From a virus: a stretch of 64,000 bases of DNA. Under the pieces are notes generated by a model, which was given only the letters and a program-made list of their open reading frames with translations, was not told where the DNA came from and made no database searches. Shown here piece after piece: positions 1 to 64,000 of this stretch (position 1 is the stretch's first letter; each line of letters begins with the position of its first letter). Location: positions 62,001-126,000 of IMG/VR virus record IMGVR_UViG_3300023174_000074; one strand, given 5' to 3'. The translations under genes were made by a program, and so were the position numbers.

Positions 1-55
1 TACCAATCACACTCAACTATTAAAATGCCTTTATCAAACTAAAAAAATATAAATT

Positions 56-292
56 ATGGAAAACTACAAATCGGATTACTACAATCCAGAAACACTTAAA
101 AAATCAGAAGTTGAAACTAAAATACCTGTTAGTTTAGTTAATAAGGTTAAGCAAACACTAGATAAATTGGAAGGCTACATGATAACACCAACGATGGTTA
201 ATCCCAAATATGATTCAGTAACATTCGGGATCATGGATATGACTAATAGAACATTAAAATATAGAGTTTCAATCACACCAAATTACCTTTAA
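56..292 (+). CDS. Small hypothetical protein (78 aa)
   Basis: I do not recognise a family. The product is hydrophilic, with no signal peptide, membrane segment or cysteine cluster. It begins at an ATG behind an A-rich leader, the usual pattern here, and lies 23 bases upstream of the NlpC/P60 gene in the same direction, so the two may share a transcript. The frame is intact and codon use matches neighbouring genes. Confidence 0.6.
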   Translation: MENYKSDYYNPETLKKSEVETKIPVSLVNKVKQTLDKLEGYMITPTMVNPKYDSVTFGIMDMTNRTLKYRVSITPNYL

Positions 293-315
293 GTAATTAA
301 TACATATATATAACC

Positions 316-780
316 ATGAAAAAACTAATTATTACAGCACTGCTGTGTTTACTTAGTCTAACCGACTATAGCCAAACATCCAAATTAGACTCATTTATCA
401 ATACATGGGTGGGTGCTCCATATCGCTATGGTGGAACTACACTTAAAGGTATTGATTGTTCGGGTTTTGTACAGAAAATGTATGAGGAGGTATTTAATAT
501 ACTTATTCCCCGAACAGCTAAAACACAATACAAAGTAGCTACCAAAGTATCTAAAGATGAGATATCTATTGGTGACTTGTTGTTCTTTATAAGTCCCAAC
601 AGTCCATCAGGATGGCATGTGGCTATTTATTTAGGTAATAATTTATATGCACACGCTGCTAATAAACGAAAAGGAGTAGTGATGAGTGAATTAACAACGA
701 ATGTGAGGAAACGAATATACTCTGTTGGTAGATTTGAGAGTCCAAAAGTCGATTTGTATTTTTATTTAAAAGAAATTTAA
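316..780 (+). CDS. Secreted NlpC/P60 family cell-wall peptidase
   Basis: Residues 1-20 form a signal peptide (MKKLI, a hydrophobic run, then DYSQ) typical of Bacteroidota. The rest is a compact NlpC/P60 fold: YRYGG at 36-40, nucleophile Cys48 in GIDCSGF, catalytic His101 in GWHVAIY, and a further His near 113 in YAHAA. Such enzymes cut D-Glu/diaminoacid bonds in peptidoglycan stem peptides. At 154 residues it is a single catalytic domain without a targeting module. With a signal peptide it would act in the periplasm, perhaps for lysis or for modifying the host wall. The following nucleotidyltransferase gene starts 5 bases downstream. Confidence 0.85.
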   Translation: MKKLIITALLCLLSLTDYSQTSKLDSFINTWVGAPYRYGGTTLKGIDCSGFVQKMYEEVFNILIPRTAKTQYKVATKVSKDEISIGDLLFFISPNSPSGWHVAIYLGNNLYAHAANKRKGVVMSELTTNVRKRIYSVGRFESPKVDLYFYLKEI

Positions 781-784
781 AGTT

Positions 785-1219
785 ATGAGATACGCAATTA
801 CATCAATGTATGCTAACCCAATTCATCCTGGACACATCGAGTGTCTTAAATTATCTAAAGAAATAGCGGATGAGGTATGGGTTATAGTGAACAACGATAA
901 ACAAGCTGAATTAAAACGTGGTGTCCCATCATTCCAAGATGAACAATATAGGAAGGAAATAGTGGGAGCAATACGGTATGTGGATTATTCCTTTGTATCA
1001 ACTGATGAGGATGAGTCAGTATGTAAATCAATACGGGCACTACATAGTGCTATTTTAAATATTGACCATGATGCTGAGATTGTCTTTACAAAAGGTGGAG
1101 ACAGGTTCGCTGATGAAATACCTGAGAAAAAAGTATGTGACGAACTGAGTATCCAAATCATTGATAAGTTAGGAGAAAAAACACACCACTCGAGTCAAAT
1201 TATAAAAGTATTCAATTAA
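785..1219 (+). CDS. Cytidylyltransferase-like nucleotidyltransferase
   Basis: The N-terminus carries the HxGH signature of the nucleotidyltransferase superfamily (HPGH at residues 14-17 after a beta strand), and a C-terminal HHSSQIIK resembles the ISSTxIR-like motif. TKGGDRF near residue 102 fits the nucleotide site. Members transfer CMP or AMP to glycerol-3-phosphate, sugar phosphates, FMN or pantetheine phosphate; the substrate cannot be told from sequence. Its position next to a cupin, a glycosyltransferase and an LpxH-like enzyme suggests activated sugar or lipid-headgroup synthesis. Confidence 0.75.
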   Translation: MRYAITSMYANPIHPGHIECLKLSKEIADEVWVIVNNDKQAELKRGVPSFQDEQYRKEIVGAIRYVDYSFVSTDEDESVCKSIRALHSAILNIDHDAEIVFTKGGDRFADEIPEKKVCDELSIQIIDKLGEKTHHSSQIIKVFN

Positions 1220-1261
1220 CGAAAAAAACCCAACAGTAAATAAAATTGTGGCATTAAAACT

Positions 1262-1495
1262 ATGAAAATAATAAATACAAAATTTAAAATAGGAGACAAA
1301 GCATATAAGCCGAAAGGATATAAATTTCCTTGTACCATCGTCTCTGTATTTAAAACTTCTGGTGGCGATATTAGGGTTGTTGCAGAAATGGAAGGATATG
1401 GGTTGTTACATATATTCAACGAAAATCAACTAGAAATTAAAGACAGCTATGAACAAATTGAAGAAGATCTCAGAATCCCAGGAGCCGGTTGTTAA
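1262..1495 (+). CDS. Small hypothetical protein (77 aa)
   Basis: No family recognised. The sequence alternates short beta-strand-like stretches (KIGDKAY, CTIVSVF, IRVVAEM) and looks like a small beta barrel of the SH3/KOW kind, but this is only an impression. It lies between the nucleotidyltransferase and cupin genes on the same strand. The opposite-strand frame across it is not convincing. Confidence 0.55.
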   Translation: MKIINTKFKIGDKAYKPKGYKFPCTIVSVFKTSGGDIRVVAEMEGYGLLHIFNENQLEIKDSYEQIEEDLRIPGAGC

Positions 1496-1524
1496 CAAAA
1501 ATATCTAAACACAAAAAGTTATAA

Positions 1525-1887
1525 ATGATAGAAGAAAGGCCATGGGGATTTTACGAGATCCTACTTGAAACCGAATACACCAAGGTAAAACAGATAACGG
1601 TAAACCCCGGGCAGAAACTGTCGTATCAATACCACTCAAAAAGAAAAGAGTTCTGGACGATAGTTAAGGGAACAGCAACGATAATTTTGGACGATGAAAA
1701 TATTCTTGTTTTTCAAGGAGAATCTATCGATATCCCTTTGCGGGCTAAGCACAGAATCATAAACGAAACAGCCCAACCAATAATTTTTATAGAGGTTCAA
1801 ACAGGAAGTTATTTTGGAGAGGATGATATAATCAGAATCGATGATGAATACGGAAGAGAAATAAATATATCAAATTTATCTAGATAA
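1525..1887 (+). CDS. Cupin protein, mannose-6-phosphate isomerase type II-like
   Basis: A 120-residue single cupin. It begins with RPWGFYE, as in the C-terminal cupin of bifunctional mannose-1-phosphate guanylyltransferase/phosphomannose isomerases, followed by VKQITVNPGQKLSYQYH and EFWTIVKG. The His and Glu residues of these two blocks are the likely metal ligands. Such domains isomerise fructose-6-P and mannose-6-P, feeding GDP-mannose synthesis. No nucleotidyl-transfer half is present. It runs into the thioesterase gene with a 1-base gap, so the two are co-translated. Confidence 0.7.
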   Translation: MIEERPWGFYEILLETEYTKVKQITVNPGQKLSYQYHSKRKEFWTIVKGTATIILDDENILVFQGESIDIPLRAKHRIINETAQPIIFIEVQTGSYFGEDDIIRIDDEYGREINISNLSR

Positions 1888-1888
1888 C

Positions 1889-2374
1889 ATGGAAAATAAT
1901 GTAAATCAAAATAAAACGGAAATGGATATTTTAACCTTTCACCCAATTAAAAAGTCGGATCTTGGATTTCATGGAAATCTTTTTGGTGGGCAACTATTAA
2001 AATGGATTGATGCAGCTGCGGCTGGATATTCTATGCAATTATGTGATACCCCAAGAATGGTCACTATACTTATCGATAAGTGCTATTTCGAAAAACCTGC
2101 TAAGGAGGGACAATTGGTTAAGATCTATGGAATACCTACTGATATAGGCCACACATCAATAACATTATACATTGAGGCAAGAGCACATAATGTTTACACA
2201 GGTAAGCAGGTAGTAGTACTTAAGACTCATATAAAATTTGTTCATATAGACGAGGAGGGAAATCCAATACCTATTGGGGAGAAGGGTAGAAACTCCGTCG
2301 GTAGAATGATAGAGGCAAACAAAGAATTTATAGAAAACATAAAACAAAATAAACCATCAAGAACCACAAAATAG
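1889..2374 (+). CDS. Hotdog-fold acyl-CoA thioesterase (YciA-like)
   Basis: The 161-residue product has the hotdog thioesterase core: HPIKKSDLGFHGNLFGGQ near residues 18-35, followed by LLKWIDAAAA. This corresponds to the GHLFGGxLxxxxD block of YciA/BACH acyl-CoA hydrolases, in which the Asp is catalytic. Members hydrolyse acyl-CoA to free acid and CoA. Carriage by a phage is uncommon; in this envelope-related cluster it could alter the lipid or acyl-donor pool. Function is inferred from family only. Confidence 0.75.
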   Translation: MENNVNQNKTEMDILTFHPIKKSDLGFHGNLFGGQLLKWIDAAAAGYSMQLCDTPRMVTILIDKCYFEKPAKEGQLVKIYGIPTDIGHTSITLYIEARAHNVYTGKQVVVLKTHIKFVHIDEEGNPIPIGEKGRNSVGRMIEANKEFIENIKQNKPSRTTK

Positions 2375-2381
2375 TAATAGC

Positions 2382-2744
2382 ATGAACAAAGAACAAAAAG
2401 CACAATCAATAATAGGTCCGCTGGGAGCTATTATCTCTCATTCAAAAAGTGGGTACAGAGAAAGACATCCTGAAAATTTATCAATCTTTAATGCAAACAT
2501 TTGCACTAAGAATGAAAAGATCTGGTGGGGAGATTTGGACGTAACGCTAAAGCAAACTTTCATAGCTGATTTAGCATTTATTTTAAGTGAGGATCTTTAT
2601 GTTCTCTATGAGATGGACGGAAGATTTGAAAATGAGGATAAACCTAAAGTAGATAGATATGCAGTTAAATTCTTTTATGATGGCGGTATTGAGCTATCTA
2701 AATCTTTAACCGAGTACTATGACAATAGCCTAATGAAAAAGTAA
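2382..2744 (+). CDS. Hypothetical protein (120 aa)
   Basis: Not recognised. The product is soluble and acidic toward the C-terminus, with a WWGDLDVTLKQTF stretch in the middle and no membrane or metal motifs. Its stop codon overlaps the start of the LpxH-like gene by one base (TAATG), so the two are translationally coupled and may work together. Confidence 0.6.
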   Translation: MNKEQKAQSIIGPLGAIISHSKSGYRERHPENLSIFNANICTKNEKIWWGDLDVTLKQTFIADLAFILSEDLYVLYEMDGRFENEDKPKVDRYAVKFFYDGGIELSKSLTEYYDNSLMKK

Positions 2745-3445
2745 TGAAAGCAGAAAAAGTAAAAGCCCTATTTATATCAGATGTCCATTTGGGCAGCAAG
2801 GGATCGAATTCAGGAAAACTTTTAGAAACACTAAAAATGTACGATCCGGAGGAACTCTTTATAGTTGGGGATTTTATTGATGGATGGCTTCTTAAGAAAA
2901 GACATTATTGGACACAGCAGAACACCAACCTTATTAGAAAAATATTATCATACAGCAAAAACGGAACTAATGTAACTTACATAACAGGAAATCATGACGA
3001 ATTTCTAAGACATTATGTTCCGCTATTTCTTGGTGATAATATAAAAGTAGTTAACGAGGCTAAATTTAAAGGGTACTATATAACACACGGAGATCTTTAT
3101 GATGGAGTTGTTAAGTTAAAGTGGCTAGGAATGATGGGATCTGTTGGCTACGAGATGGCAATATCTCTAGATAGATTTCTTAAAAGACTAGGTTATAAAA
3201 GGTCACTGAGTAAATATTTAAAGAATAAAGTTAAAGGAGCAATTAAATTTATAACATCTTTCGAAAAGCAATTAGTTTTTCAGGCTAAGAAAAGAGAATG
3301 CACCGGAGTTATCTGTGGACATATACACACAGTGGCTGATACCCACATTGACGGGATCCACTATCTTAATTGTGGAGACTGGATAGAAAATAATAGCTAT
3401 ATAGTTTATGATAAAGGATTATTTGAGCATCGTTATTCCTTGTAA
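2744..3445 (+). CDS. LpxH-like calcineurin-fold metallophosphoesterase
   Basis: The metal-binding blocks of the calcineurin superfamily appear in order: SDVHLG (about residue 12), VGDFIDGW (about 41), TGNHDEFL (about 82), HGDLYDG (about 110) and CGHIHT (about 195), then LNCGDWIE. This arrangement matches the UDP-2,3-diacylglucosamine diphosphatase family, which cleaves the pyrophosphate in lipid A synthesis. At 233 residues it is a normal length. Co-location with a glycosyltransferase and DUF6165 supports an envelope role. Its 3' end overlaps the next gene by 38 bases. Confidence 0.75.
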   Translation: MKAEKVKALFISDVHLGSKGSNSGKLLETLKMYDPEELFIVGDFIDGWLLKKRHYWTQQNTNLIRKILSYSKNGTNVTYITGNHDEFLRHYVPLFLGDNIKVVNEAKFKGYYITHGDLYDGVVKLKWLGMMGSVGYEMAISLDRFLKRLGYKRSLSKYLKNKVKGAIKFITSFEKQLVFQAKKRECTGVICGHIHTVADTHIDGIHYLNCGDWIENNSYIVYDKGLFEHRYSL

Positions 3446-4133
3446 AAACGAGGAAAATTACATTAAAAGAACCCTTGATGAGATATCTATTCAATCAGGG
3501 ACAAAAGGAATGAGAGTTATTATTGCCGATGGTGGATCCACTGATTCTACGATTCAAAAAATAGAAGAATTCATAAAATCCGAAGACAACAACCTGAAAA
3601 TAGAGGTTATAGAAGGAGGAGCAGTTTCAGTGGGGAGAAATAGAGGGGCTGGCCTAGTTAAAACCCCATTTATATTATTCTTGGATGCTGATATAACATT
3701 TACCGATTTGGCAGCAATAGACATTTCTTCTAATGAACTTAAAGAAAATCCGCATCTTGAACTTATCGGGACAACCCCAGAATATATGGGTGAAGCTGAT
3801 CTGGCAGCAAGTCTAATATTTTCATTCAATAGATTAACCACTAGAATAATGTCAATGATAGATCCATTTGCAATCGGTGCATTTATGCTAATATCAAGGG
3901 AAAAATTTGTAGAGCTGGGAGGATTTGATGAGATGGTACATCAGTCTGAGGATTGGTTGCTAAGCAGACAAATAAAAACCAATAACTTTAAACTCATACC
4001 AAATCTGATAACCCAGGATAACCGAAGATTTAAGAAATTCGGATATATCAAGATGCTTAGGATGGTCATGAAAAATTGGTTTAATAGAGGCGACAAGAAA
4101 CACTTCTACAAGGATCAGAAATACTGGGAATAA
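3408..4133 (+). CDS. Family 2 glycosyltransferase
   Basis: A GT-A fold enzyme of 241 residues. It starts LSIVIPCKNEENYI, followed by IIADGGSTDSTIQ and the metal-binding FLDADITF at about 96-103. A later GGFDEMVHQSEDW block corresponds to the acceptor/base region of GT2 enzymes. There is no membrane anchor. It would add a sugar from an NDP-sugar to a surface glycan or virion component. The ATG used here overlaps the preceding phosphoesterase by 38 bases in another frame. Confidence 0.8.
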   Translation: MIKDYLSIVIPCKNEENYIKRTLDEISIQSGTKGMRVIIADGGSTDSTIQKIEEFIKSEDNNLKIEVIEGGAVSVGRNRGAGLVKTPFILFLDADITFTDLAAIDISSNELKENPHLELIGTTPEYMGEADLAASLIFSFNRLTTRIMSMIDPFAIGAFMLISREKFVELGGFDEMVHQSEDWLLSRQIKTNNFKLIPNLITQDNRRFKKFGYIKMLRMVMKNWFNRGDKKHFYKDQKYWE

Positions 4134-4149
4134 AATAAAAATAAAATAT

Positions 4150-4701
4150 ATGAAAATAGAAGTTTCAATCGGAGAGATAGTAGATAAGCTATCCATATTA
4201 AGTATCAAAAAAAATAATATAACTGATTCTGGTAAATTAGAAAACGTAACTAAAGAGTATGATTACCTTTATGAAATCGTATTTGACGAATTAAGGGTTT
4301 CTGAAGATGATTTTTTAAATCTTGTTTCGATTAACGAGAAGCTATGGGTTATCGAGGATGATCTTAGAGATAAGGAAAGAGTGAATGAATTTGATCAGGA
4401 TTTCATAGAGCTTGCTAGATCCGTTTATTACACAAACGATAAAAGAGCAGAGATCAAAAAAGGGATCAACATAAAATACGGTTCGCTTTTTGTGGAGGAA
4501 AAATCCTACAAAAACTATGAGGACACCTGGAGTCAGGAGGATAGAATAAAATGGTTTGTTACAAACTACTACGAGACCGGTATGGAGATTGAGTCAATGG
4601 TGATTGCCATGAAAGATACTGATCTGGATAATTTCCTTTGGTATGGCGAAAAAATAGACATCCCTAAGAGCTCATTAGAAGCCGCTAGAAGGACACAATA
4701 G
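4150..4701 (+). CDS. DUF6165 family protein
   Basis: The N-terminus (IEVSIGEIVDKLSILSIK) matches my recollection of DUF6165, a family often found beside lipopolysaccharide and capsule glycosyltransferases. The product is 183 residues, mainly helical and acidic, without membrane segments. It closes the envelope cluster and is followed by a terminator hairpin at 4793-4822. The biochemical role of the family is not known to me. Confidence 0.6.
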   Translation: MKIEVSIGEIVDKLSILSIKKNNITDSGKLENVTKEYDYLYEIVFDELRVSEDDFLNLVSINEKLWVIEDDLRDKERVNEFDQDFIELARSVYYTNDKRAEIKKGINIKYGSLFVEEKSYKNYEDTWSQEDRIKWFVTNYYETGMEIESMVIAMKDTDLDNFLWYGEKIDIPKSSLEAARRTQ

Positions 4702-4762
4702 AAAATCTTATGGTAGTTATGGATATAGAAAGATGTCCGCTTATATGTCAAATAATCGGCCT

Positions 4763-4978
4763 TTAATAGGTATTTCTATCGGAGAATAAAGGATCAGGAG
4801 CTATATGTTCCTGATTTTTTTTGTTTGCAAGATAAGCCATTGCAGTTTGACCTAATTGATCCTCAAAGCTTGGCATCTTATATGGCTCCTGAATGATATT
4901 AACCCCATTGACTATATTGGGATTCATTGCTTCCAGTCTTTTCGCTATGTGATCTAAATATTCTTTACTTGGTATCAT
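4763..4978 (-). CDS. Small leftward hypothetical protein (71 aa)
   Basis: No family recognised. The frame begins MIPSKEYLDHIAKRL, with a helical N-terminal half and a polar C-terminal half. An AATATATA sequence precedes the ATG on its strand, similar to the late-type octamer. It converges on the DUF6165 gene and contains that operon's terminator in its 3' end, which slightly weakens the call. Confidence 0.5.
   Translation of the reverse strand: MIPSKEYLDHIAKRLEAMNPNIVNGVNIIQEPYKMPSFEDQLGQTAMAYLANKKNQEHIAPDPLFSDRNTY
4793..4822 (+). terminator. Rho-independent terminator
   Basis: ATCAGGA (4793-4799) pairs with TCCTGAT (4809-4815), followed by a run of T to 4822. It ends the rightward envelope operon and lies inside the 3' part of the opposing gene at 4763-4978. 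Confidence 0.7.
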
Positions 4979-4994
4979 ATCTTATATATATTGT

Positions 4995-5002
4995 GATATA
5001 TA
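4995..5002 (+). promoter_or_regulatory. GATATATA late-type promoter
   Basis: Octamer 23 bases upstream of the ATG of the capsid-leader L,D-transpeptidase gene. One of more than twenty copies in the window. Confidence 0.6.
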
Positions 5003-5025
5003 GACTAAATTTAAAAAAATTATAA

Positions 5026-6111
5026 ATGAAAAACCTAAAACTTTTCAATGACTTTAGCCTTAACGAGAGCGAAAACGAAATTAAATCCGGTTTAATACAA
5101 AAAATAAATTTATCTAAATCTGGAGAAAATTACGATAAAATCAAAGAATATCAGGCTAAGTTGAATCTAGCTTTACCTGAAGACGCTCCAAAGATAGAGG
5201 TAGATGGATTTTATGGGGTGAATACAGAAAAGGCAATTAGAAAAGTTGCTGAAACTAGCAAAGAGCTAAAGGGTACAGATGGTAAAGCTCTTACTCCAAA
5301 GATTATGAAATATCTTGATAAAAAAACTGGGGGAAAGAAAATTAATAATAATACCACAGAAAAATCTAAGGATTATTTACTTTTTAACGGTAACAAGCTT
5401 GAATTTATAGAAAACGGTAAAGTGACTAAATCTTGGACTGCTGTATCAGGAAGAACGTATTACCACTGGTATATGAAGCCAGCCATTTGGAATAAAAGGT
5501 ATACCATGTCTCACGCAGAATGGGCTAAGGCTAAGAAGGAAGGACCTACGCCTCCTGGATTATACACTTTAGGGGTAACCCAGCACAGACCTTCAGATTC
5601 AAAATGGAAAACCGATGCAAACTACGTTAAAAGTGCGGTTGCCAAATCTACGGTTTCAGATTTACCCGGGAGTCCAGTAAAGGATACTGAGGGACACGAG
5701 TTTATTCAGAATACTAAGATGTCTAAAATTGCATGGGGAGATTATAGATGGGCTTTAAAGCCTAAGGCAGGTACAGACACATTAGGTAGAAATAGTTTTT
5801 ATCTACATGGGGGAAGCACACCAGGATCAATCGGATGTATAGATCTAGTAACAAACAGCGGTGATTTTGCTAAATATTATGCTCAATGGAGAGAAAAAAC
5901 TGGGGAAAAAACAATAGAGGTTAAAATAGATTATTCTACATTTAAAAAAGACGCAACAATAGACGTTGCGTCCCAACCATATACAATGTCGCCTTCAGTA
6001 AGGACAAACCCAAATACGTGGTATACTGTAACGGATAAGGAGATTATAGATTCATTAGGAAAGGATGACATAGTAATCAAACCAGAAGTACTCAAGAAAA
6101 GAAGATCATAA
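5026..6111 (+). CDS. Capsid-leader protein with peptidoglycan-binding and L,D-transpeptidase-type domains
   Basis: Residues 1-14 (MKNLKLFNDFSLNE) form a T4-like capsid-targeting leader with a predicted L-x-E cleavage site. Residues about 35-90 resemble a PG_binding_1 domain (IKEYQAKL, VDGFYGVNTEKAI). The remainder reads as an L,D-transpeptidase-type domain, with HGGSTPGSIGCIDL around 262-275 supplying the catalytic His and Cys. The product would be packed in the head, processed and possibly ejected to remodel or cross-link host peptidoglycan. It is preceded by GATATATA and followed by a strong terminator, so it is probably monocistronic. Confidence 0.8.
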   Translation: MKNLKLFNDFSLNESENEIKSGLIQKINLSKSGENYDKIKEYQAKLNLALPEDAPKIEVDGFYGVNTEKAIRKVAETSKELKGTDGKALTPKIMKYLDKKTGGKKINNNTTEKSKDYLLFNGNKLEFIENGKVTKSWTAVSGRTYYHWYMKPAIWNKRYTMSHAEWAKAKKEGPTPPGLYTLGVTQHRPSDSKWKTDANYVKSAVAKSTVSDLPGSPVKDTEGHEFIQNTKMSKIAWGDYRWALKPKAGTDTLGRNSFYLHGGSTPGSIGCIDLVTNSGDFAKYYAQWREKTGEKTIEVKIDYSTFKKDATIDVASQPYTMSPSVRTNPNTWYTVTDKEIIDSLGKDDIVIKPEVLKKRRS

Positions 6112-6123
6112 TTAAATAATTAA

Positions 6124-6151
6124 AAGTCAGAAGCAACTTCTGACTTTTTTT
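6124..6151 (+). terminator. Rho-independent terminator
   Basis: AAGTCAGAAG (6124-6133) pairs with CTTCTGACTT (6137-6146) around a three-base loop, followed by T to 6151. It ends the L,D-transpeptidase transcript. Confidence 0.85.
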
Positions 6152-6157
6152 GTGGTA

Positions 6158-6190
6158 TTTTTTATTCCCGAGAATTTGATTTATATTTGT
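6158..6190 (+). promoter_or_regulatory. Promoter, TTTATTCCCG / TTATATTTG class
   Basis: TTTATTCCCG at 6161-6170, ten bases, then TTATATTTG at 6181-6189, which fits the Bacteroidota -7 box TAnnTTTG. The predicted start lies just upstream of the gene at 6209. The same layout recurs exactly at 23351-23380. Confidence 0.75.
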
Positions 6191-6208
6191 AAATAAATAA
6201 TCAGATCA

Positions 6209-6796
6209 ATGAAAAAGATATTTAACGTTCTAATAGTTCTGCTATTAGTTACCTCCTGCATAAATGCACAAACAAAGAAGGGGGTTAACATTAAGCCTAA
6301 AGTTGATAATATACAAAAGTACAAAGACAGCATTATAGCTTTGGCTAAACTTGGATACTCTAAGTATTATAAAGATCTGTCCACCAAAAGGGTTATTATA
6401 GTCGATTTTACTAGACCAATGGAAACTGAAAGGCTTTTCGTAGTAGATCTAGATTCGAATAAAATAATCAAATCTGCAAAGGTTTGCCACGGCAAAGGAT
6501 CTGGGATGCTTTCTATACCAACTCAATTCTCTAATCAAATTGATTCGAAAAAATCTTCTCTTGGATATATGAGAACATCAGAAACATATAATGGATCTTA
6601 TGGCTATTCAATGAGAGTCGATGGATTAGAAAAAAGAAATAGCAACGTCAGAAAAAGAGCAATCATATTCCACAATAGCGAGGTTCAGTCAACACCATGG
6701 AGCTGGGGATGTTTCTCTATGTCAGAAAAAGATTGTAAAGAGGTGATAGATCTAACTAAAAAGGGAAGTTTGATTTATGCCTTTTCTAATCTATAG
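6209..6796 (+). CDS. Lipoprotein of the murein L,D-transpeptidase catalytic family
   Basis: The N-terminus is a lipoprotein signal: MKKIF, a hydrophobic stretch, then lipobox LVTSC near residues 14-18. The mature part contains IIFHNS and PWSWGCFSM at about 150-170, the His and Cys of a YkuD-like L,D-transpeptidase domain. At 195 residues it is a plain catalytic module. It would be tethered in the host envelope after infection and act on peptidoglycan. Unlike the gene before it, it has no capsid leader and uses the TTATATTTG promoter class, pointing to expression in the host rather than packaging. Confidence 0.75.
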   Translation: MKKIFNVLIVLLLVTSCINAQTKKGVNIKPKVDNIQKYKDSIIALAKLGYSKYYKDLSTKRVIIVDFTRPMETERLFVVDLDSNKIIKSAKVCHGKGSGMLSIPTQFSNQIDSKKSSLGYMRTSETYNGSYGYSMRVDGLEKRNSNVRKRAIIFHNSEVQSTPWSWGCFSMSEKDCKEVIDLTKKGSLIYAFSNL

Positions 6797-6829
6797 GAAA
6801 CAAAACAAAGAATAATTTCTATATACATC

Positions 6830-7207
6830 ATGGAATATAAAGAATTTTCTGAAATCATAGATCGTCTAAAAGAATATGATTCTTCAGTACAGAAAGCACA
6901 TAATGTTGGTGTAGATCTTTATGACTTTGGAGATGGATTACATCATGTAATAAGCATATTGATTAAAGAAGTATACGGGGAGGAAGGAGCTGATTGGTTT
7001 AGCTGGTTCTGCTACGAATCTGAATATGGTGAGAAAGATTGGAATAAGGGAAACCTAGACACATATGAAATCATTGACGGTAAGATGGTCAAGGTAAAGA
7101 AATCAAAGAAAAAGAAATATGGTGCAGCAGACAAAGATGGAAAGCCTATTTGTTATTCCGTTAAATCTACCTGGGAATATCTAGAGAAAAACTATAAATC
7201 TAAATAA
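6830..7207 (+). CDS. Hypothetical phage protein (125 aa)
   Basis: I do not recognise a named family. A Trp/Tyr-rich centre (DWFSWFCYESEYG) is followed by a Lys-rich stretch near residues 85-95 and a C-terminal helix. It is the second gene after the 6158 promoter and begins a run of tightly packed small genes (6830-7921). Confidence 0.6.
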   Translation: MEYKEFSEIIDRLKEYDSSVQKAHNVGVDLYDFGDGLHHVISILIKEVYGEEGADWFSWFCYESEYGEKDWNKGNLDTYEIIDGKMVKVKKSKKKKYGAADKDGKPICYSVKSTWEYLEKNYKSK

Positions 7208-7208
7208 T

Positions 7209-7400
7209 ATGAGTGGAGACGTAGAAATGGACGCATGTGATTTCTGTAAAGAAATCAAACCAGTAGAAAGAACTTATCTGAGACCTAGCAAGTATGTTAA
7301 ATCCGATGACATGACAGTAAACCAACACCTGTATAATGAGGGTGGTTATTTTATTATCATCAAAACTTGTTTCTGTTGCGGAACACCTAAGACATCCTAA
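7209..7400 (+). CDS. Small protein with two Cys pairs (63 aa)
   Basis: CDFCKE near the N-terminus and CFCCGTP near the C-terminus give two CxxC-type knuckles, suggesting one zinc ribbon. The start is one base after the preceding stop, consistent with coupled translation. Function unknown. Confidence 0.6.
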   Translation: MSGDVEMDACDFCKEIKPVERTYLRPSKYVKSDDMTVNQHLYNEGGYFIIIKTCFCCGTPKTS

Positions 7401-7401
7401 T

Positions 7402-7743
7402 ATGAGCGGGGGAGCATTTGATTACAACCAGTACAAGATCGGCTACATGGCGGATCAGATAGAGCACGAGATAGAAAGAAGCGGACGGCCAAAAACTCAG
7501 GAAGAGCTTAAAGATAGTTGGAGAGATCCTAGCTGGTACGAGAAGTATCCAGAAGATCTAAATCACCATAAATACCCAGAAGAAGTCTTGGCAGAATTTA
7601 AGAATGCTGTTAAGAATCTTAGGGTGGCAGAGATCTATGCACAGAGAGTAGATTGGTTGCTTAGTGGAGACGACGGAGAAGATACTTTTATCGAAAGACT
7701 TAAATCAGATTTAGCAAAGATAGAAACCACTAACAATGAATAA
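7402..7743 (+). CDS. Conserved phage protein (MSGGAFDY type, 113 aa)
   Basis: The ATG at 7402 gives a product starting MSGGAFDYNQYKIGYM, a start seen in a family of small phage proteins of unknown function. An upstream in-frame GTG at 7336 would extend it into the preceding gene and is less likely. The protein is acidic and helical with several Trp residues. It overlaps the next gene by 8 bases. Confidence 0.65.
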   Translation: MSGGAFDYNQYKIGYMADQIEHEIERSGRPKTQEELKDSWRDPSWYEKYPEDLNHHKYPEEVLAEFKNAVKNLRVAEIYAQRVDWLLSGDDGEDTFIERLKSDLAKIETTNNE

Positions 7744-7921
7744 TAAACAAAATGAAGAACAGGTATTTCTAAGAGAACCTTCAAAAGAAAGAACTGCACT
7801 CTATGAATTAATGAGGATGAGATATCCAAATGGAAGCAAAGAAAAGCAACTAGAATTTTCTTTGGAGATATCGGACGAAAGAATATCAGATTACGCTGAT
7901 ATGTTTACTGTAAACAAATAA
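7736..7921 (+). CDS. Small hypothetical protein (61 aa)
   Basis: No family recognised. The sequence is charged and probably all-helical. It starts inside the 3' end of the preceding gene (8-base overlap), so it is in the same operon. It ends five bases before the gene remnant at 7926. Confidence 0.55.
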   Translation: MNNKQNEEQVFLREPSKERTALYELMRMRYPNGSKEKQLEFSLEISDERISDYADMFTVNK

Positions 7922-7925
7922 TAAA

Positions 7926-7961
7926 ATGAAAATAATATTTTTAGATGGCGATGATATATAA
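7926..7961 (+). pseudogene. Remnant of the 5' end of the HAD gene at 8771
   Basis: The 12-codon frame encodes MKIIFLDGDDI then stop, closely matching the first residues of the intact HAD protein at 8771 (MKILFLDNDGV). It lies directly upstream of the homing endonuclease gene, and its 3' end overlaps that gene's GATATATA promoter. I read it as the original 5' end of the HAD gene, separated from its body when the endonuclease arrived with a replacement start. Confidence 0.6.
7953..7960 (+). promoter_or_regulatory. GATATATA late-type promoter
   Basis: Octamer 16 bases upstream of the ATG of the homing endonuclease gene at 7977, inside the HAD gene remnant. Confidence 0.55.
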
Positions 7962-7976
7962 AATAAATATCTTATT

Positions 7977-8774
7977 ATGAATATATGTCAGCGATGCGGA
8001 AATAACCATGATGGCTCATACGGCTCAGGAAAATACTGCAGTAAAAAATGTGCATTTACAAAAAATGAAAATCAATTAGCCGCGTACAGAAAACCTAAGT
8101 CACTCGAAACCCGTATAAAAATGAGCAAACCAAAGTCTGACACTTCTAAGATGGGTAAGCGTGATAAATCGGGAGATAAAAATCCAAATTCACGGGTAAT
8201 AAATGGGAAATTAAAAGATAGAAATAATTCAGCTTATCAAAACATATGCGCATCAAATAAACGTAATGGTTTAGGCTGGATAGAAGAAAATTGCAAAGCT
8301 CACTCAGAAAAAATGAAAGGTGAAAGTAATTGGATGAAAGGTAAAAAACATTCACAGGAAAGTATTGACAAAATGAAACTTGCAATACAGGAAAAATATA
8401 ATTCCGGAGAATTTAACTCATTTACCAGATCAATATCAAAAGCTGAACGCGAAATTATAAAGTACCTAACTAATAATGAAATTAATATCATTAGTCAGTA
8501 TATAATAAAAGGAAGTCCATTAAGGTATGATTTATACTTGCCTAATAAAAATTTGATAATTGAATATTATGGTGACTATTGGCACGGTAATCCTAAAATT
8601 TATAAAAAAGATTCCCTATTAGGTAGGGGAACTAATAGATATACTGCTGGAGACAAATGGATGGCTGATAAAGAAAAAGAAAATTTTGCTATTAATGCAG
8701 GCTATGACATATTAATCATATGGGAGTCTGACTTTAATTCAAATAAACATAACATTTTAAATACATTATTATGA
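7977..8774 (+). CDS. Free-standing homing endonuclease, Vsr/EDxHD-like
   Basis: The N-terminus has a zinc finger (CQRCGNNH and KYCSKKC). A NUMOD3-type DNA-binding motif follows (SNWMKGKKHSQESIDKM, about residues 117-135). The C-terminus (LRYDLYLPNKNLIIEYYGDYWHG, then a KEK helix and ILIIWESDF) resembles the Vsr-like nuclease domain of I-Bth0305I-type homing enzymes, with Asp/Glu/His candidates for metal binding. It overlaps the HAD gene start by 4 bases. A 5' remnant of that gene upstream supports recent insertion. Confidence 0.75.
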   Translation: MNICQRCGNNHDGSYGSGKYCSKKCAFTKNENQLAAYRKPKSLETRIKMSKPKSDTSKMGKRDKSGDKNPNSRVINGKLKDRNNSAYQNICASNKRNGLGWIEENCKAHSEKMKGESNWMKGKKHSQESIDKMKLAIQEKYNSGEFNSFTRSISKAEREIIKYLTNNEINIISQYIIKGSPLRYDLYLPNKNLIIEYYGDYWHGNPKIYKKDSLLGRGTNRYTAGDKWMADKEKENFAINAGYDILIIWESDFNSNKHNILNTLL

Positions 8775-9337
8775 AAATTTTGTTCCTGGATAATGACGGA
8801 GTAATCTGTCTCTCAAATAATTGGGGAGGAAGAAGCAAAAAATGGTCTAGATATCGAAGTGAAAATCCAGAGTCTAGCAAGGAGTTAAAAGATGCTCCGG
8901 TTACTGTGAGATTCGATGACTTTGATAAAAAAGCGATATCAGTTCTCAATGAGGTTCTGGAAGAAACCGGTACGGAAATAGTTGTCTCTTCCGACTGGAA
9001 GTTGCACGGTAATCTAGAAGAACTTGGAGAGTATTACGAATCCCAAGGTATTTTAAAGAAACCTATAGCAACAACACCGAATCTCTATGACTTCGACGAG
9101 CAATCGGCTGGACTCTATCATTGGAAGGGTTGGAAAGAAAAAGAGAGAATATTAGAAATAGAAAAATACCTTGAGCTACATCCGGAGATTACTCATTGGG
9201 TTGCTATCGACGATCTAAACATGTCGCCTGAATATAACCAGGGGCATGGTCTAAAAAACTTTGTATTAACACCTAGGTCAAATGAAGGGATTAAACAATC
9301 GGGGATAAAAGATAAACTTTTAAGTTATCTGATATAA
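8771..9337 (+). CDS. HAD-superfamily phosphatase, RNA-repair (SAK) type
   Basis: DNDGV at residues 7-11 is the HAD nucleophile motif, SSDWK near 73 supplies the second motif, and AIDDLN near 145 the metal-binding acid pair. The layout resembles the HAD domains described in 'Swiss army knife' RNA repair proteins, which would remove or process terminal phosphates. That fits a genome with several RNA ligases and a kinase, but the family assignment is from motif spacing only. Its original start may have been displaced by the homing endonuclease upstream. Confidence 0.6.
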   Translation: MKILFLDNDGVICLSNNWGGRSKKWSRYRSENPESSKELKDAPVTVRFDDFDKKAISVLNEVLEETGTEIVVSSDWKLHGNLEELGEYYESQGILKKPIATTPNLYDFDEQSAGLYHWKGWKEKERILEIEKYLELHPEITHWVAIDDLNMSPEYNQGHGLKNFVLTPRSNEGIKQSGIKDKLLSYLI

Positions 9338-9344
9338 TAAATTG

Positions 9345-9352
9345 GATATATA
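9345..9352 (+). promoter_or_regulatory. GATATATA late-type promoter
   Basis: Octamer ending only four bases before the ATG at 9357. If it acts as a -10 box, the transcript would be leaderless or nearly so. Confidence 0.55.
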
Positions 9353-9356
9353 ATCC

Positions 9357-10139
9357 ATGGAAAATCGAATACACAATTTCGAATCATTTATAAGTTTAAA
9401 CGAGTCTAAAAGTGATGGAACAAGCATCATCATAGGTGATTCATGTACACCAAACATATTTAGGAGGTCTAAAACCCTTACTATGTTAGGAACTAATGGT
9501 TCTGAAGAAAGTTTATGGAAAAGTGGAATGGGGGTTAAATGGTTAAAATCAGCCGTTTCTAAGCATCCAGTTGAAACTAAAGTTAAAGATGTTGTAATAA
9601 ACATCGGAACGAATGGTGCATTTGGGCCTAATGATGATATTAAAGGACTTATGGTGGAATTAAAAAGGGTTTTTCCGCAGGCAAAATTTTCTGTTATTCA
9701 GGGATCATGGGGATGGGGAAATAATGTATCGGTAACTGCGGATAAGGTAAAGACATATTATGGCAGATTTAAAGCTGAAGGTGTTACAGTTATCGAACCT
9801 CCTATTGGAAAAGTGGCAGATCCACACACAAATTTACCAGTATATGATACCATAGCAAAGGAGATTGATGGCTTGGTAACAAACCAATCAGGTTATATTG
9901 TTCCAACAGATCTAAGAAAAGGAAACCCTGCAACAAGTCAAATCATTTCTAGAACTGGTGATTCTTATACATATAAAGTTGAAGGCGATCATTGGTTAGC
10001 TAAAAAAGATAGCCAATCAAGATGGTATGAAATAACGGGAGCAGATTTTAAACCTACATATCAAGTTTCAATTGACACATTAGATAAAGAAAATCCTAAT
10101 ATGAGATCTAACAATGCACCAAAAAAGGTACAGAAATAA
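9357..10139 (+). CDS. Capsid-leader SGNH/GDSL-like hydrolase
   Basis: Residues 1-16 (MENRIHNFESFISLNE) form a capsid-targeting-like leader ending in L-N-E. The body opens with SIIIGDSC, placing the GDSL nucleophile at Ser29. NIGTNGAFGPND near residue 84 corresponds to the GxND block, and VADPHTN further on is a candidate Asp/His block. SGNH enzymes remove acyl or acetyl groups from polysaccharides, lipids or peptidoglycan. Packaging in the head would deliver it with the DNA. At 260 residues it has one hydrolase domain and a C-terminal extension of unknown function. Confidence 0.7.
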   Translation: MENRIHNFESFISLNESKSDGTSIIIGDSCTPNIFRRSKTLTMLGTNGSEESLWKSGMGVKWLKSAVSKHPVETKVKDVVINIGTNGAFGPNDDIKGLMVELKRVFPQAKFSVIQGSWGWGNNVSVTADKVKTYYGRFKAEGVTVIEPPIGKVADPHTNLPVYDTIAKEIDGLVTNQSGYIVPTDLRKGNPATSQIISRTGDSYTYKVEGDHWLAKKDSQSRWYEITGADFKPTYQVSIDTLDKENPNMRSNNAPKKVQK

Positions 10140-10152
10140 TAAATAATATAAA

Positions 10153-10359
10153 ATGAAAAAATTACAAGTAATTGATTTTTGGGCACCTTGGTGTCAGCCA
10201 TGCAAAGCGATGGAACCAACAATCGAGTCATTGATGACAACATTAAATCGGGAAGCCAGTGTTTCATTTTTAGTTTCCATTATTTATTGTCTTTTTTGTT
10301 TGAATTACCATTGGTTTCAATACCTTCCTTTGTTCCGAAGTAATAAGAGAAAATCATAA
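10153..10359 (+). pseudogene. Truncated thioredoxin
   Basis: The first 30 or so codons encode a clear thioredoxin N-terminus with active site FWAPWCQPCKAMEP. The homology ends around residue 35, and the frame then runs 68 codons into the antisense of the holin-like gene, giving unrelated sequence. The central and C-terminal thioredoxin strands, including the cis-Pro loop, are absent. The leftward holin/endolysin module probably replaced the rest of the gene. A short fragment with the CxxC could still be made, but I expect no normal activity. Confidence 0.65.
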
Positions 10360-10609
10360 GCACCAATGTTTTAATCAAATCGAATAACTGAGTGTTTTGT
10401 TCGTCACTGAGTAACTTAACCTGCCAAGCTATTACCTTATCAACAATGAACAACGCAACCAACGAGGTGAATACTAGTAAGATAAATCGAACCAATATTT
10501 CCTGTGTATGTGTTGCAAACATTTTATTAACGTAATAGACTGACCCGCCTATTACACACAAACCCAATAGGATTCCAATTATCATTACAATTCCGCCTTC
10601 TGAAAACAT
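10280..10609 (-). CDS. Putative holin (membrane protein, 109 aa)
   Basis: Three hydrophobic stretches are visible (about residues 7-28, 40-60 and 80-95), followed by a polar tail rich in Asn and Lys. It lies 13 bases downstream of the GH19 endolysin gene on the same strand, the usual place for a holin. No sequence family was recognised, so the call rests on size, topology and position. Confidence 0.6.
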   Translation of the reverse strand: MFSEGGIVMIIGILLGLCVIGGSVYYVNKMFATHTQEILVRFILLVFTSLVALFIVDKVIAWQVKLLSDEQNTQLFDLIKTLVLMIFSYYFGTKEGIETNGNSNKKDNK

Positions 10610-10622
10610 ATTTAAGTTGTAA

Positions 10623-11441
10623 TTATTTTAGTAAGTTATAGTATTCTTTGAAATGTTTTATGCGGTCTTGCAATCCCAAAATTCCGCCATTTACTCTTTT
10701 AGTTACTGATGTAACAACCTGATCGGTAGCGCCCTGATCACAAATTGACCAAAGTTTATTGTTGTTGAAGAACCAAGCAGCAGAAGCCAAAGGATATTTA
10801 GTAGCGACCAAACTAGGATTTGCCATAATATCATCATCTACAGTTTTATCAAAAGATTGGTGGTTAGCCTTGCCGGTTAACTGAATGAAACCTGCGCCTT
10901 TGTATTTCCACCCATCCCCAGATGCTTCGTCTCCGTTACCCATTCTTGATGCATAAACTCTATTAGCAATTTTTTCCGGGTTTCTTGCATATGACTCACT
11001 AATATTTCCTGGGAAATATTTGGGGAATGTTTTTTTTAATCCGTCAGCTGAATAGTTAAGGTTCTCTGTAACTGCTTTGAATCCCCCCGATTCGTGACCC
11101 GCTTGGGCCAAGAAGTGAGCTAATCTTAATACGTTAGTGATTCCGAATTTAGCTGCTGTATCTGGTATTTGTGCGATAACTGCATCTGGAATGTGTCCTC
11201 TTAAAGCATCTAGTTTAAATGCTGAAGGTGGGATAGCTACTGGAGCTGCTACTGGAGAAGAGCCAAACATTTTAACCCAAGTTACGTCTCCTACTAAACC
11301 GTCTGCTGTTAGACCGTTAGCTGCTTGCCACGCTTTTACTTTTGCTTCCGTACCGGGACCAAAAGCACCATCGGCTGTTAAGCCTAATTTTTCTTGGAGT
11401 TTTTTTACATCATCTCCTTTAGATCCATTCTTCAGTAACAT
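10623..11441 (-). CDS. Endolysin: peptidoglycan-binding domain plus GH19 lysozyme
   Basis: Residues about 5-60 form a PG_binding_1 repeat (GDDVKKLQEKLG, DGAFGPGTEAKVKAWQ). An Ala/Pro linker leads to a glycoside hydrolase family 19 domain with the catalytic Glu in FLAQAGHESGGF, then WKYKGAGFIQLTGK and a C-terminal VTKRVNGG segment. GH19 phage lysins cleave the glycan backbone of murein. No signal peptide is present, so export should depend on a holin, and a holin-like gene follows. A GATATATA octamer 18 bases upstream supports late expression. Confidence 0.9.
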   Translation of the reverse strand: MLLKNGSKGDDVKKLQEKLGLTADGAFGPGTEAKVKAWQAANGLTADGLVGDVTWVKMFGSSPVAAPVAIPPSAFKLDALRGHIPDAVIAQIPDTAAKFGITNVLRLAHFLAQAGHESGGFKAVTENLNYSADGLKKTFPKYFPGNISESYARNPEKIANRVYASRMGNGDEASGDGWKYKGAGFIQLTGKANHQSFDKTVDDDIMANPSLVATKYPLASAAWFFNNNKLWSICDQGATDQVVTSVTKRVNGGILGLQDRIKHFKEYYNLLK

Positions 11442-11459
11442 ATTTTTTTGGTTTTTTTT

Positions 11460-11467
11460 TATATATC
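11460..11467 (-). promoter_or_regulatory. GATATATA late-type promoter (leftward)
   Basis: Reverse-strand octamer 18 bases upstream of the endolysin ATG. Finding it on a lysis gene supports the view that this octamer marks late transcription. Confidence 0.6.
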
Positions 11468-11477
11468 CCCGCTTTTT

Positions 11478-11512
11478 GTTTTTTTACTAAAGCGTTTATC
11501 CTATAGTTGAAA
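11478..11512 (+). promoter_or_regulatory. Probable promoter, T-run / -7 class (weak match)
   Basis: A T-run with ACTAAAGCG around 11478-11494 is followed by a TATAGTTG box. This resembles the TTTTTTATCCCG / TTATATTTG class but is degenerate. It lies about 90 bases upstream of the small gene at 11599 and is divergent from the endolysin. Confidence 0.35.
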
Positions 11513-11598
11513 CAAATTACTACATTTAGCTAAAGATAACAAATAAAATAAGATATGACAAAAATTTAGAACAAATTAAAGAATTATATGATAGTACT

Positions 11599-11739
11599 AT
11601 GAACAGTATATCGGATAAAAAATTTTCTTTGATGATGGCTATTGAGCACAAGAAAATTAATCCAAAGGTTGATGTTTTTTCAAAAGCAAAAGAATATTAT
11701 AAATGGATCATAGAATCTAATATTCCTGATGAACTTTAA
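11599..11739 (+). CDS. Small hypothetical protein (46 aa)
   Basis: A short frame starting MNSISDKKFSLMMAIEH and ending NIPDEL. It is charged and helical, with codon use like its neighbours, and ends 21 bases before the exonuclease gene. It fills most of the gap between the endolysin and that gene. Function unknown. Confidence 0.5.
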   Translation: MNSISDKKFSLMMAIEHKKINPKVDVFSKAKEYYKWIIESNIPDEL

Positions 11740-11760
11740 TAATAGCAATAAATTAAAAAT

Positions 11761-12435
11761 ATGATATACATTTCAGTGGATGTCGAAACAACAGGACTAG
11801 AAAAAGATCGCTATCAGATTCTTTCAATCGGTGCTATCCTTGAGGACACAACCAAGAAACTTAGTTTTGAAGAGATACCTAAGTTTCACGCAGCCATCTT
11901 GCATAACGAGATAACAGGTTCACCCTTCGCTATCAATATGAATAGTAAGATCATCGAAGCAGTTGCTCAATATCAGAATGCAGAGAATCAGGATGAGAAG
12001 AACGATATTGTACAGATGACTGGTATGCAATTCTATCAAGAGGATCAAGTTGTCGAAGGATTTTACCGCTGGCTTTTTGATAATGGACTGGTTGATTTTG
12101 ATCCTTTGTTAGCGGGTCAAATGGTAGGGATAGAAAATGGAAAGAGCTATCCGGCTTTAACATCAAAGATGAAACCAGTTACAATTAACGTGGCGGGTAA
12201 AAACTTTGCTTCATTTGACAAACACTTCTTAGAGAGATTACCTAGATGGAAACAAGTTATCAGACTTAGACAACGCATCATCGATCCATCTGTCATCTTT
12301 ACCAACTGGAACGAAGATAAGTCAATGCCTTCTTTATATGAATGCAAACAGAGAGCTAAAATCCAAGGCATAGTTACACACGATGCTTTAGAAGATGCTT
12401 GGGACGTTATACAGTTACTGAGAACACAATATTAG
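11761..12435 (+). CDS. DnaQ-like (DEDD) 3'-5' exonuclease
   Basis: The three exonuclease blocks are present: ISVDVETTG at residues 4-12 (DxE), NFASFDKHFL near 150, and HDALEDAWD near the C-terminus. This is the DEDDh arrangement of ribonuclease H-fold exonucleases, which remove 3' nucleotides from DNA or RNA. At 224 residues it is a single domain with no polymerase attached. A central segment without exonuclease motifs (about 60-140) is longer than in minimal members. A tRNA-like element follows the stop. Confidence 0.8.
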   Translation: MIYISVDVETTGLEKDRYQILSIGAILEDTTKKLSFEEIPKFHAAILHNEITGSPFAINMNSKIIEAVAQYQNAENQDEKNDIVQMTGMQFYQEDQVVEGFYRWLFDNGLVDFDPLLAGQMVGIENGKSYPALTSKMKPVTINVAGKNFASFDKHFLERLPRWKQVIRLRQRIIDPSVIFTNWNEDKSMPSLYECKQRAKIQGIVTHDALEDAWDVIQLLRTQY

Positions 12436-12440
12436 TGATC

Positions 12441-12504
12441 ATTAGTCGCGGGAGAGAACGCAACAGATCATAAGGGTGAACATGTTCGAGCCATGGCTAC
12501 TAAT
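12441..12504 (+). tRNA. tRNA-like element, possible CAT anticodon, degenerate
   Basis: ATTAGT (12441-12446) can pair with ACTAAT (12499-12504). Inside are a GCG/CGC D-like stem, the string GATCATAAGG and a T-arm-like ACATG TTCGAGC CATGG. The element at 57825 has the same order and the same GATCATAAGG string. The anticodon stem does not pair properly and the total is only 64 bases, so this is either an unusual tRNA or a decayed copy. Confidence 0.3.
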
Positions 12505-12532
12505 AAATTGGGGAATATAAAAACAAAACAAT

Positions 12533-12718
12533 ATGGGATTTTTAACAAACATGATAAGCGCTACTATTAAGACAGCTCTTACACCTGTGGCTATAGTAAA
12601 AGATGTAGTAAGCATAGCTACTGGTGAAGAAGCAGATGCTACAAAGAACTTACTAAGTAGTGCAGCTGAAGATGTAGCCGACGCAGCAGACGAATTAGGA
12701 GACGGCGAATTTCTTTAA
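12533..12718 (+). CDS. Small hypothetical phage protein (61 aa)
   Basis: The product has an amphipathic, Ala/Thr/Val-rich N-terminal half and an acidic C-terminal helix. Proteins with this look are frequent in phages, but I know no function. It starts six bases after an A-rich leader and ends four bases before the next gene, so the two form an operon. Confidence 0.55.
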   Translation: MGFLTNMISATIKTALTPVAIVKDVVSIATGEEADATKNLLSSAAEDVADAADELGDGEFL

Positions 12719-12722
12719 ACCT

Positions 12723-13385
12723 ATGGTTGATTACGAAATAGAGGAAATTCTGCCAAAGATATTTGCTCTTAAAATAGAGGACGGATATCAGAGGGCTATG
12801 CTTTTTATGAGGAGTCAAGAACACTATGAATCTGCATTCCCCGAAATAAAAGGGAAACACTTCGATGCTTTTTTCTTTATGGAGACATATAGGAAATGGA
12901 AAGGTGTAGAATACTTTTCATATCCTGACGACTGGGCGGGTTTTAATGTGCCCGGTGAAATTGTCGAACTTTGCACTAAACATGTTTTAGATGCACGTAA
13001 TGGACTTTTTCCTACCCCCTATGATTATATCATGGATTCGGTAATTAGCTCAATAAAGAGCAAAATAGGACCAGATACGAAATACTATTTACTTGGTGTA
13101 GATAGCTTTGATAGCAGAACGATGAATCATGAGTTAGCCCATGGTCTATATCACGTTAATCTAAAATATAAGGTGTCTACCTACGAGCTAGTCCTGGGTT
13201 TATCTAAGAAAATTTTTGAAGATATGGAAAGAATACTTTTAAATATGGGATATTGTGATGATGTAGTTTGTGATGAGATCCAAGCTTATATGTCTACGGG
13301 ACTAACAGCAGATATGTCCAGGATAAAAGGTATAAAGAAAGAAACTAAATCTTTCTCTGACAACTTTAAAAAATATTTATCTTAA
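12723..13385 (+). CDS. Putative zinc metallopeptidase-like protein (HELAH motif)
   Basis: A 220-residue soluble protein with NHELAHGLYH; HELAH at about residues 136-140 is a perfect HExxH zinc-peptidase motif set in a helix. A third ligand could be the Glu in VCDEIQAYMSTG near residue 185, the kind of downstream Glu seen in gluzincins. No signal peptide, so it would act in the host cytoplasm or be packaged. The rest of the sequence is not recognised; without a structure the motif alone is suggestive. Confidence 0.55.
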   Translation: MVDYEIEEILPKIFALKIEDGYQRAMLFMRSQEHYESAFPEIKGKHFDAFFFMETYRKWKGVEYFSYPDDWAGFNVPGEIVELCTKHVLDARNGLFPTPYDYIMDSVISSIKSKIGPDTKYYLLGVDSFDSRTMNHELAHGLYHVNLKYKVSTYELVLGLSKKIFEDMERILLNMGYCDDVVCDEIQAYMSTGLTADMSRIKGIKKETKSFSDNFKKYLS

Positions 13386-13400
13386 TTTATAAAGAACGTA

Positions 13401-13431
13401 AAAAAAGCCTAGTTTATGCTAGGCTTTTTTT
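13401..13431. terminator. Bidirectional terminator between convergent genes
   Basis: AAAAAAGCCTAG (13401-13412) pairs with CTAGGCTTTTTT (13419-13430) around a six-base loop. U-runs occur on both strands, so it can end transcripts from both the metallopeptidase-like gene and the leftward capsid-leader gene. Confidence 0.85.
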
Positions 13432-13447
13432 ATGGCATTATTTACTG

Positions 13448-14857
13448 CTATGGATTAGATGGATAACCAGACTCTCTATGAAGTTTTTCGAAAACTTCTT
13501 GTTGTTTTGACTCCTTTAAATACTTAGCAAGATCTCTGACGGTATCAAAATCTTTAGCATCTAGAGCTTTATCTATTAATTTTTCGATTTCTCTCTTAGA
13601 AAGTTCTGAATAATCAATTTCTTCAGGTTCTGCTTGTGCTCTACCTGGGGTTTCCTTGCTTGGCTCATAGTCATCATCATTATCAATGCCTGCTTGTCCT
13701 AGTTCATATTTACCAATCTCTTCTGCTACCTCGTCGATAAACTCCTGTACTACTGGTTTAGCTTTAGAATCCTCATTAAGTATCATGTACATAAGATCAA
13801 GAAAATCTTTAGCATCCATTGCCATCATCTTGCCGAAAACGTGTTCCCTTAAGTTAGGTATGGTATCATATTCAGGGAAAGTACTGATAAAGTCTCTAAG
13901 ATCTGCGGCAATTTCTGGGCCATATCTAAGATCTTCGATCTCATCTGCTAATGAATCCGTGTTCATTATAACAGTTTCTGCTGTTTCTTCATCATCAGGA
14001 ATACCAACTGCAGCGATAAGTTCATAGATACCTTTAACCGATTCGTGAAGTAGCATAGCGAAATCAGTACCTAATGCATTGATAGTAGGTCCGGTTTGTG
14101 CGAATAGTTCTTCAGTTTCCTCTGGTACTTCTATACCGTCTTCTAATTCACTTAAGATCCTTTGTGCAAGCTCTTCAGGATTCTCTTCTTCGTCGGTGTT
14201 CCATTCAACTGTTACAGATCCGCTGAATCCTGATTTATCCGCTGTCCACATCGCTAACTGAACTTCCATTGGGATTTGCCAATCGAAGAATCCAGCGATT
14301 TCTGTGATCTTATTAAGTAGATCTTTATACTCTGCACCTTGCTCTTGCCCTAAGATCCTAGTTAAACCATCTCTAACCTCAGGTAGATTTAGTATTAGCT
14401 TAGTGTTCTTAGCTTCCCCTTGGGTGATGTTGTTTGCTATCTCTCTTTTTTGAATTTCTGAAATGATGTTAGCATCCTTAAGCTCTTTAAGCTGTGGCAT
14501 TTCTGGTGGTTCTGATGGAACATTTTCCATAGATTTCTTAATCTGATCATCCTTAGGAAACTTAATGTTTAACGTGACTTCCTCTAGAATAGACCCGTAA
14601 TAAGCTCTAATTGCATCTTCTGCAAGCTTTTCTAGTTCCTTTTCTTTTCCTGCTTGAATTTGTCTTACTCTAGAAACAAATGACATGAATCTAGGAATAT
14701 CAGCGCCATGTCTTCTTTGTAGAGCATCAAGTTTTTCTTTGGCTCTACCTTCAACCTTTGAAAGGTAATCGCCTTCTTTTCCGCCTTCTCCCGGTATTCC
14801 TGGGTTATCTTTCAGAGAGGCTTCGTCTACTAATTTTGTAAATGATTTAAAATTCAT
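13448..14857 (-). CDS. Large capsid-leader internal protein (469 aa)
   Basis: The start MNFKSFTKLVDE followed by AS is a capsid-targeting-like leader with a V-D-E cleavage candidate. The rest is a highly acidic, helical protein without recognised domains; it is rich in Glu/Asp-Leu repeats and Pro/Glu linkers (about residues 110-120 and 400-415). It overlaps the upstream 88-residue gene by 11 bases, so both are read from the palindromic octamer at 15131. It is a probable internal head or scaffold-associated protein. Confidence 0.65.
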   Translation of the reverse strand: MNFKSFTKLVDEASLKDNPGIPGEGGKEGDYLSKVEGRAKEKLDALQRRHGADIPRFMSFVSRVRQIQAGKEKELEKLAEDAIRAYYGSILEEVTLNIKFPKDDQIKKSMENVPSEPPEMPQLKELKDANIISEIQKREIANNITQGEAKNTKLILNLPEVRDGLTRILGQEQGAEYKDLLNKITEIAGFFDWQIPMEVQLAMWTADKSGFSGSVTVEWNTDEEENPEELAQRILSELEDGIEVPEETEELFAQTGPTINALGTDFAMLLHESVKGIYELIAAVGIPDDEETAETVIMNTDSLADEIEDLRYGPEIAADLRDFISTFPEYDTIPNLREHVFGKMMAMDAKDFLDLMYMILNEDSKAKPVVQEFIDEVAEEIGKYELGQAGIDNDDDYEPSKETPGRAQAEPEEIDYSELSKREIEKLIDKALDAKDFDTVRDLAKYLKESKQQEVFEKLHRESGYPSNP

Positions 14858-15113
14858 ATTTTTGTTTTAATTTTGAAATGTTAAATTTTATAGGGGCGTT
14901 AGCCTTCTTAAGTTCCCTCATAAATCTATCAACAACGTCAGCTGCTTTAGCTTTAGTACCTGGCTTAACAGATGGTTTGTCCCTTCTGATTGGGCTTGGT
15001 CTTGAAGGAGTTGGCTTGGTACTTGGAGCAGTACTTGGCTTTGTAGTTGGCTGGCTAGGAGCTGTTTGTGGCTTAGTTGCCAAAAACTCTTCTATTTTGG
15101 TAAAAACTTTCAT
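14847..15113 (-). CDS. Pro/Thr/Ser-rich small protein with capsid-type leader (88 aa)
   Basis: Begins MKVFTKIEEFLATK, resembling the leaders of neighbouring packaged proteins although the L-x-E site is not perfect. A low-complexity stretch rich in Pro, Thr, Ser and Lys follows (about residues 15-50), then a basic helix. Basic, flexible internal head proteins are typical of T4-like phages, where they associate with DNA. First gene of the leftward operon. Confidence 0.6.
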   Translation of the reverse strand: MKVFTKIEEFLATKPQTAPSQPTTKPSTAPSTKPTPSRPSPIRRDKPSVKPGTKAKAADVVDRFMRELKKANAPIKFNISKLKQKYEF

Positions 15114-15130
15114 AGTTGTTTTTTAATTTA

Positions 15131-15140
15131 GATATATATC
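15131..15140. promoter_or_regulatory. Palindromic GATATATATC, divergent late-type promoter
   Basis: The palindrome holds one GATATATA on each strand. Leftward it is 17 bases from the ATG at 15113; rightward about 35 bases from the ATG at 15174. One element could fire both operons of capsid-leader genes. Confidence 0.55.
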
Positions 15141-15173
15141 TTCATATAAAAAAAAAATATAAAATTATATCTT

Positions 15174-16748
15174 ATGATGAAATATAGTTTCCCAACATTT
15201 ACAGAGAAACAAGCTCTGATGGAAAATGTCCAAGCTGCTAAGGATTATCTTTTGAAGAGATATGCCCTGAAAAATAAGATTAAAACATCCGAAATAGATG
15301 ACGAAACAAGAAAAAAGATCCTAGAAGATCCAAAATTTAAAGAGGTTAAGGATCTAACCGAGAAATCTCCGGGTTACACCCCAATGTTCGCAAAATTCAG
15401 ATTTGATCAAAAAGCTCACATGGAAGAGTTAAAAGAGATTTTTGACAATCTAATGAAATATAAGCAAACCTTAGGACAGGATTTGTCTATGAACATTAAC
15501 GATTACGCTAAAGTTGAGCCCACAGAAGATGATATCCGTCCAGGATATGAGGTTTTGGGTGATGATCTTAGAAATATCGAAAGAAAAAGAAAGCTTAAAA
15601 AACTATATGCTGAGTTAACTCCTAGAATGAAAAAATCTTTCTCTAAGGCAACGGACAAGCAAATCAAGGAGCTTACTGAAATTGCAAATCAGCTTGAACT
15701 TATTAAAAAGAAGAAAGTTTTAGAAAGTCCAAGAGGTGATAAAAAAGAGTCAAGCGCATTTGAAGCTTTCTGCTGGACGCTTAAGAAATATGATGACACT
15801 ACCACTTATCCAGAGTACAGAGACGAAAAGGTTGCTTTTGCGGATCTTATTAGAGACTCATTAGAATTCGCTGAAGGTTGGAGTCAAGACGAGTCCGGAT
15901 TACTTAAGAAGCTTAAAGATCTTGGTCCAATGGCAGGAATTCTTTATGCTAAGGACGGTTACATAGTGGAATCAGCTAGAACACCAGAAGCTCAAAGAGC
16001 AATATGTGCAGATACCAACTGGTGTATTAGAACAGATTCAACATTCTGGTCATATGGTGGTGGAAGAATACAGATCAACATCATCAATTCAAACGTTCCT
16101 ATTACCGATATCCACAGTTTAGTAGGAATAACTGTTAATCCTGACGGATCAATCCACACTGATGCTACCAGGCCTAATAGTAGACTAAGAGATAAGAACG
16201 GTAAACAGTACAGAACGCTAAAAGATGCTTTAGAAGGACTTGATTACCCTAAGGATCTAATCGACACCGTAATGGCTAAGTTCAAAATGGAGTGCGATAT
16301 TAAAATCGCTCTTGAAAGATACTATAAAGAAGGGGTTGGTCTTACTATTAGAAACATTATAGAATCTCTTATAACGACATCGAAAGGTTTCTTATCTGGT
16401 GCTATGCCACAGGAAGACTGGGAGAAGATCTCCGGATTGGTTGCTCAAATCATTTTTGAGGTTAAAAAAGATCTTAAGAAGAGCGATTTCATGAACGAAT
16501 TCAAACAATATGGTATTTTCAGTGAGGCAACATTAAATGTATTCGATAGACTTATCGGAGACGATTACACTAAAGCCGACATCGAAGATATATTAAAAGC
16601 AACAGAAAAAGGTATCGAAGAGATTAAGTACGTTTTAGAACTTAATTCAGAAGGAAGCCTTCCTCTAAAACCCGCTCAGGTTGAAATCATGAAAAATGTG
16701 GTTAAAGAAGAGCAAAACATAGCTAAAAGAATTAAATCTAAATTATAA
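15174..16748 (+). CDS. Large capsid-leader protein (524 aa)
   Basis: The leader MMKYSFPTFTEKQALME gives an L-M-E cleavage candidate at residue 17. The body is mostly helical and charged. A compact central block (about residues 270-310) contains DTNWCIRTDSTFW followed by a beta-rich INIINSN segment; phage proteins with a similar TxWCxxxxxxxF signature exist, but I cannot name a function. It heads a three-gene operon with 16750 and 18053 (gaps of one base each). Probably an internal virion protein. Confidence 0.6.
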   Translation: MMKYSFPTFTEKQALMENVQAAKDYLLKRYALKNKIKTSEIDDETRKKILEDPKFKEVKDLTEKSPGYTPMFAKFRFDQKAHMEELKEIFDNLMKYKQTLGQDLSMNINDYAKVEPTEDDIRPGYEVLGDDLRNIERKRKLKKLYAELTPRMKKSFSKATDKQIKELTEIANQLELIKKKKVLESPRGDKKESSAFEAFCWTLKKYDDTTTYPEYRDEKVAFADLIRDSLEFAEGWSQDESGLLKKLKDLGPMAGILYAKDGYIVESARTPEAQRAICADTNWCIRTDSTFWSYGGGRIQINIINSNVPITDIHSLVGITVNPDGSIHTDATRPNSRLRDKNGKQYRTLKDALEGLDYPKDLIDTVMAKFKMECDIKIALERYYKEGVGLTIRNIIESLITTSKGFLSGAMPQEDWEKISGLVAQIIFEVKKDLKKSDFMNEFKQYGIFSEATLNVFDRLIGDDYTKADIEDILKATEKGIEEIKYVLELNSEGSLPLKPAQVEIMKNVVKEEQNIAKRIKSKL

Positions 16749-16749
16749 T

Positions 16750-18051
16750 ATGGAAAAAGTTTCAAATTACGAAGAATTTATTAAAAATTCGGGGAAAGAA
16801 GAATCTATAAAAAATTCGGATCAAGAAGAATTTATAGGTGAAGCCTATTGGAGTAGAAGCTGGCTTAATCCTCCAGGAAGAGAATTAATAGATGCTTTCG
16901 ACGGAGACCTTCCATCTGCAAGAGATCTTAAAAGAGGGTTATATGTAACCGTTCAGAGATTAGATGGTCAAAAGATCAGATTGGAGATCAGAGGAAGCTC
17001 AATGCCTAAAACTGCTATGTGGGTTAACGAGGATGGAAATTACTGTTGTGAACACTACTCAAGTAAACCAGGATTAGAAACATACGGATTTGCTAGTTTC
17101 GATACACCACAAGAACTTTTCAGACACATCTGGCTTAGAATAGTTAAGAACGGTATCCCTGCTTCACTTATAAGCAAGAGAGACGTTAACGAGAAGGTAG
17201 ATTTTGATAAAATGTACCCAGCAGGTGAAGAACTTACTCTTGATCAAATTAGAGAAAGACTTAAACCTATGATGGGAGGAGATCAATTAGCTCATCCTAA
17301 TAACACCGAACTACTTCAATTGGCAACAATGCAAAGGCTAATCGAGCTTGATTTCATAGGAAAGATTGAAAGATATTCTAGTAATAGTAAAGCAGTTAAC
17401 CTGGTAAGGGATATTTCTAAAGGTGGTAAAGTTAAATACTACTTCTATCTAAGAGCATTAGAAAGAGCTAAAGAACTTTATGGAGATCTAATTAAAGATC
17501 TAGTAGGTGGAGATGCACACGGACAAATGATTCAGAAAACTGACTACGAAACTTGGACAGTTACTAACACACAAAGAATGCCAATCAACTCAGTTAACTT
17601 TAGAACCGGAGAAAACACTTTAAGATGTAGATTAGAGGACATTGAAATGTTCAACGCGATTTTTATTGCTATCGCAAAAAGAACTTTTAAAAGAGCAAAG
17701 GGTAAATCAATAAACGAGAAATTGGTTATACCTGGATGGAGAGCATCAGCAGAAGATAAAGAGACGATGGAAGAGCTTAACGATCTTCTTGCAAACTATT
17801 TTCACGATGCAGCTGCGGAAGTAAGTCAAACTGTTTTCTTTGATAAAGAACATGACACGACAGCAGTACATGAGAATGCTAAGGCAATTCTAATTAAGTA
17901 CCTTTTAAAAGAAGGTTCAATGTCAGTTAAGAGTCTAATCACAGGAAACGATAGAATGTCTCAATATGTTGATATGGCAACTAGAATCGAAGATATTGAC
18001 GGATTAACTAAGAGATTGATCAATGTTTCTAGAGCATTAAGATACGTATAA
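16750..18051 (+). CDS. Capsid-leader internal protein (433 aa), paralogue of 62261-63355
   Basis: The N-terminus has the NYEEFIKN pattern and, about 30 residues in, EEFIGEAYW, which matches the T4 FIAEA cleavage site. Downstream, LEIRGSSMPKTAMW, a Tyr/Gly-rich stretch and LFRHIWLRIVKNGIPASLI align with IAIKGQSMPSQAWF and LFINLIKDAVKKGAPSYF of the leftward gene at 62261, so the two are paralogues. The shared domain is not one I recognise. It is co-transcribed with 15174 and 18053. Confidence 0.65.
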   Translation: MEKVSNYEEFIKNSGKEESIKNSDQEEFIGEAYWSRSWLNPPGRELIDAFDGDLPSARDLKRGLYVTVQRLDGQKIRLEIRGSSMPKTAMWVNEDGNYCCEHYSSKPGLETYGFASFDTPQELFRHIWLRIVKNGIPASLISKRDVNEKVDFDKMYPAGEELTLDQIRERLKPMMGGDQLAHPNNTELLQLATMQRLIELDFIGKIERYSSNSKAVNLVRDISKGGKVKYYFYLRALERAKELYGDLIKDLVGGDAHGQMIQKTDYETWTVTNTQRMPINSVNFRTGENTLRCRLEDIEMFNAIFIAIAKRTFKRAKGKSINEKLVIPGWRASAEDKETMEELNDLLANYFHDAAAEVSQTVFFDKEHDTTAVHENAKAILIKYLLKEGSMSVKSLITGNDRMSQYVDMATRIEDIDGLTKRLINVSRALRYV

Positions 18052-18052
18052 T

Positions 18053-18304
18053 ATGAAACAACTTAAACCGATAACAAGCTTTATAGCAGAGAGAAAAAGG
18101 CAGGACTTTTGCAAAGGATGCGGAAAAAGCATAGAGGACCAGGAAAAAGAATGTCCAACCTGTGGAGCATTTCCACAAAAGGCTTATCATGAGAGGGCAG
18201 CAGTTAAAACTCTAGGTATTTCTAAATGGCTTCAGAACTCGCCTGTTATGCAGCCAAATCAAAAACTAAGTGAGAATACAATTACCAGACTTAGAGAATT
18301 CTAA
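18053..18304 (+). CDS. Capsid-leader zinc-ribbon protein (83 aa)
   Basis: MKQLKPITSFIAE is the closest match in the window to the T4 leader (MKTYQEFIAE), with an I-A-E cleavage site. Immediately after come CKGCGK and CPTCGA, two CxxC knuckles of a zinc ribbon, and then a helical tail. After cleavage the product would be a small zinc-ribbon protein inside the head, perhaps nucleic-acid binding. Last gene of the operon, followed by a terminator. Confidence 0.65.
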   Translation: MKQLKPITSFIAERKRQDFCKGCGKSIEDQEKECPTCGAFPQKAYHERAAVKTLGISKWLQNSPVMQPNQKLSENTITRLREF

Positions 18305-18325
18305 GAAATAAATTTTAACATAATT

Positions 18326-18355
18326 AAAATCCAGGCAGCAGTCTGGATTTTTTTT
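18326..18355 (+). terminator. Rho-independent terminator
   Basis: AAAATCCAG (18326-18334) pairs with CTGGATTTT (18343-18351), followed by a T-run. Ends the 15174-18304 operon. Confidence 0.85.
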
Positions 18356-18362
18356 GGAAAAC

Positions 18363-18397
18363 ATTTTTTTTATCCGTAGCCAGATATTACTTTTGCT
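18363..18397 (+). promoter_or_regulatory. Promoter, TTTTTTATCCG / TAnnTTTTG class
   Basis: A T-run with TATCCG at 18365-18376 is followed by ATATTACTTTTG around 18383-18394. The spacing matches the other members of this class. It leads into the frameshifted gene at 18416. Confidence 0.6.
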
Positions 18398-18415
18398 TCA
18401 AAGAAGCTATGTATT

Positions 18416-18645
18416 ATGAACATAAAAATATGGGACTCTAGAAATGAGCAATGGCTTGAGCCAATGTCAATTTATTTTGGCAAGGAAATACCATCCGGAA
18501 AATAAATGCAGTTAAACCCGGAACTGATCCTCTTTCCGATGGTTGGTATGATATCCAAGGGGAAGATTTAAAAAAAGTTGCCATGATTGGGAATTTTGAG
18601 TATAATGTAGAATTGCTAAGTATTAACAAAGGAAGGAAAAATTAA
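18416..18645 (+). pseudogene. Frameshifted YopX-like gene
   Basis: The first frame reads MNIKIWDSRNEQWLEPMSIY and stops at 18503-18505. Continuing in the -1 frame from the A-run at 18499-18502 gives INAVKPGTDPLSDGWYDIQG and on to a stop at 18643-18645. The combined product (about 76 residues) resembles the start of YopX-type phage proteins, which open with a xxRAWDxxxxxW pattern. One missing A in the run explains the break; it could be mutation, sequencing error or recoding. The 85 bases that follow hold no convincing gene. Confidence 0.5.
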
Positions 18646-18730
18646 AAAGAGAAAGATGAAAATAAATTGTATACAGAGAAAAAAGCCGGGGAACTTTTGA
18701 TAGCAATGAATAGTTTAAAATCTTAAGAGA

Positions 18731-18982
18731 ATGAAAACACTAACCCAGATAACTAAATTAAGACCTGAATTCAAATTCGGAGACATGACAATGATTGACT
18801 GGTTCGAGGTATCTTCAGGTCATGGATACTGCTGTATAAGGAGCGGGCTTAGGCATGCTGACGGTGAAACAAAATCCCCATACTATTATGAAAATTGTAT
18901 CGGCGGAAAAAATGCTAAAAAAGAAGCATTAACTAAATTTAATCAATGGTACGAATCTCTTAATAAAGCAAGACTGATATGA
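18731..18982 (+). CDS. Small hypothetical protein (83 aa)
   Basis: Starts MKTLTQITKLRPEF, faintly like a capsid leader but without the acidic cleavage site. A SSGHGYCCIRSG segment lies centrally. It overlaps the next gene by 4 bases (ATGA), so the two are coupled. Function unknown. Confidence 0.6.
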   Translation: MKTLTQITKLRPEFKFGDMTMIDWFEVSSGHGYCCIRSGLRHADGETKSPYYYENCIGGKNAKKEALTKFNQWYESLNKARLI

Positions 18983-19209
18983 AAACTATAATCCACGTAA
19001 ACCAACACAACATCAAGGTCAATGCTAAGGGTGAAAATAAACCTGTTATCACATGCAAGACATATAAGACAAACACTTATGCAAACGAAGTCACGATATA
19101 TGGACAGGATGGACTCCCGGCTGCTAGGATAATCTACTCAAAAGATAAACCGCTCTCATGTGGTGCCAAAGTTTGGATAGAAACTTATGGCAAAGTGGAG
19201 ACTAAATAA
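18979..19209 (+). CDS. Small conserved phage protein (76 aa)
   Basis: A beta-rich small protein (IIHVNQHNIKVN, PVITCKTYKTNTYANEV, PAARIIYS). I have the impression that this kind of sequence recurs in phages, but I know no function. It begins within the stop of the preceding gene and ends four bases before the ATG of the next. Confidence 0.6.
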   Translation: MKTIIHVNQHNIKVNAKGENKPVITCKTYKTNTYANEVTIYGQDGLPAARIIYSKDKPLSCGAKVWIETYGKVETK

Positions 19210-19213
19210 GAAG

Positions 19214-19816
19214 ATGAACAATTTTGACCTCATAAGAAAAATGTTAAGCTTCCCTGACGAGAACGCTTTCTACTTTCTTCAAATACTTAAAAGAAGAAAG
19301 GACAATCCTGATCTAGGGAAGGATATGATCCATATTGCGGACTACTATATCTATAGTCTGGAACAGTTCGATGGATTAAGGCAGAGAATTATACATCAAT
19401 GCGACACAGAGAATGCCAGAGCATACTTTAGACTTAATCGTAGGGACTCTAAGAAGGTCGCTATGCAAGTTTTAAAGAGAACGGTAGATCATATTATGTC
19501 TGAAAATTATCGTGCAGTTAAGAACGCCTTTGCGTCCTGTGCGGGTGAATTTAATTCAGATCCTGATAAGACTTGGATAGTTGATATAGATAATATTTCT
19601 ATCGACACTTTCAATCATTCTGGGGAACAAAAGAAAATTAGACAACTAGTATATGATCTTCAGGTTGACACTGGAAAGGAACCGATCATGAACATTATAC
19701 CCACCAAAGGAGGTGTTCATATCATAACCAGACCATTCAATTTGGATAAATTTAAAACACAATACCCGGAAATAGATGTTCACCGGGATAATCCGACGAT
19801 TTTATATTGCCCATGA
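19214..19816 (+). CDS. Conserved phage protein upstream of Dda helicase (200 aa)
   Basis: The ATG at 19214 is preferred over an in-frame upstream start because it clears the preceding gene. The C-terminal half (KTWIVDIDN, then MNIIPTKGGVHIITRPF, then IDVHRDNP) has the look of a nuclease or primase-like core with conserved Asp and His residues, but I cannot assign it. Its stop overlaps the helicase start (ATGA), implying coupled expression and perhaps a shared role in replication. Confidence 0.55.
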   Translation: MNNFDLIRKMLSFPDENAFYFLQILKRRKDNPDLGKDMIHIADYYIYSLEQFDGLRQRIIHQCDTENARAYFRLNRRDSKKVAMQVLKRTVDHIMSENYRAVKNAFASCAGEFNSDPDKTWIVDIDNISIDTFNHSGEQKKIRQLVYDLQVDTGKEPIMNIIPTKGGVHIITRPFNLDKFKTQYPEIDVHRDNPTILYCP

Positions 19817-21258
19817 GTAAAGTTAAAAAAAAACCAATAATAGATTTAGAATCTCTTAACACGGATCAGAAGACAGCTTTTGAAGATTTAAGGGATTTCG
19901 TTTGTGATAAGGGAGATGATAGCGTCTATGTGCTAAAAGGTTGGGCAGGAACAGGAAAGACCTATTGTGTGAGTGTGCTTGTCAGATATGTGCTCGAGGT
20001 GATACACCCGACACATAATTGGTATAGAATAGCAGTTACAGGACCAACCAATAAATCAGTGAGGGTTATTAAAAAAACCAGCGGGCTGAAAAATCCTAGG
20101 GTTTCGTTTCAAACCATTCATAAAATGCTTGGTCTAACCGAAAGGATAACCAAAGAAGGTGTACAGGAATTTGTTAATCAAGGGGATTTCCAACCAAAGA
20201 TAAAGACGGTAAAGCTACTTATTATCGACGAGGTTTCGATGCTGAATGATGATCTGTTTCAAGAAGTATTAAAATACAGAGACAAGATAAAAATTATCTG
20301 CATGGGAGATCCTGCACAGATTCCCCCTGTAGGTAAACCCGATTGTATTCCTTTTAGAGAAGAGCTTGCTGCAGGCTATAGAATTAAAACTCTTAGTCTA
20401 AAACAGATCATGCGTCAGAAGAAAGATAATGCTATTATCGAATCATCTGTGGCTATTAGATCTGAATTAGGTAGAGCTAAAAATCCAGTTGAACCCGTTA
20501 CAAAGCTAAATGAGAAAGGTGAAGGAATAGAATTTCTTAATCTCAATATTCCTGAGACAAGAAAAGGATTCTCAGAAATACTGAGACGATATTTTGTCAC
20601 CGATGAATTTAAAAAAGATTCTGAGTATGCAAAGATCATTGCATGGAGAAATAAAACTGTTGCAACCATGAATGATGTTATTCGTAAAGTTATCTACGGA
20701 GACGAAGCATTAGGATCAAAGATATTGGTTGGGGAAAAACTAATCGCAAACAATCCGATCATTCAAGGTGAGTCAATAGTTCTGAACACCAACGACGAAT
20801 TCAGTGTGGATAGTTTTACTATCGGTAGCGATGATCTTAGATATCACATATCAGATCAACCCGATGCCGAACCATTTCCAATAACACTAAAGTATTATGA
20901 AACTGTTGTTAGCTATCTTGATGATGAGGATGAAACGGTAAGGGTTAACATACAAATTCTACACGAGGACAGCGAGATGGATTTTAAAAAGCTGGCTAAT
21001 ATTCTAAAGCTTAGAGCTATAGAAAAGAAAGGCAAAGATAAAAGCTGGATAGTGTACTACAACTTTCTTAGAAAGTATGCTGATGTGAATTATGCTTATT
21101 GCACTAGCGCACACAAATCACAGGGAAGCACATACAATACAACATTTGTTCTGGAGGATGACATAAATCAAAATTTTAATATAATTGAAAAAAATAGAAT
21201 ACTTTATACCTCCTATACTAGAGCCAGTAGAAAGCTGTATGTACTTAGAAGATTTTAG
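19813..21258 (+). CDS. dda: Dda-like SF1B DNA helicase
   Basis: Motif I is GWAGTGKT at residues 43-50, motif Ia TGPTNKS, motif II LLIIDEVSML near 139, motif III GDPAQIPPVG, motif V/VI TSAHKSQGSTY and YTSYTRAS near the C-terminus. This is the RecD-like SF1B layout of T4 Dda, a 5'-3' helicase used in origin melting and strand displacement. At 481 residues it is slightly longer than T4 Dda. The last 20 codons are duplicated in decayed form at 22462-22521, beyond a homing endonuclease. The start at 19813 overlaps the preceding stop. Confidence 0.85.
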   Translation: MSKVKKKPIIDLESLNTDQKTAFEDLRDFVCDKGDDSVYVLKGWAGTGKTYCVSVLVRYVLEVIHPTHNWYRIAVTGPTNKSVRVIKKTSGLKNPRVSFQTIHKMLGLTERITKEGVQEFVNQGDFQPKIKTVKLLIIDEVSMLNDDLFQEVLKYRDKIKIICMGDPAQIPPVGKPDCIPFREELAAGYRIKTLSLKQIMRQKKDNAIIESSVAIRSELGRAKNPVEPVTKLNEKGEGIEFLNLNIPETRKGFSEILRRYFVTDEFKKDSEYAKIIAWRNKTVATMNDVIRKVIYGDEALGSKILVGEKLIANNPIIQGESIVLNTNDEFSVDSFTIGSDDLRYHISDQPDAEPFPITLKYYETVVSYLDDEDETVRVNIQILHEDSEMDFKKLANILKLRAIEKKGKDKSWIVYYNFLRKYADVNYAYCTSAHKSQGSTYNTTFVLEDDINQNFNIIEKNRILYTSYTRASRKLYVLRRF

Positions 21259-22424
21259 AATCTACCCAAACTCCATCCGTCACTAATATATTTATCGATT
21301 TCTTGCACATCAACCCTAACTGATTTTTTTGATTTATTTATCCATTTTTTACCCCTTGATGAATTTCCCATGCCTTTTCGACTTTCGTCAGTGATATTTA
21401 ACTTATCTTTATCAACGATTCTTCCCAAACACCATCCCTGACATATCCATTTTTCTAGTTGGTCAGCCTTAACCTTTTTATTTTTATCAAAGCAATTATT
21501 TATCCAGATGGTATTTTTATGAACATTGCTCATTTTTAATTTAGCATCCGTTGATCTTTTCATCCCCTTACTTACGTGTCTCAATTCTCCAGATTCCAAT
21601 CTAGGATCATCTATTTTAACCCTCATTCCGTTACCGCTAACATCTTTAACTGGTATTGTTCCCTTAGTAACACCCTGTAATTCACCGGATATAAATCGAG
21701 GATCATTTCGATCCAATATTAAATTTTTGCCTCCATCCTTAACAACTACTTTATGTGTAAATTTATGAATTAGCTCACCACTTTTTAATCTTGGATCGTC
21801 GGTTTTTATTCTTATGTTATTACCATTTTTATCATTTACACATACTGTTCCTTTTATTATACCTGTCATTTTTTCATTTTTGAATTCGTCCTTATTAACA
21901 TAACGAATAATTCCATTTTTATCCCTTCCTACAGCATTGTTACAATGTATACTTTTTAGATCACCATTAAGATAATTAGGATCATCGGTTGAAACCTGTT
22001 GGGTCTTTCCCTCCCCGTCCTTAACAGTAACATATCCTGTTGATATAAATATTAATTCTCCGCTTAAGTACTCTGGATTATTAACTGAGGTCTGAAACGT
22101 ATCCCCTTTTTTATTTCTAACCGTGACAACTCCACAGCTTCCCCCTCCACCACCACCTAAAGTGATATTATATACATTTTCATTTAATATAAATTCGTTA
22201 CTTACTAGTTCTTTTTCTTTTTCTAACATTTTATTTCTACTATCAAAATCATACAATATAATTTTTTTAAATTTCTCTATTCCGTATTTTTTAATAGCTA
22301 GTTTAATTAATTTACCTGATCCCATATAGTTATCATTAATATTATATGTGGAATGACACCCAATATAGATTTTACTATTTACTAGATTTAATATTAAATA
22401 AATCAGATGATGTTTTTTCGCCAT
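21255..22424 (-). CDS. GIY-YIG homing endonuclease with repeated DNA-binding units
   Basis: The N-terminal 95 residues form a GIY-YIG nuclease: LIYLILNLVNSKIYIGCHST, then NDNYMGSG, LIKLAIKKYG and a catalytic Glu region near KEKELVS. Six units of about 30 residues follow (roughly 100-285), each with a V-x-VKDxxG start and a DDPRLxSGEL core. The C-terminus has two W-x-NxxxxKxV modules. Phage Seg-like enzymes have similar modular DNA-binding tails. It ends overlapping the helicase stop, converging on it, and has GATATATA 20 bases upstream. Confidence 0.8.
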   Translation of the reverse strand: MAKKHHLIYLILNLVNSKIYIGCHSTYNINDNYMGSGKLIKLAIKKYGIEKFKKIILYDFDSRNKMLEKEKELVSNEFILNENVYNITLGGGGGGSCGVVTVRNKKGDTFQTSVNNPEYLSGELIFISTGYVTVKDGEGKTQQVSTDDPNYLNGDLKSIHCNNAVGRDKNGIIRYVNKDEFKNEKMTGIIKGTVCVNDKNGNNIRIKTDDPRLKSGELIHKFTHKVVVKDGGKNLILDRNDPRFISGELQGVTKGTIPVKDVSGNGMRVKIDDPRLESGELRHVSKGMKRSTDAKLKMSNVHKNTIWINNCFDKNKKVKADQLEKWICQGWCLGRIVDKDKLNITDESRKGMGNSSRGKKWINKSKKSVRVDVQEIDKYISDGWSLGRF

Positions 22425-22444
22425 TTTGTTAGTTTATATATATA

Positions 22445-22452
22445 TATATATC
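22445..22452 (-). promoter_or_regulatory. GATATATA late-type promoter (leftward)
   Basis: Within a TA-repeat at 22434-22452; the GATATATA end is 20 bases upstream of the GIY-YIG endonuclease ATG on the reverse strand. Confidence 0.45.
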
Positions 22453-22461
22453 TAACTATAG

Positions 22462-22521
22462 AATCGAATATACAGCCTACACCAGGCGAGTAAGAAAGTT
22501 TACGTCATGAGAAGATTCTAG
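22462..22521 (+). pseudogene. Remnant of the dda 3' end
   Basis: Read in one frame, this stretch encodes NRIYSLHQASKKVYVMRRF then stop, matching the helicase terminus NRILYTSYTRASRKLYVLRRF with small differences. It is separated from the intact helicase end by the GIY-YIG gene, and its stop overlaps the end of the next leftward endonuclease. I read it as the original helicase terminus left behind when the endonuclease arrived together with a replacement terminus. Confidence 0.7.
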
Positions 22522-23312
22522 TAGCTTTCTCTGATACGGATAAACTTGCAGTCAAGAAATTCCTCGATAGCCTTTTGTCTTAGTCTATCCTTTTCTTTTA
22601 ATTCGTCATTTATATAGTGGTATTTTTCGTCCCATTCATAAACTGTGTTATTTTCTTTATCATATCCATCTACCCAATATCCAAGTTCTTTAACGTGAAA
22701 TTCACACCCGTTTTCTGCGTGTTGAATTCTAATCCCGGTTTCTTCCATTAGCTTATTAAAGTACTCGCAGCCTTTTTTGCTATATGGAGGATGGAATTTT
22801 TTATCGATTGCTTTAAGCTTATCAATAAAAATTACTCTTAGCTTTTTCCTAGTCTCCTCGTTATGGTGTTTCCCGAATTTAGTATCTCTTAATGAATTTT
22901 CCCAATTAGTTCTATGCTCATCACTCATCTTCTTTCCTTTATTCCATGGCGTGCTTGATCCCCATTCGGTATCTTTAATCCCATTCTTCCAATTGCTCTT
23001 ATATTCTTCACTCATTGGCTTACCCTTATTCCAAGGTTCATATCCTTCCTTGTGTACATAAGCCCAGCCCACAGCATTTGGTTGAACTTTCTTGCTGCAG
23101 CTTTTACCGCAATGTTCTCTGTATCCCTTAGCTATATTATTAAATGAAGCTTCCCTATCACACTGCTTGCATTTTATCTTCTCCCCATTTAAAACGTATT
23201 GATCATAATAATCCTTGGTATCTATTTTATGGTTCTGTTTTATGTGACTTCCGAATCCGTTATTTGACTTTGTTTCGAATCCGCATATCTTACATTTCTT
23301 GATATCTTCCAT
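22518..23312 (-). CDS. Homing endonuclease, zinc finger plus NUMOD3 repeats, Vsr-like
   Basis: The N-terminus has a C2H2-like finger (CKICGFETKSNNGFGSHIKQ) and a second Cys cluster (CKQCDRE, CGKSCSKK). Two or three NUMOD3-type motifs follow (EPWNKGKPMSEEYKSNW, TPWNKGKKMSDEHRTNW). The C-terminus (GYWVDGYDKENNTVYEWDE, then KEKDRLRQ and CKFIRIRE) has the strand-Asp/Glu-Trp pattern of Vsr-like nucleases. It ends on the old helicase stop codon and has GATATATA 21 bases upstream. Confidence 0.75.
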   Translation of the reverse strand: MEDIKKCKICGFETKSNNGFGSHIKQNHKIDTKDYYDQYVLNGEKIKCKQCDREASFNNIAKGYREHCGKSCSKKVQPNAVGWAYVHKEGYEPWNKGKPMSEEYKSNWKNGIKDTEWGSSTPWNKGKKMSDEHRTNWENSLRDTKFGKHHNEETRKKLRVIFIDKLKAIDKKFHPPYSKKGCEYFNKLMEETGIRIQHAENGCEFHVKELGYWVDGYDKENNTVYEWDEKYHYINDELKEKDRLRQKAIEEFLDCKFIRIRESY

Positions 23313-23333
23313 GACTGTGCATAAACTTTAAAG

Positions 23334-23341
23334 TATATATC
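23334..23341 (-). promoter_or_regulatory. GATATATA late-type promoter (leftward)
   Basis: Reverse-strand octamer 21 bases upstream of the endonuclease ATG at 23312. Confidence 0.55.
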
Positions 23342-23350
23342 ATTTTATTT

Positions 23351-23380
23351 TTTATTCCCGGGTCTGATTCTTATATTTGT
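23351..23380 (+). promoter_or_regulatory. Promoter, TTTATTCCCG / TTATATTTG class, driving the cassette array
   Basis: TTTATTCCCG at 23351-23360, ten bases, then TTATATTTG at 23371-23379. This is the same layout as at 6161. It lies 18 bases upstream of the 59-codon gene that precedes the first attC-like site. All array genes point the same way, so it may serve as the cassette promoter. Confidence 0.75.
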
Positions 23381-23397
23381 AATATAAAATATGGAAT

Positions 23398-23577
23398 ATG
23401 GAAAAAATAGAAACATTAAAAGAAGAACTAATTCATTTAGTAGAAACGGCAATTCAATTCGGTGTTGATTTTGTTGATGTTGTAAAGGTCAAACCATCTG
23501 AGAGAAAAAGGACCGCAAACCGGATGGTTGAAAACACAATCAAAGATTTAGAAAACCCAAAACAAATTAATGATTGA
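23398..23577 (+). CDS. Leading small gene of the cassette array (59 aa)
   Basis: A short gene starting MEKIETLKEELIHLVE and ending KQIND; the second of two nearby ATGs is used because the other frame closes. It is helical and charged, with no recognised family. Its stop is followed directly by the ACCTAAC box of the first attC-like site. No GTTAGG start is found upstream, so unlike the other units it does not look like a complete excisable cassette and may be the fixed entry gene. Confidence 0.6.
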   Translation: MEKIETLKEELIHLVETAIQFGVDFVDVVKVKPSERKRTANRMVENTIKDLENPKQIND

Positions 23578-23670
23578 ACCTAACGGTTGGGTATATGTGA
23601 AGTACCTTACCACAAAACTTAAAAATTAAATAGAAACTTTAGGAGGTATTTCACATATACCTTGTTATAA
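23578..23670 (+). repeat. attC-like site 1
   Basis: ACCTAAC at 23578-23584, a long stem (GGTATATGTGAA with TTTCACATATACC), and junction GTTATAA at 23664-23670. Short class (93 bases) with no start codon for the next gene. Confidence 0.8.
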
Positions 23671-23682
23671 CTCGTTTTAATT

Positions 23683-23925
23683 ATGACTCGATTTGAAAGA
23701 AAAAACAGAACTGAAATAGTTTATAAAGGATTCGGTGGTATTACCGATGCTTTTGACGATATGTATAAACAACTTTGGAGAATAAATGATGAAGAATATA
23801 ATTATTTATGTGAAACACTTACTGATGAAGAATTGAGTGATATTACGCCAGAATTTAAAACTATATCTCAAATAAAAAAAGCGATAACAATAGTAAATAC
23901 GGCTCTTTCTAAAAATGAGTTATAA
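23683..23925 (+). CDS. Cassette gene 1, hypothetical (80 aa)
   Basis: Unknown small acidic protein with its own ATG 19 bases after the G^TT junction. It reads MTRFERKNRTEIVYKGFGG, then a helical, acidic C-terminal half (CETLTDEELSDITPEF). The stop codon TAA is the first three bases of the TAAC box of the next attC-like site. Enclosed by attC sites 1 and 2, it is a complete cassette. Confidence 0.6.
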   Translation: MTRFERKNRTEIVYKGFGGITDAFDDMYKQLWRINDEEYNYLCETLTDEELSDITPEFKTISQIKKAITIVNTALSKNEL

Positions 23926-24014
23926 CGGTTGAGTGTATGTGTAGGTTTTTTGAAATTAAACTTTAATATATACTAAAAACTAAATAAAAAACTTACATAT
24001 ACACCTTGTTATGT
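23920..24014 (+). repeat. attC-like site 2
   Basis: TTATAAC at 23920-23926, stem GAGTGTATGTGTA with TACATATACACC, junction GTTATGT at 24008-24014. Short class (95 bases). Confidence 0.8.
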
Positions 24015-24065
24015 GCCGTTTTTTCTTATGGACTTCAAATTATTAATTTTTAAAATAAACAAAAT

Positions 24066-25133
24066 ATGAATTTAGCAAGTGTACAAAAAGTAATCAAATT
24101 AACCCCAATTGAGGGTGCAGATTTGATAGAAACAGCAACCGTATTAGGTTGGGAAATTGTAGTAAAAAAAGGCGAATACAAAGTGGGTGACTTATGTAGT
24201 TACATTCAGATTGATACAGTAGTTCCCGAACTACCCGAATATGAATTTTTAAGGGAACGGAAATTTAGAGTAAGAACAATCAAATTGCGTAAACAAATTT
24301 CGCAGGGGCTTGTAGTTCCTTTACCTAATGGTAAATGGAAAGAAGGCGATGATATTACAGAGGTTTTGGGAGTAAAGAAATACGAGAAGCCAGACAATAA
24401 CCCAGAACGCTATGAGAAGCCAAGAATGTCTAAAAAATGGTATAAGAAATGGATTTACTTGTTTAAATATAATTTCCTTTTCAAGTTGTTCCCAAAATTA
24501 CAAAGGTTAAGCCGTTCTCCATTCCCTAAAAATTTGGTATCAATTACCGATGAAGAAAGAATACAAAATATACCACATGTATTACAACAATACGCTGGTA
24601 AATTATTTGTAGTAAGCTATAAACTTGATGGTAGTAGTATTACAATAATTCATTCAAAGGTTTTTGGTAAAAGTAAGTTTAGAATTTGCAGTAGAAGATT
24701 TGAATTGCACGACAAAAAAAATGATTGGTACAAAGTATTTACTGATACTAATTTTAAATATGAAATTGCAAAACTTGTAAAGCACTTTAAAACTGATGAT
24801 ATAATTGTACAAGGCGAAGCAATAGGCAAATTTAACGGCAACCACCACAACTTACAAAAAGAGCAAATTAGGTTGTTTAATATCAATGTAAACGGCAAAA
24901 GATTAAACCAACAGGAATTTATAAAAACTTGTTTGGCAAATAATATTCCACATTGCCCAATGTATAAGGAAATTGTTTTAAATCACTCTTTACCCGAAAT
25001 ATTGGCTTTGTCTGAAATTAAAGACGTGATTAATCCATCAGTAGATGTTGAGGGTTTAGTTTGGCGTTGCGTTGAAGATAATTTAAGTTTCAAAGTGATA
25101 AACAATAAATATCTTCTTAAAAACAATGAGTAA
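24066..25133 (+). CDS. Cassette gene 2: RNA ligase, DraRnl (DRB0094)-like
   Basis: The product has the two-part layout of the Deinococcus RNA ligase family: an N-terminal OB-like domain (residues about 1-110, VGDLCSYIQIDTVVP, IKLRKQISQGLVVPLP) followed by the nucleotidyltransferase domain with motif I YKLDGSSI, in which Lys is the AMP acceptor. EGLVWR and FKVINNKYL near the end fit motifs IV and V. At 355 residues it is full length. It would seal nicks or 3'-OH/5'-P breaks in RNA. A homologue lies in the phage core at 38874. This is by far the largest cassette and seems unbroken. Confidence 0.85.
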   Translation: MNLASVQKVIKLTPIEGADLIETATVLGWEIVVKKGEYKVGDLCSYIQIDTVVPELPEYEFLRERKFRVRTIKLRKQISQGLVVPLPNGKWKEGDDITEVLGVKKYEKPDNNPERYEKPRMSKKWYKKWIYLFKYNFLFKLFPKLQRLSRSPFPKNLVSITDEERIQNIPHVLQQYAGKLFVVSYKLDGSSITIIHSKVFGKSKFRICSRRFELHDKKNDWYKVFTDTNFKYEIAKLVKHFKTDDIIVQGEAIGKFNGNHHNLQKEQIRLFNINVNGKRLNQQEFIKTCLANNIPHCPMYKEIVLNHSLPEILALSEIKDVINPSVDVEGLVWRCVEDNLSFKVINNKYLLKNNE

Positions 25134-25154
25134 CGGGGTGTTTCCTAAAATGGC

Positions 25155-25208
25155 ACATAACGGTTGAGTGTAAAAAATCGTTTTAATGTTTTTTACACTT
25201 TGTTATAA
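25155..25208 (+). repeat. attC-like site 3 (short)
   Basis: ACATAAC at 25155-25161 and GTTATAA at 25202-25208, with stem GAGTGTAAAAAA / TTTTTTACACTTTG. Only 54 bases, the shortest in the array, with a very small loop. Confidence 0.75.
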
Positions 25209-25233
25209 GTATGTAAAACAAAAATTATACAAT

Positions 25234-25401
25234 ATGAAAGAAAAAATTGAAAATAGGTTAAAAGAGTTATATGATGAATACAAACATGTAACTGATAAAG
25301 ATAGAGTTTGGATTAAACAAACAGGTGGTTTAACAAGAAGAGAACGAATTGAAAAATGTAAAATTCTAATAGAAGAGTTAGAAACATTATTAAATTCATA
25401 A
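25234..25401 (+). CDS. Cassette gene 3, hypothetical helical protein (55 aa)
   Basis: The ATG at 25234, behind an A-rich leader, is preferred to an upstream in-frame start inside the attC-like site. The product is charged and helical (MKEKIENRLKELYDEYKHV, then TRRERIEKCKILIEELETL), possibly a coiled coil. It lies in its own cassette between sites 3 and 4. No family recognised. Confidence 0.55.
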   Translation: MKEKIENRLKELYDEYKHVTDKDRVWIKQTGGLTRRERIEKCKILIEELETLLNS

Positions 25402-25416
25402 TTTTTGTTTTATTAC

Positions 25417-25539
25417 TTATAACGGTCACAGATATATGTAGTTGTTTAACACAAAACTTAAATAATATGAATAAAGATAAAAATTTAGAACAAAACTTGG
25501 ATAAGAGTAATAAAAAATTACATATATCTGATGTTAGTT
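25417..25539 (+). repeat. attC-like site 4 (long, carries a start codon)
   Basis: TTATAAC at 25417-25423 and GTTAGTT at 25533-25539; stem ACAGATATATGTA with TACATATATCTGA. Long class (123 bases). The loop holds the ATG (25467) of the gene in the next cassette. Confidence 0.75.
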
Positions 25540-25739
25540 GTAGTATTGATGATATTAAAAAATGGGTTGATAGTGAAATTGGTTACTATGACGAATGTGA
25601 TACTGTTGAAGATGCGATTGATGATATGTTACATGATTTCAAAACACATTTTTTAAATATTGATTACACAAAGAAATTTGATAAGGAAAACGAACTTATA
25701 AAATACTTCAAAAGTGAGTGGGAACAATATTACAACTAA
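25467..25739 (+). CDS. Cassette gene 4, hypothetical acidic protein (90 aa)
   Basis: The reading frame starts at an ATG inside attC-like site 4, crosses the junction as DVSC and continues SIDDIKKWVDSEIGYYDE in the cassette body. No alternative ATG precedes this apparent domain, so translation from the attC-borne ATG seems required. The stop overlaps the TAAC box of site 5. The first 22 residues would therefore change if this cassette moved next to another attC. Confidence 0.55.
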   Translation: MNKDKNLEQNLDKSNKKLHISDVSCSIDDIKKWVDSEIGYYDECDTVEDAIDDMLHDFKTHFLNIDYTKKFDKENELIKYFKSEWEQYYN

Positions 25740-25865
25740 CGGTTTGCAGATAGGCGAAGGCAAGGATTTAGAAAACAAAAATTTAACTTTAAAATAGAAT
25801 TTAATATGAAAAAGAAATCATCATTTTACCACAACACCCTTGCTTTTGCTTATGTGCTGTTAGTT
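25734..25865 (+). repeat. attC-like site 5 (long, carries a start codon)
   Basis: AACTAAC at 25734-25740, GTTAGTT at 25859-25865; arms GCAGATAGGCGAAGGCAAGG and CCTTGCTTTTGCTTATGTGC. 132 bases; the loop holds the ATG at 25806. Confidence 0.75.
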
Positions 25866-25991
25866 GCAGTTTTTTTGTGGGTGGCAATTTCAAGCACCAT
25901 TCAAAGGTTCAAATGTGCTAAACTTACTGAAACAGAAATATTTATTAGAATACCAAAGTCTTTTGTGTGCGATTGGGCAAATTGCAACTAA
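25806..25991 (+). CDS. Cassette gene 5, small membrane protein (61 aa)
   Basis: Starts in attC-like site 5. One strong membrane segment (LAFAYVLLVAVFLWVAISS) spans the recombination junction: its first half is encoded by the attC arm and its second half by the cassette. A short polar tail with two Cys follows. The stop overlaps the TAAC box of site 6. Family unknown. Confidence 0.5.
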   Translation: MKKKSSFYHNTLAFAYVLLVAVFLWVAISSTIQRFKCAKLTETEIFIRIPKSFVCDWANCN

Positions 25992-26116
25992 CGGTTGATG
26001 CTTGGTGCAGTTGCGAAATTGAACGATAAACTTAATTAAAAAACGGAAACATGAATTGGATTAAAAATATTTTTAGAAAACGGAAACAAGCAATTGCATC
26101 CAAGCATTTGTTAGCG
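25986..26116 (+). repeat. attC-like site 6 (long, carries a start codon)
   Basis: AACTAAC at 25986-25992, GTTAGCG at 26110-26116; arms TGATGCTTGGTGCAGTTGC and GCAATTGCATCCAAGCATTT. 131 bases; ATG at 26051. Confidence 0.75.
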
Positions 26117-26311
26117 GCTGGGCTGGAGTTTAGACGAACATCTCTTGGTCAAGCTGCATTTATTCCGAAAGGCACAACAAGTAATTATGCTGATAAAATA
26201 ATGTTCCCCGACAATTGGAGTAGAGCAGAATTTAGAGCAATGGCAGATTACATGGATGCGTTTCCTGACTGCACATTATTTTCAGATGGAAGTGGTAAGC
26301 CTTGCCGCTAA
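26051..26311 (+). CDS. Cassette gene 6, hypothetical (86 aa)
   Basis: Starts in attC-like site 6 with a basic N-terminus (NIFRKRKQ), crosses the junction as LLAAG and continues into LEFRRTSLGQAAFIP. The C-terminal half has a conserved-looking DNWSRAEFRAMADYMDAF stretch. The stop overlaps the TAAC of site 7. Not recognised. Confidence 0.5.
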   Translation: MNWIKNIFRKRKQAIASKHLLAAGLEFRRTSLGQAAFIPKGTTSNYADKIMFPDNWSRAEFRAMADYMDAFPDCTLFSDGSGKPCR

Positions 26312-26436
26312 CGGTTGGGTATAAATGAAGTGCCGATTTTGAAAAACAAATGTTCAATTAAAAACAAAAGATAAAATGGAAAACAAAAGTTCAATTACAG
26401 ACGAAAGTAAGGCATTGCAACAAGCCGATGTTAGCA
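26306..26436 (+). repeat. attC-like site 7 (long, carries a start codon)
   Basis: CGCTAAC at 26306-26312, GTTAGCA at 26430-26436. 131 bases with imperfect arms (AAGTGCC with GGCATT). The loop holds the ATG at 26376. Confidence 0.65.
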
Positions 26437-26621
26437 GCAGTGCGAGGTATATAATTGTTGATGAAAGCGTTTCAGCACATTGTTGTTTTGAATGCACAAT
26501 AATTGATACCGCAGCAGGTAAAGAAGCTTATGGTGATTACTGGAAGCGTTCAATGTGCGAAACATTCGACAGGGCAGAAGCTGAAATTATATGTGATGCG
26601 CTCAATAAGCATTTCTGCTAA
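26376..26621 (+). CDS. Cassette gene 7, hypothetical Cys-containing protein (81 aa)
   Basis: Starts in attC-like site 7 and crosses the junction as DVSSS into ARYIIVDESVSAHCCFEC. A second part (EAYGDYWKRSMCETFDRAEA) ends ALNKHFC. It looks like a small beta-alpha protein; family unknown. The stop overlaps the TAAC box of site 8. Confidence 0.5.
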   Translation: MENKSSITDESKALQQADVSSSARYIIVDESVSAHCCFECTIIDTAAGKEAYGDYWKRSMCETFDRAEAEIICDALNKHFC

Positions 26622-26709
26622 CGATTTCGGGCTTGGCGAAGTGCCGCTACTCGAAACTTGAATTTTAGCACTAACTGTCCTGCGGCATTTTGCCAAACCC
26701 GTGTTATGG
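26616..26709 (+). repeat. attC-like site 8
   Basis: TGCTAAC at 26616-26622, GTTATGG at 26703-26709; stem CGGGCTTGGCGAAGTGCCGC with GCGGCATTTTGCCAAACCCG. Short class (94 bases), excellent pairing. Confidence 0.85.
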
Positions 26710-26754
26710 GATAGTTTTAAAAACCTTTTAGGGTGGGCATTTAAAAACGAAATA

Positions 26755-27213
26755 ATGATAATAGCGATTGATTTTGATGGAACTTGCGTAACACACGAAT
26801 TTCCAAAAGTGGGCAAAGACATTGGTGCTGTGCCTGTATTAAAAGAGTTGGTTAAAAATAACCACCAATTAGTTTTGTTTACAATGCGAAGCGACATAGT
26901 TAATCCAACGGGAGAGGACAATGAATTGCACCTTGAAAGCGGAAACTATTTAACTGATGCAATTGATTGGTTTAAACAAAACGAAATACCACTTTACGGA
27001 ATACAAACCAACCCGATACAGCACACTTGGACTACAAGCCCGAAAGCATACGCACAACTTTACATTGATGATGCTGCTTTAGGATGCCCACTTTTGGTTG
27101 ACATTGTAAAAGATGGTGACGAAAGTATTAAGCAAGTTGGCAGACCTTATGTTAATTGGGAAAAGGTAAAAGAAATGCTAATTGATAAAGGGATTATTGA
27201 TGATGAAGACTAA
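26755..27213 (+). CDS. Cassette gene 8: HAD-like hydrolase/nucleotidase (152 aa)
   Basis: Start chosen at 26755 so that the product opens MIIAIDFDGTC, the HAD motif I with Asp6 and Asp8. FTMRSD supplies motif II and YIDDAALG the metal-binding acids. The layout resembles small phage and bacterial HAD-fold hydrolases of the deoxyribonucleotidase type. It has its own start within the cassette and ends 32 bases before the box of site 9. Substrate unknown. Confidence 0.7.
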   Translation: MIIAIDFDGTCVTHEFPKVGKDIGAVPVLKELVKNNHQLVLFTMRSDIVNPTGEDNELHLESGNYLTDAIDWFKQNEIPLYGIQTNPIQHTWTTSPKAYAQLYIDDAALGCPLLVDIVKDGDESIKQVGRPYVNWEKVKEMLIDKGIIDDED

Positions 27214-27245
27214 CCCGTGCGGTGGGAAAAGGTTTTTAAAATTTC

Positions 27246-27378
27246 CCATAACGTTTTGCAGCTATGCCCAGTTGGGCAATTTTAAAGACAAAATAATCAA
27301 CTTAAAATAAAGTAAATATGGAACACGAAAATATTAACAAACAAGAAGATGCCCAATTGGGTATAGGTGGTGTTAGCA
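27246..27378 (+). repeat. attC-like site 9 (long, carries a start codon)
   Basis: CCATAAC at 27246-27252, GTTAGCA at 27372-27378; arms GCTATGCCCAGTTGGGCAAT and GCCCAATTGGGTATAGG. 133 bases; ATG at 27318. Confidence 0.75.
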
Positions 27379-27530
27379 TCAGTGCCTTAACGGAATGGCT
27401 TAAAAGCGAATCTGTTTATACAGCATTGAGGTACGCATCAAAGAACCCATCAAATAGCGGTATGGATAATTGTGAAGATAAAAGTTATTTACATCTATAC
27501 AATTTAATTTGTCAGATTCGTAGGCATTGA
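27318..27530 (+). CDS. Cassette gene 9, hypothetical (70 aa)
   Basis: Starts in attC-like site 9, crosses the junction as GVSIS and continues ALTEWLKSESVYTALRYASK. The frame stops with TGA immediately before the TGCTAAC box of site 10. Small, mostly helical, no family recognised. Confidence 0.5.
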   Translation: MEHENINKQEDAQLGIGGVSISALTEWLKSESVYTALRYASKNPSNSGMDNCEDKSYLHLYNLICQIRRH

Positions 27531-27616
27531 TGCTAACGGTTGCGGATATGAGAAGGGAAAAAATACCAATGAAAAATAAACAAGAATTTTTTACTTTCTT
27601 ATATCCGTTGTTATCG
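27531..27616 (+). repeat. attC-like site 10
   Basis: TGCTAAC at 27531-27537, GTTATCG at 27610-27616; stem GCGGATATGAGAAGGGAAAA with TTTACTTTCTTATATCCG. Short class (86 bases). Confidence 0.8.
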
Positions 27617-27679
27617 GTCTGGTTTGGTTTCAATTTTTGTGCTGAGGGTTTAGAATTTCATCATTAAATAAATATACAA

Positions 27680-27943
27680 ATGGAAAACAATAATTGCATA
27701 GTAGAGAAAAAATTTCTGTTCTGGAAATGGAAAGCGGTGGAGCATCATTACAAGATGCACCGAATAAGTAAATTCATGGATTGCTCAACATCATTCCATG
27801 TTGATTGGGTATGTAAGTGCGGGGCAAGGTGGGAACAGAAATTTGTTGAACAGGACGAATTATTGTTGAAAGGAATATCAACTGAAATTCTAAATAAGAT
27901 TGACGGTTGGCATTCGCACTACTGCGGGAAGGAAAAAAATTGA
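27680..27943 (+). CDS. Cassette gene 10, hypothetical metal-binding-like protein (87 aa)
   Basis: Own ATG 70 bases into the cassette. The protein has an aromatic, basic N-terminus (KKFLFWKWKAVEHHYK) and a WVCKCGARWEQKF segment, with a late CGKEKN tail and several His, suggesting a zinc site. It ends 12 bases before the box of site 11. Not recognised. Confidence 0.55.
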   Translation: MENNNCIVEKKFLFWKWKAVEHHYKMHRISKFMDCSTSFHVDWVCKCGARWEQKFVEQDELLLKGISTEILNKIDGWHSHYCGKEKN

Positions 27944-27955
27944 AACCAAACTTGC

Positions 27956-28087
27956 CGATAACGTTCCAAGTATTGCCGATGGTGGGGCATTACACCACCA
28001 AAGTTCAATTAACAAACTAAAGTTCAAAATATGCACACAGATTCAAAAAAGCACGAAACCCCCACTATTGGCAATACTTTGTTATAT
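27956..28087 (+). repeat. attC-like site 11 (long, carries a start codon)
   Basis: CGATAAC at 27956-27962, GTTATAT at 28081-28087; arms AAGTATTGCCGATGGTGGGG and CCCCCACTATTGGCAATACTT. 132 bases; ATG at 28031. Confidence 0.8.
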
Positions 28088-28321
28088 GCTGTTAAAAATG
28101 GGCAGTTGAAAAGGTGGTTTTACGAGTTTAAACACGGACACCCATTTCTACTTGACGAAGAAGCTACTATAATTGTTTCTACAAGATTAAGTGATAAAAG
28201 TGCTTCTTGGATGAATGATGAACAGATTAAAGAACTCGTAAAACTTAGAGTGAAAGCAATGTATAAAAAGAAATTTCCAAATGCAAAACGGTGGTCGTTG
28301 CCCATTTTTAATTGCATATAA
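28031..28321 (+). CDS. Cassette gene 11, hypothetical (96 aa)
   Basis: Starts in attC-like site 11 and crosses the junction as LLYAV into KNGQLKRWFYEFKHGHPF. A later LDEEATIIVSTRLSD and a basic helix follow. The stop overlaps the TAAC box of site 12. Family unknown. Confidence 0.5.
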   Translation: MHTDSKKHETPTIGNTLLYAVKNGQLKRWFYEFKHGHPFLLDEEATIIVSTRLSDKSASWMNDEQIKELVKLRVKAMYKKKFPNAKRWSLPIFNCI

Positions 28322-28448
28322 CGGTTGAGGATTTATTTAGTTGCGAATAAAAAATTACAAAATATGATAACAGAAGAACAGTTGAAAAAAGCAGAAAAAG
28401 TTATTGCTGACTACAAAGCCGAGCAATTGAATAAATCCTATGTTATAA
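28316..28448 (+). repeat. attC-like site 12 (long, carries a start codon)
   Basis: ATATAAC at 28316-28322, GTTATAA at 28442-28448; arms GGATTTATTTAGTTGC and GCAATTGAATAAATCC. 133 bases; ATG at 28364. Confidence 0.75.
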
Positions 28449-28600
28449 AATCGTTTCCGAGCGATGATGAAATACATAAGGAATCGTTGAGGGTGTGCAG
28501 GATAGAGGCAGAGTTTGTGCAAGGGGTAGCGTGGTGCTATCACGATAAAGGAGCAAAATGGATGATGGAAGAACTAAAGAAGCGAGGAAATGTTTTATAA
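28364..28600 (+). CDS. Cassette gene 12, hypothetical helical protein (78 aa)
   Basis: The ATG at 28364 lies in attC-like site 12; the frame crosses the junction as YVIKSF and continues PSDDEIHKESLRVCRIEAEF. VQGVAWCYHDKGAKWMMEEL is a Trp-containing helical C-terminus. The stop overlaps the TAAC of site 13. Not recognised. Confidence 0.5.
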   Translation: MITEEQLKKAEKVIADYKAEQLNKSYVIKSFPSDDEIHKESLRVCRIEAEFVQGVAWCYHDKGAKWMMEELKKRGNVL

Positions 28601-28689
28601 CGGTTTTGGTGTATGAGAAGGTTTGCTTAGATAAATTTTCAAATTACAACTGAACTTAACAGCAAACTTTCTTATACACCTTGTTATAC
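28595..28689 (+). repeat. attC-like site 13
   Basis: TTATAAC at 28595-28601, GTTATAC at 28683-28689; stem GGTGTATGAGAAGGTTTGCT with AGCAAACTTTCTTATACACC. Short class (95 bases). Confidence 0.85.
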
Positions 28690-28750
28690 ACAGTGCGGTT
28701 TATTTGGTAGAAACTTTAATTAAAAAACAAATATAAAAAAATTAAAAATT

Positions 28751-29128
28751 ATGAAAAATTATTTATTGACAGATTTTAATACTGAAAGATGGAAAGGTAT
28801 TAATATAGAAAGTGCAGAAACACAAGTAGAAAAATTGAATGAAAAAATTAATAAAATTGGATGTTTATTTGGTGAAATAGGGAATCCAGAAACATTTGAG
28901 ATTTCGTTATCAAGAGCATCACATTCAATTAAAAATTTAACTTTTGTAGATGGTAAAGTTTATGGTGATGTTGAATTTTTGAATAATGATAACGGAAAAC
29001 AAGCAGACAATTTTATTAATAATATGAATTGTATATTTGGAATAAGAAGCACAGGAACATCAGAACAATATAAAGATGGTGAAATAGTTATCCATTCAAT
29101 TTTTACTTGGGATGTAATCAATGACTAA
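28751..29128 (+). CDS. Cassette gene 13, hypothetical (125 aa)
   Basis: Own ATG in the last unit. The product mixes a polar N-terminus (MKNYLLTDFNTERWKGINI) with a beta-rich middle (FEISLSRASHSIKNLTFVDG) and a TSEQYKDGEIVIHSIFTW end. I do not recognise a family. It is followed by a small hairpin (CTAATAA at 29125-29131 with TTATTAG at 29142-29148) and then the bare half-site. Confidence 0.55.
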   Translation: MKNYLLTDFNTERWKGINIESAETQVEKLNEKINKIGCLFGEIGNPETFEISLSRASHSIKNLTFVDGKVYGDVEFLNNDNGKQADNFINNMNCIFGIRSTGTSEQYKDGEIVIHSIFTWDVIND

Positions 29129-29182
29129 TAATTTTTAATTTTTATTAGATGAACTTGATTAGAAGTAGAAATGTAGCATTGT

Positions 29183-29189
29183 GTATAAC
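29183..29189 (+). repeat. Terminal half-site of the cassette array
   Basis: GTATAAC, with the flank GCATTGTGTATAAC, is complementary to GTTATACACAGTGC at the start of the last cassette (28683), so it is that cassette's right-hand box. No matching L arm or GTT junction follows; the recombinase gene starts 17 bases later. Confidence 0.6.
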
Positions 29190-29205
29190 TATTATATATA
29201 AGTAA

Positions 29206-30036
29206 GTGTACCATAAACCATTTAATATCAACACTTTGAATCAAAAAATTATAAAGATTTGTGAGGAAAAGTTTATATATTTAAACTACTCACCAAGAAC
29301 AAAAGACAATTATATGTGTCATATTAAAGATTTTCTTAATACTCTTAATGACAAACAGATAATTCATTGTAGTTCCAAAGATTTTCAATCATATCTAGAT
29401 AATTATCAATTCACCTCTGTTTCTCAACAAAACCAGGTTATTAACGCTATTAGATTTCTGTATAAGTACGGACTTGATAAGAAATACGATAAGGTATCGT
29501 TTAAAAGACCAAAATCGGAAAAGAAGCTACCCAGAGTTATTGATGGTGAATTTATAAAAGAAAAACTAAACAAGATTGGTAATCTGAAACACAAAGCAAT
29601 CTTAACACTAACCTATTCAGTTGGATTAAGGGTGTCTGAAATAGTTAATCTAAAGATTGAAGATATTGACTCAAAAAGGATGCTTATACACATCAAAAAC
29701 GCAAAAGGCAGAAAGGATAGGATAGTTCCGCTGTCATTAACTGTTTTAACTTTGCTAAGAGAATATTTTAAAGAGTATAAACCTTCAGATTATCTTTTTA
29801 ATGGGCAAAATTCTTCATTGTATTCAATACGAAGCTGTCAGCAAATTTATAAAAAATACATTGATGACGGGTCATCAATACATACACTAAGGCATTCCTC
29901 TTTCACCAACCTATTAGAATCAGGAACTGATCTAAGGATTATTCAAAAAATAGCAGGTCATTCCAGCTCTAAAACAACAGAAATTTACACACACGTCTCA
30001 AATAGTCTTTTAAGTAGGATAAAACTTCCAATTTAA
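29206..30036 (+). CDS. Tyrosine recombinase next to the cassette array
   Basis: A 276-residue integrase with an N-terminal SAM-like core-binding domain (about 1-95) and a catalytic domain with Arg142 (VGLRVSE), a Lys in the KGRKDR hairpin, His226 and Arg229 (HTLRHS), His252 (AGHSS) and nucleophile Tyr261 (EIYTHV). Start codon GTG. The stretch between the Lys hairpin and HTLRHS is short and lacks the extra helix-bearing insertion that defines integron IntI enzymes, so it is closer to Xer-like or phage integrases. It is parallel to the cassettes and downstream of them, not divergent at the leading end. Confidence 0.85.
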   Translation: MYHKPFNINTLNQKIIKICEEKFIYLNYSPRTKDNYMCHIKDFLNTLNDKQIIHCSSKDFQSYLDNYQFTSVSQQNQVINAIRFLYKYGLDKKYDKVSFKRPKSEKKLPRVIDGEFIKEKLNKIGNLKHKAILTLTYSVGLRVSEIVNLKIEDIDSKRMLIHIKNAKGRKDRIVPLSLTVLTLLREYFKEYKPSDYLFNGQNSSLYSIRSCQQIYKKYIDDGSSIHTLRHSSFTNLLESGTDLRIIQKIAGHSSSKTTEIYTHVSNSLLSRIKLPI

Positions 30037-30075
30037 TTTTTTTACCCCGAAAATTTTACTTAGCATTGCGGTAGA
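30037..30075 (+). promoter_or_regulatory. Probable promoter, TTTTTTTACCCCG class
   Basis: TTTTTTTACCCCG at 30038-30050 followed by a weak TTAGCATTG box near 30060-30068. It lies upstream of the 30094 gene and the RNA-repair operon. Confidence 0.45.
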
Positions 30076-30093
30076 ACAATTAAAATACCAACT

Positions 30094-30561
30094 ATGCTAG
30101 TAGATGTATCAAAAGGAGAAGAAGAAGTTCTTTCCGTAATCAGAGGAGGTAAAAAATATAACGGGGGAAGCTTTGAAACCCTTTATATAGAACTTTCAGC
30201 AGAAACAAGATCTCTTGTAGAAGCAGCAAAGATCTACATTCTCGACAATTACGAGAAGGTGAAGGATTATAAGACTCTACATCTTATGCTGAGATGCGCC
30301 AATCACGGGGGAACACAATATTTCGGAACGAAGAGCAGGAGAGCTAAAAGCCGTTCTGAAATATTCAACAAGATAATAAATGAGCTCAACGAAAAACAGA
30401 TTGAAATTAAAAAGTTTGATGCAGCTGTTTATGATTGGACAGATGGGGATTTCTCCGTTGTGTTTAACGGGGAAAGTTACAACTGGATTGATAGCAATTC
30501 TATTATTGATATTGCAGCACACATAGAAAGAAAACTTGACAATGGTAATAAGATTTTATAA
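30094..30561 (+). CDS. Hypothetical phage protein (155 aa)
   Basis: Soluble alpha/beta protein with an IYILDNYEKVKDYKTLHLML segment and a beta-rich C-terminal half (AAVYDWTDGDFSVVFNG). Not recognised. First gene of the operon leading into RNA repair; it overlaps the next gene by 26 bases. Confidence 0.6.
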   Translation: MLVDVSKGEEEVLSVIRGGKKYNGGSFETLYIELSAETRSLVEAAKIYILDNYEKVKDYKTLHLMLRCANHGGTQYFGTKSRRAKSRSEIFNKIINELNEKQIEIKKFDAAVYDWTDGDFSVVFNGESYNWIDSNSIIDIAAHIERKLDNGNKIL

Positions 30562-30886
30562 AGGCGAAGATCGAAGATGGTATGCTGATCTTCCGGAGTA
30601 TATTGCTCAAGGAGGAACAGAGGAGGAGTGCGAGATGGTAGCAGGAGCTGATGATTGGCTGGATTTCATTTCAGAAAACAGAGAAGCTGTTACATTAGCT
30701 TTATCGGATCAGGATTCGCTAACAGAGAAAATAGTTCTATACGAGAGTGACGAATCCGGAGCTACTTACATAGCTCACACTTTCAAGGGGGAAGATATTA
30801 ACCAAATACTTTGGCTTTGCTCAGTTACAGTTTTTGTATTTGGTCATTACCCAAAAGAAATATATTATCGCGTAATAAGAGAATGA
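30536..30886 (+). CDS. Hypothetical phage protein (116 aa)
   Basis: Begins MTMVIRFYKGEDRRWYADLP, an opening resembling DUF-type phage proteins with a beta-hairpin N-terminus, followed by an acidic helix-rich part. The stop overlaps the RNA ligase start (ATGA), so it is translationally coupled to the ligase. Function unknown. Confidence 0.6.
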   Translation: MTMVIRFYKGEDRRWYADLPEYIAQGGTEEECEMVAGADDWLDFISENREAVTLALSDQDSLTEKIVLYESDESGATYIAHTFKGEDINQILWLCSVTVFVFGHYPKEIYYRVIRE

Positions 30887-32022
30887 AATACGATTTAAAC
30901 ACATTAAATGACTATATTGAGCGTGGACTTCTGATCAAGAATTCTCACCCAACTCTGCCTATAGACATCTATAACTATTCTAGAGATTGCCAATTTTCGC
31001 AATTGTGGGATGAAATCACGTTAAATATGAGGGGTACGGTTTTAGATCGTGAGGGTAACATTGTGGCTAGATCTTTTCCTAAGTTCTTCAACATGGAAGA
31101 GCATAAGCCGGAGGAAATTCCAAATGAGGAGTTTGAAGTGTTCGAAAAAATGGACGGATCATTAGTAATTCTTTTCCACTATGAGAGCGAATGGCATTTG
31201 GCTACCAGAGGATCTTTCGTTTCTGAGCAGGCAATAAGGGGTAAAGAAATCCTAAAAAAATACAGATATGAGAGACTGATCCCAGGATTTACCTATCTGT
31301 TCGAGATCATCTATCCCGAAAACAGGATCGTGTGCAACTATGACTATGAGGACTTAATACTTCTTGGGGTAATTGATAACAAAGATGGTTATGAACTTAG
31401 AATCCACCATAATAGCATACATTTAGAGGGTATTAGATTTGTTAATATGTACAACAATCTAGGATTTAAGATTGTTAAAAAATACGATGGTGTTCAGGAT
31501 TACAAGCAACTGAAATCTATTATCGAGAATAATGCAGAAGGATTTGTAATCAAATTCAAATCTGGATTCAGAATGAAGATTAAAGGGGAGGAGTACGTCA
31601 GGTTACATAGGTTGATAACAAACTTCTCAAACGTTGATATCTGGGAGCTGTTAAAAGACGGAAAGAATGTCGACGAGTTTCTAGATAGAGTTCCTGATGA
31701 ATTTGATAAATGGGTTAAGAGAACGATTCGTGATTTAAAGTACAGTAAATACGCAATTGGTGAGAGAGCAGGTAAGGTCCACGATTACTTTAGATATGGT
31801 AAATACAGTGACCGCGAAACAGAGCCTACTAAAAAAGAGTTTGCCGAGCATCTAGAATTTTGTAAGGTTGAGCCAAGCATAAGATCTATATGTTTTGCAA
31901 TGTGGGATAGAAAGGACTATGATCACATTATATGGAAAATGCTAAAGCCAAAATATCAAAAACCTTTCTGGAATAAGGAAGAAGAAATTCCAACAGATTC
32001 AAAATGGATTAAAAAAGATTAA
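30883..32022 (+). CDS. T4 Rnl1-like RNA ligase
   Basis: The ATG at 30883 overlaps the preceding stop. Upstream of the active site the enzyme has LNMRGTVLD and VARSFPKFFN, the pattern preceding the adenylated Lys in T4 RNA ligase 1. Motif I is EKMDGS, with Lys89 as AMP acceptor. Motif III-like FEIIYPENRIV, motif IV EGFVIKF and motif V MKIKGEEYV follow in order. At 379 residues it matches Rnl1 (374). It seals RNA, classically tRNAs cleaved by host anticodon nucleases, and is followed by a phosphoesterase, a kinase-like and a cREC gene. Confidence 0.85.
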   Translation: MKYDLNTLNDYIERGLLIKNSHPTLPIDIYNYSRDCQFSQLWDEITLNMRGTVLDREGNIVARSFPKFFNMEEHKPEEIPNEEFEVFEKMDGSLVILFHYESEWHLATRGSFVSEQAIRGKEILKKYRYERLIPGFTYLFEIIYPENRIVCNYDYEDLILLGVIDNKDGYELRIHHNSIHLEGIRFVNMYNNLGFKIVKKYDGVQDYKQLKSIIENNAEGFVIKFKSGFRMKIKGEEYVRLHRLITNFSNVDIWELLKDGKNVDEFLDRVPDEFDKWVKRTIRDLKYSKYAIGERAGKVHDYFRYGKYSDRETEPTKKEFAEHLEFCKVEPSIRSICFAMWDRKDYDHIIWKMLKPKYQKPFWNKEEEIPTDSKWIKKD

Positions 32023-32025
32023 GAA

Positions 32026-32667
32026 ATGAAAATAGTATTAGAAAAAAATCAGAACATATTTTTCACCTCTGATTCGCATGCGTTCCACAGAAATATCTGT
32101 AGTGCTACCAGTGAATGGCCGGAGGGTAGGGGAACTAGGAAATTCCATTCGTTAAATGAAATGAATGATCGACTAGTTTACGAGATAAACGCAGTGGTTG
32201 GCCCTGATGATATACTAGTTCATCTTGGTGACTGGAGCTTTGGTGGATTCGAATCAATTGGTGAATTTAGGAAGAGAATAGCTTGCAAGAACATCATACT
32301 CTTCTTAGGAAACCACGATCACCACATACTAAACGACAAGGGGGGAGTAAGAAGTTACTTCAAACATGTTTCAAGCTATGATATTTTGGATATCAGAAGA
32401 CCTGTAGGTGATAAAACCGAAAAACATCAATTTGTATGCTGTCACTTTCCAATAGCAAGTTGGGATGGTATGAATAAGAGGATTCCACATCTACATGGGC
32501 ACTTACATTTACCACCTAATCTAAAAATTCACGAAGGCCAAGCAATGGATGTTGGCGTAGACGGAAACAATTTTAAACCATACAGCTTAAACGAGATATC
32601 GAAGATCATGAAGGGAAGACCTGTTAAACATCTGGTTCTACCTAAAGATCATCACACAGAAGAATAA
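32026..32667 (+). CDS. Calcineurin-like metallophosphoesterase
   Basis: Metal-ligand motifs occur in order: TSDSHAFH near residue 14, VHLGDWSFGG near 65, LGNHDHH near 92, CCHFPIASW near 140 and HLHGHLH near 160. In this operon it may remove a 2',3'-cyclic or terminal phosphate to prepare RNA ends; that role is inferred from position. 213 residues, single domain. Three bases separate it from the RNA ligase. Confidence 0.75.
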   Translation: MKIVLEKNQNIFFTSDSHAFHRNICSATSEWPEGRGTRKFHSLNEMNDRLVYEINAVVGPDDILVHLGDWSFGGFESIGEFRKRIACKNIILFLGNHDHHILNDKGGVRSYFKHVSSYDILDIRRPVGDKTEKHQFVCCHFPIASWDGMNKRIPHLHGHLHLPPNLKIHEGQAMDVGVDGNNFKPYSLNEISKIMKGRPVKHLVLPKDHHTEE

Positions 32668-32681
32668 AAAAAATATAAAAA

Positions 32682-32855
32682 ATGGTAACACAAGAAATTT
32701 TAGACACATTCGTATTCTCCACAATAGGCGGAGAAAAATTTGGGGTTAATGATCCTATCACTCATGATGAGATTATAGGATACTATCCAACAAAAGAAGA
32801 AGCTGAAAAAGCTTTCGTTGAGTATGTAGAAAAAGAAGGAATAATTTTTGAATAA
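32682..32855 (+). CDS. Small hypothetical protein (57 aa)
   Basis: A short frame starting MVTQEILDTFVFSTIGGEKF and ending EYVEKEGIIFE. Its stop TAATG overlaps the ATG of the following P-loop gene, strong evidence that it is translated as part of the operon. Acidic, alpha/beta; function unknown. Confidence 0.6.
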   Translation: MVTQEILDTFVFSTIGGEKFGVNDPITHDEIIGYYPTKEEAEKAFVEYVEKEGIIFE

Positions 32856-33304
32856 TGGAAAACGTAAGAAGCGAAGAATATCACACACTGAACCCAACCC
32901 TATTTCTTGTGAGAGGAATTTCAGGTTCAGGAAAATCCACATTTGCAAAGCATATCTGGAATGATTACGCTATTTGCGAAGCTGATAAGTTTTTTCACAA
33001 CAAAGAAACTGGTGAATATAACTTTGACGCATCAAGATTAAAGGAAGCACATGAATGGTGTAGAAACGAGGTTGAGACACGAATGAGTGATCATCAGACA
33101 AATCCTCAATATTATCCAGAGATTGTGGTGTCAAATACATTCACGCAAGAATGGGAAATGCAGGCTTATATCGATCTTGCTAAGAAGTATGGCTACCAGG
33201 TCACAACATTAATCATAGAGAACCGACACGGTAACTCAAATGTTCACAACGTTCCCACGGAAACGTTGGATCGGATGAGACAAAGATTCGAGGTAAAACT
33301 TTAA
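32855..33304 (+). CDS. P-loop kinase-like protein (polynucleotide kinase type)
   Basis: Walker A GISGSGKST at residues 21-29 after a FLVR strand, and Asp-containing CEADKFF shortly after. A DRMRQRFE end provides the Arg-rich lid. This is the short 149-residue layout of the N4BP2/T4-Pnk-like kinase group. In the same operon as an RNA ligase and a phosphoesterase it most plausibly phosphorylates 5'-OH RNA ends. Other small-molecule kinase roles cannot be excluded. Confidence 0.7.
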   Translation: MENVRSEEYHTLNPTLFLVRGISGSGKSTFAKHIWNDYAICEADKFFHNKETGEYNFDASRLKEAHEWCRNEVETRMSDHQTNPQYYPEIVVSNTFTQEWEMQAYIDLAKKYGYQVTTLIIENRHGNSNVHNVPTETLDRMRQRFEVKL

Positions 33305-33307
33305 TAA

Positions 33308-33748
33308 ATGAAAACAAAAACATACAATTTATTCTTGGACGACGTAAGAAACCCAAAAGACTGCTGTCAGTATATGCCAAACGCAAAATTCTATTTCGAT
33401 AACGAATTTGTTATAGTTAGAAATTATGATGAGTTTGTTAATTTTATAAGAAAAAATGGTTTGCCCAACATCATATCTTTCGATCATGATTTGGCTCATG
33501 AACATTATTCTTCGGACATGTATGCTAGTACTGAGGTCTACAACAAGAACTACGAAACATTCCAGGAAAAAACTGGAATGGACTGCGCTAAATGGTTAGT
33601 TGATCTCTGTATGGACACAAAACAGGATCTTCCTGATTACATAGTTCACTCAATGAATCCAGCAGGCGGAAAAAATATCTTTATGTATTTGGATAATTAT
33701 CGAAAATTCCAGGAGCAAGAGGAGTATAATAGACATCACGGAGAATAA
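33308..33748 (+). CDS. cREC-like protein, RNA cyclic-phosphate processing family
   Basis: LFLDDVRNP at residues 8-16, IVRNYDEFVNFI, ISFDHDLAHEH and DCAKWLVDL, then YIVHSMNPAGGKNI, match the cyclic-phosphate-processing receiver (cREC) family described in RNA repair clusters. The receiver fold keeps acidic residues at the phosphoryl pocket (Asp11, Asp12, and Asp/His in FDHD). The neighbourhood supports this reading. The biochemical activity of the family is largely predicted. Confidence 0.65.
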   Translation: MKTKTYNLFLDDVRNPKDCCQYMPNAKFYFDNEFVIVRNYDEFVNFIRKNGLPNIISFDHDLAHEHYSSDMYASTEVYNKNYETFQEKTGMDCAKWLVDLCMDTKQDLPDYIVHSMNPAGGKNIFMYLDNYRKFQEQEEYNRHHGE

Positions 33749-33751
33749 GAA

Positions 33752-33955
33752 ATGGGGAATACTGTAATACACGAGGAGCTTAACGATAAGCAACAAAAGA
33801 TGTATGATGAGTGGATCTCACACATCAAAGCTATCTATGGGGAATATGGATGCTTCACTTGGAAGATCTCACCAACAGGAATAGGTAGCGGAATTTCTGT
33901 TTATAGTCATCACACTAAAACTGAATTAGATTTAACCGATGTTGATAGCTGGTAA
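33752..33955 (+). CDS. Small hypothetical protein (67 aa)
   Basis: An alpha/beta protein with a KMYDEWISHIKAIYGEYG helix and a short beta C-terminus. It lies three bases after the cREC gene and overlaps the next by 17 bases. No family recognised. Confidence 0.55.
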   Translation: MGNTVIHEELNDKQQKMYDEWISHIKAIYGEYGCFTWKISPTGIGSGISVYSHHTKTELDLTDVDSW

Positions 33956-34265
33956 GGATTTATGCGATTGTGGAGAAATCGCAGTGTGGTGCTACCTTCC
34001 AGGATACTCTGGAGGAGGCAATTCTAACAGCTGTGATGATTGTGTGCATAGAGGATGCGATTGTAACCACTATTCAGTTGACGTGAATTCTTATCATCCG
34101 CCATTGAGTGCTCCTATTTTACCGGAGGGAATAGAAGGAGTTGACTGGAAGTGGATAAAGAAAGATTCCGTATGGGCTGACATAGACGAGAAGGGTAGGG
34201 AATATCCCTGCTGCGAGTACATGTACTCTGAAACAGGTTGGGAAAAAGAAGAACATGAAGAATAA
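33939..34265 (+). CDS. Cys-rich hypothetical protein (108 aa)
   Basis: Contains CDCGE, CDDCVHRGCDCN and CCEYMY, enough Cys/His for one or two zinc sites. The middle is Pro-rich. Its first codons lie inside the preceding gene, typical of the dense packing here. No function recognised. Confidence 0.55.
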   Translation: MLIAGKDLCDCGEIAVWCYLPGYSGGGNSNSCDDCVHRGCDCNHYSVDVNSYHPPLSAPILPEGIEGVDWKWIKKDSVWADIDEKGREYPCCEYMYSETGWEKEEHEE

Positions 34266-34488
34266 AATATATTTTTACGTAGGAATTATACCATCGGATG
34301 AAAATGATCTAAAGGAATTTATTAACAACATGATCGAAGACAGCGATCAGAAGTATTTTGTAGAGGTTATTAATGAATATGATGATCCACACGGCTATTA
34401 CACTTACCAACTAAGAGGCTCTTGGGAAGCATATAAATGTTTTCTGGGTAGACCTTTTGTTAAATCACTATCACATGACGAAGAATAA
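34255..34488 (+). CDS. Small hypothetical protein (77 aa)
   Basis: An alpha/beta protein (MKNKIYFYVGIIPSDENDL, then YYTYQLRGSWEAYKCFL). It overlaps both neighbours by 10-15 bases, indicating operon membership. Not recognised. Confidence 0.5.
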   Translation: MKNKIYFYVGIIPSDENDLKEFINNMIEDSDQKYFVEVINEYDDPHGYYTYQLRGSWEAYKCFLGRPFVKSLSHDEE

Positions 34489-34747
34489 CACACCAGAAAT
34501 TTTTATTTGCGAATGCCACTCCACGGATCATCAGATGGTTATACTATATAGCGAAGATGACGGATACCCAAGAGTTTATTCACACGTTCATTTAAATAAA
34601 AGGCCATTCTGGCAAAGATTAAAATATGGCATCAAATATATTTTTGGCTATAAATCTAGGTATGGTGCATTCGATGAATTTATATTCAATCCAGATGATG
34701 CTGAAAGACTTCAATCGTTAGTAAATTATTTAAAACAATCAGAATGA
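34475..34747 (+). CDS. Small conserved phage protein (90 aa)
   Basis: The ATG at 34475 gives a start MTKNNTPEIFICECHST; an in-frame ATG at 34457 would overlap the previous gene more deeply. The motif HLNKRPFWQRLKYGIKYIFG, followed by an aromatic FDEF, recurs in phage proteins of this size, in my recollection. Function unknown. It overlaps the next gene by 4 bases. Confidence 0.6.
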   Translation: MTKNNTPEIFICECHSTDHQMVILYSEDDGYPRVYSHVHLNKRPFWQRLKYGIKYIFGYKSRYGAFDEFIFNPDDAERLQSLVNYLKQSE

Positions 34748-35805
34748 AATTTGACTTCGACGACATATTAATTCAGCCGGCAGCGATTAGCAGGATTGAA
34801 TCGAGAAAACAGGTTGATGTTTTCTATGAAGACGGCTACTTGCCTTTATTCACCGCACCAATGGACACTGTGATCGATGATCGTAACTACACGATATTTC
34901 AAAGTGCAGGGATAAAAGTAGTAAGACCTAGAAAGGCACCAGTATCTGAGGTTAATCTAGAAAGTGATTTTAACAACTTCATATCTTTTGGTAAGGATGA
35001 GTTTAAAAAAATCTTTCTAGATAACGGTAAGGTGGAAGTATGCGAAAGATATTATGTTTTAATTGACATTGCAAACGGACACATGCAGAGTTTGCTAGAC
35101 ATGACACGAGAGGCTAAATCACTATATGGGGATGACATGGTTCTAATGGTTGGTAATATTGCAAATCCAGAAACATATAGGATTTTTTCTGATGCCGGTG
35201 CAGACCTAATAAGAATATCTATAGGCAATGGTTCTGGTTGTTTGACCTCGGTTCAGACAGGCGTTGGCTATCCTATGGCTTCACTCATCCACGAGTGCTA
35301 TGAAATTAGCTGTACATTACAAACTCCAGCAAAAATCGTTGCAGATGGAGGATTCAAAAGCTACGCAGACATCATTAAGGCTCTCGCTTTAGGAGCAGAT
35401 CACGTTATGCTTGGTTCAATATTGAATAAGACTTTAGAGAGCGCAGGCGACACCTATTTAGCTAATACGAAGGGTGAAGGTTGGACAGAGCCTGGCGAGA
35501 AGATAGATCAGTATTCTGACGAGACTAGAAATCTTTTTAACTACGGGACTAAGATGTTTAAGAAGTTCAGGGGAATGAGCACCAAAGAGGCTCAGAAGGC
35601 TATGGGCAAGACAGATTTAAAAACAAGCGAAGGTGTTACCCGGATGCAACCTGTTGAATACACACTTGTTGGTTGGAGAGATAATTTTATAAGCTATCTT
35701 AGTTCGGCAATGAGTTATAGCAATGCAGCTACCCTACAAGAGTTCATAGGAAATGCTAAATGGAATATGATCTCTACAAATTCATTAAATAGATTTAAAA
35801 AGTAA
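34744..35805 (+). CDS. IMP dehydrogenase / GMP reductase family enzyme
   Basis: A TIM-barrel enzyme of 353 residues: DDILIQPA at the start, LFTAPMDTV, then the catalytic loop GNGSGCLTS with the active Cys, VADGGFKSYADIIKALALGA and the phosphate-binding VMLGS. The length without a CBS insert fits GMP reductase (about 345) as well as short IMPDH. Such an enzyme would shift the host purine pool between IMP, XMP and GMP during phage DNA synthesis. The two activities cannot be separated by eye. Confidence 0.8.
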   Translation: MKFDFDDILIQPAAISRIESRKQVDVFYEDGYLPLFTAPMDTVIDDRNYTIFQSAGIKVVRPRKAPVSEVNLESDFNNFISFGKDEFKKIFLDNGKVEVCERYYVLIDIANGHMQSLLDMTREAKSLYGDDMVLMVGNIANPETYRIFSDAGADLIRISIGNGSGCLTSVQTGVGYPMASLIHECYEISCTLQTPAKIVADGGFKSYADIIKALALGADHVMLGSILNKTLESAGDTYLANTKGEGWTEPGEKIDQYSDETRNLFNYGTKMFKKFRGMSTKEAQKAMGKTDLKTSEGVTRMQPVEYTLVGWRDNFISYLSSAMSYSNAATLQEFIGNAKWNMISTNSLNRFKK

Positions 35806-36535
35806 TGAGTGTAAGACCAAGAATTAAAATCTGTCATCTACTTCTAGATCCTAATCAACCACAGGACATTCATCCTGAAAGATGGGATTCGACTATGGAT
35901 AAGCAAAAAGCATCAATTGCAGCATTTGAAAAAATATCCAGCAACTTTGCTTGTTATTCCCAGATGTACTCTGTTGTCAATCGTACCGATTTACCATCAG
36001 AAAATTGCGCACAGCCGGAGATCATAAACACTTCAAAGGAATTCATCAACATCCCACCAGTACTTTCATATGGACATTATGGGTGCTATTCTGCACATCG
36101 ATCCGCTATAGAGAATTTTGGAAATTATGATGCCCTATTAGTGGTTGAAGGAGATGCGATATATGATATAAGTCCCGAAGAATTGGTTGAATCTATCTAT
36201 GATTCTTATTATTTTGGGATTCAAAGATCCGCAGCAGTAATTACTTTAGGTGATGTTAGCTATGGATTAGGCTCTAGTGCTTCAATAATTGATACTTCGA
36301 TAGAAATGGGTAGATATAAAAAATAGATCATTTTCTTATGGCTCATTGTTATTTAATTTTTAAATCAGAGAAAGAAAGCATACAATACAAATTAGCTAAT
36401 ACTGGATGGCATGCCTGGGATATTTGGTTCTACTGGAATTATGATAAACGTGTTCCGATATTTGCTACGAAAACACCTCTAGTAAAACAAGCTGATGGTT
36501 ATTCTGTTATAGATTACGGTAAAAAAATTATATAA
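35805..36535 (+). pseudogene. Glycosyltransferase-like gene, split by a frameshift
   Basis: The first part (35805-36326, 173 codons) carries GCYSAHRSAIENF and ALLVVEGDAIYD, the acceptor and DxD-like blocks of a GT25-like or related glycosyltransferase, and ends at TAG after an A-run. The second part (36338-36535) starts MAHCYLIFKSEKESI and looks like the C-terminal piece; it lies in the -1 frame. One missing A at about 36317-36322 would join them. It may be inactive, mis-sequenced or recoded. The start overlaps the preceding stop by one base. Confidence 0.55.
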
Positions 36536-36550
36536 TTCTTATCCTTTAAA

Positions 36551-36579
36551 TTGGCTTTACCCCTCTGATAAAGAGCCAA
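36551..36579. terminator. Possible terminator between convergent genes
   Basis: TTGGCT (36551-36556) can pair with AGCCAA (36574-36579), but there is no clear T-run. It lies between the split glycosyltransferase and the leftward gene at 36591. Confidence 0.3.
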
Positions 36580-36590
36580 ATAATTTCAAT

Positions 36591-36941
36591 TTAGTTATTC
36601 TTTTTCTTGGCTGCTTTCGCTTTCTTAGCTTGCTTATAAAGAGCTCCGTCACCAACCTCTGTTGTTCTACCTCCAACGATAAAACTGTTCACACGTGCCA
36701 TTGCCCAGGCCTGTGGGGGCACACCAGGTCGGTGGCCAAGCTTCCAACTTGAATAGCCGCGTTTATAAACTTGTCTCAATATCCCTAACGGAAATCCTGA
36801 TTTTTTTGCTTTGTTTTTTAGTGCCGTCTCTGATGTAGATTCATTTGCTTCGTCTATTGCACTTTCACACTCCATAAAAACCTCATATGCACCTTGTTCG
36901 ATAAGCTGAAAAAAACTATTATATTCTATTAAATTGGTCAT
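36591..36941 (-). CDS. Capsid-leader DUF5824-like protein (116 aa)
   Basis: The leader MTNLIEYNSFFQLIE matches the packaged-protein pattern with an L-I-E cleavage site. The body (LRQVYKRGYSSWKLGHRPG, then AWAMARVNSFIVGG) resembles the DUF5824 family of phage proteins as I recall it, ending in a very basic Lys/Ala tail. A small basic internal head protein is plausible. A reverse GATATATA lies 28 bases upstream. Confidence 0.65.
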   Translation of the reverse strand: MTNLIEYNSFFQLIEQGAYEVFMECESAIDEANESTSETALKNKAKKSGFPLGILRQVYKRGYSSWKLGHRPGVPPQAWAMARVNSFIVGGRTTEVGDGALYKQAKKAKAAKKKNN

Positions 36942-36958
36942 AACTCTGGAACTTTTTT

Positions 36959-36966
36959 GATATATA
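36959..36966 (+). promoter_or_regulatory. GATATATA late-type promoter
   Basis: Octamer 22 bases upstream of the HNH endonuclease ATG at 36989. Confidence 0.55.
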
Positions 36967-36969
36967 CTC

Positions 36970-36977
36970 TATATATC
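36970..36977 (-). promoter_or_regulatory. GATATATA late-type promoter (leftward)
   Basis: Reverse-strand octamer 28 bases upstream of the ATG at 36941; back-to-back with the rightward copy at 36959. Confidence 0.55.
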
Positions 36978-36988
36978 TATATACAATT

Positions 36989-38050
36989 ATGAAACATAAA
37001 CATCACATAATACCCAAACATATGGGTGGGACAAATGACCCAGAAAATATAAAATCCCTCTCCATAGGGGAACATGCGGAAGCACACAAAGTACTTTATG
37101 AGGTGCATGGGAAAATTGAGGATCGTTTAGCGTGGCTGGGTCTTTCCGGAATGATCGAAAGGGAAGAAATTATAAGGGAATTGATGGTGGAGAATGGTAA
37201 AAGAGTAGGTAAAAAAATGTTATTGGAGGGAGGAGGGATATTCAGGGAAGGAATTAGAGACGAGCAGTTCTATAAAGATGGGATTTCTCTTGGTGGTAAA
37301 ATCTCTGGTAAAAAACACAGCGAATCAGGACATTGCAAAAGAATAGCTCCACTCGGCGGTGGGAAAAATCTGGGTAAAAAATATTGGCTCAATATATTAA
37401 CAGGAAAGGAAACTGCATCTTTTGATAGTCCAGGGGAAGATTGGGTCGAGGGTGTTAATATGGCAAGGGTTAATTTGGAATGGCTTAGAGCCAATTCGGA
37501 TAACGTAAAAGGAACATTTTGGGTTACCGATAATGAGACTGGGGATACTAGGATGATACATGCAGGTAAACCCATACCTGATGGATTTACTAAGGGGAGA
37601 AAGCTTAATACCCGAAGTATAGTAGATCTATGCAATTCACCATCAACTTATCCAATCGATGGTATATTACAAGTAGAAAATACTTATAGCCTGATTATCT
37701 TCAATCCATCATTCATGAGATGGGAGCTAATACCTAAAAAAAATTCAAAAAGAATTATTAAAGTGTCTCATACTGATTATTATGGTCTTGTTTGGCTGAG
37801 AGATATAATTATAGAAAAATATTCACTGACACACAAAAAATCCACATTTGATTTTAACAGCTGTAATAATTTAGGGGATTCCATAAACCTATTAAGAGAA
37901 TGGAGGGAATATATCAAAATTAATAAAATTTTAGAAACTAAAAAATTAAAAAAATGGAGAAGAGAGGATTATGACAGTAAATTAAAATCACTCAGTGAAA
38001 GTTACAGTTTTATAGAATTAATCAGGGATAAAATCATTAAACCCCTTTAA
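36989..38050 (+). CDS. HNH homing endonuclease (353 aa)
   Basis: An N-terminal HNH nuclease (HHIIPKHMGGTNDPENI, then EHAEAHKVLYEVHG) is followed by a Gly/Lys-rich linker with a GGKISGKKHSESG NUMOD-like piece, modules related to the W-V repeats of other phage endonucleases, and a charged helical C-terminus. Free-standing with its own late octamer. Its 3' end overlaps the opposing small gene by 33 bases, as if it had been inserted between 36591 and 38018. Confidence 0.8.
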   Translation: MKHKHHIIPKHMGGTNDPENIKSLSIGEHAEAHKVLYEVHGKIEDRLAWLGLSGMIEREEIIRELMVENGKRVGKKMLLEGGGIFREGIRDEQFYKDGISLGGKISGKKHSESGHCKRIAPLGGGKNLGKKYWLNILTGKETASFDSPGEDWVEGVNMARVNLEWLRANSDNVKGTFWVTDNETGDTRMIHAGKPIPDGFTKGRKLNTRSIVDLCNSPSTYPIDGILQVENTYSLIIFNPSFMRWELIPKKNSKRIIKVSHTDYYGLVWLRDIIIEKYSLTHKKSTFDFNSCNNLGDSINLLREWREYIKINKILETKKLKKWRREDYDSKLKSLSESYSFIELIRDKIIKPL

Positions 38051-38272
38051 ATGTTTAAATTCTTCGCTCTCGCCATACAGTTCTTTAAATTTCTTAGTGT
38101 ATTTGCTGGGCTTAGTTGGAACTGGTTTGCCCTTTCCAGCCTTTCCGCTTTTATAATCGGCGTCCCATTCTTTATATGCCGAAGAGTCATCGTCAGACTT
38201 GTTCATATGCTTTTTGATCTCACGTTTCATGATATTGGGATTAGCTGTTAGGTACTTCTTAGGATATTTCAT
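38018..38272 (-). CDS. Small basic conserved phage protein (84 aa)
   Basis: Begins MKYPKKYLTANPNIMKREI and has the motif YKEWDADYKSGKAGKGK followed by a Lys/Pro-rich piece and YTKKFKELYG. In my recollection, small basic proteins with this motif are common in large phages, function unknown. A reverse GATATATA ends four bases before the ATG, suggesting late, possibly leaderless, expression. Confidence 0.6.
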   Translation of the reverse strand: MKYPKKYLTANPNIMKREIKKHMNKSDDDSSAYKEWDADYKSGKAGKGKPVPTKPSKYTKKFKELYGESEEFKHLKGFNDFIPD

Positions 38273-38276
38273 GATT

Positions 38277-38284
38277 TATATATC
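38277..38284 (-). promoter_or_regulatory. GATATATA late-type promoter (leftward)
   Basis: Reverse octamer four bases upstream of the ATG at 38272 (short-spacing class). Confidence 0.55.
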
Positions 38285-38301
38285 ACAAAAATGTCCAATA
38301 A

Positions 38302-38337
38302 AATTTTTTTATCTCATTCGTATGTCATATATTTGAG
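38302..38337 (+). promoter_or_regulatory. Promoter, TTTTTTTATC / TATATTTG class
   Basis: A T-run with TATCTCATTCG at 38304-38320 followed by CATATATTTG at 38326-38335, a good TAnnTTTG box. It precedes the YkgJ-like and RNA ligase genes. Confidence 0.6.
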
Positions 38338-38366
38338 AAAATAAATAAAAAAAATTGCCACTCTTA

Positions 38367-38822
38367 ATGGAAAATAACGAGAATAAATCGCTCTGCTCAA
38401 AATGCGGTCAATGCTGCAAAAGGATGCCCGGTATAGTTTCGCCTAAAGATCTAAGTGAAATAACTGGCGAATCTCTAACAGATCTTTTTAAAGAGGGCTA
38501 TCAGTTTGATTACTGGGAAGGGAATATGACTCATAAACCTGAGCATGAAGGCATCACGTTCTACTATTTAAGACCACAAACTAAAAGATCTGTTGGTAAA
38601 ATAGTAGATGGTTCACGGGGTGGTGAATGTGTATTCTTAACTGAATCTGGATGTTTAAAAGCATTCAAAGAAAGACCTTCACAATGTAAGGCTTTAATAC
38701 CGATGGAAAATCACGGATGTCACGTTCCGGCTGCTTATGAAAAGGAAAAAATGATCATGGAATGGCTACCTTATAATGAAATAATTTCACAAACAATCAA
38801 TAAGATATACGAAGAACAATAA
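38367..38822 (+). CDS. YkgJ-like Cys-cluster protein
   Basis: The ATG at 38367 is preferred over an upstream TTG. CSKCGQCCKRMPG at residues about 9-21 is the CxxCxxCC signature of the YkgJ family, and ECVFLTESGCLKAF plus RPSQCKALIP supply further Cys, giving a likely metal or Fe-S site. The family is predicted to bind zinc or an iron-sulfur cluster; its substrate is unknown. It is co-oriented with the RNA ligase 51 bases downstream. Confidence 0.7.
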   Translation: MENNENKSLCSKCGQCCKRMPGIVSPKDLSEITGESLTDLFKEGYQFDYWEGNMTHKPEHEGITFYYLRPQTKRSVGKIVDGSRGGECVFLTESGCLKAFKERPSQCKALIPMENHGCHVPAAYEKEKMIMEWLPYNEIISQTINKIYEEQ

Positions 38823-38873
38823 TCAATAAATCAAAAAAATTTTTTAATAATAATCCAGAGGAAATAAGAAAAT

Positions 38874-40016
38874 ATGGAAAGAAAACTCGCATCGATCAGA
38901 AAGATTGATAAAATAACAAAACATCCAAATGCTGATTCTTTAGAAATATGTCACGTTGGTGGATGGAAAGTCGTAACTAAAATAGGGGAATATACAGAAG
39001 GCGATTTAGCTGTTTATTTTGAAGTTGATTCCTTTTTACCCCTAGAGGAAGACTTTGAATTCCTAAGAAAATCATCATATAAGAAGATGGGGGATATTGA
39101 AGGATTCAGATTAAAAACGATTAAACTTAGGCAAGAATTAAGTCAAGGTCTTTTACTTCCACTGTCTATTCTTGAAAAAGATGATGAAATGAAAATCGGG
39201 ATCAGCAAGCAACCCTGGGGCGATCAACTTCAGCTTGGACCTTATGATGATGCAATAGTTATCGAAGAAGGAGCTGATGTTACTGCTTACATGTGTGTAC
39301 TGAAATACGAACCGCCAATCCCAGCAGAACTCTCAGGGAAGGTTAAAGGAAATTTTCCTGGATTCATCAGAAAAACCGACGAGGAAAGAATCCAAAACAT
39401 GACTGCTGAATATGAGAGCATGAAGGATAAGCACTATTACGTTACAGAAAAGCTTGACGGAAGTTCTGCAACGTATTACTTCAGAGACGGAGTATTCGGT
39501 GTGTGTTCAAGAAATCTGGAATTAGCAGATCCAGGGATATTCGAACCGGGATCAGTTCTTTGCGATGATGGTGTCGAAAGACCTAGGAAAGAAAACACTT
39601 TCTGGAAAGTTGCTCGTGAATTATTCATAGAAGAAAAATTGGGAACACTAGAAGAAAATTACGCTATTCAGGGTGAACTTATCGGGGAAGGTGTTCAAAA
39701 AAACCCTTATAGAATCAAAGGTCACACTCTAAGGATCTTTAATGTGTTCAATATAGATAAGCAAGAGTATCTTGGACTTGATGATATGGTACATTTCCTA
39801 AACAAGATAAATGTAGACGACAAACCACTTGAGCTTGTGCCTGTCATTAATTACGATTACAAATTACCACCGACCATCGACGAGATCATCAGATATGCTG
39901 ATGATAAATCTAGATTGAACGGGGAAACAGATAGAGAGGGCATAGTTATTAGAAACAAAGACAAGAGCGTTTCTTTCAAAGCTATATCAAATACATTTTT
40001 ATTAAAAGAGAAATAA
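38874..40016 (+). CDS. RNA ligase, DraRnl (DRB0094)-like
   Basis: Same architecture as the cassette ligase at 24066: an N-terminal OB-like domain (about 1-140, VYFEVDSFLPLEE, IKLRQELSQGLLLPL), then ligase motif I EKLDGSSATY, motif III-like YAIQGELIGEG, motif IV EGIVIRN and motif V VSFKAISNTFLLKEK. 380 residues. Enzymes of this family seal RNA with 3'-OH and 5'-phosphate ends. It gives the phage a second core ligase in addition to the Rnl1-like enzyme. Confidence 0.85.
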   Translation: MERKLASIRKIDKITKHPNADSLEICHVGGWKVVTKIGEYTEGDLAVYFEVDSFLPLEEDFEFLRKSSYKKMGDIEGFRLKTIKLRQELSQGLLLPLSILEKDDEMKIGISKQPWGDQLQLGPYDDAIVIEEGADVTAYMCVLKYEPPIPAELSGKVKGNFPGFIRKTDEERIQNMTAEYESMKDKHYYVTEKLDGSSATYYFRDGVFGVCSRNLELADPGIFEPGSVLCDDGVERPRKENTFWKVARELFIEEKLGTLEENYAIQGELIGEGVQKNPYRIKGHTLRIFNVFNIDKQEYLGLDDMVHFLNKINVDDKPLELVPVINYDYKLPPTIDEIIRYADDKSRLNGETDREGIVIRNKDKSVSFKAISNTFLLKEK

Positions 40017-40017
40017 C

Positions 40018-40148
40018 ATGGGAACAATTAATGAAAATTTTACCCCAATGAAGATGAGATTATTCTTCGGATGATTCCCGATGCATGGACTAGAATAGCA
40101 GCAGGAAAGATATTGACAACACTAGAAGAATTGGAAAACAGTATATGA
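40018..40148 (+). pseudogene. Small frameshifted gene
   Basis: The first frame reads MGTINENFTPMKMRLFFG and stops at 40072-40074. Switching to -1 at the T-run (40038-40041) gives FYPNEDEIILRMIPDAWTRI and then KILTTLEELENSI, ending at 40146-40148. The joined product of about 43 residues looks coherent. One missing T explains it; mutation, sequencing error or recoding are all possible. Confidence 0.4.
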
Positions 40149-40170
40149 AATAATAATCACAGAAAAGCAG

Positions 40171-40178
40171 GATATATA
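40171..40178 (+). promoter_or_regulatory. GATATATA late-type promoter
   Basis: Octamer ending four bases before the ATG at 40183 (short-spacing class). Confidence 0.55.
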
Positions 40179-40182
40179 ATCC

Positions 40183-40845
40183 ATGAAAAATATTAAACTG
40201 TACGAAGAATATACTGGAGCTGCTATACCCAATGAGACGTATCTAGCTAAAGAAATTAGTGAGCTCTTTGATATAACCGAGGATTTTCGAAAAAAAAGAA
40301 TGAAAAACGAATTTAGTGTTTATGTACCTCTTTCTGGGAATAGTTTTTCTACCATAGAGAAAGTTAAAGTCCTCATCAAACTGATAAAAGACAATAATTA
40401 TAAGATAGAGACATTTCCGGTCTTAAGCGAAATGGGTTTAAAGGCTATGACTTTGCTAACCGGGATAGATTATTCTGATCCGTTTAAAGATCTTGAATAT
40501 GGCATAACTATTTTGGTTGATTGTGACTATAAGGGACAAAAATCCAAAGCATGCATTAATATAACACCAACAGCATTTACTTACCAGATTTTGAGAAAAT
40601 ATATGGTAGAAATTACCACTAAAGACTTTAATGAGAATCTTATAGATATGCTATTCTGGAATGGCGAGTATCTGGTTACAGGTAAATTCGAACACACAGA
40701 CACATACAAAGAAGATGGGATCACATTAATTTTTGAAAGCTACGAAACATCAGACAACAAAAACTACTCTATGTCAGTTAGTGCTAGTGGTAGCTTTAAT
40801 GCGGGGTACGAACTTGAGGAGATTGAGGACATAGATTTCCTTTAG
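40183..40845 (+). CDS. Capsid-leader protein (220 aa)
   Basis: Leader MKNIKLYEEY matches the packaged-protein pattern, with L-Y-E as a cleavage candidate. The remainder is an alpha/beta protein with a YGITILVDCDYKGQKSKACI strand region and a beta-rich, acidic C-terminus. No family recognised. It converges on a small leftward gene, overlapping it by 50 bases. Confidence 0.6.
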   Translation: MKNIKLYEEYTGAAIPNETYLAKEISELFDITEDFRKKRMKNEFSVYVPLSGNSFSTIEKVKVLIKLIKDNNYKIETFPVLSEMGLKAMTLLTGIDYSDPFKDLEYGITILVDCDYKGQKSKACINITPTAFTYQILRKYMVEITTKDFNENLIDMLFWNGEYLVTGKFEHTDTYKEDGITLIFESYETSDNKNYSMSVSASGSFNAGYELEEIEDIDFL

Positions 40846-41059
40846 TCTCCATCATAAGAATCTGGTTCCCACCTTCTTTATTAAAAGAAATAGTGTCACA
40901 AACCTGGAGAATGTGACTATAATAAACAGTGTCGATCCTTTTTATCTTATTTAAAGTCAAATCCACTTTAAGATCCCAGAAATCCCCAGCCTTATCAATT
41001 TTTATTTGGGCAAAAGAATTAAGAGGGATAAATAGGATTAAAATAATTAAGTAACGCAT
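40796..41059 (-). CDS. Small secreted protein (87 aa)
   Basis: MRYLIILILFIPLNSFAQ is a convincing signal peptide with a Bacteroidota-style FAQ cleavage site. The mature part has a VDLTLNKIKRIDTVYYSHIL segment and no recognised domain. It lies divergently from the HNH-like gene and runs into the end of the 40183 gene. The last 17 codons overlap that gene and are less certain. Confidence 0.5.
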   Translation of the reverse strand: MRYLIILILFIPLNSFAQIKIDKAGDFWDLKVDLTLNKIKRIDTVYYSHILQVCDTISFNKEGGNQILMMETKGNLCPQSPQVRTPH

Positions 41060-41068
41060 ACATTATAT

Positions 41069-41518
41069 ATGGAAAAAAAGAACATTAAACCAAAGAAAAT
41101 AAATCATCCAAAACCAAGACCCGCATTTTTACCAGAATCTACAGAGATTAATGATCTGGAGGTTGCAAAAAAGATGCTAAAAATATATCAAAGTGCAGCA
41201 GATAGGAAGCTAGAATTCAATTTATCATTCGAATCTGTTAAAAAACTGCTAAGCTACCAGACATGCTATTACACCAATAAGAAATTCGAGGAAGAGGGTA
41301 ACTTCTCAAGAAGCTTCGACAGGGTTGACTCGGCTAAGGGTTACATAGAAGGCAACGTGGTTGCATGCACAGTTGACATAAACGGTAAGAAAAGTAACCT
41401 TTCATTTGAGGAAATAGAGTGTATTTACAAGAAAATATCGCCATTTAAGGAGAAATCTCAGAAGTCTGGAGAAGCTGAAAAGTTTTCGGAAGTGATTGCA
41501 GTTCAGATTACTCAGTAG
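41069..41518 (+). CDS. HNH-like phage endonuclease (149 aa)
   Basis: The central block CYYTNKKF, then SRSFDRVDSAKGYIEGNVV and ACTVDINGKKSNLSF, follows the layout of small phage HNH nucleases in which S-x-DR-x-D-x-x-KGY precedes an N-x-V-x-x-C strand. The first Cys pair is incomplete. N-terminal 40 residues are Lys/Pro-rich and probably bind DNA. It could be a homing or repair nuclease. Confidence 0.55.
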   Translation: MEKKNIKPKKINHPKPRPAFLPESTEINDLEVAKKMLKIYQSAADRKLEFNLSFESVKKLLSYQTCYYTNKKFEEEGNFSRSFDRVDSAKGYIEGNVVACTVDINGKKSNLSFEEIECIYKKISPFKEKSQKSGEAEKFSEVIAVQITQ

Positions 41519-41534
41519 AAATAACCTGCTGAGA

Positions 41535-41542
41535 GATATATA
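41535..41542 (+). promoter_or_regulatory. GATATATA late-type promoter
   Basis: Octamer about 128 bases upstream of the first repeat gene at 41670; the intervening region has no gene. The spacing is longer than usual, so assignment is uncertain. Confidence 0.4.
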
Positions 41543-41669
41543 AAAAAATGCAGAACCTCATAAATAGGCTGTTAAAATTATATTCCAGAATCCAGTTTTG
41601 ATTAACACCGGAAGAGATTTAAAAGTACAATGCATTGGAGACATATAGAAATATAAAAGATTATTTATA

Positions 41670-42407
41670 ATGAGATATTTAAAAACATATCGGGTATTTG
41701 AATCTGAACCAACCCTTACCGAAGACCAGATTGGATGGCTTAATAGCTGCACAGCAGGAAGCTGGAAACTTAATCCCACTACAAGACTTATTGATGTGGA
41801 TGGTGATTTCGATTGCTCGTCCAAAAGTCTAACAGATCTTAAAGGGATTAAGTTCGGGGAGGTGAGCGGGGATTTCTATTGTAACAATAATCAGCTCACC
41901 AGCCTGGAGGGAGCACCTCAGACTGTTGACGGGGGTTTCTCTTGTCACGACAATCTCCTCACCAGTCTGGAGGGAGCACCTCAGACCGTTGACTGGAGTT
42001 TCTTTTGTAACGGTAATCAGCTCACCAGCCTGGAGGGAGCACCTCAGAGCGTTGGCAGGAGTTTCTCTTGTAACGACAATCTCCTCACCAGCCTGGAGGG
42101 TGCACCTCAGACCGTTGGTATTAATTTCTATTGTCGTAACAATCAGCTCACCAGCCTGGTGGGAGCACCTCAGACCGTTGACTGGAGTTTCTTTTGTAAC
42201 GGTAATCCGGTATCTAAAGAAACATTAGCATCTATTTTTACACTAATGAAAACCCGAAGTTATCAGCAAGCTTTAGAAGAGCACTGGCCTAAGATGGGAA
42301 ATGATGATAGAGCTCTAATGTATAAGCAAATGCCTAATCTGCCACCAGAAGAGGTCAGGAAGTACCAGGCGTTGGCCACAGTTAGCAGAATAAAAGGTTA
42401 TTTATAA
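41670..42407 (+). CDS. Capsid-leader Leu-rich-type repeat protein A (245 aa)
   Basis: Leader MRYLKTYRVFE with a V-F-E cleavage candidate, then about 55 residues of unique sequence. Five complete 21-residue repeats and a partial sixth follow, each of the form FxCNxNxLTSLEGAPQTVxxx. Such repeats fold as a short leucine-rich-type solenoid that often binds proteins. A 60-residue helical C-terminus (KETLASIFTLMKTRSYQQAL) follows. The neighbouring gene is a tandem duplicate with one more repeat; its ATG overlaps this stop by one base. Confidence 0.75.
   Translation: MRYLKTYRVFESEPTLTEDQIGWLNSCTAGSWKLNPTTRLIDVDGDFDCSSKSLTDLKGIKFGEVSGDFYCNNNQLTSLEGAPQTVDGGFSCHDNLLTSLEGAPQTVDWSFFCNGNQLTSLEGAPQSVGRSFSCNDNLLTSLEGAPQTVGINFYCRNNQLTSLVGAPQTVDWSFFCNGNPVSKETLASIFTLMKTRSYQQALEEHWPKMGNDDRALMYKQMPNLPPEEVRKYQALATVSRIKGYL
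41874..42188 (+). repeat. Five tandem 63-bp repeats
   Basis: Units start at 41874, 41937, 42000, 42063 and 42126, with a partial copy at 42189. They are nearly identical at DNA level, differing mostly in codons for the three residues after TV and the residues flanking the Cys. Confidence 0.9.
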
Positions 42408-43216
42408 TGAGATATTTAAAAACATATCGGGTATTTGAATCTGAACCAGCTGCACCAACCCTTACCGAAGACCAGATTGGATGGCTTAATAGCTGCACAG
42501 CAGTAAGCTGGAAACTTAATCCCACTACAAGACTTATTGATGTGGATGGTGATTTCGATTGCATGTCCAAAAATCTGACGGATCTTAAAGGGATTAAGTT
42601 CGGGAAAGTGAGCGGGAGTTTCTATTGTAACGACAATCTCCTCACCAACCTGGAGGGAGCACCTCAGACCGTTGGTGGGGATTTCTCTTGTGGTAACAAT
42701 CAGCTCACCAGCCTGGAGGGAGCACCTCAGACCGTTGACCGGGATTTCTCTTGTAACGACAATCTCCTCACCAGCCTGGAGGGAGCACCTCAGACTGTTG
42801 ACCGGGATTTCTCTTGTAACGGTAATCAGCTCACCAGCCTGGAGGGAGCACCTCAGACTGTTGACCGGAGTTTCTATTGTAACGACAATCTCCTCACCAG
42901 CCTGGAGGGAGCACCTCAGACCGTTGACTGGGATTTCTATTGTAACGGTAATCAGCTCACCAGCCTGGAGGGAGCACCTCAGACCGTTGGTTGCAGTTTC
43001 TCTTGTAACGGTAATCCGGTATCTAAAGAAACATTAGCATCTATTTTTACACTAATGAAAACCCGAAGTTATCAGCAAGCTTTAGAAGAGCACTGGCCTA
43101 AAATGAATAGTGATGATAGAGCTCTAATGTATAAACAAATGCCTAATCTGCCACCAGAGGAGACAAGAAAGTACCAGGCGTTGGCCACAGTTAACAGAAT
43201 GAAAGGTTATTTATAA
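42407..43216 (+). CDS. Capsid-leader Leu-rich-type repeat protein B (269 aa)
   Basis: A near-copy of protein A: the same leader MRYLKTYRVFE, the same unique N-terminal region with a small AAP insertion, then six complete 21-residue repeats and a partial one, and the same C-terminal helix region. The repeat number differs from A, showing that copies are gained or lost. With the leader it is probably packaged. Its stop overlaps the ATG of the next capsid-leader gene. Confidence 0.75.
   Translation: MRYLKTYRVFESEPAAPTLTEDQIGWLNSCTAVSWKLNPTTRLIDVDGDFDCMSKNLTDLKGIKFGKVSGSFYCNDNLLTNLEGAPQTVGGDFSCGNNQLTSLEGAPQTVDRDFSCNDNLLTSLEGAPQTVDRDFSCNGNQLTSLEGAPQTVDRSFYCNDNLLTSLEGAPQTVDWDFYCNGNQLTSLEGAPQTVGCSFSCNGNPVSKETLASIFTLMKTRSYQQALEEHWPKMNSDDRALMYKQMPNLPPEETRKYQALATVNRMKGYL
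42620..42997 (+). repeat. Six tandem 63-bp repeats
   Basis: Units start at 42620, 42683, 42746, 42809, 42872 and 42935, with a partial copy at 42998. Same unit as in the upstream gene. Confidence 0.9.
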
Positions 43217-43623
43217 TGAAGAACATTAAACTATATGAAATGTGGCTTCCTTCGGAAAGGGCTAAGCACGAGAAGGAAAATGAAAAGGAGGAAGGTATAG
43301 AGCTTTTATCTAAAATGGTTGAGTCGGCTAAAAAAGACATCATATCTCATTTCAACTCCAGATTAATGGACGTAGATTTTATAGAGGTGTCTGATCCGCA
43401 ACAATTTGTTATTGAATACTGGCCAAAGTCTTTCGATGGAAGAATCCCGCAAAGAATATCCTACTACATAGATGACATCGCAGAAATACTTTCAGAAGAA
43501 TTCGGAACGAAAATAGATTGGCAATTTTCACCGAACGGTAATGCTCAGAGAATAGAATTTGATCTGGAAAAGGAAATTAATCCTAAATATTTCAGTGTTA
43601 AAGACCGTATGAAATTCTCATAA
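43216..43623 (+). CDS. Capsid-leader protein (135 aa)
   Basis: Leader MKNIKLYE, with L-Y-E, is identical in its first eight residues to the 40183 protein. A charged helix (KHEKENEKEEGIELLSKMVE) and an alpha/beta C-terminal part follow. Family unknown. Translationally coupled to repeat protein B by a TAATG overlap. Confidence 0.6.
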   Translation: MKNIKLYEMWLPSERAKHEKENEKEEGIELLSKMVESAKKDIISHFNSRLMDVDFIEVSDPQQFVIEYWPKSFDGRIPQRISYYIDDIAEILSEEFGTKIDWQFSPNGNAQRIEFDLEKEINPKYFSVKDRMKFS

Positions 43624-43640
43624 TTTCAAAAAATCCCTTT

Positions 43641-43677
43641 ATTTATTTTTTATCCCGTGTCTGTTTATTATTTTTGT
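43641..43677 (+). promoter_or_regulatory. Promoter, TTTATTTTTTATCCCG class
   Basis: TTTATTTTTTATCCCG at 43642-43657 and TTATTTTTG at 43668-43676. Clear class member, 15 bases upstream of the HDxxED gene. Confidence 0.75.
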
Positions 43678-43691
43678 AAAAAATATAAGGT

Positions 43692-44234
43692 ATGAAGACT
43701 GAGGATAAGATCAAATGGTGCATAGATCAGCACGAGAACACTAATCATAAATATGATGACTATCTCAATTATGAATTTCATCTGAGAATGGTTGCTCAGG
43801 CAGCTAAAGATTTTATTAGCCTAATTCCGGATTCAAACGACGGCGAAAACTCGTTTAGAGATAGCGTCACTATGGCAGCTTACGGACACGATCTAATTGA
43901 GGATACAAGGGTTTCCTACAACGACGTAAAAGAAGTCCTCGGACTACAAGCAGCAGATATCATCTATGCAGTTTCGAACGAGAAAGGAAAGAATCGCAAA
44001 GAACGTGCCAACGAAAAATACTACGAGGGAATTCGAAACACTTCAGGTGCGGTTTTTGTTAAACTTGCCGATCGGATTGCCAACGTTCAGTATTCAAAGA
44101 TGACCAAAAGTCGTATGTTTGAGATGTACGAAAAAGAAAATGATCACTTCTTAACAAGTCTTGGATTCGGTGTGGGACAAGCACATCCACTTGGAGAAAT
44201 GTGTCATTATTTAGAAACCCTTTTTGAAAAATGA
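43692..44234 (+). CDS. HD-domain hydrolase with HDxxED motif (SpoT/Mesh1-like)
   Basis: YEFHLRMV supplies the first metal His, AAYGHDLIEDT near residue 57-67 is the HDxxED motif typical of RelA/SpoT-type (p)ppGpp hydrolases, and VKLADRIANV near 122 the distal Asp. The length of 180 residues matches small alarmone hydrolases, and no synthetase domain is present. It may degrade (p)ppGpp to counter a stringent response, though other HD nucleotidases are possible. Confidence 0.65.
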   Translation: MKTEDKIKWCIDQHENTNHKYDDYLNYEFHLRMVAQAAKDFISLIPDSNDGENSFRDSVTMAAYGHDLIEDTRVSYNDVKEVLGLQAADIIYAVSNEKGKNRKERANEKYYEGIRNTSGAVFVKLADRIANVQYSKMTKSRMFEMYEKENDHFLTSLGFGVGQAHPLGEMCHYLETLFEK

Positions 44235-44240
44235 AAAACA

Positions 44241-44460
44241 ATGAAAAAAGATTTAATTGAAGTTGCGAATAGTTTTAAAACGTTTGACACTATGTACGAT
44301 TTGTTAAAAAAAAGGGGATTATTCTTTCTTAAGTAGGGAATACGGAACTAACAATTACCCAGAAATTGGATGGATGATACAATATTTTACTGAAAATGAG
44401 GAATATGAAAAATGTAAATTTTTAACTCAATTAAATTTACCTAAACCATTAAAAAAATAA
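44241..44460 (+). pseudogene. Small frameshifted gene
   Basis: The first frame starts MKKDLIEVANSFKTFDTMYD and stops at 44334-44336. Moving to +1 at an eight-A run (about 44305-44312) continues GDYSFLSREYGTNNYPEIGW and ends KPLKK at 44458-44460. The joined product is about 73 residues and reads smoothly. One extra A explains it, whether from mutation, sequencing error or recoding. Confidence 0.45.
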
Positions 44461-44471
44461 ATCAGAATAAT

Positions 44472-44942
44472 ATGGCGGACTATTTAAGAGCAAGTATTAA
44501 GATTACAAAGCCTATTTTGTTAATCGATCTCGACGGTGTTATCTGTGATTTCGATAAGAGAGCAAAGGAATTAGAAGCACAAGGGATAAAGGGGCAAAGC
44601 CTCTTTAAGCATCCAAGTGCATATAAAGATCTTGAGCCTATTGAAGGAGCAATAAGTGCATGGGCTGCTTTGCAGGATAAGTACGAGACCTATATTTTAA
44701 GTACACCACCCTGGAGCAATCCTGACGGATGGGCGGAGAAAAGAATTTGGGTAGATAGTTATCTAGGAAAATCAGTTAACAAAAAGCTTATCCTTTGCCA
44801 CAACAAGGGATTGGTTAGAGGTGATTTTCTTATCGATGATAGAATTGCCAATGGTGTTGCAGATTTCGGTGGTGAACACATTCATTTCGGAACAGATCAA
44901 TTTCCAGGATGGAAAGAGGTTTTAACTTATTTAGGGATATAA
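44472..44942 (+). CDS. 5'(3')-deoxyribonucleotidase-like HAD phosphatase
   Basis: LLIDLDGVICDFD near residue 17 is HAD motif I, TYILSTPPW near 75 motif II, and DFLIDDRIANG near 120 the metal-binding acids. This is the layout of NT5C-type deoxyribonucleotidases that dephosphorylate dNMPs. In a phage it could balance nucleotide pools. 156 residues, single domain. The ATG of the next gene overlaps its stop. Confidence 0.75.
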   Translation: MADYLRASIKITKPILLIDLDGVICDFDKRAKELEAQGIKGQSLFKHPSAYKDLEPIEGAISAWAALQDKYETYILSTPPWSNPDGWAEKRIWVDSYLGKSVNKKLILCHNKGLVRGDFLIDDRIANGVADFGGEHIHFGTDQFPGWKEVLTYLGI

Positions 44943-45175
44943 TGCTCAAGGGTTTAAATGAACAATACTATGATCTAGTAACGGATAGGATTCAAGTTCG
45001 CAAGGATGATCTTACAGAAAATGAAATCCGAATAATAGAATTTGGGTTTGAGCTAATGAAGGAGAAGCTGGAGGATATAAGGATTCTAAAGGACGACATA
45101 AAAAGACTATCAATAGAAAATGCCAACCTAAAGGCATACAACGACGATAAAGATTACGGAGATGAAGAAGAATAA
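44942..45175 (+). CDS. Small helical protein (77 aa)
   Basis: The ATG at 44942 overlaps the preceding stop (TAATG). The C-terminal half (KEKLEDIRILKDDIKRLSIE) is a coiled-coil candidate ending in an acidic tail. Function unknown. Confidence 0.55.
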   Translation: MLKGLNEQYYDLVTDRIQVRKDDLTENEIRIIEFGFELMKEKLEDIRILKDDIKRLSIENANLKAYNDDKDYGDEEE

Positions 45176-45209
45176 TTTTTTATCTCCGTATTTATGTTTT
45201 ATGTTTACC
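45175..45209 (+). promoter_or_regulatory. Probable promoter, TTTTTTATCTCCG class
   Basis: TTTTTTATCTCCG at 45177-45189 and TTTTATGTTTAC near 45197-45208 (TATGTTTA for TAnnTTTG). It precedes the membrane protein gene at 45226. Confidence 0.5.
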
Positions 45210-45225
45210 GAATAAAAATACTAAA

Positions 45226-45630
45226 ATGAAATCAATCAACAACTTCTTCGACAAAGCTCCATTATGGAAAATCTATATTTTCGGATGGGCATTAACCGGT
45301 TTATTTACATTCTCTATGTTTGAATGTGTTACATTTCTCGTTAGAGGAACGGTATTACCAGTCAATCTTAAAATCGGAGCTACAACAGGAATTCTATTTG
45401 GCTTGATGTTTATGCTAATGATTTCAATAACGAGGAAATCTAATAAATTCTGGAACTACTCTAAAGAGGTGGAATCACTAATTGATAAAGCAGAAACAAA
45501 AGAAGAATTAGGTTCGATATACAAAGGCGAATTTCAATCACTTAGAGAACTAGCACAAGGTGGACCTCATCAATACGAATTAAAAAGACAATATGCGATA
45601 ATGCAAACAAAATACAAATACGCAAAGTAA
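45226..45630 (+). CDS. Two-segment membrane protein (134 aa)
   Basis: Hydrophobic segments at about 16-38 (IYIFGWALTGLFTFSMFEC) and 48-66 (ATTGILFGLMFMLMIS), followed by a cytoplasmic-looking charged helical tail. No family recognised. Its stop overlaps the next ATG by one base. Confidence 0.6.
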   Translation: MKSINNFFDKAPLWKIYIFGWALTGLFTFSMFECVTFLVRGTVLPVNLKIGATTGILFGLMFMLMISITRKSNKFWNYSKEVESLIDKAETKEELGSIYKGEFQSLRELAQGGPHQYELKRQYAIMQTKYKYAK

Positions 45631-46031
45631 TGAATAAAGAATTTATACCTTACGAACAGGCATTAGAATTAAAAGAATTAGGATTTGATGAACCTTGTTT
45701 TGGATACCATTTGGATAACAAGATTCAATTTTTTGCTGATGTAAGAAGTTGCAATACTAATTCTGAATTTAAGTTTTATCCAACAGCACCAACCTACTCC
45801 CAAGCATTTCGTTTCTTCCGGGAGAAGTATAATTTAAGAGGATTTATTGGATTTAGACCTAACGTAAAACAATTCGATTGTCACATTTATGATATGTCAC
45901 TTTCCGGTAAAGAATATGTCAAACAAAGAACAATGGAAGAGTATAACAAAGACCCTAAAGTTGGAACTTACGAAGAAGCAGAACTTGAATGTTTAAAGAA
46001 ACTAATTGAAGCAGTTAAAAATAAGCAGTGA
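45630..46031 (+). CDS. Conserved phage protein (133 aa)
   Basis: Opens FIPYEQALELKELGFDEPCF, a pattern I associate with a family of small phage and bacterial proteins of unknown role; APTYSQAFRFFREKYNLRG follows. Mixed alpha/beta. Coupled to the membrane protein gene upstream. Confidence 0.65.
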   Translation: MNKEFIPYEQALELKELGFDEPCFGYHLDNKIQFFADVRSCNTNSEFKFYPTAPTYSQAFRFFREKYNLRGFIGFRPNVKQFDCHIYDMSLSGKEYVKQRTMEEYNKDPKVGTYEEAELECLKKLIEAVKNKQ

Positions 46032-46035
46032 TAAT

Positions 46036-46344
46036 ATGTCAGAAAGAAACGAATTTTTAGAAATGGACGGGCTTTACTGGGAATCGGAAACCCACGAATG
46101 GTTCCACGATAAGATCAGCACTCAGCACGCTAGAAAGAAATCTATTCTTTGGGGAAGCGGTGAGCAGAACGATGCGTTGAATGTGATTTGCTTTGTTGTG
46201 AGAGATAAGGAGTCAGGCGAATATAATAGGGTGATGATGGATAAGGACAAGGAGGAAGTTATTTTCGATACAAAAAGCTTAGAAGCTATGGGCTATGAGA
46301 TTGACAGAATGAAAGTTATAAAAAGATTTAACGTTAAAAATTAA
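46036..46344 (+). CDS. Hypothetical protein (102 aa)
   Basis: The ATG at 46036 is chosen because an in-frame earlier start lies inside the preceding gene. Trp-rich N-terminus (DGLYWESETHEWFHD) and a beta-rich middle (NVICFVVRDKESGEYNRVMM). Function unknown. Confidence 0.55.
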   Translation: MSERNEFLEMDGLYWESETHEWFHDKISTQHARKKSILWGSGEQNDALNVICFVVRDKESGEYNRVMMDKDKEEVIFDTKSLEAMGYEIDRMKVIKRFNVKN

Positions 46345-46348
46345 AAAA

Positions 46349-46609
46349 ATGATGTATAATGCAAAATACGTGATAGTAAGAGGAAGCGCAATAGTTTTCT
46401 CTGCAGCAATCACACATAAGGACATGGTTGGATATAATCAGAAGTGCGAAGGTGCAGGTTTCGTAACATTTAGATCTGAAATTGACGAAGCAGGAAATGG
46501 TATAGCTGTTGCCAGCTGCTATGGCGAGTCAATATCATTAGGCATAAAATCGAGGGAAGATGAAGATTCTAGATTGATCAACAGACAGATACTAAATCCA
46601 TTCGGATAA
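46349..46609 (+). CDS. Small conserved phage protein (86 aa)
   Basis: Alpha/beta protein starting MMYNAKYVIVRGSAIVFSAA, with GAGFVTFRSE and a VASCYGESISLGI strand. Its compact all-beta start resembles phage proteins of unknown function. Its stop overlaps the next ATG by one base, linking it to the prohead-protease-like gene. Confidence 0.55.
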   Translation: MMYNAKYVIVRGSAIVFSAAITHKDMVGYNQKCEGAGFVTFRSEIDEAGNGIAVASCYGESISLGIKSREDEDSRLINRQILNPFG

Positions 46610-47073
46610 TGCTCAAAATAAAACAGGAAAAATCGTTAATCAGAGAAGTAGCACTCATAGAAATAGGGGTTCCTAATTCAACGGGAAACATCTATAGTGA
46701 AAAATCTGTAAATAAGATATTTGAGATTTTAGCCCAGCGTGAATACTTAACAGGAGAATTAGTATACAACATAAATCCAGACAAATCCAGACGGAAAATA
46801 CGAAACCCAATTAGGGAAGCTTCACATATAATAAAGAACATGTTTATCGATGACGGATTTCTTGTTGCTGTGGTTAACTTTAAATCAACGAGAAATGGGA
46901 AGGATGCTTTAAAAATGTACGAAGACGGGACAGTGACTTTTCGACCAACAATAAGGGGAAAGATCACAGAATATTCAAGCGAGATCATAATTAATGACAT
47001 TATTAGTGTTGATCTTATCCCAATTAACGATAAGGTCCTTCAGAAAGAAATAAACTGGATTACTGTGAAATAA
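46609..47073 (+). CDS. Prohead protease-like protein (154 aa), catalytic residues not visible
   Basis: GNIYSEKSVNKIFEIL, then EYLTGELVYN, an ASHIIKNMFIDDGFLVAVVNF stretch and YEDGTVTFRPTIRGKI follow the order of strands in T4 gp21-type (S80) prohead proteases (NxRxYP, GELNHP, a middle strand, then a VSxRG-like strand). The usual catalytic His in the GELNHP position and the Ser near SSRG are not apparent. It may be an inactive relative or a scaffold-like protein. The resemblance is by eye only. Confidence 0.4.
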   Translation: MLKIKQEKSLIREVALIEIGVPNSTGNIYSEKSVNKIFEILAQREYLTGELVYNINPDKSRRKIRNPIREASHIIKNMFIDDGFLVAVVNFKSTRNGKDALKMYEDGTVTFRPTIRGKITEYSSEIIINDIISVDLIPINDKVLQKEINWITVK

Positions 47074-47111
47074 TTTTTTATATTCTGATATAATAAACAA
47101 AATGAATCAAT

Positions 47112-47993
47112 ATGAAAGAAATTAAAAGTAGAATTTTCTCAAAGAAAACAGATTTACCGATATGTGAACTTACTTATCTAAGTTTGGTAGACGAAGGTAA
47201 GGACAAAAATGATATAAACCAAATAGGTCTAAAGCCTGTAAGAAAAACTGCGCATCTGGAAACTTATAGGGTTAACACTAAAGTTAGCAAAGAACAAATG
47301 TCAGATATACAAAAGCTACACGGCATGGGCGTTATAGATACAACTTCTATGTTTAAGTCAGTTCTTGAAGAAGAAAGCGCAATGATGCAACAGAAGCTTA
47401 TAAGAGACATTATTTCATTTGCAGGTGAACAGAACTATAAGGAATCGTACACCAAAACCCAAATGTTCCTACATAATTGGTTTGGGTATACCCCAAAGGT
47501 TAGGATAAAAAGTGATGACCAGTTATTTCAAAAAATCATTTTGTTCTCTAATAAGATAGCAGCAAAATCAAGAAGAGGACCTGCAGACTACATCATAGTT
47601 TCAGGAGGTATGTCGAATAGAATTATGAACCTATCACAATTCGTCTATAACGATCCAAATCAGCCTAATCTCGACCAGGGAACTGGTTTCATATATTCAC
47701 AGGGTAATCTTGGTGGAAGGCTTTCCGTATTAATTGATCCTAATCTATCTTATAGCGATATGAGAATAATAATGGGATCGAATATTAAAGAGCATGACGA
47801 AGGAATCTATCACGTTCACGCAGATCCTGTATTTGAAGAGTTCGAAACGATGCTTGATGTGGATATCGCACTTTCCCAAAGAATGGCATTAATTGCTACT
47901 GATAATGCTCATCAAAGGTATTTAACTTTTGAGATCACAAAAAAACCGCATAATATAATAACGCATAATATAAACAAGATCTTTAAGAAATAA
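47112..47993 (+). CDS. Capsid-like protein related to T4 gp23 family (293 aa)
   Basis: The middle part reads RRGPADYIIVSGGMSNRIMN, then GGRLSVLIDPNLSYSDMRII and MGSNIKEHDEGIYHVHADP. T4-like major capsid proteins have RGxADxIVxSP, a VYxDP strand, a MGxKG turn and a DAGxxYxPY loop in the same order, so this looks like a shortened gp23/gp24 relative. At 293 residues it is much shorter than gp23 (about 520), so it may be a vertex or minor capsid protein. It follows the prohead-protease-like gene. Confidence 0.55.
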   Translation: MKEIKSRIFSKKTDLPICELTYLSLVDEGKDKNDINQIGLKPVRKTAHLETYRVNTKVSKEQMSDIQKLHGMGVIDTTSMFKSVLEEESAMMQQKLIRDIISFAGEQNYKESYTKTQMFLHNWFGYTPKVRIKSDDQLFQKIILFSNKIAAKSRRGPADYIIVSGGMSNRIMNLSQFVYNDPNQPNLDQGTGFIYSQGNLGGRLSVLIDPNLSYSDMRIIMGSNIKEHDEGIYHVHADPVFEEFETMLDVDIALSQRMALIATDNAHQRYLTFEITKKPHNIITHNINKIFKK

Positions 47994-48028
47994 ATTAAAA
48001 TGGGAGAACATAAAAAGTTTTCCCTTTT

Positions 48029-48064
48029 TTATTTTTTTCTACCGAGAGTATTGATTAATATTGT
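48029..48064 (+). promoter_or_regulatory. Promoter, TTATTTTTTTCTACCG class
   Basis: TTATTTTTTTCTACCG at 48029-48044 and TTAATATTG at 48055-48063. It fixes the following gene's start at 48078, not at an in-frame upstream position. Confidence 0.65.
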
Positions 48065-48077
48065 AAAAATTAACAAA

Positions 48078-48425
48078 ATGAAAGTAATAATAGCAGGCAG
48101 CAGAGGCTTCTCTGATTTTCAACTTCTTTACGCAAAGTGCGAAGAAATACTTGCAAATGTCGATGAAGTTGAGATTGTAAGTGGCACTGCTAGAGGAGCG
48201 GATAAGTTAGGTGAGCACTACGCCAGTTTAAAGGGACATAGCGTGATCCAATTCCCTGCCGACTGGGATAAACACGGTAGAGCGTCAGGATACATTAGAA
48301 ACAAAGAAATGGCAGATTACTCAGATTGTTTAATTGCATTCTGGGACGGCGAATCAAGGGGTACAAAACACATGATAGATCTTGCAACCGAAAGAGGTCT
48401 ATCAGTTCACATAATAAACTACTAA
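48078..48425 (+). CDS. YspA/DUF2493-like SLOG-fold protein (115 aa)
   Basis: KVIIAGSRGFSDFQLL at the start, IVSGTARGADKLGEHYA in the middle and GYIRNKEMADYSDCLIAFW toward the end are the three nucleotide-binding blocks of SLOG proteins of the DUF2493/YspA type. The family is predicted to bind a nucleotide or nucleotide-derived signal; actual ligand unknown. First gene after its promoter. Confidence 0.8.
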   Translation: MKVIIAGSRGFSDFQLLYAKCEEILANVDEVEIVSGTARGADKLGEHYASLKGHSVIQFPADWDKHGRASGYIRNKEMADYSDCLIAFWDGESRGTKHMIDLATERGLSVHIINY

Positions 48426-48437
48426 AATAAAATATCC

Positions 48438-48677
48438 ATGAGCAGATATAGTATCAAAAAAGAAAACAAGAAACTAGTGTATGGTTTCGATCATGCACTC
48501 GGATATTTCTACGACATTACTGACCTTAGTGAAGATGAGGATTCAGCTAAGTATTTGATAGAAGAAAAATCTTACTTCATAAACGGGTTAACAAGAAACC
48601 AATTTGCAAACATTCTGGTAGAATGGGGAGCAAAAGAAACACACATGATGGCACTAGCTTTAGATCAACCTTTTTAA
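48438..48677 (+). CDS. Small hypothetical protein (79 aa)
   Basis: YGFDHALGYFYDITDLSEDE gives a compact alpha/beta start; GLTRNQFANILVEWGA is a C-terminal helix. The opening is reminiscent of a small family found widely in bacteria and phages. Function unknown. In operon with the SLOG gene. Confidence 0.55.
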   Translation: MSRYSIKKENKKLVYGFDHALGYFYDITDLSEDEDSAKYLIEEKSYFINGLTRNQFANILVEWGAKETHMMALALDQPF

Positions 48678-48687
48678 AATAAAAAAC

Positions 48688-49173
48688 ATGGGATTAGACA
48701 TTTCAGCTTACAGCAAAATAAACAAGACAGAAGATCTTGACGAGGCAACAATTTTCATCAGGAGAGGTGAATATCACAACGATCAAGCAAAAGACATAGA
48801 GGTTGGAGAGTATATCGAAGATCCTTTGTGCGAATACCATGGATTCAGAGCAGGGACTTATTCGGGTTATGGAGCTTTCAGAAATCTTCTTTCCCAGATT
48901 ATACTAGGCAATGGAGCTCAATATGTTTGGGAGAATATTGACGAATACACCGATAAGCCTTTCATTGAGTTAATTAACTTCTCAGATTGTGAAGGAAAAT
49001 TCGGACCAAAGGTATCAGAAAAACTACATAAAGACTTCGTAGAGAATAGGGAAAATTTTCATTCAGAAGTGAAAGAAAAAAATCCATATGAAGGTTATTA
49101 TGAAGATGTGTACGACAACTTCATGCTAGGATTTGAATTATCTTCTAAAGGTGGAGTTCTTTGCTTCCAGTAG
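48688..49173 (+). CDS. Conserved phage/bacterial protein, MGLDISAYS type (161 aa)
   Basis: Starts MGLDISAYSKI and contains FRAGTYSGYGAFRNLLSQI, both features of a family frequent in phages and bacteria whose role is unknown to me. Acidic, alpha/beta, no membrane segments. Confidence 0.65.
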   Translation: MGLDISAYSKINKTEDLDEATIFIRRGEYHNDQAKDIEVGEYIEDPLCEYHGFRAGTYSGYGAFRNLLSQIILGNGAQYVWENIDEYTDKPFIELINFSDCEGKFGPKVSEKLHKDFVENRENFHSEVKEKNPYEGYYEDVYDNFMLGFELSSKGGVLCFQ

Positions 49174-49212
49174 ATCAAAATGAATTTGTAATTAAGTCAT
49201 AAAATAAAATAT

Positions 49213-49563
49213 ATGTCAGAAACGATAAAGGTAACACTATTCCCAGAAATGGGGGAAATAAAAAATCTAGCAAAGGATCAGGAATTCTTAAAAGAATGTG
49301 TTGAACATATAAAAAAATTAGGTTATAGCACTCTTTTGGTTAACGATCAAATCTGCATAATACTAAAAGGTGAAAGCTCATGCCATCAGGGAACATTAGT
49401 AGGGTGGAAATACGTGAATTCCATTGAGGAGTTTATCAAACCAAGAGTATCTGAACACTACTTCTCTGGCGAAAGAATACAAAATGAAATCTCAAGAATC
49501 TATGCAGCTACCAGTGATATTGCTGTGCAAATCTCTAAAATTCTATTAGATGAAATCAATTAA
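49213..49563 (+). CDS. Hypothetical protein (116 aa)
   Basis: Alpha/beta sequence with LNDQ-like and ICIILKGESSCHQG segments and a helical C-terminus. Not recognised. It overlaps the lipoprotein gene by 14 bases. Confidence 0.55.
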   Translation: MSETIKVTLFPEMGEIKNLAKDQEFLKECVEHIKKLGYSTLLVNDQICIILKGESSCHQGTLVGWKYVNSIEEFIKPRVSEHYFSGERIQNEISRIYAATSDIAVQISKILLDEIN

Positions 49564-49858
49564 GATATTATTCCCGGCACTACTAATTATTTTCCTTGCT
49601 TCTTGCGAATCAAAAAAACAGAAAGCAATTTCAAAGGCTGCTGACGGAGATGTTATGATTATCGGAAAAGATACTTTTGACATTTACGTTGATACCCACA
49701 GAGTGGTAAGCTCAGAAAGATTACCAGCAAGAAACGTTATGGAAGAAGGTTCTCCTGTTTGGATAAACACAACCAACTTGGACAGCACATTCAAATCAAG
49801 ATCACACGTACCCATTGGGTCTACTCAGGTCTATAAAATAGTTAAAAAAAGAAAATAG
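49550..49858 (+). CDS. Small lipoprotein (102 aa)
   Basis: MKSIKILFPALLIIFLASC is a lipoprotein signal with lipobox LASC at residues 16-19, followed by ESKKQK. The mature part is beta-rich and basic at the end. Envelope-located after host processing; possible superinfection exclusion or surface role, but this is only inference. Confidence 0.6.
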   Translation: MKSIKILFPALLIIFLASCESKKQKAISKAADGDVMIIGKDTFDIYVDTHRVVSSERLPARNVMEEGSPVWINTTNLDSTFKSRSHVPIGSTQVYKIVKKRK

Positions 49859-49861
49859 AAT

Positions 49862-50119
49862 ATGGATTTTAAGTTTGTTACAGTAACAGCTGACACTGTT
49901 CTTGGAGAAAATGATGAATTTGATAAATCTTTCTTTGAGTATCTGGATGAATATTCGATATCTCATAAAATATTAGAAAAAGAGGAAGGCAGATGGCCTT
50001 CAGTGGAATATACCGGAGGACCTTTATCAATAACAACTATGTTAAAAGAGAGATTCGGAATGGAGCAGGAAGAGATTGAAGAGCTATATCCAGAAATTAT
50101 AAAAAATAAAGATGTATAA
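49862..50119 (+). CDS. Small hypothetical protein (85 aa)
   Basis: Acidic alpha/beta protein (FKFVTVTADTVLGENDEFDK, then GGPLSITTMLKERFG). It overlaps the next gene by 8 bases. Not recognised. Confidence 0.5.
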   Translation: MDFKFVTVTADTVLGENDEFDKSFFEYLDEYSISHKILEKEEGRWPSVEYTGGPLSITTMLKERFGMEQEEIEELYPEIIKNKDV

Positions 50120-50306
50120 CAAGAAAGAAAAACCAATCGTACTAGAAGTTGATCAAATCTATCAAATAGGGGGAAAGAAGTATCTAATAGACGAGAAGGG
50201 GCACAATAAAACATATGTTTGGCTGGTAGACGAAGAGAATGAGCCTTATGGCCGAAGAAGGACTTTGGGGGGAATAAAAAATAAAGAGGTTATCAAGCTT
50301 ACCTAA
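50112..50306 (+). CDS. Small hypothetical protein (64 aa)
   Basis: A small beta-strand-rich, basic protein (VLEVDQIYQIGGKKYLIDEK, then YVWLVDEENEPYGRRR). Last gene of the 48078 operon. A weak hairpin (GCTGAT near 50322 with ATCAGC near 50334) follows without a strong T-run. Confidence 0.5.
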   Translation: MYNKKEKPIVLEVDQIYQIGGKKYLIDEKGHNKTYVWLVDEENEPYGRRRTLGGIKNKEVIKLT

Positions 50307-50361
50307 TCTTGTAAAGCTGATCTTTTATTTCATCAGCCGATTATATTTTACCACTAACAGT

Positions 50362-50451
50362 ATGTATAGACCTGCTAACACGTCAGCAAAAACTTATCCG
50401 GCGGTTCTTGCATCTGGAAGATCTATTTCAGCTTCTTTTACAAAAGATTAG
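50362..50451 (+). CDS. Possible micro-ORF (29 aa)
   Basis: MYRPANTSAKTYPAVLASGR and nine more codons, between converging genes. There is no promoter or coupling evidence, and it may be noise. The codon pattern is not unlike nearby genes. Confidence 0.2.
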   Translation: MYRPANTSAKTYPAVLASGRSISASFTKD

Positions 50452-50480
50452 GATAATTTAATTCTTTTCATCTGATAGAT

Positions 50481-51047
50481 TTACGTGTAATCAATCCTTT
50501 TAGCTATACCCCTTAAAAGATCCTCTATTATTGCTTCTATTATATCGCTGGTATCTACTTTGGCGTCATCAATATCAATAGAATCCTCATCTAGTTTACC
50601 ACTTACCCTCAACTCAGTTGAATATCTATTCTCATCAACTTCAATAGATATATTTGCGCTATTGATATTGTAGTCGAAACTTTCAAGGAAAATATCCTTA
50701 CTGAAAGCTGCACTGTCTATTGCATTCTGTATTTCATCTTTAGTGAAAGTTGGGCCTTTGGTATCATCATCATGAGAAATATTTCTTAAAAGTTCTCTGC
50801 CGAATCCTGATGTATCAAATTCAAACTCTAAGTGATCTAAAGCTCCCTTTATATCAAGGTCACCGTACCTAAGATTCCATGAAAGTGTAACCCTTGCGCT
50901 ATCCTCGTCTACCGCATAATAATCCTTTATATCATCTTCAACGTCTGCAAATGCGTTTCTAACATCATCGGTGGTGTACATGGTAATACCACTAGAATTC
51001 TCGTTTACATCCGATATGAAGTTCTTGAATGATTTTATACTTTTCAT
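50481..51047 (-). CDS. Capsid-leader protein (188 aa)
   Basis: Leader MKSIKSFKNFISDVNE with a V-N-E cleavage candidate at residue 16. The rest is acidic with alternating strands; two related VTLSWNLRYGDLDIKG-like and ISIEVDENRYSTELRV-like segments suggest an internal duplication. No family recognised. It is downstream of the 51053 gene, sharing its late octamer. Confidence 0.6.
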   Translation of the reverse strand: MKSIKSFKNFISDVNENSSGITMYTTDDVRNAFADVEDDIKDYYAVDEDSARVTLSWNLRYGDLDIKGALDHLEFEFDTSGFGRELLRNISHDDDTKGPTFTKDEIQNAIDSAAFSKDIFLESFDYNINSANISIEVDENRYSTELRVSGKLDEDSIDIDDAKVDTSDIIEAIIEDLLRGIAKRIDYT

Positions 51048-51052
51048 AGTTA

Positions 51053-51523
51053 TTATGCTCCTTGATTGTCAGCAAAAAATCCACTAAGCTTGCTTAGGAA
51101 AGATGCTTTAGAAGTGTCGGGTTTTAATTCATTTGCTTCAATGTCCTTGTCAGTTAAATTACCAAGCAATCCGGGGATTGATTGAACCATAACCTTAGCT
51201 ATATTCGAAGATTGAGATTTCATAGACTGTATGAATGCAGGTGCTAATCCAGGAACTTCAGCTAAAATTCCCTCCACCTTCTTCTGTAGATAAGATGCCG
51301 CTGAAGCTGGGTCGGTATCTGCCATTCTAGCAATCTTTTCTGCTTCACCCGATGCTAACACTGATTGAGCCATAAGTCCTGCAATAAGCTTCATAGCATC
51401 ATCAGAAACTCCAGACATACTAAAATCAATAGCACCGAAAACTGGTGGTGCTACCTCTGCTCCTGCTGATGCATTACCTGAAGTTTGTGGGCTAAATGTA
51501 TCAAATTCTAATAGGTTTTCCAT
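51053..51523 (-). CDS. Capsid-leader-like protein (156 aa)
   Basis: MENLLEFDTFSPQTSG shares the leader pattern but lacks the usual acidic cleavage residue. A Gly/Ala-rich start is followed by helical segments (DAMKLIAGLMAQSVLASGEA, AEKIARMADTDPASAASYL). Function unknown; likely structural or internal. A reverse GATATATA is 30 bases upstream. Confidence 0.55.
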   Translation of the reverse strand: MENLLEFDTFSPQTSGNASAGAEVAPPVFGAIDFSMSGVSDDAMKLIAGLMAQSVLASGEAEKIARMADTDPASAASYLQKKVEGILAEVPGLAPAFIQSMKSQSSNIAKVMVQSIPGLLGNLTDKDIEANELKPDTSKASFLSKLSGFFADNQGA

Positions 51524-51552
51524 TTTGTATTATTTTTTTTAGATTATTTGTT

Positions 51553-51813
51553 CTATATATCATTTTTTGTAGGATCGTCAGTTTTTCCTGTTTTTTTAGA
51601 CGAAAATATTTTTTCTATCACGGTTAATCCTAATCCACCACCTGATATTAATGCTAATGAATCATACATAAATTCGGGTGTAACAAAGTCTTTAGCTCTA
51701 ATCGTAGCCACCCATGTTATAGCTATAATGTTAAAAAGGGTAAAAAGAGCAGCAAATCTTTTACTGGATGTGTCGCTTTGTCCTGAAAGAAGATCGGTAA
51801 AGAATTTTTTCAT
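51553..51813 (-). CDS. Small membrane protein, holin-like (86 aa)
   Basis: The ATG at 51813 follows a GATATATA by 20 bases and is preferred over an upstream in-frame start. MKKFFTDLLSGQSDTSSKRF, then two hydrophobic segments (FAALFTLFNIIAITWV and LISGGGLGLTVIE) and a charged tail. Many phage holins and small envelope proteins share this SSKRF-TM-TM layout. It is not next to the endolysin, so it may instead be a virion-associated membrane protein. Confidence 0.5.
   Translation of the reverse strand: MKKFFTDLLSGQSDTSSKRFAALFTLFNIIAITWVATIRAKDFVTPEFMYDSLALISGGGLGLTVIEKIFSSKKTGKTDDPTKNDI
51554..51561 (-). promoter_or_regulatory. GATATATA late-type promoter (leftward)
   Basis: Reverse octamer 30 bases upstream of the ATG at 51523; it overlaps the last codons of the membrane protein gene at 51553. 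Confidence 0.55.
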
Positions 51814-51833
51814 AGTAAGTTTGGTTTTTATGT

Positions 51834-51841
51834 TATATATC
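51834..51841 (-). promoter_or_regulatory. GATATATA late-type promoter (leftward)
   Basis: Reverse octamer 20 bases upstream of the ATG at 51813. Confidence 0.55.
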
Positions 51842-51851
51842 TTATAGAATT

Positions 51852-51859
51852 GATATATA
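51852..51859 (+). promoter_or_regulatory. GATATATA late-type promoter
   Basis: Octamer four bases before the GTG start at 51864; back-to-back with the leftward copy at 51834. Confidence 0.55.
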
Positions 51860-51863
51860 AGGT

Positions 51864-52307
51864 GTGGAAAACTTACTAGAATACCAAAGCTGGCTAAATG
51901 AAAGCACACTATCTTGGGCACAAGGTGGATGGGTTTTTATTAAGGGCAAGCCTCAGAAAGACAAAGAGAATAAAAGCTACGTTTTTCTTATGCCTGTTAA
52001 ATATGTGAGAGAATTACCAAGGGCAAAAATGGGGGATAAGCCAGGAATACCCGTTTATATGGCTAATTTATACGATGAAATTTACATCATCGGATATAAA
52101 GACAATAAGTTATCATATAAAAAAGCTATGCCTACATATGAATACCTACAGAAATGGGTCGGCATGAGCGGATTTAATATAGCACTAAATAAGAATAAAA
52201 CTCCTAATTGGAGAAATAGTATAAACGTACAGCAAATGCCAAATGTTATCGCTGATGCCCAATATTGGTTACCTGCTGAGCCCTGGGCTATTATACCGGT
52301 TTTCTAG
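51864..52307 (+). CDS. Capsid-leader protein with GTG start (147 aa)
   Basis: The start codon is GTG, giving the leader MENLLEYQSWLNE with an L-N-E cleavage candidate at residue 13. The position just after a GATATATA supports this start. The rest contains FLMPVKYVRELPRAKMG and a WLPAEPWAII end. No family recognised. It converges on the AAA-type ATPase gene with no gap. Confidence 0.65.
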   Translation: MENLLEYQSWLNESTLSWAQGGWVFIKGKPQKDKENKSYVFLMPVKYVRELPRAKMGDKPGIPVYMANLYDEIYIIGYKDNKLSYKKAMPTYEYLQKWVGMSGFNIALNKNKTPNWRNSINVQQMPNVIADAQYWLPAEPWAIIPVF

Positions 52308-52889
52308 TTACTTACTGCTTTTAGTGAGATCTGCAAGAACCCACTGATCCCTTTCACGAATTGGTATATTAGACAAATCAGTATATTGAATTTTTTCTAG
52401 ATCAAGGTAATTCTTTATTATTAAATCCAATTTAATTATCTCCTCTTTATTGTGATACCTTATGCCATCGTTTTGATCATCATCCTCTAGAAAAGGAGGA
52501 ACGTAATATATTTTGTTCCATTGGTTTAAAGACTTCAGTATCTCTTTCTGCAAATGGTTTATCGTTGCTATATCCTTCAGACTTAGCTTAGTGCTGAATA
52601 AAGATCTAAAGTAGAAGTAATTCAGGATAGAACTAGAATCACAGATAATAAACTCCTTAGATCCAACGTACATTCTTTCTCTCCCTAGCTGTTTATAAAA
52701 TATTATGATCTGATCTGTCGGTGTATCTGGTATTCCCCACTCTGCGATATAATCTGTGGCTGCTTCCCCCACAAATATTGAATTTCTTTTAGATATCTTT
52801 AACCCATGATGTATAGATGTTGCTAGTGTGCTCTTGCCTGATGAGGGTGCACCTATTACACACACTAATTTAGATTTTACTTCCTCCAT
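52308..52889 (-). CDS. P-loop NTPase, AAA_28/NadR kinase-like (193 aa)
   Basis: Walker A GAPSSGKST at residues 13-21, preceded by the VCVIGA strand; ICDSSSILNYFYF resembles the Walker B/substrate region of NadR-type kinases; YRSRE-like IRERDQWV near the C-terminus. Such proteins phosphorylate nicotinamide riboside or act as ATPases of unknown substrate. NAD-related function in a phage is plausible but unproven. Confidence 0.6.
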   Translation of the reverse strand: MEEVKSKLVCVIGAPSSGKSTLATSIHHGLKISKRNSIFVGEAATDYIAEWGIPDTPTDQIIIFYKQLGRERMYVGSKEFIICDSSSILNYFYFRSLFSTKLSLKDIATINHLQKEILKSLNQWNKIYYVPPFLEDDDQNDGIRYHNKEEIIKLDLIIKNYLDLEKIQYTDLSNIPIRERDQWVLADLTKSSK

Positions 52890-52961
52890 GATCTTTATTA
52901 TTCTATATGAAAATAATATAAAGTTCCGAATATATGATAGAAACTAGGTAAGATTGATTAC

Positions 52962-54023
52962 TTATTTTATGAATTGGTTTATTTCCTGTTTTAAATTTTC
53001 GAATTGAATCGGTTTAACTGAAGGATAGAAAAGACTCATTCCTGATTCGTTTCTATATTTCCATCTCCAATCAAAATGCCTGTTAATTACAAGAATGGTC
53101 GGTATACCTATTATTCCACAAAGATGTGCAACTGATGTGTCAATTGTCACACAACTATGCAGGGTAATAATTCTATTCCACGTTTCAAGCATATCATTAG
53201 GTCGGAAATTATCTTTTCCGTATTGAATTGACTGTGTCCCGAATTCTTTCCTTATGAAATTAAAGTCTTCATATTTAAGAGATCTTAATTTATGATTGGG
53301 CGAAGCTGCGTTTGCTTCCCAGCATAGACCTATTTCTGTCTGTCCAATTGATTCATATCTGGATAAGGATATTGAATTTCCAAATTCATAGAGTTCACTA
53401 AAGATATCTCCTGCTGGAATAAACCCATCGAAAGATTGAATCTCTTCTAATGAAACCGAATCAAAACTCTTAAATTCCAAATTCTTAATATCGTCAAAGA
53501 TGTACTTAAATAGGGTTACATTCTCTTCTGACGTTTTTATAACTGCAGAGCCAACAAGGGAAGAGAATTTTCGAAATTGTGTTGAAAACATTAGTTCATC
53601 ACCAAGTCCTTGCTCATTCATTACAAGTACTTTCTTTCCTTTCCATTCTCCCGAGTTGGAAAATTGAGGTATTGGAAAGTCAGGAAATTTAACCCCCGTT
53701 TTTAAACTCTTGTCCCTATATCTATTATTATAGAGCATCATTCCTTCTTCCCATTGAAGTAGATTTAAGTGACATAGACTCTTGTTCCAACAATTTGCTG
53801 GATCCTGTTCTATTGCATTTGATCTATTAAAAAAAGTTATTGCATCTTGCCATTTACCAAGTCCCATGTAACATAAACCCATATTATAAAATATAGTTTT
53901 TTTTGCGGGTTCGCTTGGTGACATTTCAATTAGTGACTTATAAAGATTTAGCGATTCTAAATTCTTTCCATCCAGTTGCTTCTTAAAAGCTTTATCTACT
54001 ATTTTTCTTGGATCTTCTGCCAT
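52962..54023 (-). CDS. TPR protein with glycosyltransferase (GT9/GT41-like) domain
   Basis: The N-terminal third has TPR-type helices (IFYNMGLCYMGLGKWQDAI, CWNKSLCHLNLLQWEEGM). The C-terminal part contains VLVMNEQGLGDELMFSTQF and TIDTSVAHLCGIIGIPT, the two halves of a GT-B site as in heptosyltransferases and O-GlcNAc-type enzymes. It may glycosylate a protein or envelope sugar. 353 residues. The opposite-strand neighbour at 54136 starts 112 bases away with its own promoter. Confidence 0.7.
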   Translation of the reverse strand: MAEDPRKIVDKAFKKQLDGKNLESLNLYKSLIEMSPSEPAKKTIFYNMGLCYMGLGKWQDAITFFNRSNAIEQDPANCWNKSLCHLNLLQWEEGMMLYNNRYRDKSLKTGVKFPDFPIPQFSNSGEWKGKKVLVMNEQGLGDELMFSTQFRKFSSLVGSAVIKTSEENVTLFKYIFDDIKNLEFKSFDSVSLEEIQSFDGFIPAGDIFSELYEFGNSISLSRYESIGQTEIGLCWEANAASPNHKLRSLKYEDFNFIRKEFGTQSIQYGKDNFRPNDMLETWNRIITLHSCVTIDTSVAHLCGIIGIPTILVINRHFDWRWKYRNESGMSLFYPSVKPIQFENLKQEINQFIK

Positions 54024-54082
54024 CTTTAATTAATTTATAAGTTATACTGGATTAACCGATAAATGATCCTGATAATATGGTA

Positions 54083-54120
54083 ATTTATTTTTTATAAACG
54101 GGATTATTTCTTATCTTTGC
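54083..54120 (+). promoter_or_regulatory. Promoter, TTTATTTTTTATAAACG class
   Basis: TTTATTTTTTATAAACGG at 54084-54101 and TTATCTTTG at 54111-54119. It drives the 54136-clpP-smpB operon. Confidence 0.7.
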
Positions 54121-54135
54121 CCATATAAATCTGTG

Positions 54136-54477
54136 ATGGAAAATAATATCAAGAGATCAAGTCACGTAAATCGTCATTCGGATACGATAGTAGTTGAAAG
54201 AATATCTTTAACTGAATTTATAATGTCTGGATATTCCCCAGATTTTTATAGAACTTCAGTCACTGACGACAATAAGCTTATAATGTTCGATCCTCCGGGA
54301 GGACCTTACACCACAGCAAAATATGGGGGACAACCCGGATCTGATATGGGTTACTACGAGACAGAATGGAAGGGGCTCATAGTCGAAGCAATGGAATTTG
54401 TCGAGCAGGGAATTAAACTCAAATGCTTTTATGAAACAAAAGTGGTGTGGGATGAGTTAAAAAAAGAAAACAATTAA
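54136..54477 (+). CDS. Hypothetical protein (113 aa)
   Basis: ATG at 54136 chosen over an adjacent upstream GTG. The protein has RHSDTIVVERISLTEFIMSG and a Gly/Pro-rich centre (FDPPGGPYTTAKYGGQPGSD). Not recognised. First gene of the operon with ClpP and SmpB, so it might be linked to proteolysis or translation quality control. Confidence 0.55.
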   Translation: MENNIKRSSHVNRHSDTIVVERISLTEFIMSGYSPDFYRTSVTDDNKLIMFDPPGGPYTTAKYGGQPGSDMGYYETEWKGLIVEAMEFVEQGIKLKCFYETKVVWDELKKENN

Positions 54478-54485
54478 AATAAAAT

Positions 54486-55169
54486 ATGAACTATAAATCA
54501 GAATTTGAAAAGTACGCTAAAAGCGAGTATGGGATTACCCCATTAAAATTAGATTATTTCGATAAACAAATTCAATCGTCGATGACCCCTTATATCTTAG
54601 AGGAAAGAGAATTGAGGGCAACCCAAATTGATATTTTTTCAAGAATGCTAATGGATAGAATAATTTGGGTTGCTGGTGAAGTTAACGATAACATGTCAAC
54701 TGTGGTTCAAGCACAGCTGATGTTTTTAGATTCTGTTGATAGCAGAGATATTACCATGCACATCGATTCGCCAGGTGGATCTGTTAAGTCTGGTTTATCT
54801 ATGATTGATGTAATGGAATACATCTCAGCAGACATCAGAACGGTTAATACAGGAATGGCAGCTTCAATGGGATCGGTTTTACTTGGAGCTGGAACAAAAG
54901 GAAAGCGTAGCTCACTTAGATTCAGCAAAGTGATGTTACACCAATCAAGTGGCGGGTTCAGAGGAAACATTCAAGACGCTAAAATCGACATGCAAGAATG
55001 GGAGGAGTGTAATAAGATTCTTTTCGATCTTCTTGGGGGTTACTGTGGGAAGAAGCCAGAACAGGTAATGAAAGATGCAACAAGAGATTTTTGGTTAAGT
55101 GCTGATGCAGCAGTTAAATACGGAATCATCGATGAGGTTGTTGTAAAAAAAGACGTTAAGAAAAAATAG
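54486..55169 (+). CDS. clpP: ClpP-like serine protease
   Basis: Full-length ClpP (227 residues). DSPGGSV near 94-100, catalytic Ser127 in GMAASMGS and catalytic His152 in VMLHQSS are present, with the acidic member expected in the later KYGIIDEV region. ClpP forms a tetradecamer that degrades unfolded proteins delivered by ClpX or ClpA; no unfoldase is encoded in the window, so host ClpX would be needed. It lies 6 bases before smpB. Confidence 0.85.
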   Translation: MNYKSEFEKYAKSEYGITPLKLDYFDKQIQSSMTPYILEERELRATQIDIFSRMLMDRIIWVAGEVNDNMSTVVQAQLMFLDSVDSRDITMHIDSPGGSVKSGLSMIDVMEYISADIRTVNTGMAASMGSVLLGAGTKGKRSSLRFSKVMLHQSSGGFRGNIQDAKIDMQEWEECNKILFDLLGGYCGKKPEQVMKDATRDFWLSADAAVKYGIIDEVVVKKDVKKK

Positions 55170-55175
55170 TCAATA

Positions 55176-55601
55176 ATGAAATCAATACTTAACAGAAAAG
55201 CCAAATTTGAATACACGTTTATTGACACCTATACTGCAGGGATATGCCTATTAGGCACAGAGGTAAAGGCAATCAAAAGCGGAAAGACTTCTATGGTTGA
55301 CTCGTATTGTATTTTTAATAACGGCGAGCTTTGGGTAAAAGGACTGGGGATAACACCAGGTACTGGAGCATTTGAACACGAAGCTCTTAGAGATAGGAAG
55401 CTTCTACTTAGAAAGAAAGAGCTAAAAAAACTAAGCTCCTCCCTGGACAAGGGATTAACCATAATACCAGTTAAGATATTCTCAGATGAAAGGAATAGAT
55501 TAAAAATGGAAATAGCTTTAGCTAAAGGTAAAAAGCTTTACGATAAAAGGGAATCAATTAAGAAAAAAGATATTGAAAGGGACTTAAGGAGAAACGATTA
55601 A
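55176..55601 (+). CDS. smpB: SmpB, tmRNA-binding protein of trans-translation
   Basis: The product is a typical small beta-barrel SmpB: NRKAKFEYTFIDTYTAGICL, then GTEVKAIKSGKTSM, YCIFNNGELWVKG, then a basic DRKLLLRKKELKKL segment and IPVKIF. The C-terminal tail is Lys/Arg-rich (GKKLYDKRESIKKKDIERDL), as needed to enter the mRNA channel. 141 residues against 145-160 in bacteria. It binds tmRNA and rescues stalled ribosomes, tagging products for ClpXP, which fits its clpP neighbour. I found no tmRNA gene in the window. Confidence 0.9.
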   Translation: MKSILNRKAKFEYTFIDTYTAGICLLGTEVKAIKSGKTSMVDSYCIFNNGELWVKGLGITPGTGAFEHEALRDRKLLLRKKELKKLSSSLDKGLTIIPVKIFSDERNRLKMEIALAKGKKLYDKRESIKKKDIERDLRRND

Positions 55602-55906
55602 GCCCATCTCATGATATCAGAGGCTCTATTAGAAAGAGCAACTAATTTATTCAGATCATCCTCTGTCTTCCCTATTTTTTTCAGAAACAAAGATTTAGAT
55701 CTTGGGTCTAAATCTTTATATATGCTCATAAAAATTGAGATATCCTCTTTGTAGATAGATTCCAGATAACTTTCTATATTAGGAATTTTAGATAAATCAA
55801 AAGCTAATCCTTGTTTAGCATATCTTTTTCTAGCCCAGTTAAATAAATAAGCAAATCTGATATTCCAGTCTGTTAATGAAGAGATATTTGAATTGAATCT
55901 TTTCAG
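55598..55906 (-). CDS. Leftward protein with non-ATG start (about 102 aa)
   Basis: A long open frame without ATG near its start. It begins with a CTG at 55904-55906 overlapping the TGA of the upstream capsid-leader gene (CTGA), in the -1 frame: LKRFNSNISSLTDWNIRF then FAYLFNWARKRYAKQGLA and a helical C-terminus. Either it uses CTG by translational coupling, or it is the C-terminal part of the upstream gene reached by a -1 shift. It converges on smpB, overlapping by a few bases. Confidence 0.45.
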   Translation of the reverse strand: MKRFNSNISSLTDWNIRFAYLFNWARKRYAKQGLAFDLSKIPNIESYLESIYKEDISIFMSIYKDLDPRSKSLFLKKIGKTEDDLNKLVALSNRASDIMRWA

Positions 55907-56190
55907 TATATGTTGTGAACTGGTACTGCCGAACCTACTTTGAAAGTTTTTTTAACAGTTTTTCTGACTGGACCATTTCCATAGATAGTTATGGATTCAG
56001 CAGGCTCACTCATATGAAGAACATCGTTATAAATCCTCATATTACCATGTTTCCATATTGCAGCTGATGTTGAATCATAAAACCCAAGCTTTTGCAATAG
56101 ATTAAATAATGGCAACTTTTTAACATCATCAATCGTATAATTATACGAAGAAGACTCAAATAAGGTAAATGTTTTAAGATTTTTCATCAT
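55903..56190 (-). CDS. Capsid-leader protein (95 aa)
   Basis: Start MMKNLKTFTLFE with an L-F-E cleavage candidate and SS next. Then IDDVKKLPLFNLLQKLGF, and a beta-rich end. The short size and lack of known domains hint at a basic internal protein. A reverse GATATATA ends three bases before the ATG. See the following frame at 55598 for a possible extension. Confidence 0.6.
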   Translation of the reverse strand: MMKNLKTFTLFESSSYNYTIDDVKKLPLFNLLQKLGFYDSTSAAIWKHGNMRIYNDVLHMSEPAESITIYGNGPVRKTVKKTFKVGSAVPVHNIY

Positions 56191-56193
56191 AGT

Positions 56194-56201
56194 TATATAT
56201 C
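56194..56201 (-). promoter_or_regulatory. GATATATA late-type promoter (leftward)
   Basis: Reverse octamer three bases upstream of the ATG at 56190 (short-spacing class). Confidence 0.55.
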
Positions 56202-56559
56202 ATTACAGCATGAACTACTTTAACCCTATATTTAATATAACAATGAACTACCCCTTAGCTAAAGACTAACGGGTTTCGGGAGACAAGCCCCTTCTTTTTA
56301 GACGTTTCATTGCTTTTGCCTTATGTTAGACTGCCAAATAATTGGTTAGCTAATCAGGTCTTATTTTTGCTCCACGTCTGTAATCGACAGTCCCTGCCGA
56401 TGTTAGAAAATTAAAAAAATCTAACATCTTATATATCAAAAAATGTTTTCCTCCTCTGTGGTTTTTGGAACTTTTTTGATATTTTTACTAAAATAATTAC
56501 CAAATTCATCACAGAAGCTAAAGACTTGTGCGTTTTCTTTGGTGTTTAATATAAAAAAA
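56202..56559. other. Intergenic region with inverted repeats, possible small RNA
   Basis: About 360 bases without a gene. A small hairpin (GGGTTT around 56270-56275 with AAGCCC around 56284-56289) and a terminator-like hairpin at 56399-56428 are the visible structures. No tRNA or tmRNA signature was found. It may be a structured leader or small RNA between divergent genes; no identity is claimed. Confidence 0.3.
56399..56428. terminator. Terminator-like hairpin
   Basis: GATGTTAGA (56399-56407) pairs perfectly with TCTAACATC (56420-56428) around a 12-base A/T loop. The following T-run is weak, so termination is uncertain. Confidence 0.4.
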
Positions 56560-56745
56560 ATGATAAAAGCAACAATAATAAAGTCACATACGGTGGCAGA
56601 GGCCACTATAACATATGGGGAAGAAACCGTTCAGAATATATTTAAACTTATAAGAAATAAGCCACCCAAGGATCTTTTTGTAGAACTAGAAGATGAAAAC
56701 TTAAAAAAATGCCTTTTTTTTCTTCTAGATGGAGACATTAATTAA
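56560..56745 (+). CDS. Small hypothetical protein (61 aa)
   Basis: ATG at 56560 chosen over an upstream TTG. The product has TIIKSHTVAEATITYGEETV then a helical C-terminus with a Phe/Leu-rich end. Not recognised. Confidence 0.5.
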   Translation: MIKATIIKSHTVAEATITYGEETVQNIFKLIRNKPPKDLFVELEDENLKKCLFFLLDGDIN

Positions 56746-56812
56746 AAAGACAAAACGTTTATTTAAAGATTCGGGTTTCCGCGATTACAAGATTAGTCAC
56801 TGAATATTTTTT

Positions 56813-56820
56813 GATATATA
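56813..56820 (+). promoter_or_regulatory. GATATATA late-type promoter
   Basis: Octamer 22 bases upstream of the ATG at 56843. Confidence 0.55.
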
Positions 56821-56842
56821 GCAAAAACAAATAACTTATCCT

Positions 56843-57211
56843 ATGAGACACATAAAAGAATTTGAAAAATTAAACGAGGGTATAACTAAAAACACCATGG
56901 TAGATTTAGAGGGTGAAGAATTTAGTTATGAAGGATTCAATTTTATAGCTGATTTTCAAGCTGAGGGGAGAACCTACTACGAAGCTCCTTCCCGGGAAGA
57001 AGGACACGGATTTCGTAACATCGGAGGCGGTGTTACGGTAGAGGACGTTGTCATATCAATAAACAATCTTGATGTTGACGTGCTTGACACCTACATACCG
57101 GTTAAAAATCCGGTAGTATTGGGAATAATAGAAAAATATCTAGCAGAACAAGATTTTGTTAAGACAGCTCTAGAAGAAGCTCATGACGGAGACGATTACA
57201 CAGAAGAATAA
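56843..57211 (+). CDS. Capsid-leader protein (122 aa)
   Basis: Leader MRHIKEFEKLNE with an L-N-E cleavage candidate followed by G. The body is acidic with IADFQAEGRTYYEAPSREEG and VDVLDTYIPVKNPVVLGIIE. Function unknown; a probable internal head protein. Confidence 0.6.
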   Translation: MRHIKEFEKLNEGITKNTMVDLEGEEFSYEGFNFIADFQAEGRTYYEAPSREEGHGFRNIGGGVTVEDVVISINNLDVDVLDTYIPVKNPVVLGIIEKYLAEQDFVKTALEEAHDGDDYTEE

Positions 57212-57246
57212 AAGGAGCCAATTCAAACACCAAGAGAGGGGTTAGC

Positions 57247-57481
57247 TTATTCTGCTGATCCCTTTTCTTTTTCAATTTTTACAAGAAAGAAATATAGTGC
57301 AAAGAAGGAAGCAGACGCCAAATACAATAAGATGTCTGTGATTAAATACGATCCCGTCCACTTTGTAATTATCGCAAAGAGTGCATCGAATCCCAGGGGA
57401 TTGAAAAACGTTGCCAGCATGAGTGCTATGGTTTTTAGTCTCTTTAATTTCATTAGTTGTTTTACTGTTAGAATCGTCCAT
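57247..57481 (-). pseudogene. Small membrane protein gene, frameshifted
   Basis: The ATG at 57481 opens MDDSNSKTTNEIKETK in one frame; the likely continuation TIALMLATFFNPLGFDALFA and a second membrane segment (ILLYLASASFFALYFFLV) lies in the neighbouring frame from the A-run at about 57432-57436. Dropping one A joins them into a roughly 77-residue protein with two membrane segments. Alternatively, a 68-residue protein starts at ATG 57453 without the polar head. Reverse GATATATA at 57549. Confidence 0.5.
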
Positions 57482-57548
57482 AGTGGAAAATATTTTCACA
57501 AATTGACCTCATAGTGGAAAAAATCTGTGTAATTCGAGTTATTCTATC

Positions 57549-57556
57549 TATATATC
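57549..57556 (-). promoter_or_regulatory. GATATATA late-type promoter (leftward)
   Basis: Reverse octamer about 67 bases upstream of the ATG at 57481; spacing longer than usual. Confidence 0.4.
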
Positions 57557-57582
57557 GGAAAAAGCTTGGTTTTTTTCCAAAA

Positions 57583-57620
57583 AAATTTTTTATAATCGAA
57601 ACGGTTTCTTATATTTGAGT
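57583..57620 (+). promoter_or_regulatory. Promoter, TTTTTTATAATCG / TTATATTTG class
   Basis: A T-run with TTTTTTATAATCG at 57586-57598 and TTATATTTG at 57609-57617. It lies about 24 bases upstream of the first tRNA-like element and may drive the tRNA cluster and the gene at 57917. Confidence 0.7.
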
Positions 57621-57640
57621 ATAATTAATAGGTAACAAAT

Positions 57641-57724
57641 GGTCAGGTGTCCGAACCGGAAAGGTTTCCTGGGCCCATCTTAGTAATGAGTAAGGAATAT
57701 GCAGGTTCAAATCCTGTCCTGACT
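57641..57724 (+). tRNA. tRNA-like element, 84 nt, unusual anticodon arm
   Basis: Acceptor GGTCAGG (57641-57647) pairs with CCTGACT (57718-57724). T-arm GCAGG TTCAAAT CCTGT and a D-loop with the conserved GG are in place. Between D and T arms are 35 bases that do not form a normal anticodon arm; TTCCT pairs with AGGAA around a 22-base loop, and a possible anticodon TAG appears if CCCAT pairs with ATGAG. It could be a long-variable-arm tRNA (Leu type) or a decayed one. No CCA is encoded. Confidence 0.45.
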
Positions 57725-57748
57725 ACAAAAAGTTTTTTGAATAATATT

Positions 57749-57818
57749 AAAAACAGACCCGCGCTTCCCATCTAGAAGGATAATGAGAAGAATAATACGT
57801 CTTTTAAGGTCTGTTTTT
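57749..57818 (+). ncRNA. Inverted-repeat element between tRNA-like genes
   Basis: AAAAACAGACC (57749-57759) pairs over 11 bp with GGTCTGTTTTT (57808-57818). The 48 bases inside share the string CCCATCT...TAATGAG...AAG...AATA with the preceding tRNA-like element, suggesting a diverged copy. The right arm ends in T, so it may also act as a terminator. Confidence 0.35.
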
Positions 57819-57824
57819 AAAAAT

Positions 57825-57893
57825 AGTCAGGTGGCGTGTTGGCATACGCACCCGATCATAAGGGCGAGAGCAGGTTCGATTCCTGTCCTGACT
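57825..57893 (+). tRNA. tRNA-like gene, possible CAT anticodon (Met/Ile2), 69 nt
   Basis: Acceptor AGTCAGG pairs perfectly with CCTGACT. D-arm GCGT/ACGC with a GG in the loop and T-arm GCAGG TTCGATT CCTGT are normal. The anticodon arm is short: CCC pairs with GGG around an eight-base loop GATCATAA containing CAT, and the variable region is five bases. The first stem position and lower stem pairs are missing, so decoding may be abnormal. CCA is not encoded. Confidence 0.5.
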
Positions 57894-57916
57894 GCTAAAA
57901 ATAAATTATAAACAAT

Positions 57917-58234
57917 ATGGCAGATTTTAGCACAGAAGTGGACATAGATCCAATCGAATTCGTAATCGAATGCAGTACAAGAGAAAAAATTGAATTAATC
58001 GATTTAGTAGTCGAGGAATGTGCAGATGACTCTGAGCTTGAGAAAAAGTTAATCAAGAGCATTAAGGAGCACTTTCCCCAGGATTACCAAGCAACAATCG
58101 GTTCCCTGAGATCTTCTAACAATACATTCATGCACGATGAGTTTTTAGGTAGTTTACTTAAGCTTAGCGAATCTTATTACCGTTTATCTAATGAAGATAT
58201 TGAAAAGATAAACGAGCTCGCTAAACGCTTTTAA
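57917..58234 (+). CDS. Hypothetical protein (105 aa)
   Basis: Acidic, helical protein (VEECADDSELEKKLIKSI, then HEFLGSLLKLSESYYRLS). It follows the tRNA-like genes and may share their promoter. Not recognised. Confidence 0.55.
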   Translation: MADFSTEVDIDPIEFVIECSTREKIELIDLVVEECADDSELEKKLIKSIKEHFPQDYQATIGSLRSSNNTFMHDEFLGSLLKLSESYYRLSNEDIEKINELAKRF

Positions 58235-58247
58235 AATCACCCTATTG

Positions 58248-58255
58248 GATATATA
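58248..58255 (+). promoter_or_regulatory. GATATATA late-type promoter
   Basis: Octamer five bases before the ATG at 58261 (short-spacing class). Confidence 0.55.
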
Positions 58256-58260
58256 GGATT

Positions 58261-58941
58261 ATGAATATCCTTAACTACAACCAATTTTCAAATCTCTCCG
58301 AATCGGACGGAGATAAATCTTATACATTTGACGAGCTATCACCAGAGGCTAAACAGAATGCCATCGATAGTAACAGAGACTATAACATAGAATCTTACGA
58401 TTGGTGGGATCCTATTATAGAGGGATTCACCGAAGAAATGGAGGAGATCGGCATGACAGATATTGATTGCCAGTTCTCAGGATTCAACTCACAAGGTGAT
58501 GGAGCTTCTTTTACAGGAAAGGTTAACGACAATAAAACATTTCTAAAGGCTATTGGGATAACCCCTGCATCAGTAGGACTTGGTGATAAGGCTTCAAAAA
58601 AATTTGATACCACATTGGATTCAATTGCGGAAAATATCTACATTACTATACTGAGAAATGATAGAAACTATTATCACCACAACACGATCTCAGCAAACGT
58701 TGAGGTTGATGGAGACGAGGAGATCGAACTTGATCTGGGCTTGGGTATGATTATAGAGATTGATGTTAACGATGTGTGCGACAGAATAGAACCCACAATT
58801 ACTGACTGGGCAAGAGATAAAAGCAAAGATCTTTATAGAGATCTTGAAAAGTATTACGATGAATTAAGCTCTGACGAAACGATAGCCAGCGATTTAGAAG
58901 CTGGGGGTCACACTTTTGACGAAGAAGGAAATATGTTATAG
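58261..58941 (+). CDS. Capsid-leader protein with recurring phage domain (226 aa)
   Basis: Leader MNILNYNQFSNLSE with an L-S-E cleavage candidate. The rest contains FDELSPEAKQNAIDSNRDYN and CQFSGFNSQGDGASFTGKV, features of a domain I recall in phage proteins of unknown function. The protein is very acidic. Likely packaged. Confidence 0.65.
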   Translation: MNILNYNQFSNLSESDGDKSYTFDELSPEAKQNAIDSNRDYNIESYDWWDPIIEGFTEEMEEIGMTDIDCQFSGFNSQGDGASFTGKVNDNKTFLKAIGITPASVGLGDKASKKFDTTLDSIAENIYITILRNDRNYYHHNTISANVEVDGDEEIELDLGLGMIIEIDVNDVCDRIEPTITDWARDKSKDLYRDLEKYYDELSSDETIASDLEAGGHTFDEEGNML

Positions 58942-58995
58942 AACAATCAAAACAAATACCAACAAATAATAATAGAATACACAAACCCTAACGCC

Positions 58996-59181
58996 ATGGC
59001 AAAGCAAAAGAAAAAACCAGTAGTCGAGTTAAATGATGGCATTAATTGGGATTACAGTTCTTATCGGGGAAGATCGAAAAGACAAGTTAGCAATAACGGA
59101 AACATTGCATTCTATGTAATATTAGCTGCAGCAGGTTTCGTAATTGGTATGCTTTTCCATTGGATTGTTTCCAGCATTTAA
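58996..59181 (+). CDS. Small membrane protein (61 aa)
   Basis: A polar basic N-terminal half (MAKQKKKPVVELNDGINW, then SSYRGRSKRQVS) and one C-terminal membrane segment (IAFYVILAAAGFVIGMLF). Followed by a strong terminator. Possible holin partner or envelope protein; family unknown. Confidence 0.6.
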   Translation: MAKQKKKPVVELNDGINWDYSSYRGRSKRQVSNNGNIAFYVILAAAGFVIGMLFHWIVSSI

Positions 59182-59197
59182 TTGTTACCTATTAATT

Positions 59198-59225
59198 AAA
59201 AAAAGCACTCTAGAGTGCTTTTTTT
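59198..59225. terminator. Bidirectional terminator
   Basis: AAAAAAAGCACTC (59198-59210) pairs with GAGTGCTTTTTTT (59213-59225), with U-runs on both strands. Confidence 0.85.
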
Positions 59226-59230
59226 GTGGG

Positions 59231-59270
59231 TTTTATTTTTTTATCCCGTAGGATTATATCATTTTTGCTA
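59231..59270 (+). promoter_or_regulatory. Promoter, TTTTATTTTTTTATCCCG class
   Basis: TTTTATTTTTTTATCCCG at 59231-59248 and ATATCATTTTTG at 59256-59267. Drives the 33-residue gene and the following tRNA-like element. Confidence 0.7.
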
Positions 59271-59319
59271 AAATTAAATAAATATTGCGAGTCCTAGCAA
59301 AAACACTATTACCCCTTTA

Positions 59320-59421
59320 ATGGATAAATCAACTGATATCGAGAACGAGATTAGCCAAATGTACATTCTTCTCAATAAGCTATGTCCTGGCACTTACGGA
59401 GACAATTGGTGGAAAATATAG
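59320..59421 (+). CDS. Very small protein (33 aa)
   Basis: The frame starts MDKSTDIENEISQMYILL and ends GDNWWKI. It is the first ATG after a clear promoter and its stop overlaps the tRNA-like element at 59420. Small size makes it uncertain, but its placement supports expression. Confidence 0.4.
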   Translation: MDKSTDIENEISQMYILLNKLCPGTYGDNWWKI

Positions 59422-59462
59422 TCAGGTGGCTGATTGATTGATTAGGCTGCAACATCCTGACT
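59420..59462 (+). ncRNA. Minimal tRNA-like stem (43 nt)
   Basis: AGTCAGG (59420-59426) pairs with CCTGACT (59456-59462), the same acceptor stem as the elements at 57641 and 57825, and starts with the same TGGC. The interior (about 29 bases) has no T-arm. It looks like a collapsed tRNA or a deliberate acceptor-stem mimic. Confidence 0.4.
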
Positions 59463-59577
59463 ACACGTACCAAATTCTTACGCGACTTAATATAGCCTAG
59501 TATTAAAAATACCGTTGCTGTCCAGTCCCAGATTATTGCAGGAACAATAAGTATGATAGCTAAAACAGTTTATATAC

Positions 59578-59847
59578 TTAAGCTTTTAATTTTTGAAAAA
59601 ATTCCATCAACTTATTAATGTCAGTCCTAGATTCTTCGTGCTGACTTGGATAATGCCATTCCTTTCCCTTTGAGTCATAGAGGCTAATCTCACCTCTTAT
59701 GTATGATAGCAGACTAACGAGGTTTAATTTTGCAATTGGTTTATCCCATTGATCAACAGCAATTACCTCTGATCCCGATTCTATTAATTTAAGAACTGGT
59801 CCTTCGTAATTTATCACCTCTATCGATCTTTCTTTTTTGTTTGCCAT
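59578..59847 (-). CDS. Hypothetical protein (89 aa)
   Basis: Alpha/beta, charged protein (SGSEVIAVDQWDKPIAKLNL). It is 13 bases downstream of the capsid-leader gene at 59861 and so is probably co-transcribed. Not recognised. Confidence 0.55.
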   Translation of the reverse strand: MANKKERSIEVINYEGPVLKLIESGSEVIAVDQWDKPIAKLNLVSLLSYIRGEISLYDSKGKEWHYPSQHEESRTDINKLMEFFQKLKA

Positions 59848-59860
59848 TGGTATTATTAAT

Positions 59861-60259
59861 TTAGATTACTATTTTATTGTTAGTGGTCATAAAGTCTTTT
59901 TTTCTTATTATAGTCTTAAGAACAAGGTATAGTCCCCCCTTATCGGGGTCAAATTCAATAGTAAAGGGTGTATTTAAGTTAGTTCTCATATCTTGAAGCA
60001 CAGCTTCAGCTTTAGGCGGCATTTCAGAGATTCTCTTTCCTGCCTTCTCATAAGCTCTTTTAAATAGATCGATAAGCTCATGTGTAGTGATTGGAGGTCT
60101 ATTTCTAGGATCGTTAGCTCTCTCCCTGAAGTGTCTACTGAATTTCACATCAAGATTAAGTTCTTTAAAAAGTCTATCCACATAATCTTCCAACAAATCA
60201 AGCTCATTTGGACTTATCGTTTCGTTTAATGAATTCCATTCTTTCCAATTGTGTATCAT
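59861..60259 (-). CDS. Capsid-leader protein (132 aa)
   Basis: Leader MIHNWKEWNSLNE with an L-N-E cleavage candidate followed by T. The body (LNLDVKFSRHFRERANDP, then ITTHELIDLFKRAYEKAGKR) belongs to a phage family I have seen but cannot name. A GAATATATA variant of the late octamer is about 18 bases upstream on its strand. Confidence 0.6.
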   Translation of the reverse strand: MIHNWKEWNSLNETISPNELDLLEDYVDRLFKELNLDVKFSRHFRERANDPRNRPPITTHELIDLFKRAYEKAGKRISEMPPKAEAVLQDMRTNLNTPFTIEFDPDKGGLYLVLKTIIRKKDFMTTNNKIVI

Positions 60260-60305
60260 TTAGGGGTTTAGTTTTTTTATATATTCAAAAAAATACATGT
60301 TAATT

Positions 60306-60343
60306 TTTTTTTACACCGCAACCCGATCTTATATTTGCTTTAT
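60306..60343 (+). promoter_or_regulatory. Promoter, TTTTTTTACACCG / TTATATTTG class
   Basis: TTTTTTTTACACCG at 60306-60319 and TTATATTTG at 60330-60338, about 20 bases before the ATG at 60362. Confidence 0.7.
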
Positions 60344-60361
60344 AATCTTAAACAATTAAAT

Positions 60362-60763
60362 ATGGCTTACACAAAAAATCCGGTTAATCCGAAAGCACCG
60401 TCCAATAACGCTTTATGGACAAAAAAAGATGATTCACTTCTAAAAGAAATGGCATCTAATAAATCAACAACTGCTCAGATTGCAATTGCATTAGGTCGTA
60501 CTAAGGCATCGGTTTGGGGACGTAAATGTATGTTAGGCATCAAAGGGCGTTTAGCTTCTTCAAGGGGACAGAACGTATTTGCGCCAACAACACTGGGGAC
60601 AAAAACCAGTAAAGGATTTAAATCTACAATTCAGCCCAATCAAGCTACTAAGAATGTTAGAAAGCCACGGGAGGTTAAGCAATCAAACATTCATGCTGAT
60701 TTTGCTAGCTTATCGAAATTAGCTAAACAGTCTGGGGCTAAGATCGTTATCACTTTCGAATAA
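60362..60763 (+). CDS. DNA-binding protein with Myb/GcrA-like HTH (133 aa)
   Basis: ATG at 60362 just after the promoter. WTKKDDSLLKEMASNKSTTA and IAIALGRTKASVWGRKCMLG form a helix-turn-helix of the Myb/GcrA type near residues 19-55. The second half is basic and disordered. It may regulate phage or host transcription. Followed by a strong terminator. Confidence 0.65.
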   Translation: MAYTKNPVNPKAPSNNALWTKKDDSLLKEMASNKSTTAQIAIALGRTKASVWGRKCMLGIKGRLASSRGQNVFAPTTLGTKTSKGFKSTIQPNQATKNVRKPREVKQSNIHADFASLSKLAKQSGAKIVITFE

Positions 60764-60781
60764 GAGATAACCATCGGAAAT

Positions 60782-60813
60782 AAAAATGGTCTGATAATTA
60801 TCAGACCATTTTT
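60782..60813. terminator. Perfect-palindrome terminator
   Basis: AAAAATGGTCTGATAA (60782-60797) and TTATCAGACCATTTTT (60798-60813) form a long perfect inverted repeat with U-runs on both strands, suitable for termination in both directions. Confidence 0.85.
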
Positions 60814-60942
60814 GTGTTAACACAAATAATGTAAGATATATTAAATACGTCTTCCTACCGGTTTAAATCCCCATCAGAAGGATTATTCTATCCGAATGTT
60901 AATACGAATTGTATTTAAATATTCTCCTTACTATAGCTTATT

Positions 60943-61770
60943 TTATTTGTTTCTAAATTCTTCAAAAGTTCTGAAAGATTGAGACTCGTTTGGTTTCTCG
61001 CCAGTGCTCAATTCAGTTCCTTTCTCCTTCTCCCAATGAAATAGTGGGGTGTTCCAAGCAATTTCAAAAGTATCTACTGCATCTCGATAAGATTCAGTGG
61101 ATTCTTCATTAGCATCTCTTGTGTATTGCCAACCCATATAAAGTTCTTCTGGAACCTGAAATCCAAAGAATTCTAGAACTTTCTTCTGCGTGGTTAGACT
61201 TTGATCAACCTGCCAGTTCTGGCCTATTACAACCAAACCTGCCATTATATTATCAATCGTGCTTTTTTCACCTAGTGTTGAGTGCATATTCTCCATCCAA
61301 TCAAGTCTTTCTATTACTTTTTGATAGATCGCATTAACACTTCCCCATCTTTGAGACCCAAAGAAAATAACTGCCTGGCTATCATAGATTGCGTTTGCTA
61401 TCTTATAAAGCTCATCATCTTCAAAGTCATGTGAAGCCCAGCATCTAAGATGTCCGTGTGGGTTCTTTACATCGTCTTTAACAGCTGATTCTTTAACACC
61501 GCAGTTATTACCATGAAGTTCGCTAACACAGCCTAAACAGTTATGTATATTCAATTTGGCAGCATCTATAATCTCAACCTTAACATCACGTTGCTTTAGC
61601 TTCCCTGCCAGATTTCTAGCTAACTGAGAAGATTTTGGACTTTCACCGAACTTCTCCACATACGGGCTTCTGCTAGATGTGGTTATGAATGTCACCTTCT
61701 TGCAAGGGGTAAGCTTCTCAATGAACCTCCTTACATCCTCTATTTCAAATCCGTATTTTACGTCTATCAT
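60943..61770 (-). CDS. NAD(P)H-dependent FMN reductase-like flavoprotein (275 aa)
   Basis: The N-terminal half is a flavodoxin-like fold: VTFITTSSRSPYVEKFG, then SSQLARNLAGKLKQ, CLGCVSELHGNNCG with several Cys, and AVIFFGSQRWGSVNAIYQKV near the FMN-binding site. A long C-terminal extension is unusual. It may transfer reducing equivalents to a phage enzyme such as ribonucleotide reductase, but the partner is not in view. It follows the capsid-leader gene at 61773. Confidence 0.7.
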   Translation of the reverse strand: MIDVKYGFEIEDVRRFIEKLTPCKKVTFITTSSRSPYVEKFGESPKSSQLARNLAGKLKQRDVKVEIIDAAKLNIHNCLGCVSELHGNNCGVKESAVKDDVKNPHGHLRCWASHDFEDDELYKIANAIYDSQAVIFFGSQRWGSVNAIYQKVIERLDWMENMHSTLGEKSTIDNIMAGLVVIGQNWQVDQSLTTQKKVLEFFGFQVPEELYMGWQYTRDANEESTESYRDAVDTFEIAWNTPLFHWEKEKGTELSTGEKPNESQSFRTFEEFRNK

Positions 61771-61772
61771 GA

Positions 61773-62123
61773 TTAATATCTGGTTGGCATTCTATCGTTT
61801 CCGCCTCTTCCCTCTTGCATCTTAGCCATTACAAGGCCGAATAGAAATGCGTTAAAAGCTTCGTAATGATCCGAAGCGTAAATTACATTGTTATCTATTG
61901 CTACACCTGATTGTCCGTCTTGTGTGTGTCTAATTGATAGGTTAGGGTACATTCTTTTAACATCAGCTTCAAGTCTTGCTCTCATAGCTTCTTGCTCTCT
62001 GGTTACAGGTTGCTCGTTGTTAACTGGCATGGCAACATCAGAATTTTGAGTTCTTAATTGTGGAACATTAGACATTTCAGGAGATTCGTTTACGAAGTTT
62101 TCGTACATTTTAATATTTTGCAT
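61773..62123 (-). CDS. Capsid-leader protein (116 aa)
   Basis: ATG at 62123 gives leader MQNIKMYENFVNE with a V-N-E candidate and SP next; an upstream in-frame start is rejected because the octamer GATATATA lies 20 bases before 62123. The body has REQEAMRARLEADVKRMYPN and a Gly-rich end. Function unknown. Confidence 0.6.
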   Translation of the reverse strand: MQNIKMYENFVNESPEMSNVPQLRTQNSDVAMPVNNEQPVTREQEAMRARLEADVKRMYPNLSIRHTQDGQSGVAIDNNVIYASDHYEAFNAFLFGLVMAKMQEGRGGNDRMPTRY

Positions 62124-62143
62124 TGTTATTCTTTTATTTTCTC

Positions 62144-62151
62144 TATATATC
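62144..62151 (-). promoter_or_regulatory. GATATATA late-type promoter (leftward)
   Basis: Reverse octamer 20 bases upstream of the ATG at 62123. Confidence 0.55.
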
Positions 62152-62260
62152 ATGATAAAATGCAAAAGCATTTGATTTTATCATTTCGTCAATAGCAGGC
62201 ATTCTGGATTAGAAAAGTTAATATGGCATCCGCTATATTAAAGTCACTGTTAGTAAATAA

Positions 62261-63355
62261 CTAAAACATATTTCTAGCAAGTAGACTTCCTACGTTACTC
62301 AAGTCTCTTATTCCTGTCCTTTTAATAATATCAGCTTTCATTTGTGGTAAAGGATCGAGAAGATATAATTTAAGTGGATTCTTTTTGAAATAATCGTCTA
62401 AAGGGGTTTCCATTTTTGTGTTTTCTGTATTTAGAGCTGAATCTAATAATGAGTGATATAAGATGTTAACTATTTCGATTGATTCTTTTGATGGTGAGCC
62501 AATCCTAGATAAATCGCGGTAGCCAATATTATTCTTCTTGGTATACTTCTTAATGATATCATGAATTTTCTGGACAACCTCTTGTTCATCACTAAGCCCG
62601 ATTTCACAATTAACCTTATTTTTGTATGTTTTTATTTTCGCCCCATTACCCTTTGGATAGAACGCAAAAAACCTGGTATTATCTAGACGAGTTGTCATAC
62701 GTGTTGAATTTTTTTGGAATCCCAATATTAGATTAATATTTTGCCATTGTTCGGTGTTTAAAAAATTAGCTGATGCGCGTGCTAAATCTTCCATAAATTC
62801 CACATGTATTTCACCAAAATGAAGAAGTTTACCATTATCAACTTTGGCCAATCCAAGTTCTTTCAATCTATTTAAAAACGGTAAATCTAAATTTTTAAAA
62901 TTATCCACAATACCGGACTCGCCCAAAATCTTATTCTTTATTTTTTTAAAAATACCAGAATAATCACTATCAATATTAGAAAAAAACCAATCATTATCAT
63001 CCAAAGCATCTTTTAAATCTTTTCTATTGAAATATGATGGTGCGCCTTTCTTAACGGCGTCCTTAATAAGGTTAATGAATAAATATTGGAGATCCCCGTC
63101 CTGTCTGCCGTAATAACGCCCAGTAGCTGCGTATGTATAATACCAATTACCAGCTCCGTTTTTTTCAAACCATGCTTGAGAAGGCATAGATTGACCCTTT
63201 ATTGCAATCCTTCCTGTTCTTTTTGGTGTGAATGTAAACCAGGAGTCAAGAATTTTCTTATAAGGTGATTTCTCAATTTCTTCTAGAAATTCTTCAGCAT
63301 CGGGATGTAGTTTAGAGACAGCTTCAAAAATCTTATATGTTATCAAATTCTTCAT
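62261..63355 (-). CDS. Capsid-leader protein (364 aa), paralogue of 16750-18051
   Basis: ATG at 63355 gives leader MKNLITYKIFE with an I-F-E cleavage candidate and A next, a very good T4-like site. Residues around 45-110 (IAIKGQSMPSQAWFEKNG, then a Tyr-rich stretch and LFINLIKDAVKKGAPSYFNR) align with the 16750 protein. Shared domain unknown. Reverse GATATATA lies five bases upstream, back-to-back with that of the 63397 gene. Confidence 0.65.
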   Translation of the reverse strand: MKNLITYKIFEAVSKLHPDAEEFLEEIEKSPYKKILDSWFTFTPKRTGRIAIKGQSMPSQAWFEKNGAGNWYYTYAATGRYYGRQDGDLQYLFINLIKDAVKKGAPSYFNRKDLKDALDDNDWFFSNIDSDYSGIFKKIKNKILGESGIVDNFKNLDLPFLNRLKELGLAKVDNGKLLHFGEIHVEFMEDLARASANFLNTEQWQNINLILGFQKNSTRMTTRLDNTRFFAFYPKGNGAKIKTYKNKVNCEIGLSDEQEVVQKIHDIIKKYTKKNNIGYRDLSRIGSPSKESIEIVNILYHSLLDSALNTENTKMETPLDDYFKKNPLKLYLLDPLPQMKADIIKRTGIRDLSNVGSLLARNMF

Positions 63356-63360
63356 AATAC

Positions 63361-63368
63361 TATATATC
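63361..63368 (-). promoter_or_regulatory. GATATATA late-type promoter (leftward)
   Basis: Reverse octamer five bases upstream of the ATG at 63355 (short-spacing class). Confidence 0.6.
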
Positions 63369-63384
63369 AATACGATCGCATTCT

Positions 63385-63392
63385 GATATATA
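63385..63392 (+). promoter_or_regulatory. GATATATA late-type promoter
   Basis: Octamer four bases before the ATG at 63397; divergent pair with the leftward copy at 63361. Confidence 0.6.
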
Positions 63393-63396
63393 AAGC

Positions 63397-63852
63397 ATGA
63401 TGAAATTTATTAGAACCTTTGATGATTACGAGAATCAAATGGTGCCAACCAGCTTTAAAGTTAGCAAACCAGGGGTGGAAAATATTGCGGATCAATTTCT
63501 AAGAGATCTAGGAAAAAACTACGATCTAAGAGTTGGTAAAGAGTTCGATAAGAAGAAAGGTAACTGTGCTTGGTATGTTCAGGAGTTTTATCAATGGTGT
63601 GAAAATAACAGAACCCCAGTTAGAATAGTTTACTTTCCTGAGACAGAGAAAGCTAAAGACCCACATATAGCAATCATAGTTGATGATCTTGTACTCGATT
63701 TTGCTCACAAGCAGTTTTCTAAAGACAAAAATGAAAAATACTCAGTTCTACCACTGAAGGCTTATAAGAAGTATGGATATTCGGATAAGATGGAGGTTTT
63801 AGATGAAGTTCCTAGTTGGATTGGTGATATCTATCCGGCGGATAAAAAATAA
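63397..63852 (+). CDS. Capsid-leader papain-like cysteine protease-like protein (151 aa)
   Basis: Begins MMKFIRTFDDYENQ, similar to neighbouring leaders though the cleavage site is imperfect. The body has GNCAWYVQEFYQWC, then PHIAIIVDDLVLDFAHKQF: a Cys, a His before a strand, and an Asp in the same order as papain-like/NlpC-type folds. This suggests a packaged cysteine peptidase or amidase. The motif match is by eye. Confidence 0.55.
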   Translation: MMKFIRTFDDYENQMVPTSFKVSKPGVENIADQFLRDLGKNYDLRVGKEFDKKKGNCAWYVQEFYQWCENNRTPVRIVYFPETEKAKDPHIAIIVDDLVLDFAHKQFSKDKNEKYSVLPLKAYKKYGYSDKMEVLDEVPSWIGDIYPADKK

Positions 63853-63863
63853 ATTAATTTTTC

Positions 63864-63871
63864 CTAATTTT
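63864..63871 (+). promoter_or_regulatory. Possible -7 box upstream of a hairpin RNA
   Basis: CTAATTTTG around 63864-63872 fits TAnnTTTG, with TTAATTTTTCC just before. A structured hairpin starts about ten bases downstream. Confidence 0.35.
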
Positions 63872-63880
63872 GTAGTACCC

Positions 63881-63925
63881 GTCAAAGAAAACACACAAGT
63901 CTTTAGCTTGTGTGATGAATTTGAC
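63881..63925 (+). ncRNA. Structured hairpin, possible leader or small RNA
   Basis: GTCAAA (63881-63886) pairs with TTTGAC (63920-63925), and CACACAAG (63892-63899) pairs with CTTGTGTG (63907-63914), separated by symmetric five-base internal loops. It sits directly after a -7-like box and before a probable gene start at 63963. Confidence 0.45.
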
Positions 63926-63962
63926 AAAAACATTCTAACCTTGAGTAAGGATATATTGTTTA

Positions 63963-64000
63963 ATGGTATTTGGATTTGCTTCTCCAATAGAACAAACAAA
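63963..64000 (+). CDS. Start of a gene running off the window
   Basis: ATG at 63963 opens MVFGFASPIEQT and stays open to the end of the window. A GGATATATTG sequence close upstream resembles the late octamer. Only 12 codons are visible, so no function can be given. Confidence 0.35.
   Translation, partial: MVFGFASPIEQT

Follow-up and report, generated by a model that had tools for sequence, protein, structure and literature searches.

An integron-like gene cassette array with a putative recombinase of its own in a large phage genome

What kind of genetic element organizes the run of short rightward genes that fills positions 23,578 to 29,189 of this viral DNA (the window, 64,000 nucleotides in all)? 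In the window, 13 attC-like hairpins alternate with 13 rightward genes and the array closes at 29189 (Table 1). The 13 attC-like sites that a first-pass annotation had placed between these genes are borne out: a strict scan over 5.9 kb, using the pattern TAAC[GA], stem, GTTA, found 12 sites where 0.06 would be expected, and none of 200 first-order Markov shuffles gave more than 1; the thirteenth, 26309, which falls outside the strict scan, has correct boxes and cassette flanks with the outer half of its stem unpaired. This last site resembles a hybrid formed from two sites.

Table 1. Features of the array and its flank, in window coordinates
Feature	Position	Strand	Evidence or remark
attC 1 (87 nt), array left end	23581..23667	+	R1 model 84.8 bits, E 8e-18; ssDNA fold z -3.4
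Cassette 1 body, ORF 23683-23925 (80 aa, no family)	23664..23926	+	ends GTTATAACTC / GAGTTATAAC
attC 2 (89 nt)	23923..24011	+	71 bits, E 2e-14
Cassette 2 body, RNA ligase ORF 24066-25133	24008..25161	+	Pfam PF21189, PF09414
attC 3 (48 nt)	25158..25205	+	41 bits, E 4e-7
Cassette 3 body, ORF 25234-25401 (55 aa, no family)	25202..25423	+	end complementarity
attC 4 (117 nt); loop holds start codon 25467 of the following ORF	25420..25536	+	genome scan E 5e-6
Cassette 4 body, ORF 25467-25739	25533..25740	+	end complementarity
attC 5 (126 nt); start codon 25806 within	25737..25862	+	genome scan E 9e-9
Cassette 5 body, ORF 25806-25991	25859..25992	+	end complementarity
attC 6 (125 nt); start codon 26051 within	25989..26113	+	weak covariance-model match
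Cassette 6 body, ORF 26051-26311	26110..26312	+	end complementarity
attC 7 (125 nt), degenerate outer stem; start codon 26376 within	26309..26433	+	correct boxes/flanks, weak stem
Cassette 7 body, ORF 26376-26621 (phrog_19733)	26430..26622	+	end complementarity
attC 8 (88 nt)	26619..26706	+	61.8 bits, E 3e-12
Cassette 8 body, HAD-type phosphatase-like ORF 26755-27213	26703..27252	+	NF046079 E 4e-18; phrog_1238
attC 9 (127 nt); start codon 27318 within	27249..27375	+	genome scan E 4e-8
Cassette 9 body, ORF 27318-27530	27372..27537	+	end complementarity
attC 10 (80 nt)	27534..27613	+	61.4 bits, E 4e-12
Cassette 10 body, ORF 27680-27943	27610..27962	+	end complementarity
attC 11 (126 nt); start codon 28031 within	27959..28084	+	genome scan E 3e-5
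Cassette 11 body, ORF 28031-28321	28081..28322	+	end complementarity; attC 11 + gene also in L046
attC 12 (127 nt); start codon 28364 within	28319..28445	+	genome scan E 9e-8
Cassette 12 body, ORF 28364-28600	28442..28601	+	end complementarity
attC 13 (89 nt)	28598..28686	+	78.8 bits, E 2e-16
Cassette 13 body, attI-proximal, ORF 28751-29128 (125 aa)	28683..29189	+	ends GTTATACACA / TGTGTATAAC read directly
attI-like site TAA^CTATTATATATAAGTAAGTGTA	29186..29209	+	conserved before recombinase gene
Tyrosine recombinase gene, start TTG 29236 or GTG 29206 (giving 276 aa)	29236..30036	+	PF00589, PF13495

Comparison of the sites reveals a conserved stem. Covariation reaches 0.663 against 0.162 in shuffled data, with 97.2% of cells paired; double changes occur in 17 of the 19 stem pairs, and a G·T pair is kept in 43 of 44 sites. 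A covariance model of our own, trained on the sites of other phages with the window sites excluded, scored six window sites at E <= 4e-7 and recovered 11 of the 13 when used to scan the genome. Folding as single-stranded DNA gave a more divided answer: compared with shuffled DNA, eight of the 13 window sites are significantly stable (z -2.2 to -4.1), and z is not significant at the other five, namely four sites with long loops and 26309. The sites behave as attC-type palindromes with AAC...GTT boxes, in the arrayed form characteristic of an integron. The covariation and the strand-specific G·T pair are consistent with a single-stranded, folded attC as the putative substrate of recombination and with circular cassettes.

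The ends of the cassettes bear on how they move. As the first-pass annotation had proposed, each cassette's ends are mutually complementary and neighbours lack common flanks: counted outward from the boxes, the complementary run between a cassette's own start and end averages 4.9 bases for the window and 4.50 across 260 cassettes from viruses. Permuting the ends lowers the mean to 0.91 (at most 1.08 in 500 permutations), and the two sequences flanking a single attC reach 0.93. The last window cassette, whose closing TAAC occupies 29186-29189, pairs too (TACACA/TGTGTA). The annotation's reading of an array of cassettes stands, but its junction and its assignment of units are not supported as given, and the recombinase gene was overlooked. 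On the gene strand each site carries its junction, TAA^C, on its 5′ side, and the unit borders lie there both in four shared cassettes and in the difference between phages P12002S and P12002L; therefore the gene moves with the attC upstream of it. The mobile unit so defined is an attC plus its downstream gene, opening at the C of one TAA^C and closing with the TAA of the next; a classical cassette has the two in the other order, gene then attC. In clean cases, copies of one gene have preceding attCs with an identity of 0.95-1.00 (the table of copies includes false sites within recombinase genes, and its overall means are unused). We rejected the classical parsing, a gene with the attC that follows it, as the following attCs are unrelated between such copies.

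Related viruses capture these units in the act of exchange. The cassettes of two sister viruses (L005 and L020) are 99.9-100% identical and their order is swapped; in another case, the sister virus L026, the neighbours are unchanged and the cassettes different. The cultured phages P12002L and P12002S are distinguished by the gain or loss of a single cassette, which sits at TAA^C between flanks that are 99.7% identical. Cassettes 98-100% identical occur in viruses whose recombinases share 65-67% identity, identical cassettes are seen in different contexts, and attC 11 recurs with its gene in another virus at 83% (L046:5535-5901). Gain, loss, exchange and reordering of cassettes, exact to the boxes as in an integron, have thus taken place in nature; the content is the shuffled accessory material that the annotation had supposed, and its arrangement in related phages is not always co-linear.

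Hairpins between co-directional genes could also belong to a static operon that they merely decorate as terminators or RNA elements, and weak terminator activity of attCs is possible (cited in PMC9892861). The swapped order in L005 and L020 contradicts this, near-identical viruses differ in cassette content, the cassette ends are complementary across the gene, and an Rfam search found no family matching the hairpins; we consider a static operon exceedingly improbable. Alternatively, the similar hairpins might form a repeat family whose members recombine by homology and so spread genes, without any site-specific recombinase. The attC interiors are alike enough to recombine, and the hybrid appearance of attC 7 would fit. 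However, the borders fall at TAA^C where the flanks are unrelated, the end of a cassette co-varies with its own start and not with its neighbour's, and a recombinase and an attI stand beside nearly every array, which makes this explanation very unlikely, if slightly less so than the static operon. Identical cassettes in two places could come from homologous recombination, which would not easily give TAA^C-exact ends beside unrelated neighbours.

The protein encoded just beyond the array aligns with Vibrio IntIA at six catalytic residues, R-K-H-R-H-Y, and the IntI-specific insert is absent from this alignment. The region of the IntI-specific additional domain, near patch III, spans 31 residues as against 79 in IntI4, and the TIGR02249 score, 145.3 bits, lies below the curated cut-off of 265 bits. 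Judged by alignment and profile, the enzyme has the catalytic residues of an IntI and lacks both its insert and its profile score. It shares a compact catalytic domain with archaeal XerA and XerC-XerD, the closest solved structure being XerA 4a8e; Xer proteins, by contrast, act on double-stranded dif, and the chromosomal Xer proteins of Bacteroidota form a separate group (support 100/99), so that it does not cluster with XerC/XerD. The viral recombinases form a clade of their own, also with support 100/99. Ahead of the recombinase gene, most of 70 rows conserve the motif AACTATNATATATA, with variable sequence upstream of its AAC, and in one virus (L065) one copy of a duplicated cassette adjoins this site, which has the position and conservation of a putative attI.

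An ordinary bacterial integron or CALIN, of the IntI type with gene then attC, might have been captured by the phage. A survey of 10,705 phage genomes reported three complete integrons, 17 CALINs and one In0 (PMC9892861), and arrays in Bacteroidota chromosomes (Flavobacterium, Pelobium, Arundinibacter and others) have related recombinases (42-48% identical), also without the IntI insert, together with related attCs and duplicated cassettes. In these chromosomes, however, the array lies 3′ of the recombinase, attCs are about 126 nt long and the gene precedes its attC, as in a duplicated chromosomal cassette; in the viruses the array is 5′ of the recombinase. Site polarity is inverted as well: our model matches chromosomal sites only on the strand opposite to the genes, and the base preferences are mirrored. 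With a unit that places attC before the gene and not after it, and with the separate viral clade lacking the insert, capture is as improbable as spread by homologous recombination.

The arrangement is common in IMG/VR, with 181 related stretches, of which 80 were kept. Of the related viral contigs, 55 have sufficient sequence, and in 51 of them the array lies directly before the recombinase; 340 sites are upstream of the recombinase and nine downstream, and 210 of 214 cassette ORFs are aimed at it. The annotation's remark that such arrays are seldom reported on phages holds for the literature and not for their occurrence: many large phages carry their own cassette array and their own recombinase, in a back-to-front version of the bacterial integron.

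Phage integrons and the P12002L sites were already known. Qi et al. 2023 (PMC9892861) described cassette arrays in phages, including Polaribacter phage P12002L, whose sites our covariance model also detects; using IntegronFinder and HattCI, they remarked on 'divergent directions' in P12002L. In their work an attC of this phage, perhaps one of the sites found here, recombined with IntI1 via the bottom strand and not the top. Inverted units and the recombinase lineage are not reported there, and in the literature we did not find the lineage, the inverted cassettes or their prevalence described. Like classical integrons (class 1, Vibrio superintegrons), the phage system has a tyrosine recombinase by an attI, cassette turnover, short genes between imperfect palindromes, AAC/GTT boxes and a G^TT type junction; unlike them, it has a recombinase without the IntI insert, a near-constant G·T pair where IntI sites carry extrahelical bases, and genes inverted relative to the site, with attC first. 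In the reverse integrons of spirochaetes only intI is known to be turned, whereas in the phages it is the cassette genes that stand inverted to attC. In both, the recombinase gene lies in an unusual direction with respect to the array, as mentioned for spirochaetes in PMC9668308.

We found no convincing defence family among the cassettes, only two weak matches, and RNA ligase homologs stand outside arrays, without attC, in L082-L089. The Bacteroidota promoter motif TANNTTTG is mildly enriched in attC plus 60 nt (56 of 340, against 32 in shuffled sequence); with so mild an enrichment we do not claim it as a cassette promoter. The host of the phage is probably a member of the Bacteroidota. A search of the record with PF03237 found no terminase, and the head protein matches only uncultured phages of 634-642 kb.

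With recombinase and attI adjacent, the locus is very probably a complete phage-encoded integron-like platform, made up of a 13-cassette array together with an attI-like site and a tyrosine recombinase of its own, and not an attC cluster without an integrase. We propose that the substrate of the recombinase is the hairpin of the gene strand, which bears the conserved G·T pair, and that the cut would fall at 5′-TAA^C; circular cassettes would be excised and then inserted at attI beside the recombinase gene, each new insertion pushing older cassettes away from it. The genes face the recombinase, so a promoter at attI, of the kind found in class 1 integrons, cannot drive them; their transcription probably comes from phage promoters upstream, and each gene has a translation start of its own, often within attC. 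The missing insert is considered necessary for IntI activity, which counts against this scheme. Also against it, P12002L and P12002S have the sites and no adjacent recombinase of the phage-array kind; therefore another enzyme, perhaps the host's, or homologous recombination would act there.

More broadly, we think it likely that a separate branch of integrons without the IntI domain extends across Bacteroidota chromosomes and large phages, the phage branch having evolved back-to-front cassettes, with the 5′ end of the gene inside attC, and serving as a gene-exchange network among distantly related phages. Because these recombinases lack the IntI domain, they would be missed by current software, and surveys based on that domain have probably overlooked the whole group. 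Lacking the IntI domain and paired with sites that have no conserved extrahelical bases, they offer a natural experiment on how a recombinase recognizes a folded strand, and the cultured P12002L and P12002S make the system testable now. The inverted cassette breaks the textbook gene-then-attC rule, and the expression of captured genes needs a new answer. The likely benefit is fast exchange of small accessory genes among Bacteroidota phages; this would explain the swapping of small unknown phage genes that may counter host defences, and would make integron-type gene capture a regular component of large phage genomes rather than a rare accident.

Directly past the end of the array lies a tyrosine recombinase gene that is absent from the first-pass annotation of this window (positions 62001-126000 of a virus record 126,808 bases long). 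That annotation's thirteen attC-like sites separating short rightward genes are borne out: a strict pattern scan recovered 12 of the 13 against 0.06 expected. Its proposal that cassette ends are complementary to their own other end, not to the neighbour's, also holds, with a mean run of 4.50 bases over 260 viral cassettes compared with 0.91 when permuted and 0.93 across one site.

Features of the window and, in the last row, of the same record outside it
Position	Strand	Feature
21255-22424; 22518-23312	-; -	Two homing-endonuclease-like genes (GIY-YIG; NUMOD3) between helicase gene and array; pair missing at the corresponding place in sister virus L026
23581-28686		13 attC-like sites, TAACGG...stem...TTGTTA, one rightward gene behind each
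26309-26433		attC 7: boxes intact, outer stem unpaired, as if two sites had recombined within it
29186-29189		Last TAAC of array, then conserved motif, then recombinase gene
30811-32022; 38874-40016		Two RNA ligases beyond that of cassette 2; three genes within 16 kb
36989-38050		Probable homing endonuclease (phrog_655)
57825-57895		tRNA with unusual anticodon loop, anticodon 'ca' (ARAGORN)
G000:C1:56873-57304		Second mini-array (L200), 28 kb left of main array: two sites matching those of main array in type and polarity, flanking one or two small genes

A structural alignment of 44 sites (85-91 nt) from viruses other than the window's has standard pairs in 97.2% of paired cells, both-side changes at 17 of 19 stem pairs, and covariation of 0.663 versus 0.162 in shuffles; one stem pair is G·T, on the gene strand, in 43 of the 44. 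Inner arms match within their own site at 14.7 versus 5.7 against other sites' arms (235 sites). We read these patterns as selection on the sites as structures. The suggested attC covariance check agrees: a model trained on other viruses' sites, with no window site included, matches six window sites at E <= 4e-7, and eleven in a whole-genome search. No conserved extrahelical base was found in the phage hairpins. Lengths are quantised in the viral loci (L002-L081) and the window, at 48, 86-91 and 124-128 nt; chromosomal attCs are nearly all 117-129 nt despite variable loop sequences.

Four cassettes occur in two contexts each, and the sequence common to both contexts runs from the preceding site's TAAC to the next TAA and no further; in the virus L065, one of two identical cassette copies ends exactly at attI. 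Judged from such borders, the mobile unit is an attC plus the gene behind it. Integron-like exchange thus stands as first proposed, but the G^TT junction does not: borders lie at TAA^C, and the gene travels with the preceding attC. In Flavobacterium saccharophilum (L140), by contrast, the unit duplicated is a cassette that starts at TTA and takes in the gene and then the attC behind it. Wherever the phage covariance model matches an attC of a Bacteroidota chromosome, the hit lies on the non-gene strand (in this comparison L194 is the same stretch in reverse orientation), and the conserved bases flanking the boxes form a mirror image, TAAC|G and T|GTTA for phages but TAAC|A and C|GTTA for the chromosomes. 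The phage cassette genes therefore run the opposite way round with respect to the recombination site. Cassette ORFs point toward the recombinase in 210 of 214 cases, and the first ATG falls within the attC in 60 of 99 long sites.

An IMG/VR search with the window recombinase returned 181 related stretches, of which the best 80 form our viral comparison set; contigs in this set reach 362 kb. Of the 55 loci with 1.5 kb or more of sequence 5′ of the recombinase, 51 have at least two sites there, and sites total 340 upstream versus 9 downstream. Secondary clusters also occur in viruses G006, G008, L025 and L069. The motif AACTATNATATATA is conserved, mostly 18-28 bases 5′ of the recombinase start, and the sequence preceding AAC is variable; this juxtaposition therefore marks the motif as the putative insertion site, attI.

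The accessory content is shuffled, as had been supposed. L026, whose recombinase is 95% identical to the window's, shares both array neighbours (95% and 87% DNA identity) and has about five other cassettes between them. Cassettes 99.9-100% identical stand in swapped order in L005 and L020, and viruses with recombinases 65-67% identical share cassettes at 98-100% identity. Window cassette 11 is also present in L046, where its ends coincide precisely with TAAC. Sites that match these in type and polarity are found in two cultured Polaribacter phages, P12002L and P12002S. The second of them exceeds the first by a single cassette, encoding a DNA methyltransferase, whose insertion point is precisely TAA^C, between flanks 99.7% identical on one side and 98.6% on the other. 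Relatives of the cassette 2 RNA ligase (about 71-79% DNA identity) lie outside arrays, with no sites nearby.

All six catalytic residues of the recombinase align with Vibrio IntIA, but it lacks the roughly 40-residue insert specific to IntI (31 residues in this region versus 79 in IntI4); the IntI family score is 145 bits, under the cut-off of 265. Viral recombinases form one group (100/99) that also takes in two sequences assigned to bacterial MAGs by binning, and Xer proteins are separate; the long branch of IntIA makes its placement uncertain. By inference, an enzyme lacking the IntI insert recognises hairpins that have the G·T pair and no conserved extrahelical base. Acinetobacter plasmid recombinases (NZ_CP104336 and others; FJ012881, TnpF) are 48% identical over residues 43-276.

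Integrons in phages are already known, and one P12002L attC, possibly other than the sites found here, recombined with IntI1, bottom strand only (PMC9892861). Chlorobi and Ignavibacteriae aside, IntegronFinder 2.0 reported a single complete integron in Bacteroidetes, in Salinibacter ruber (PMC9024848). The Bacteroidota chromosomal loci L107, L145, L140, L137 and L149 hold integron-like arrays with attCs of about 126 nt; these lie 3′ of a related recombinase that has no IntI insert and that standard software probably does not call IntI. Our search of open-licence papers found no account of the present recombinase lineage or of inverted cassettes.

The comparisons establish the borders, polarity, structure and attI, and the natural gain, loss and reordering of cassettes. 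In the mechanism we propose, the folded gene strand would be cleaved at 5′-TAA^C, and cassettes would pass through circular intermediates and be inserted at attI. Upstream phage promoters would drive expression, each cassette supplying its own translation start, and the array may have a role in adapting to hosts.
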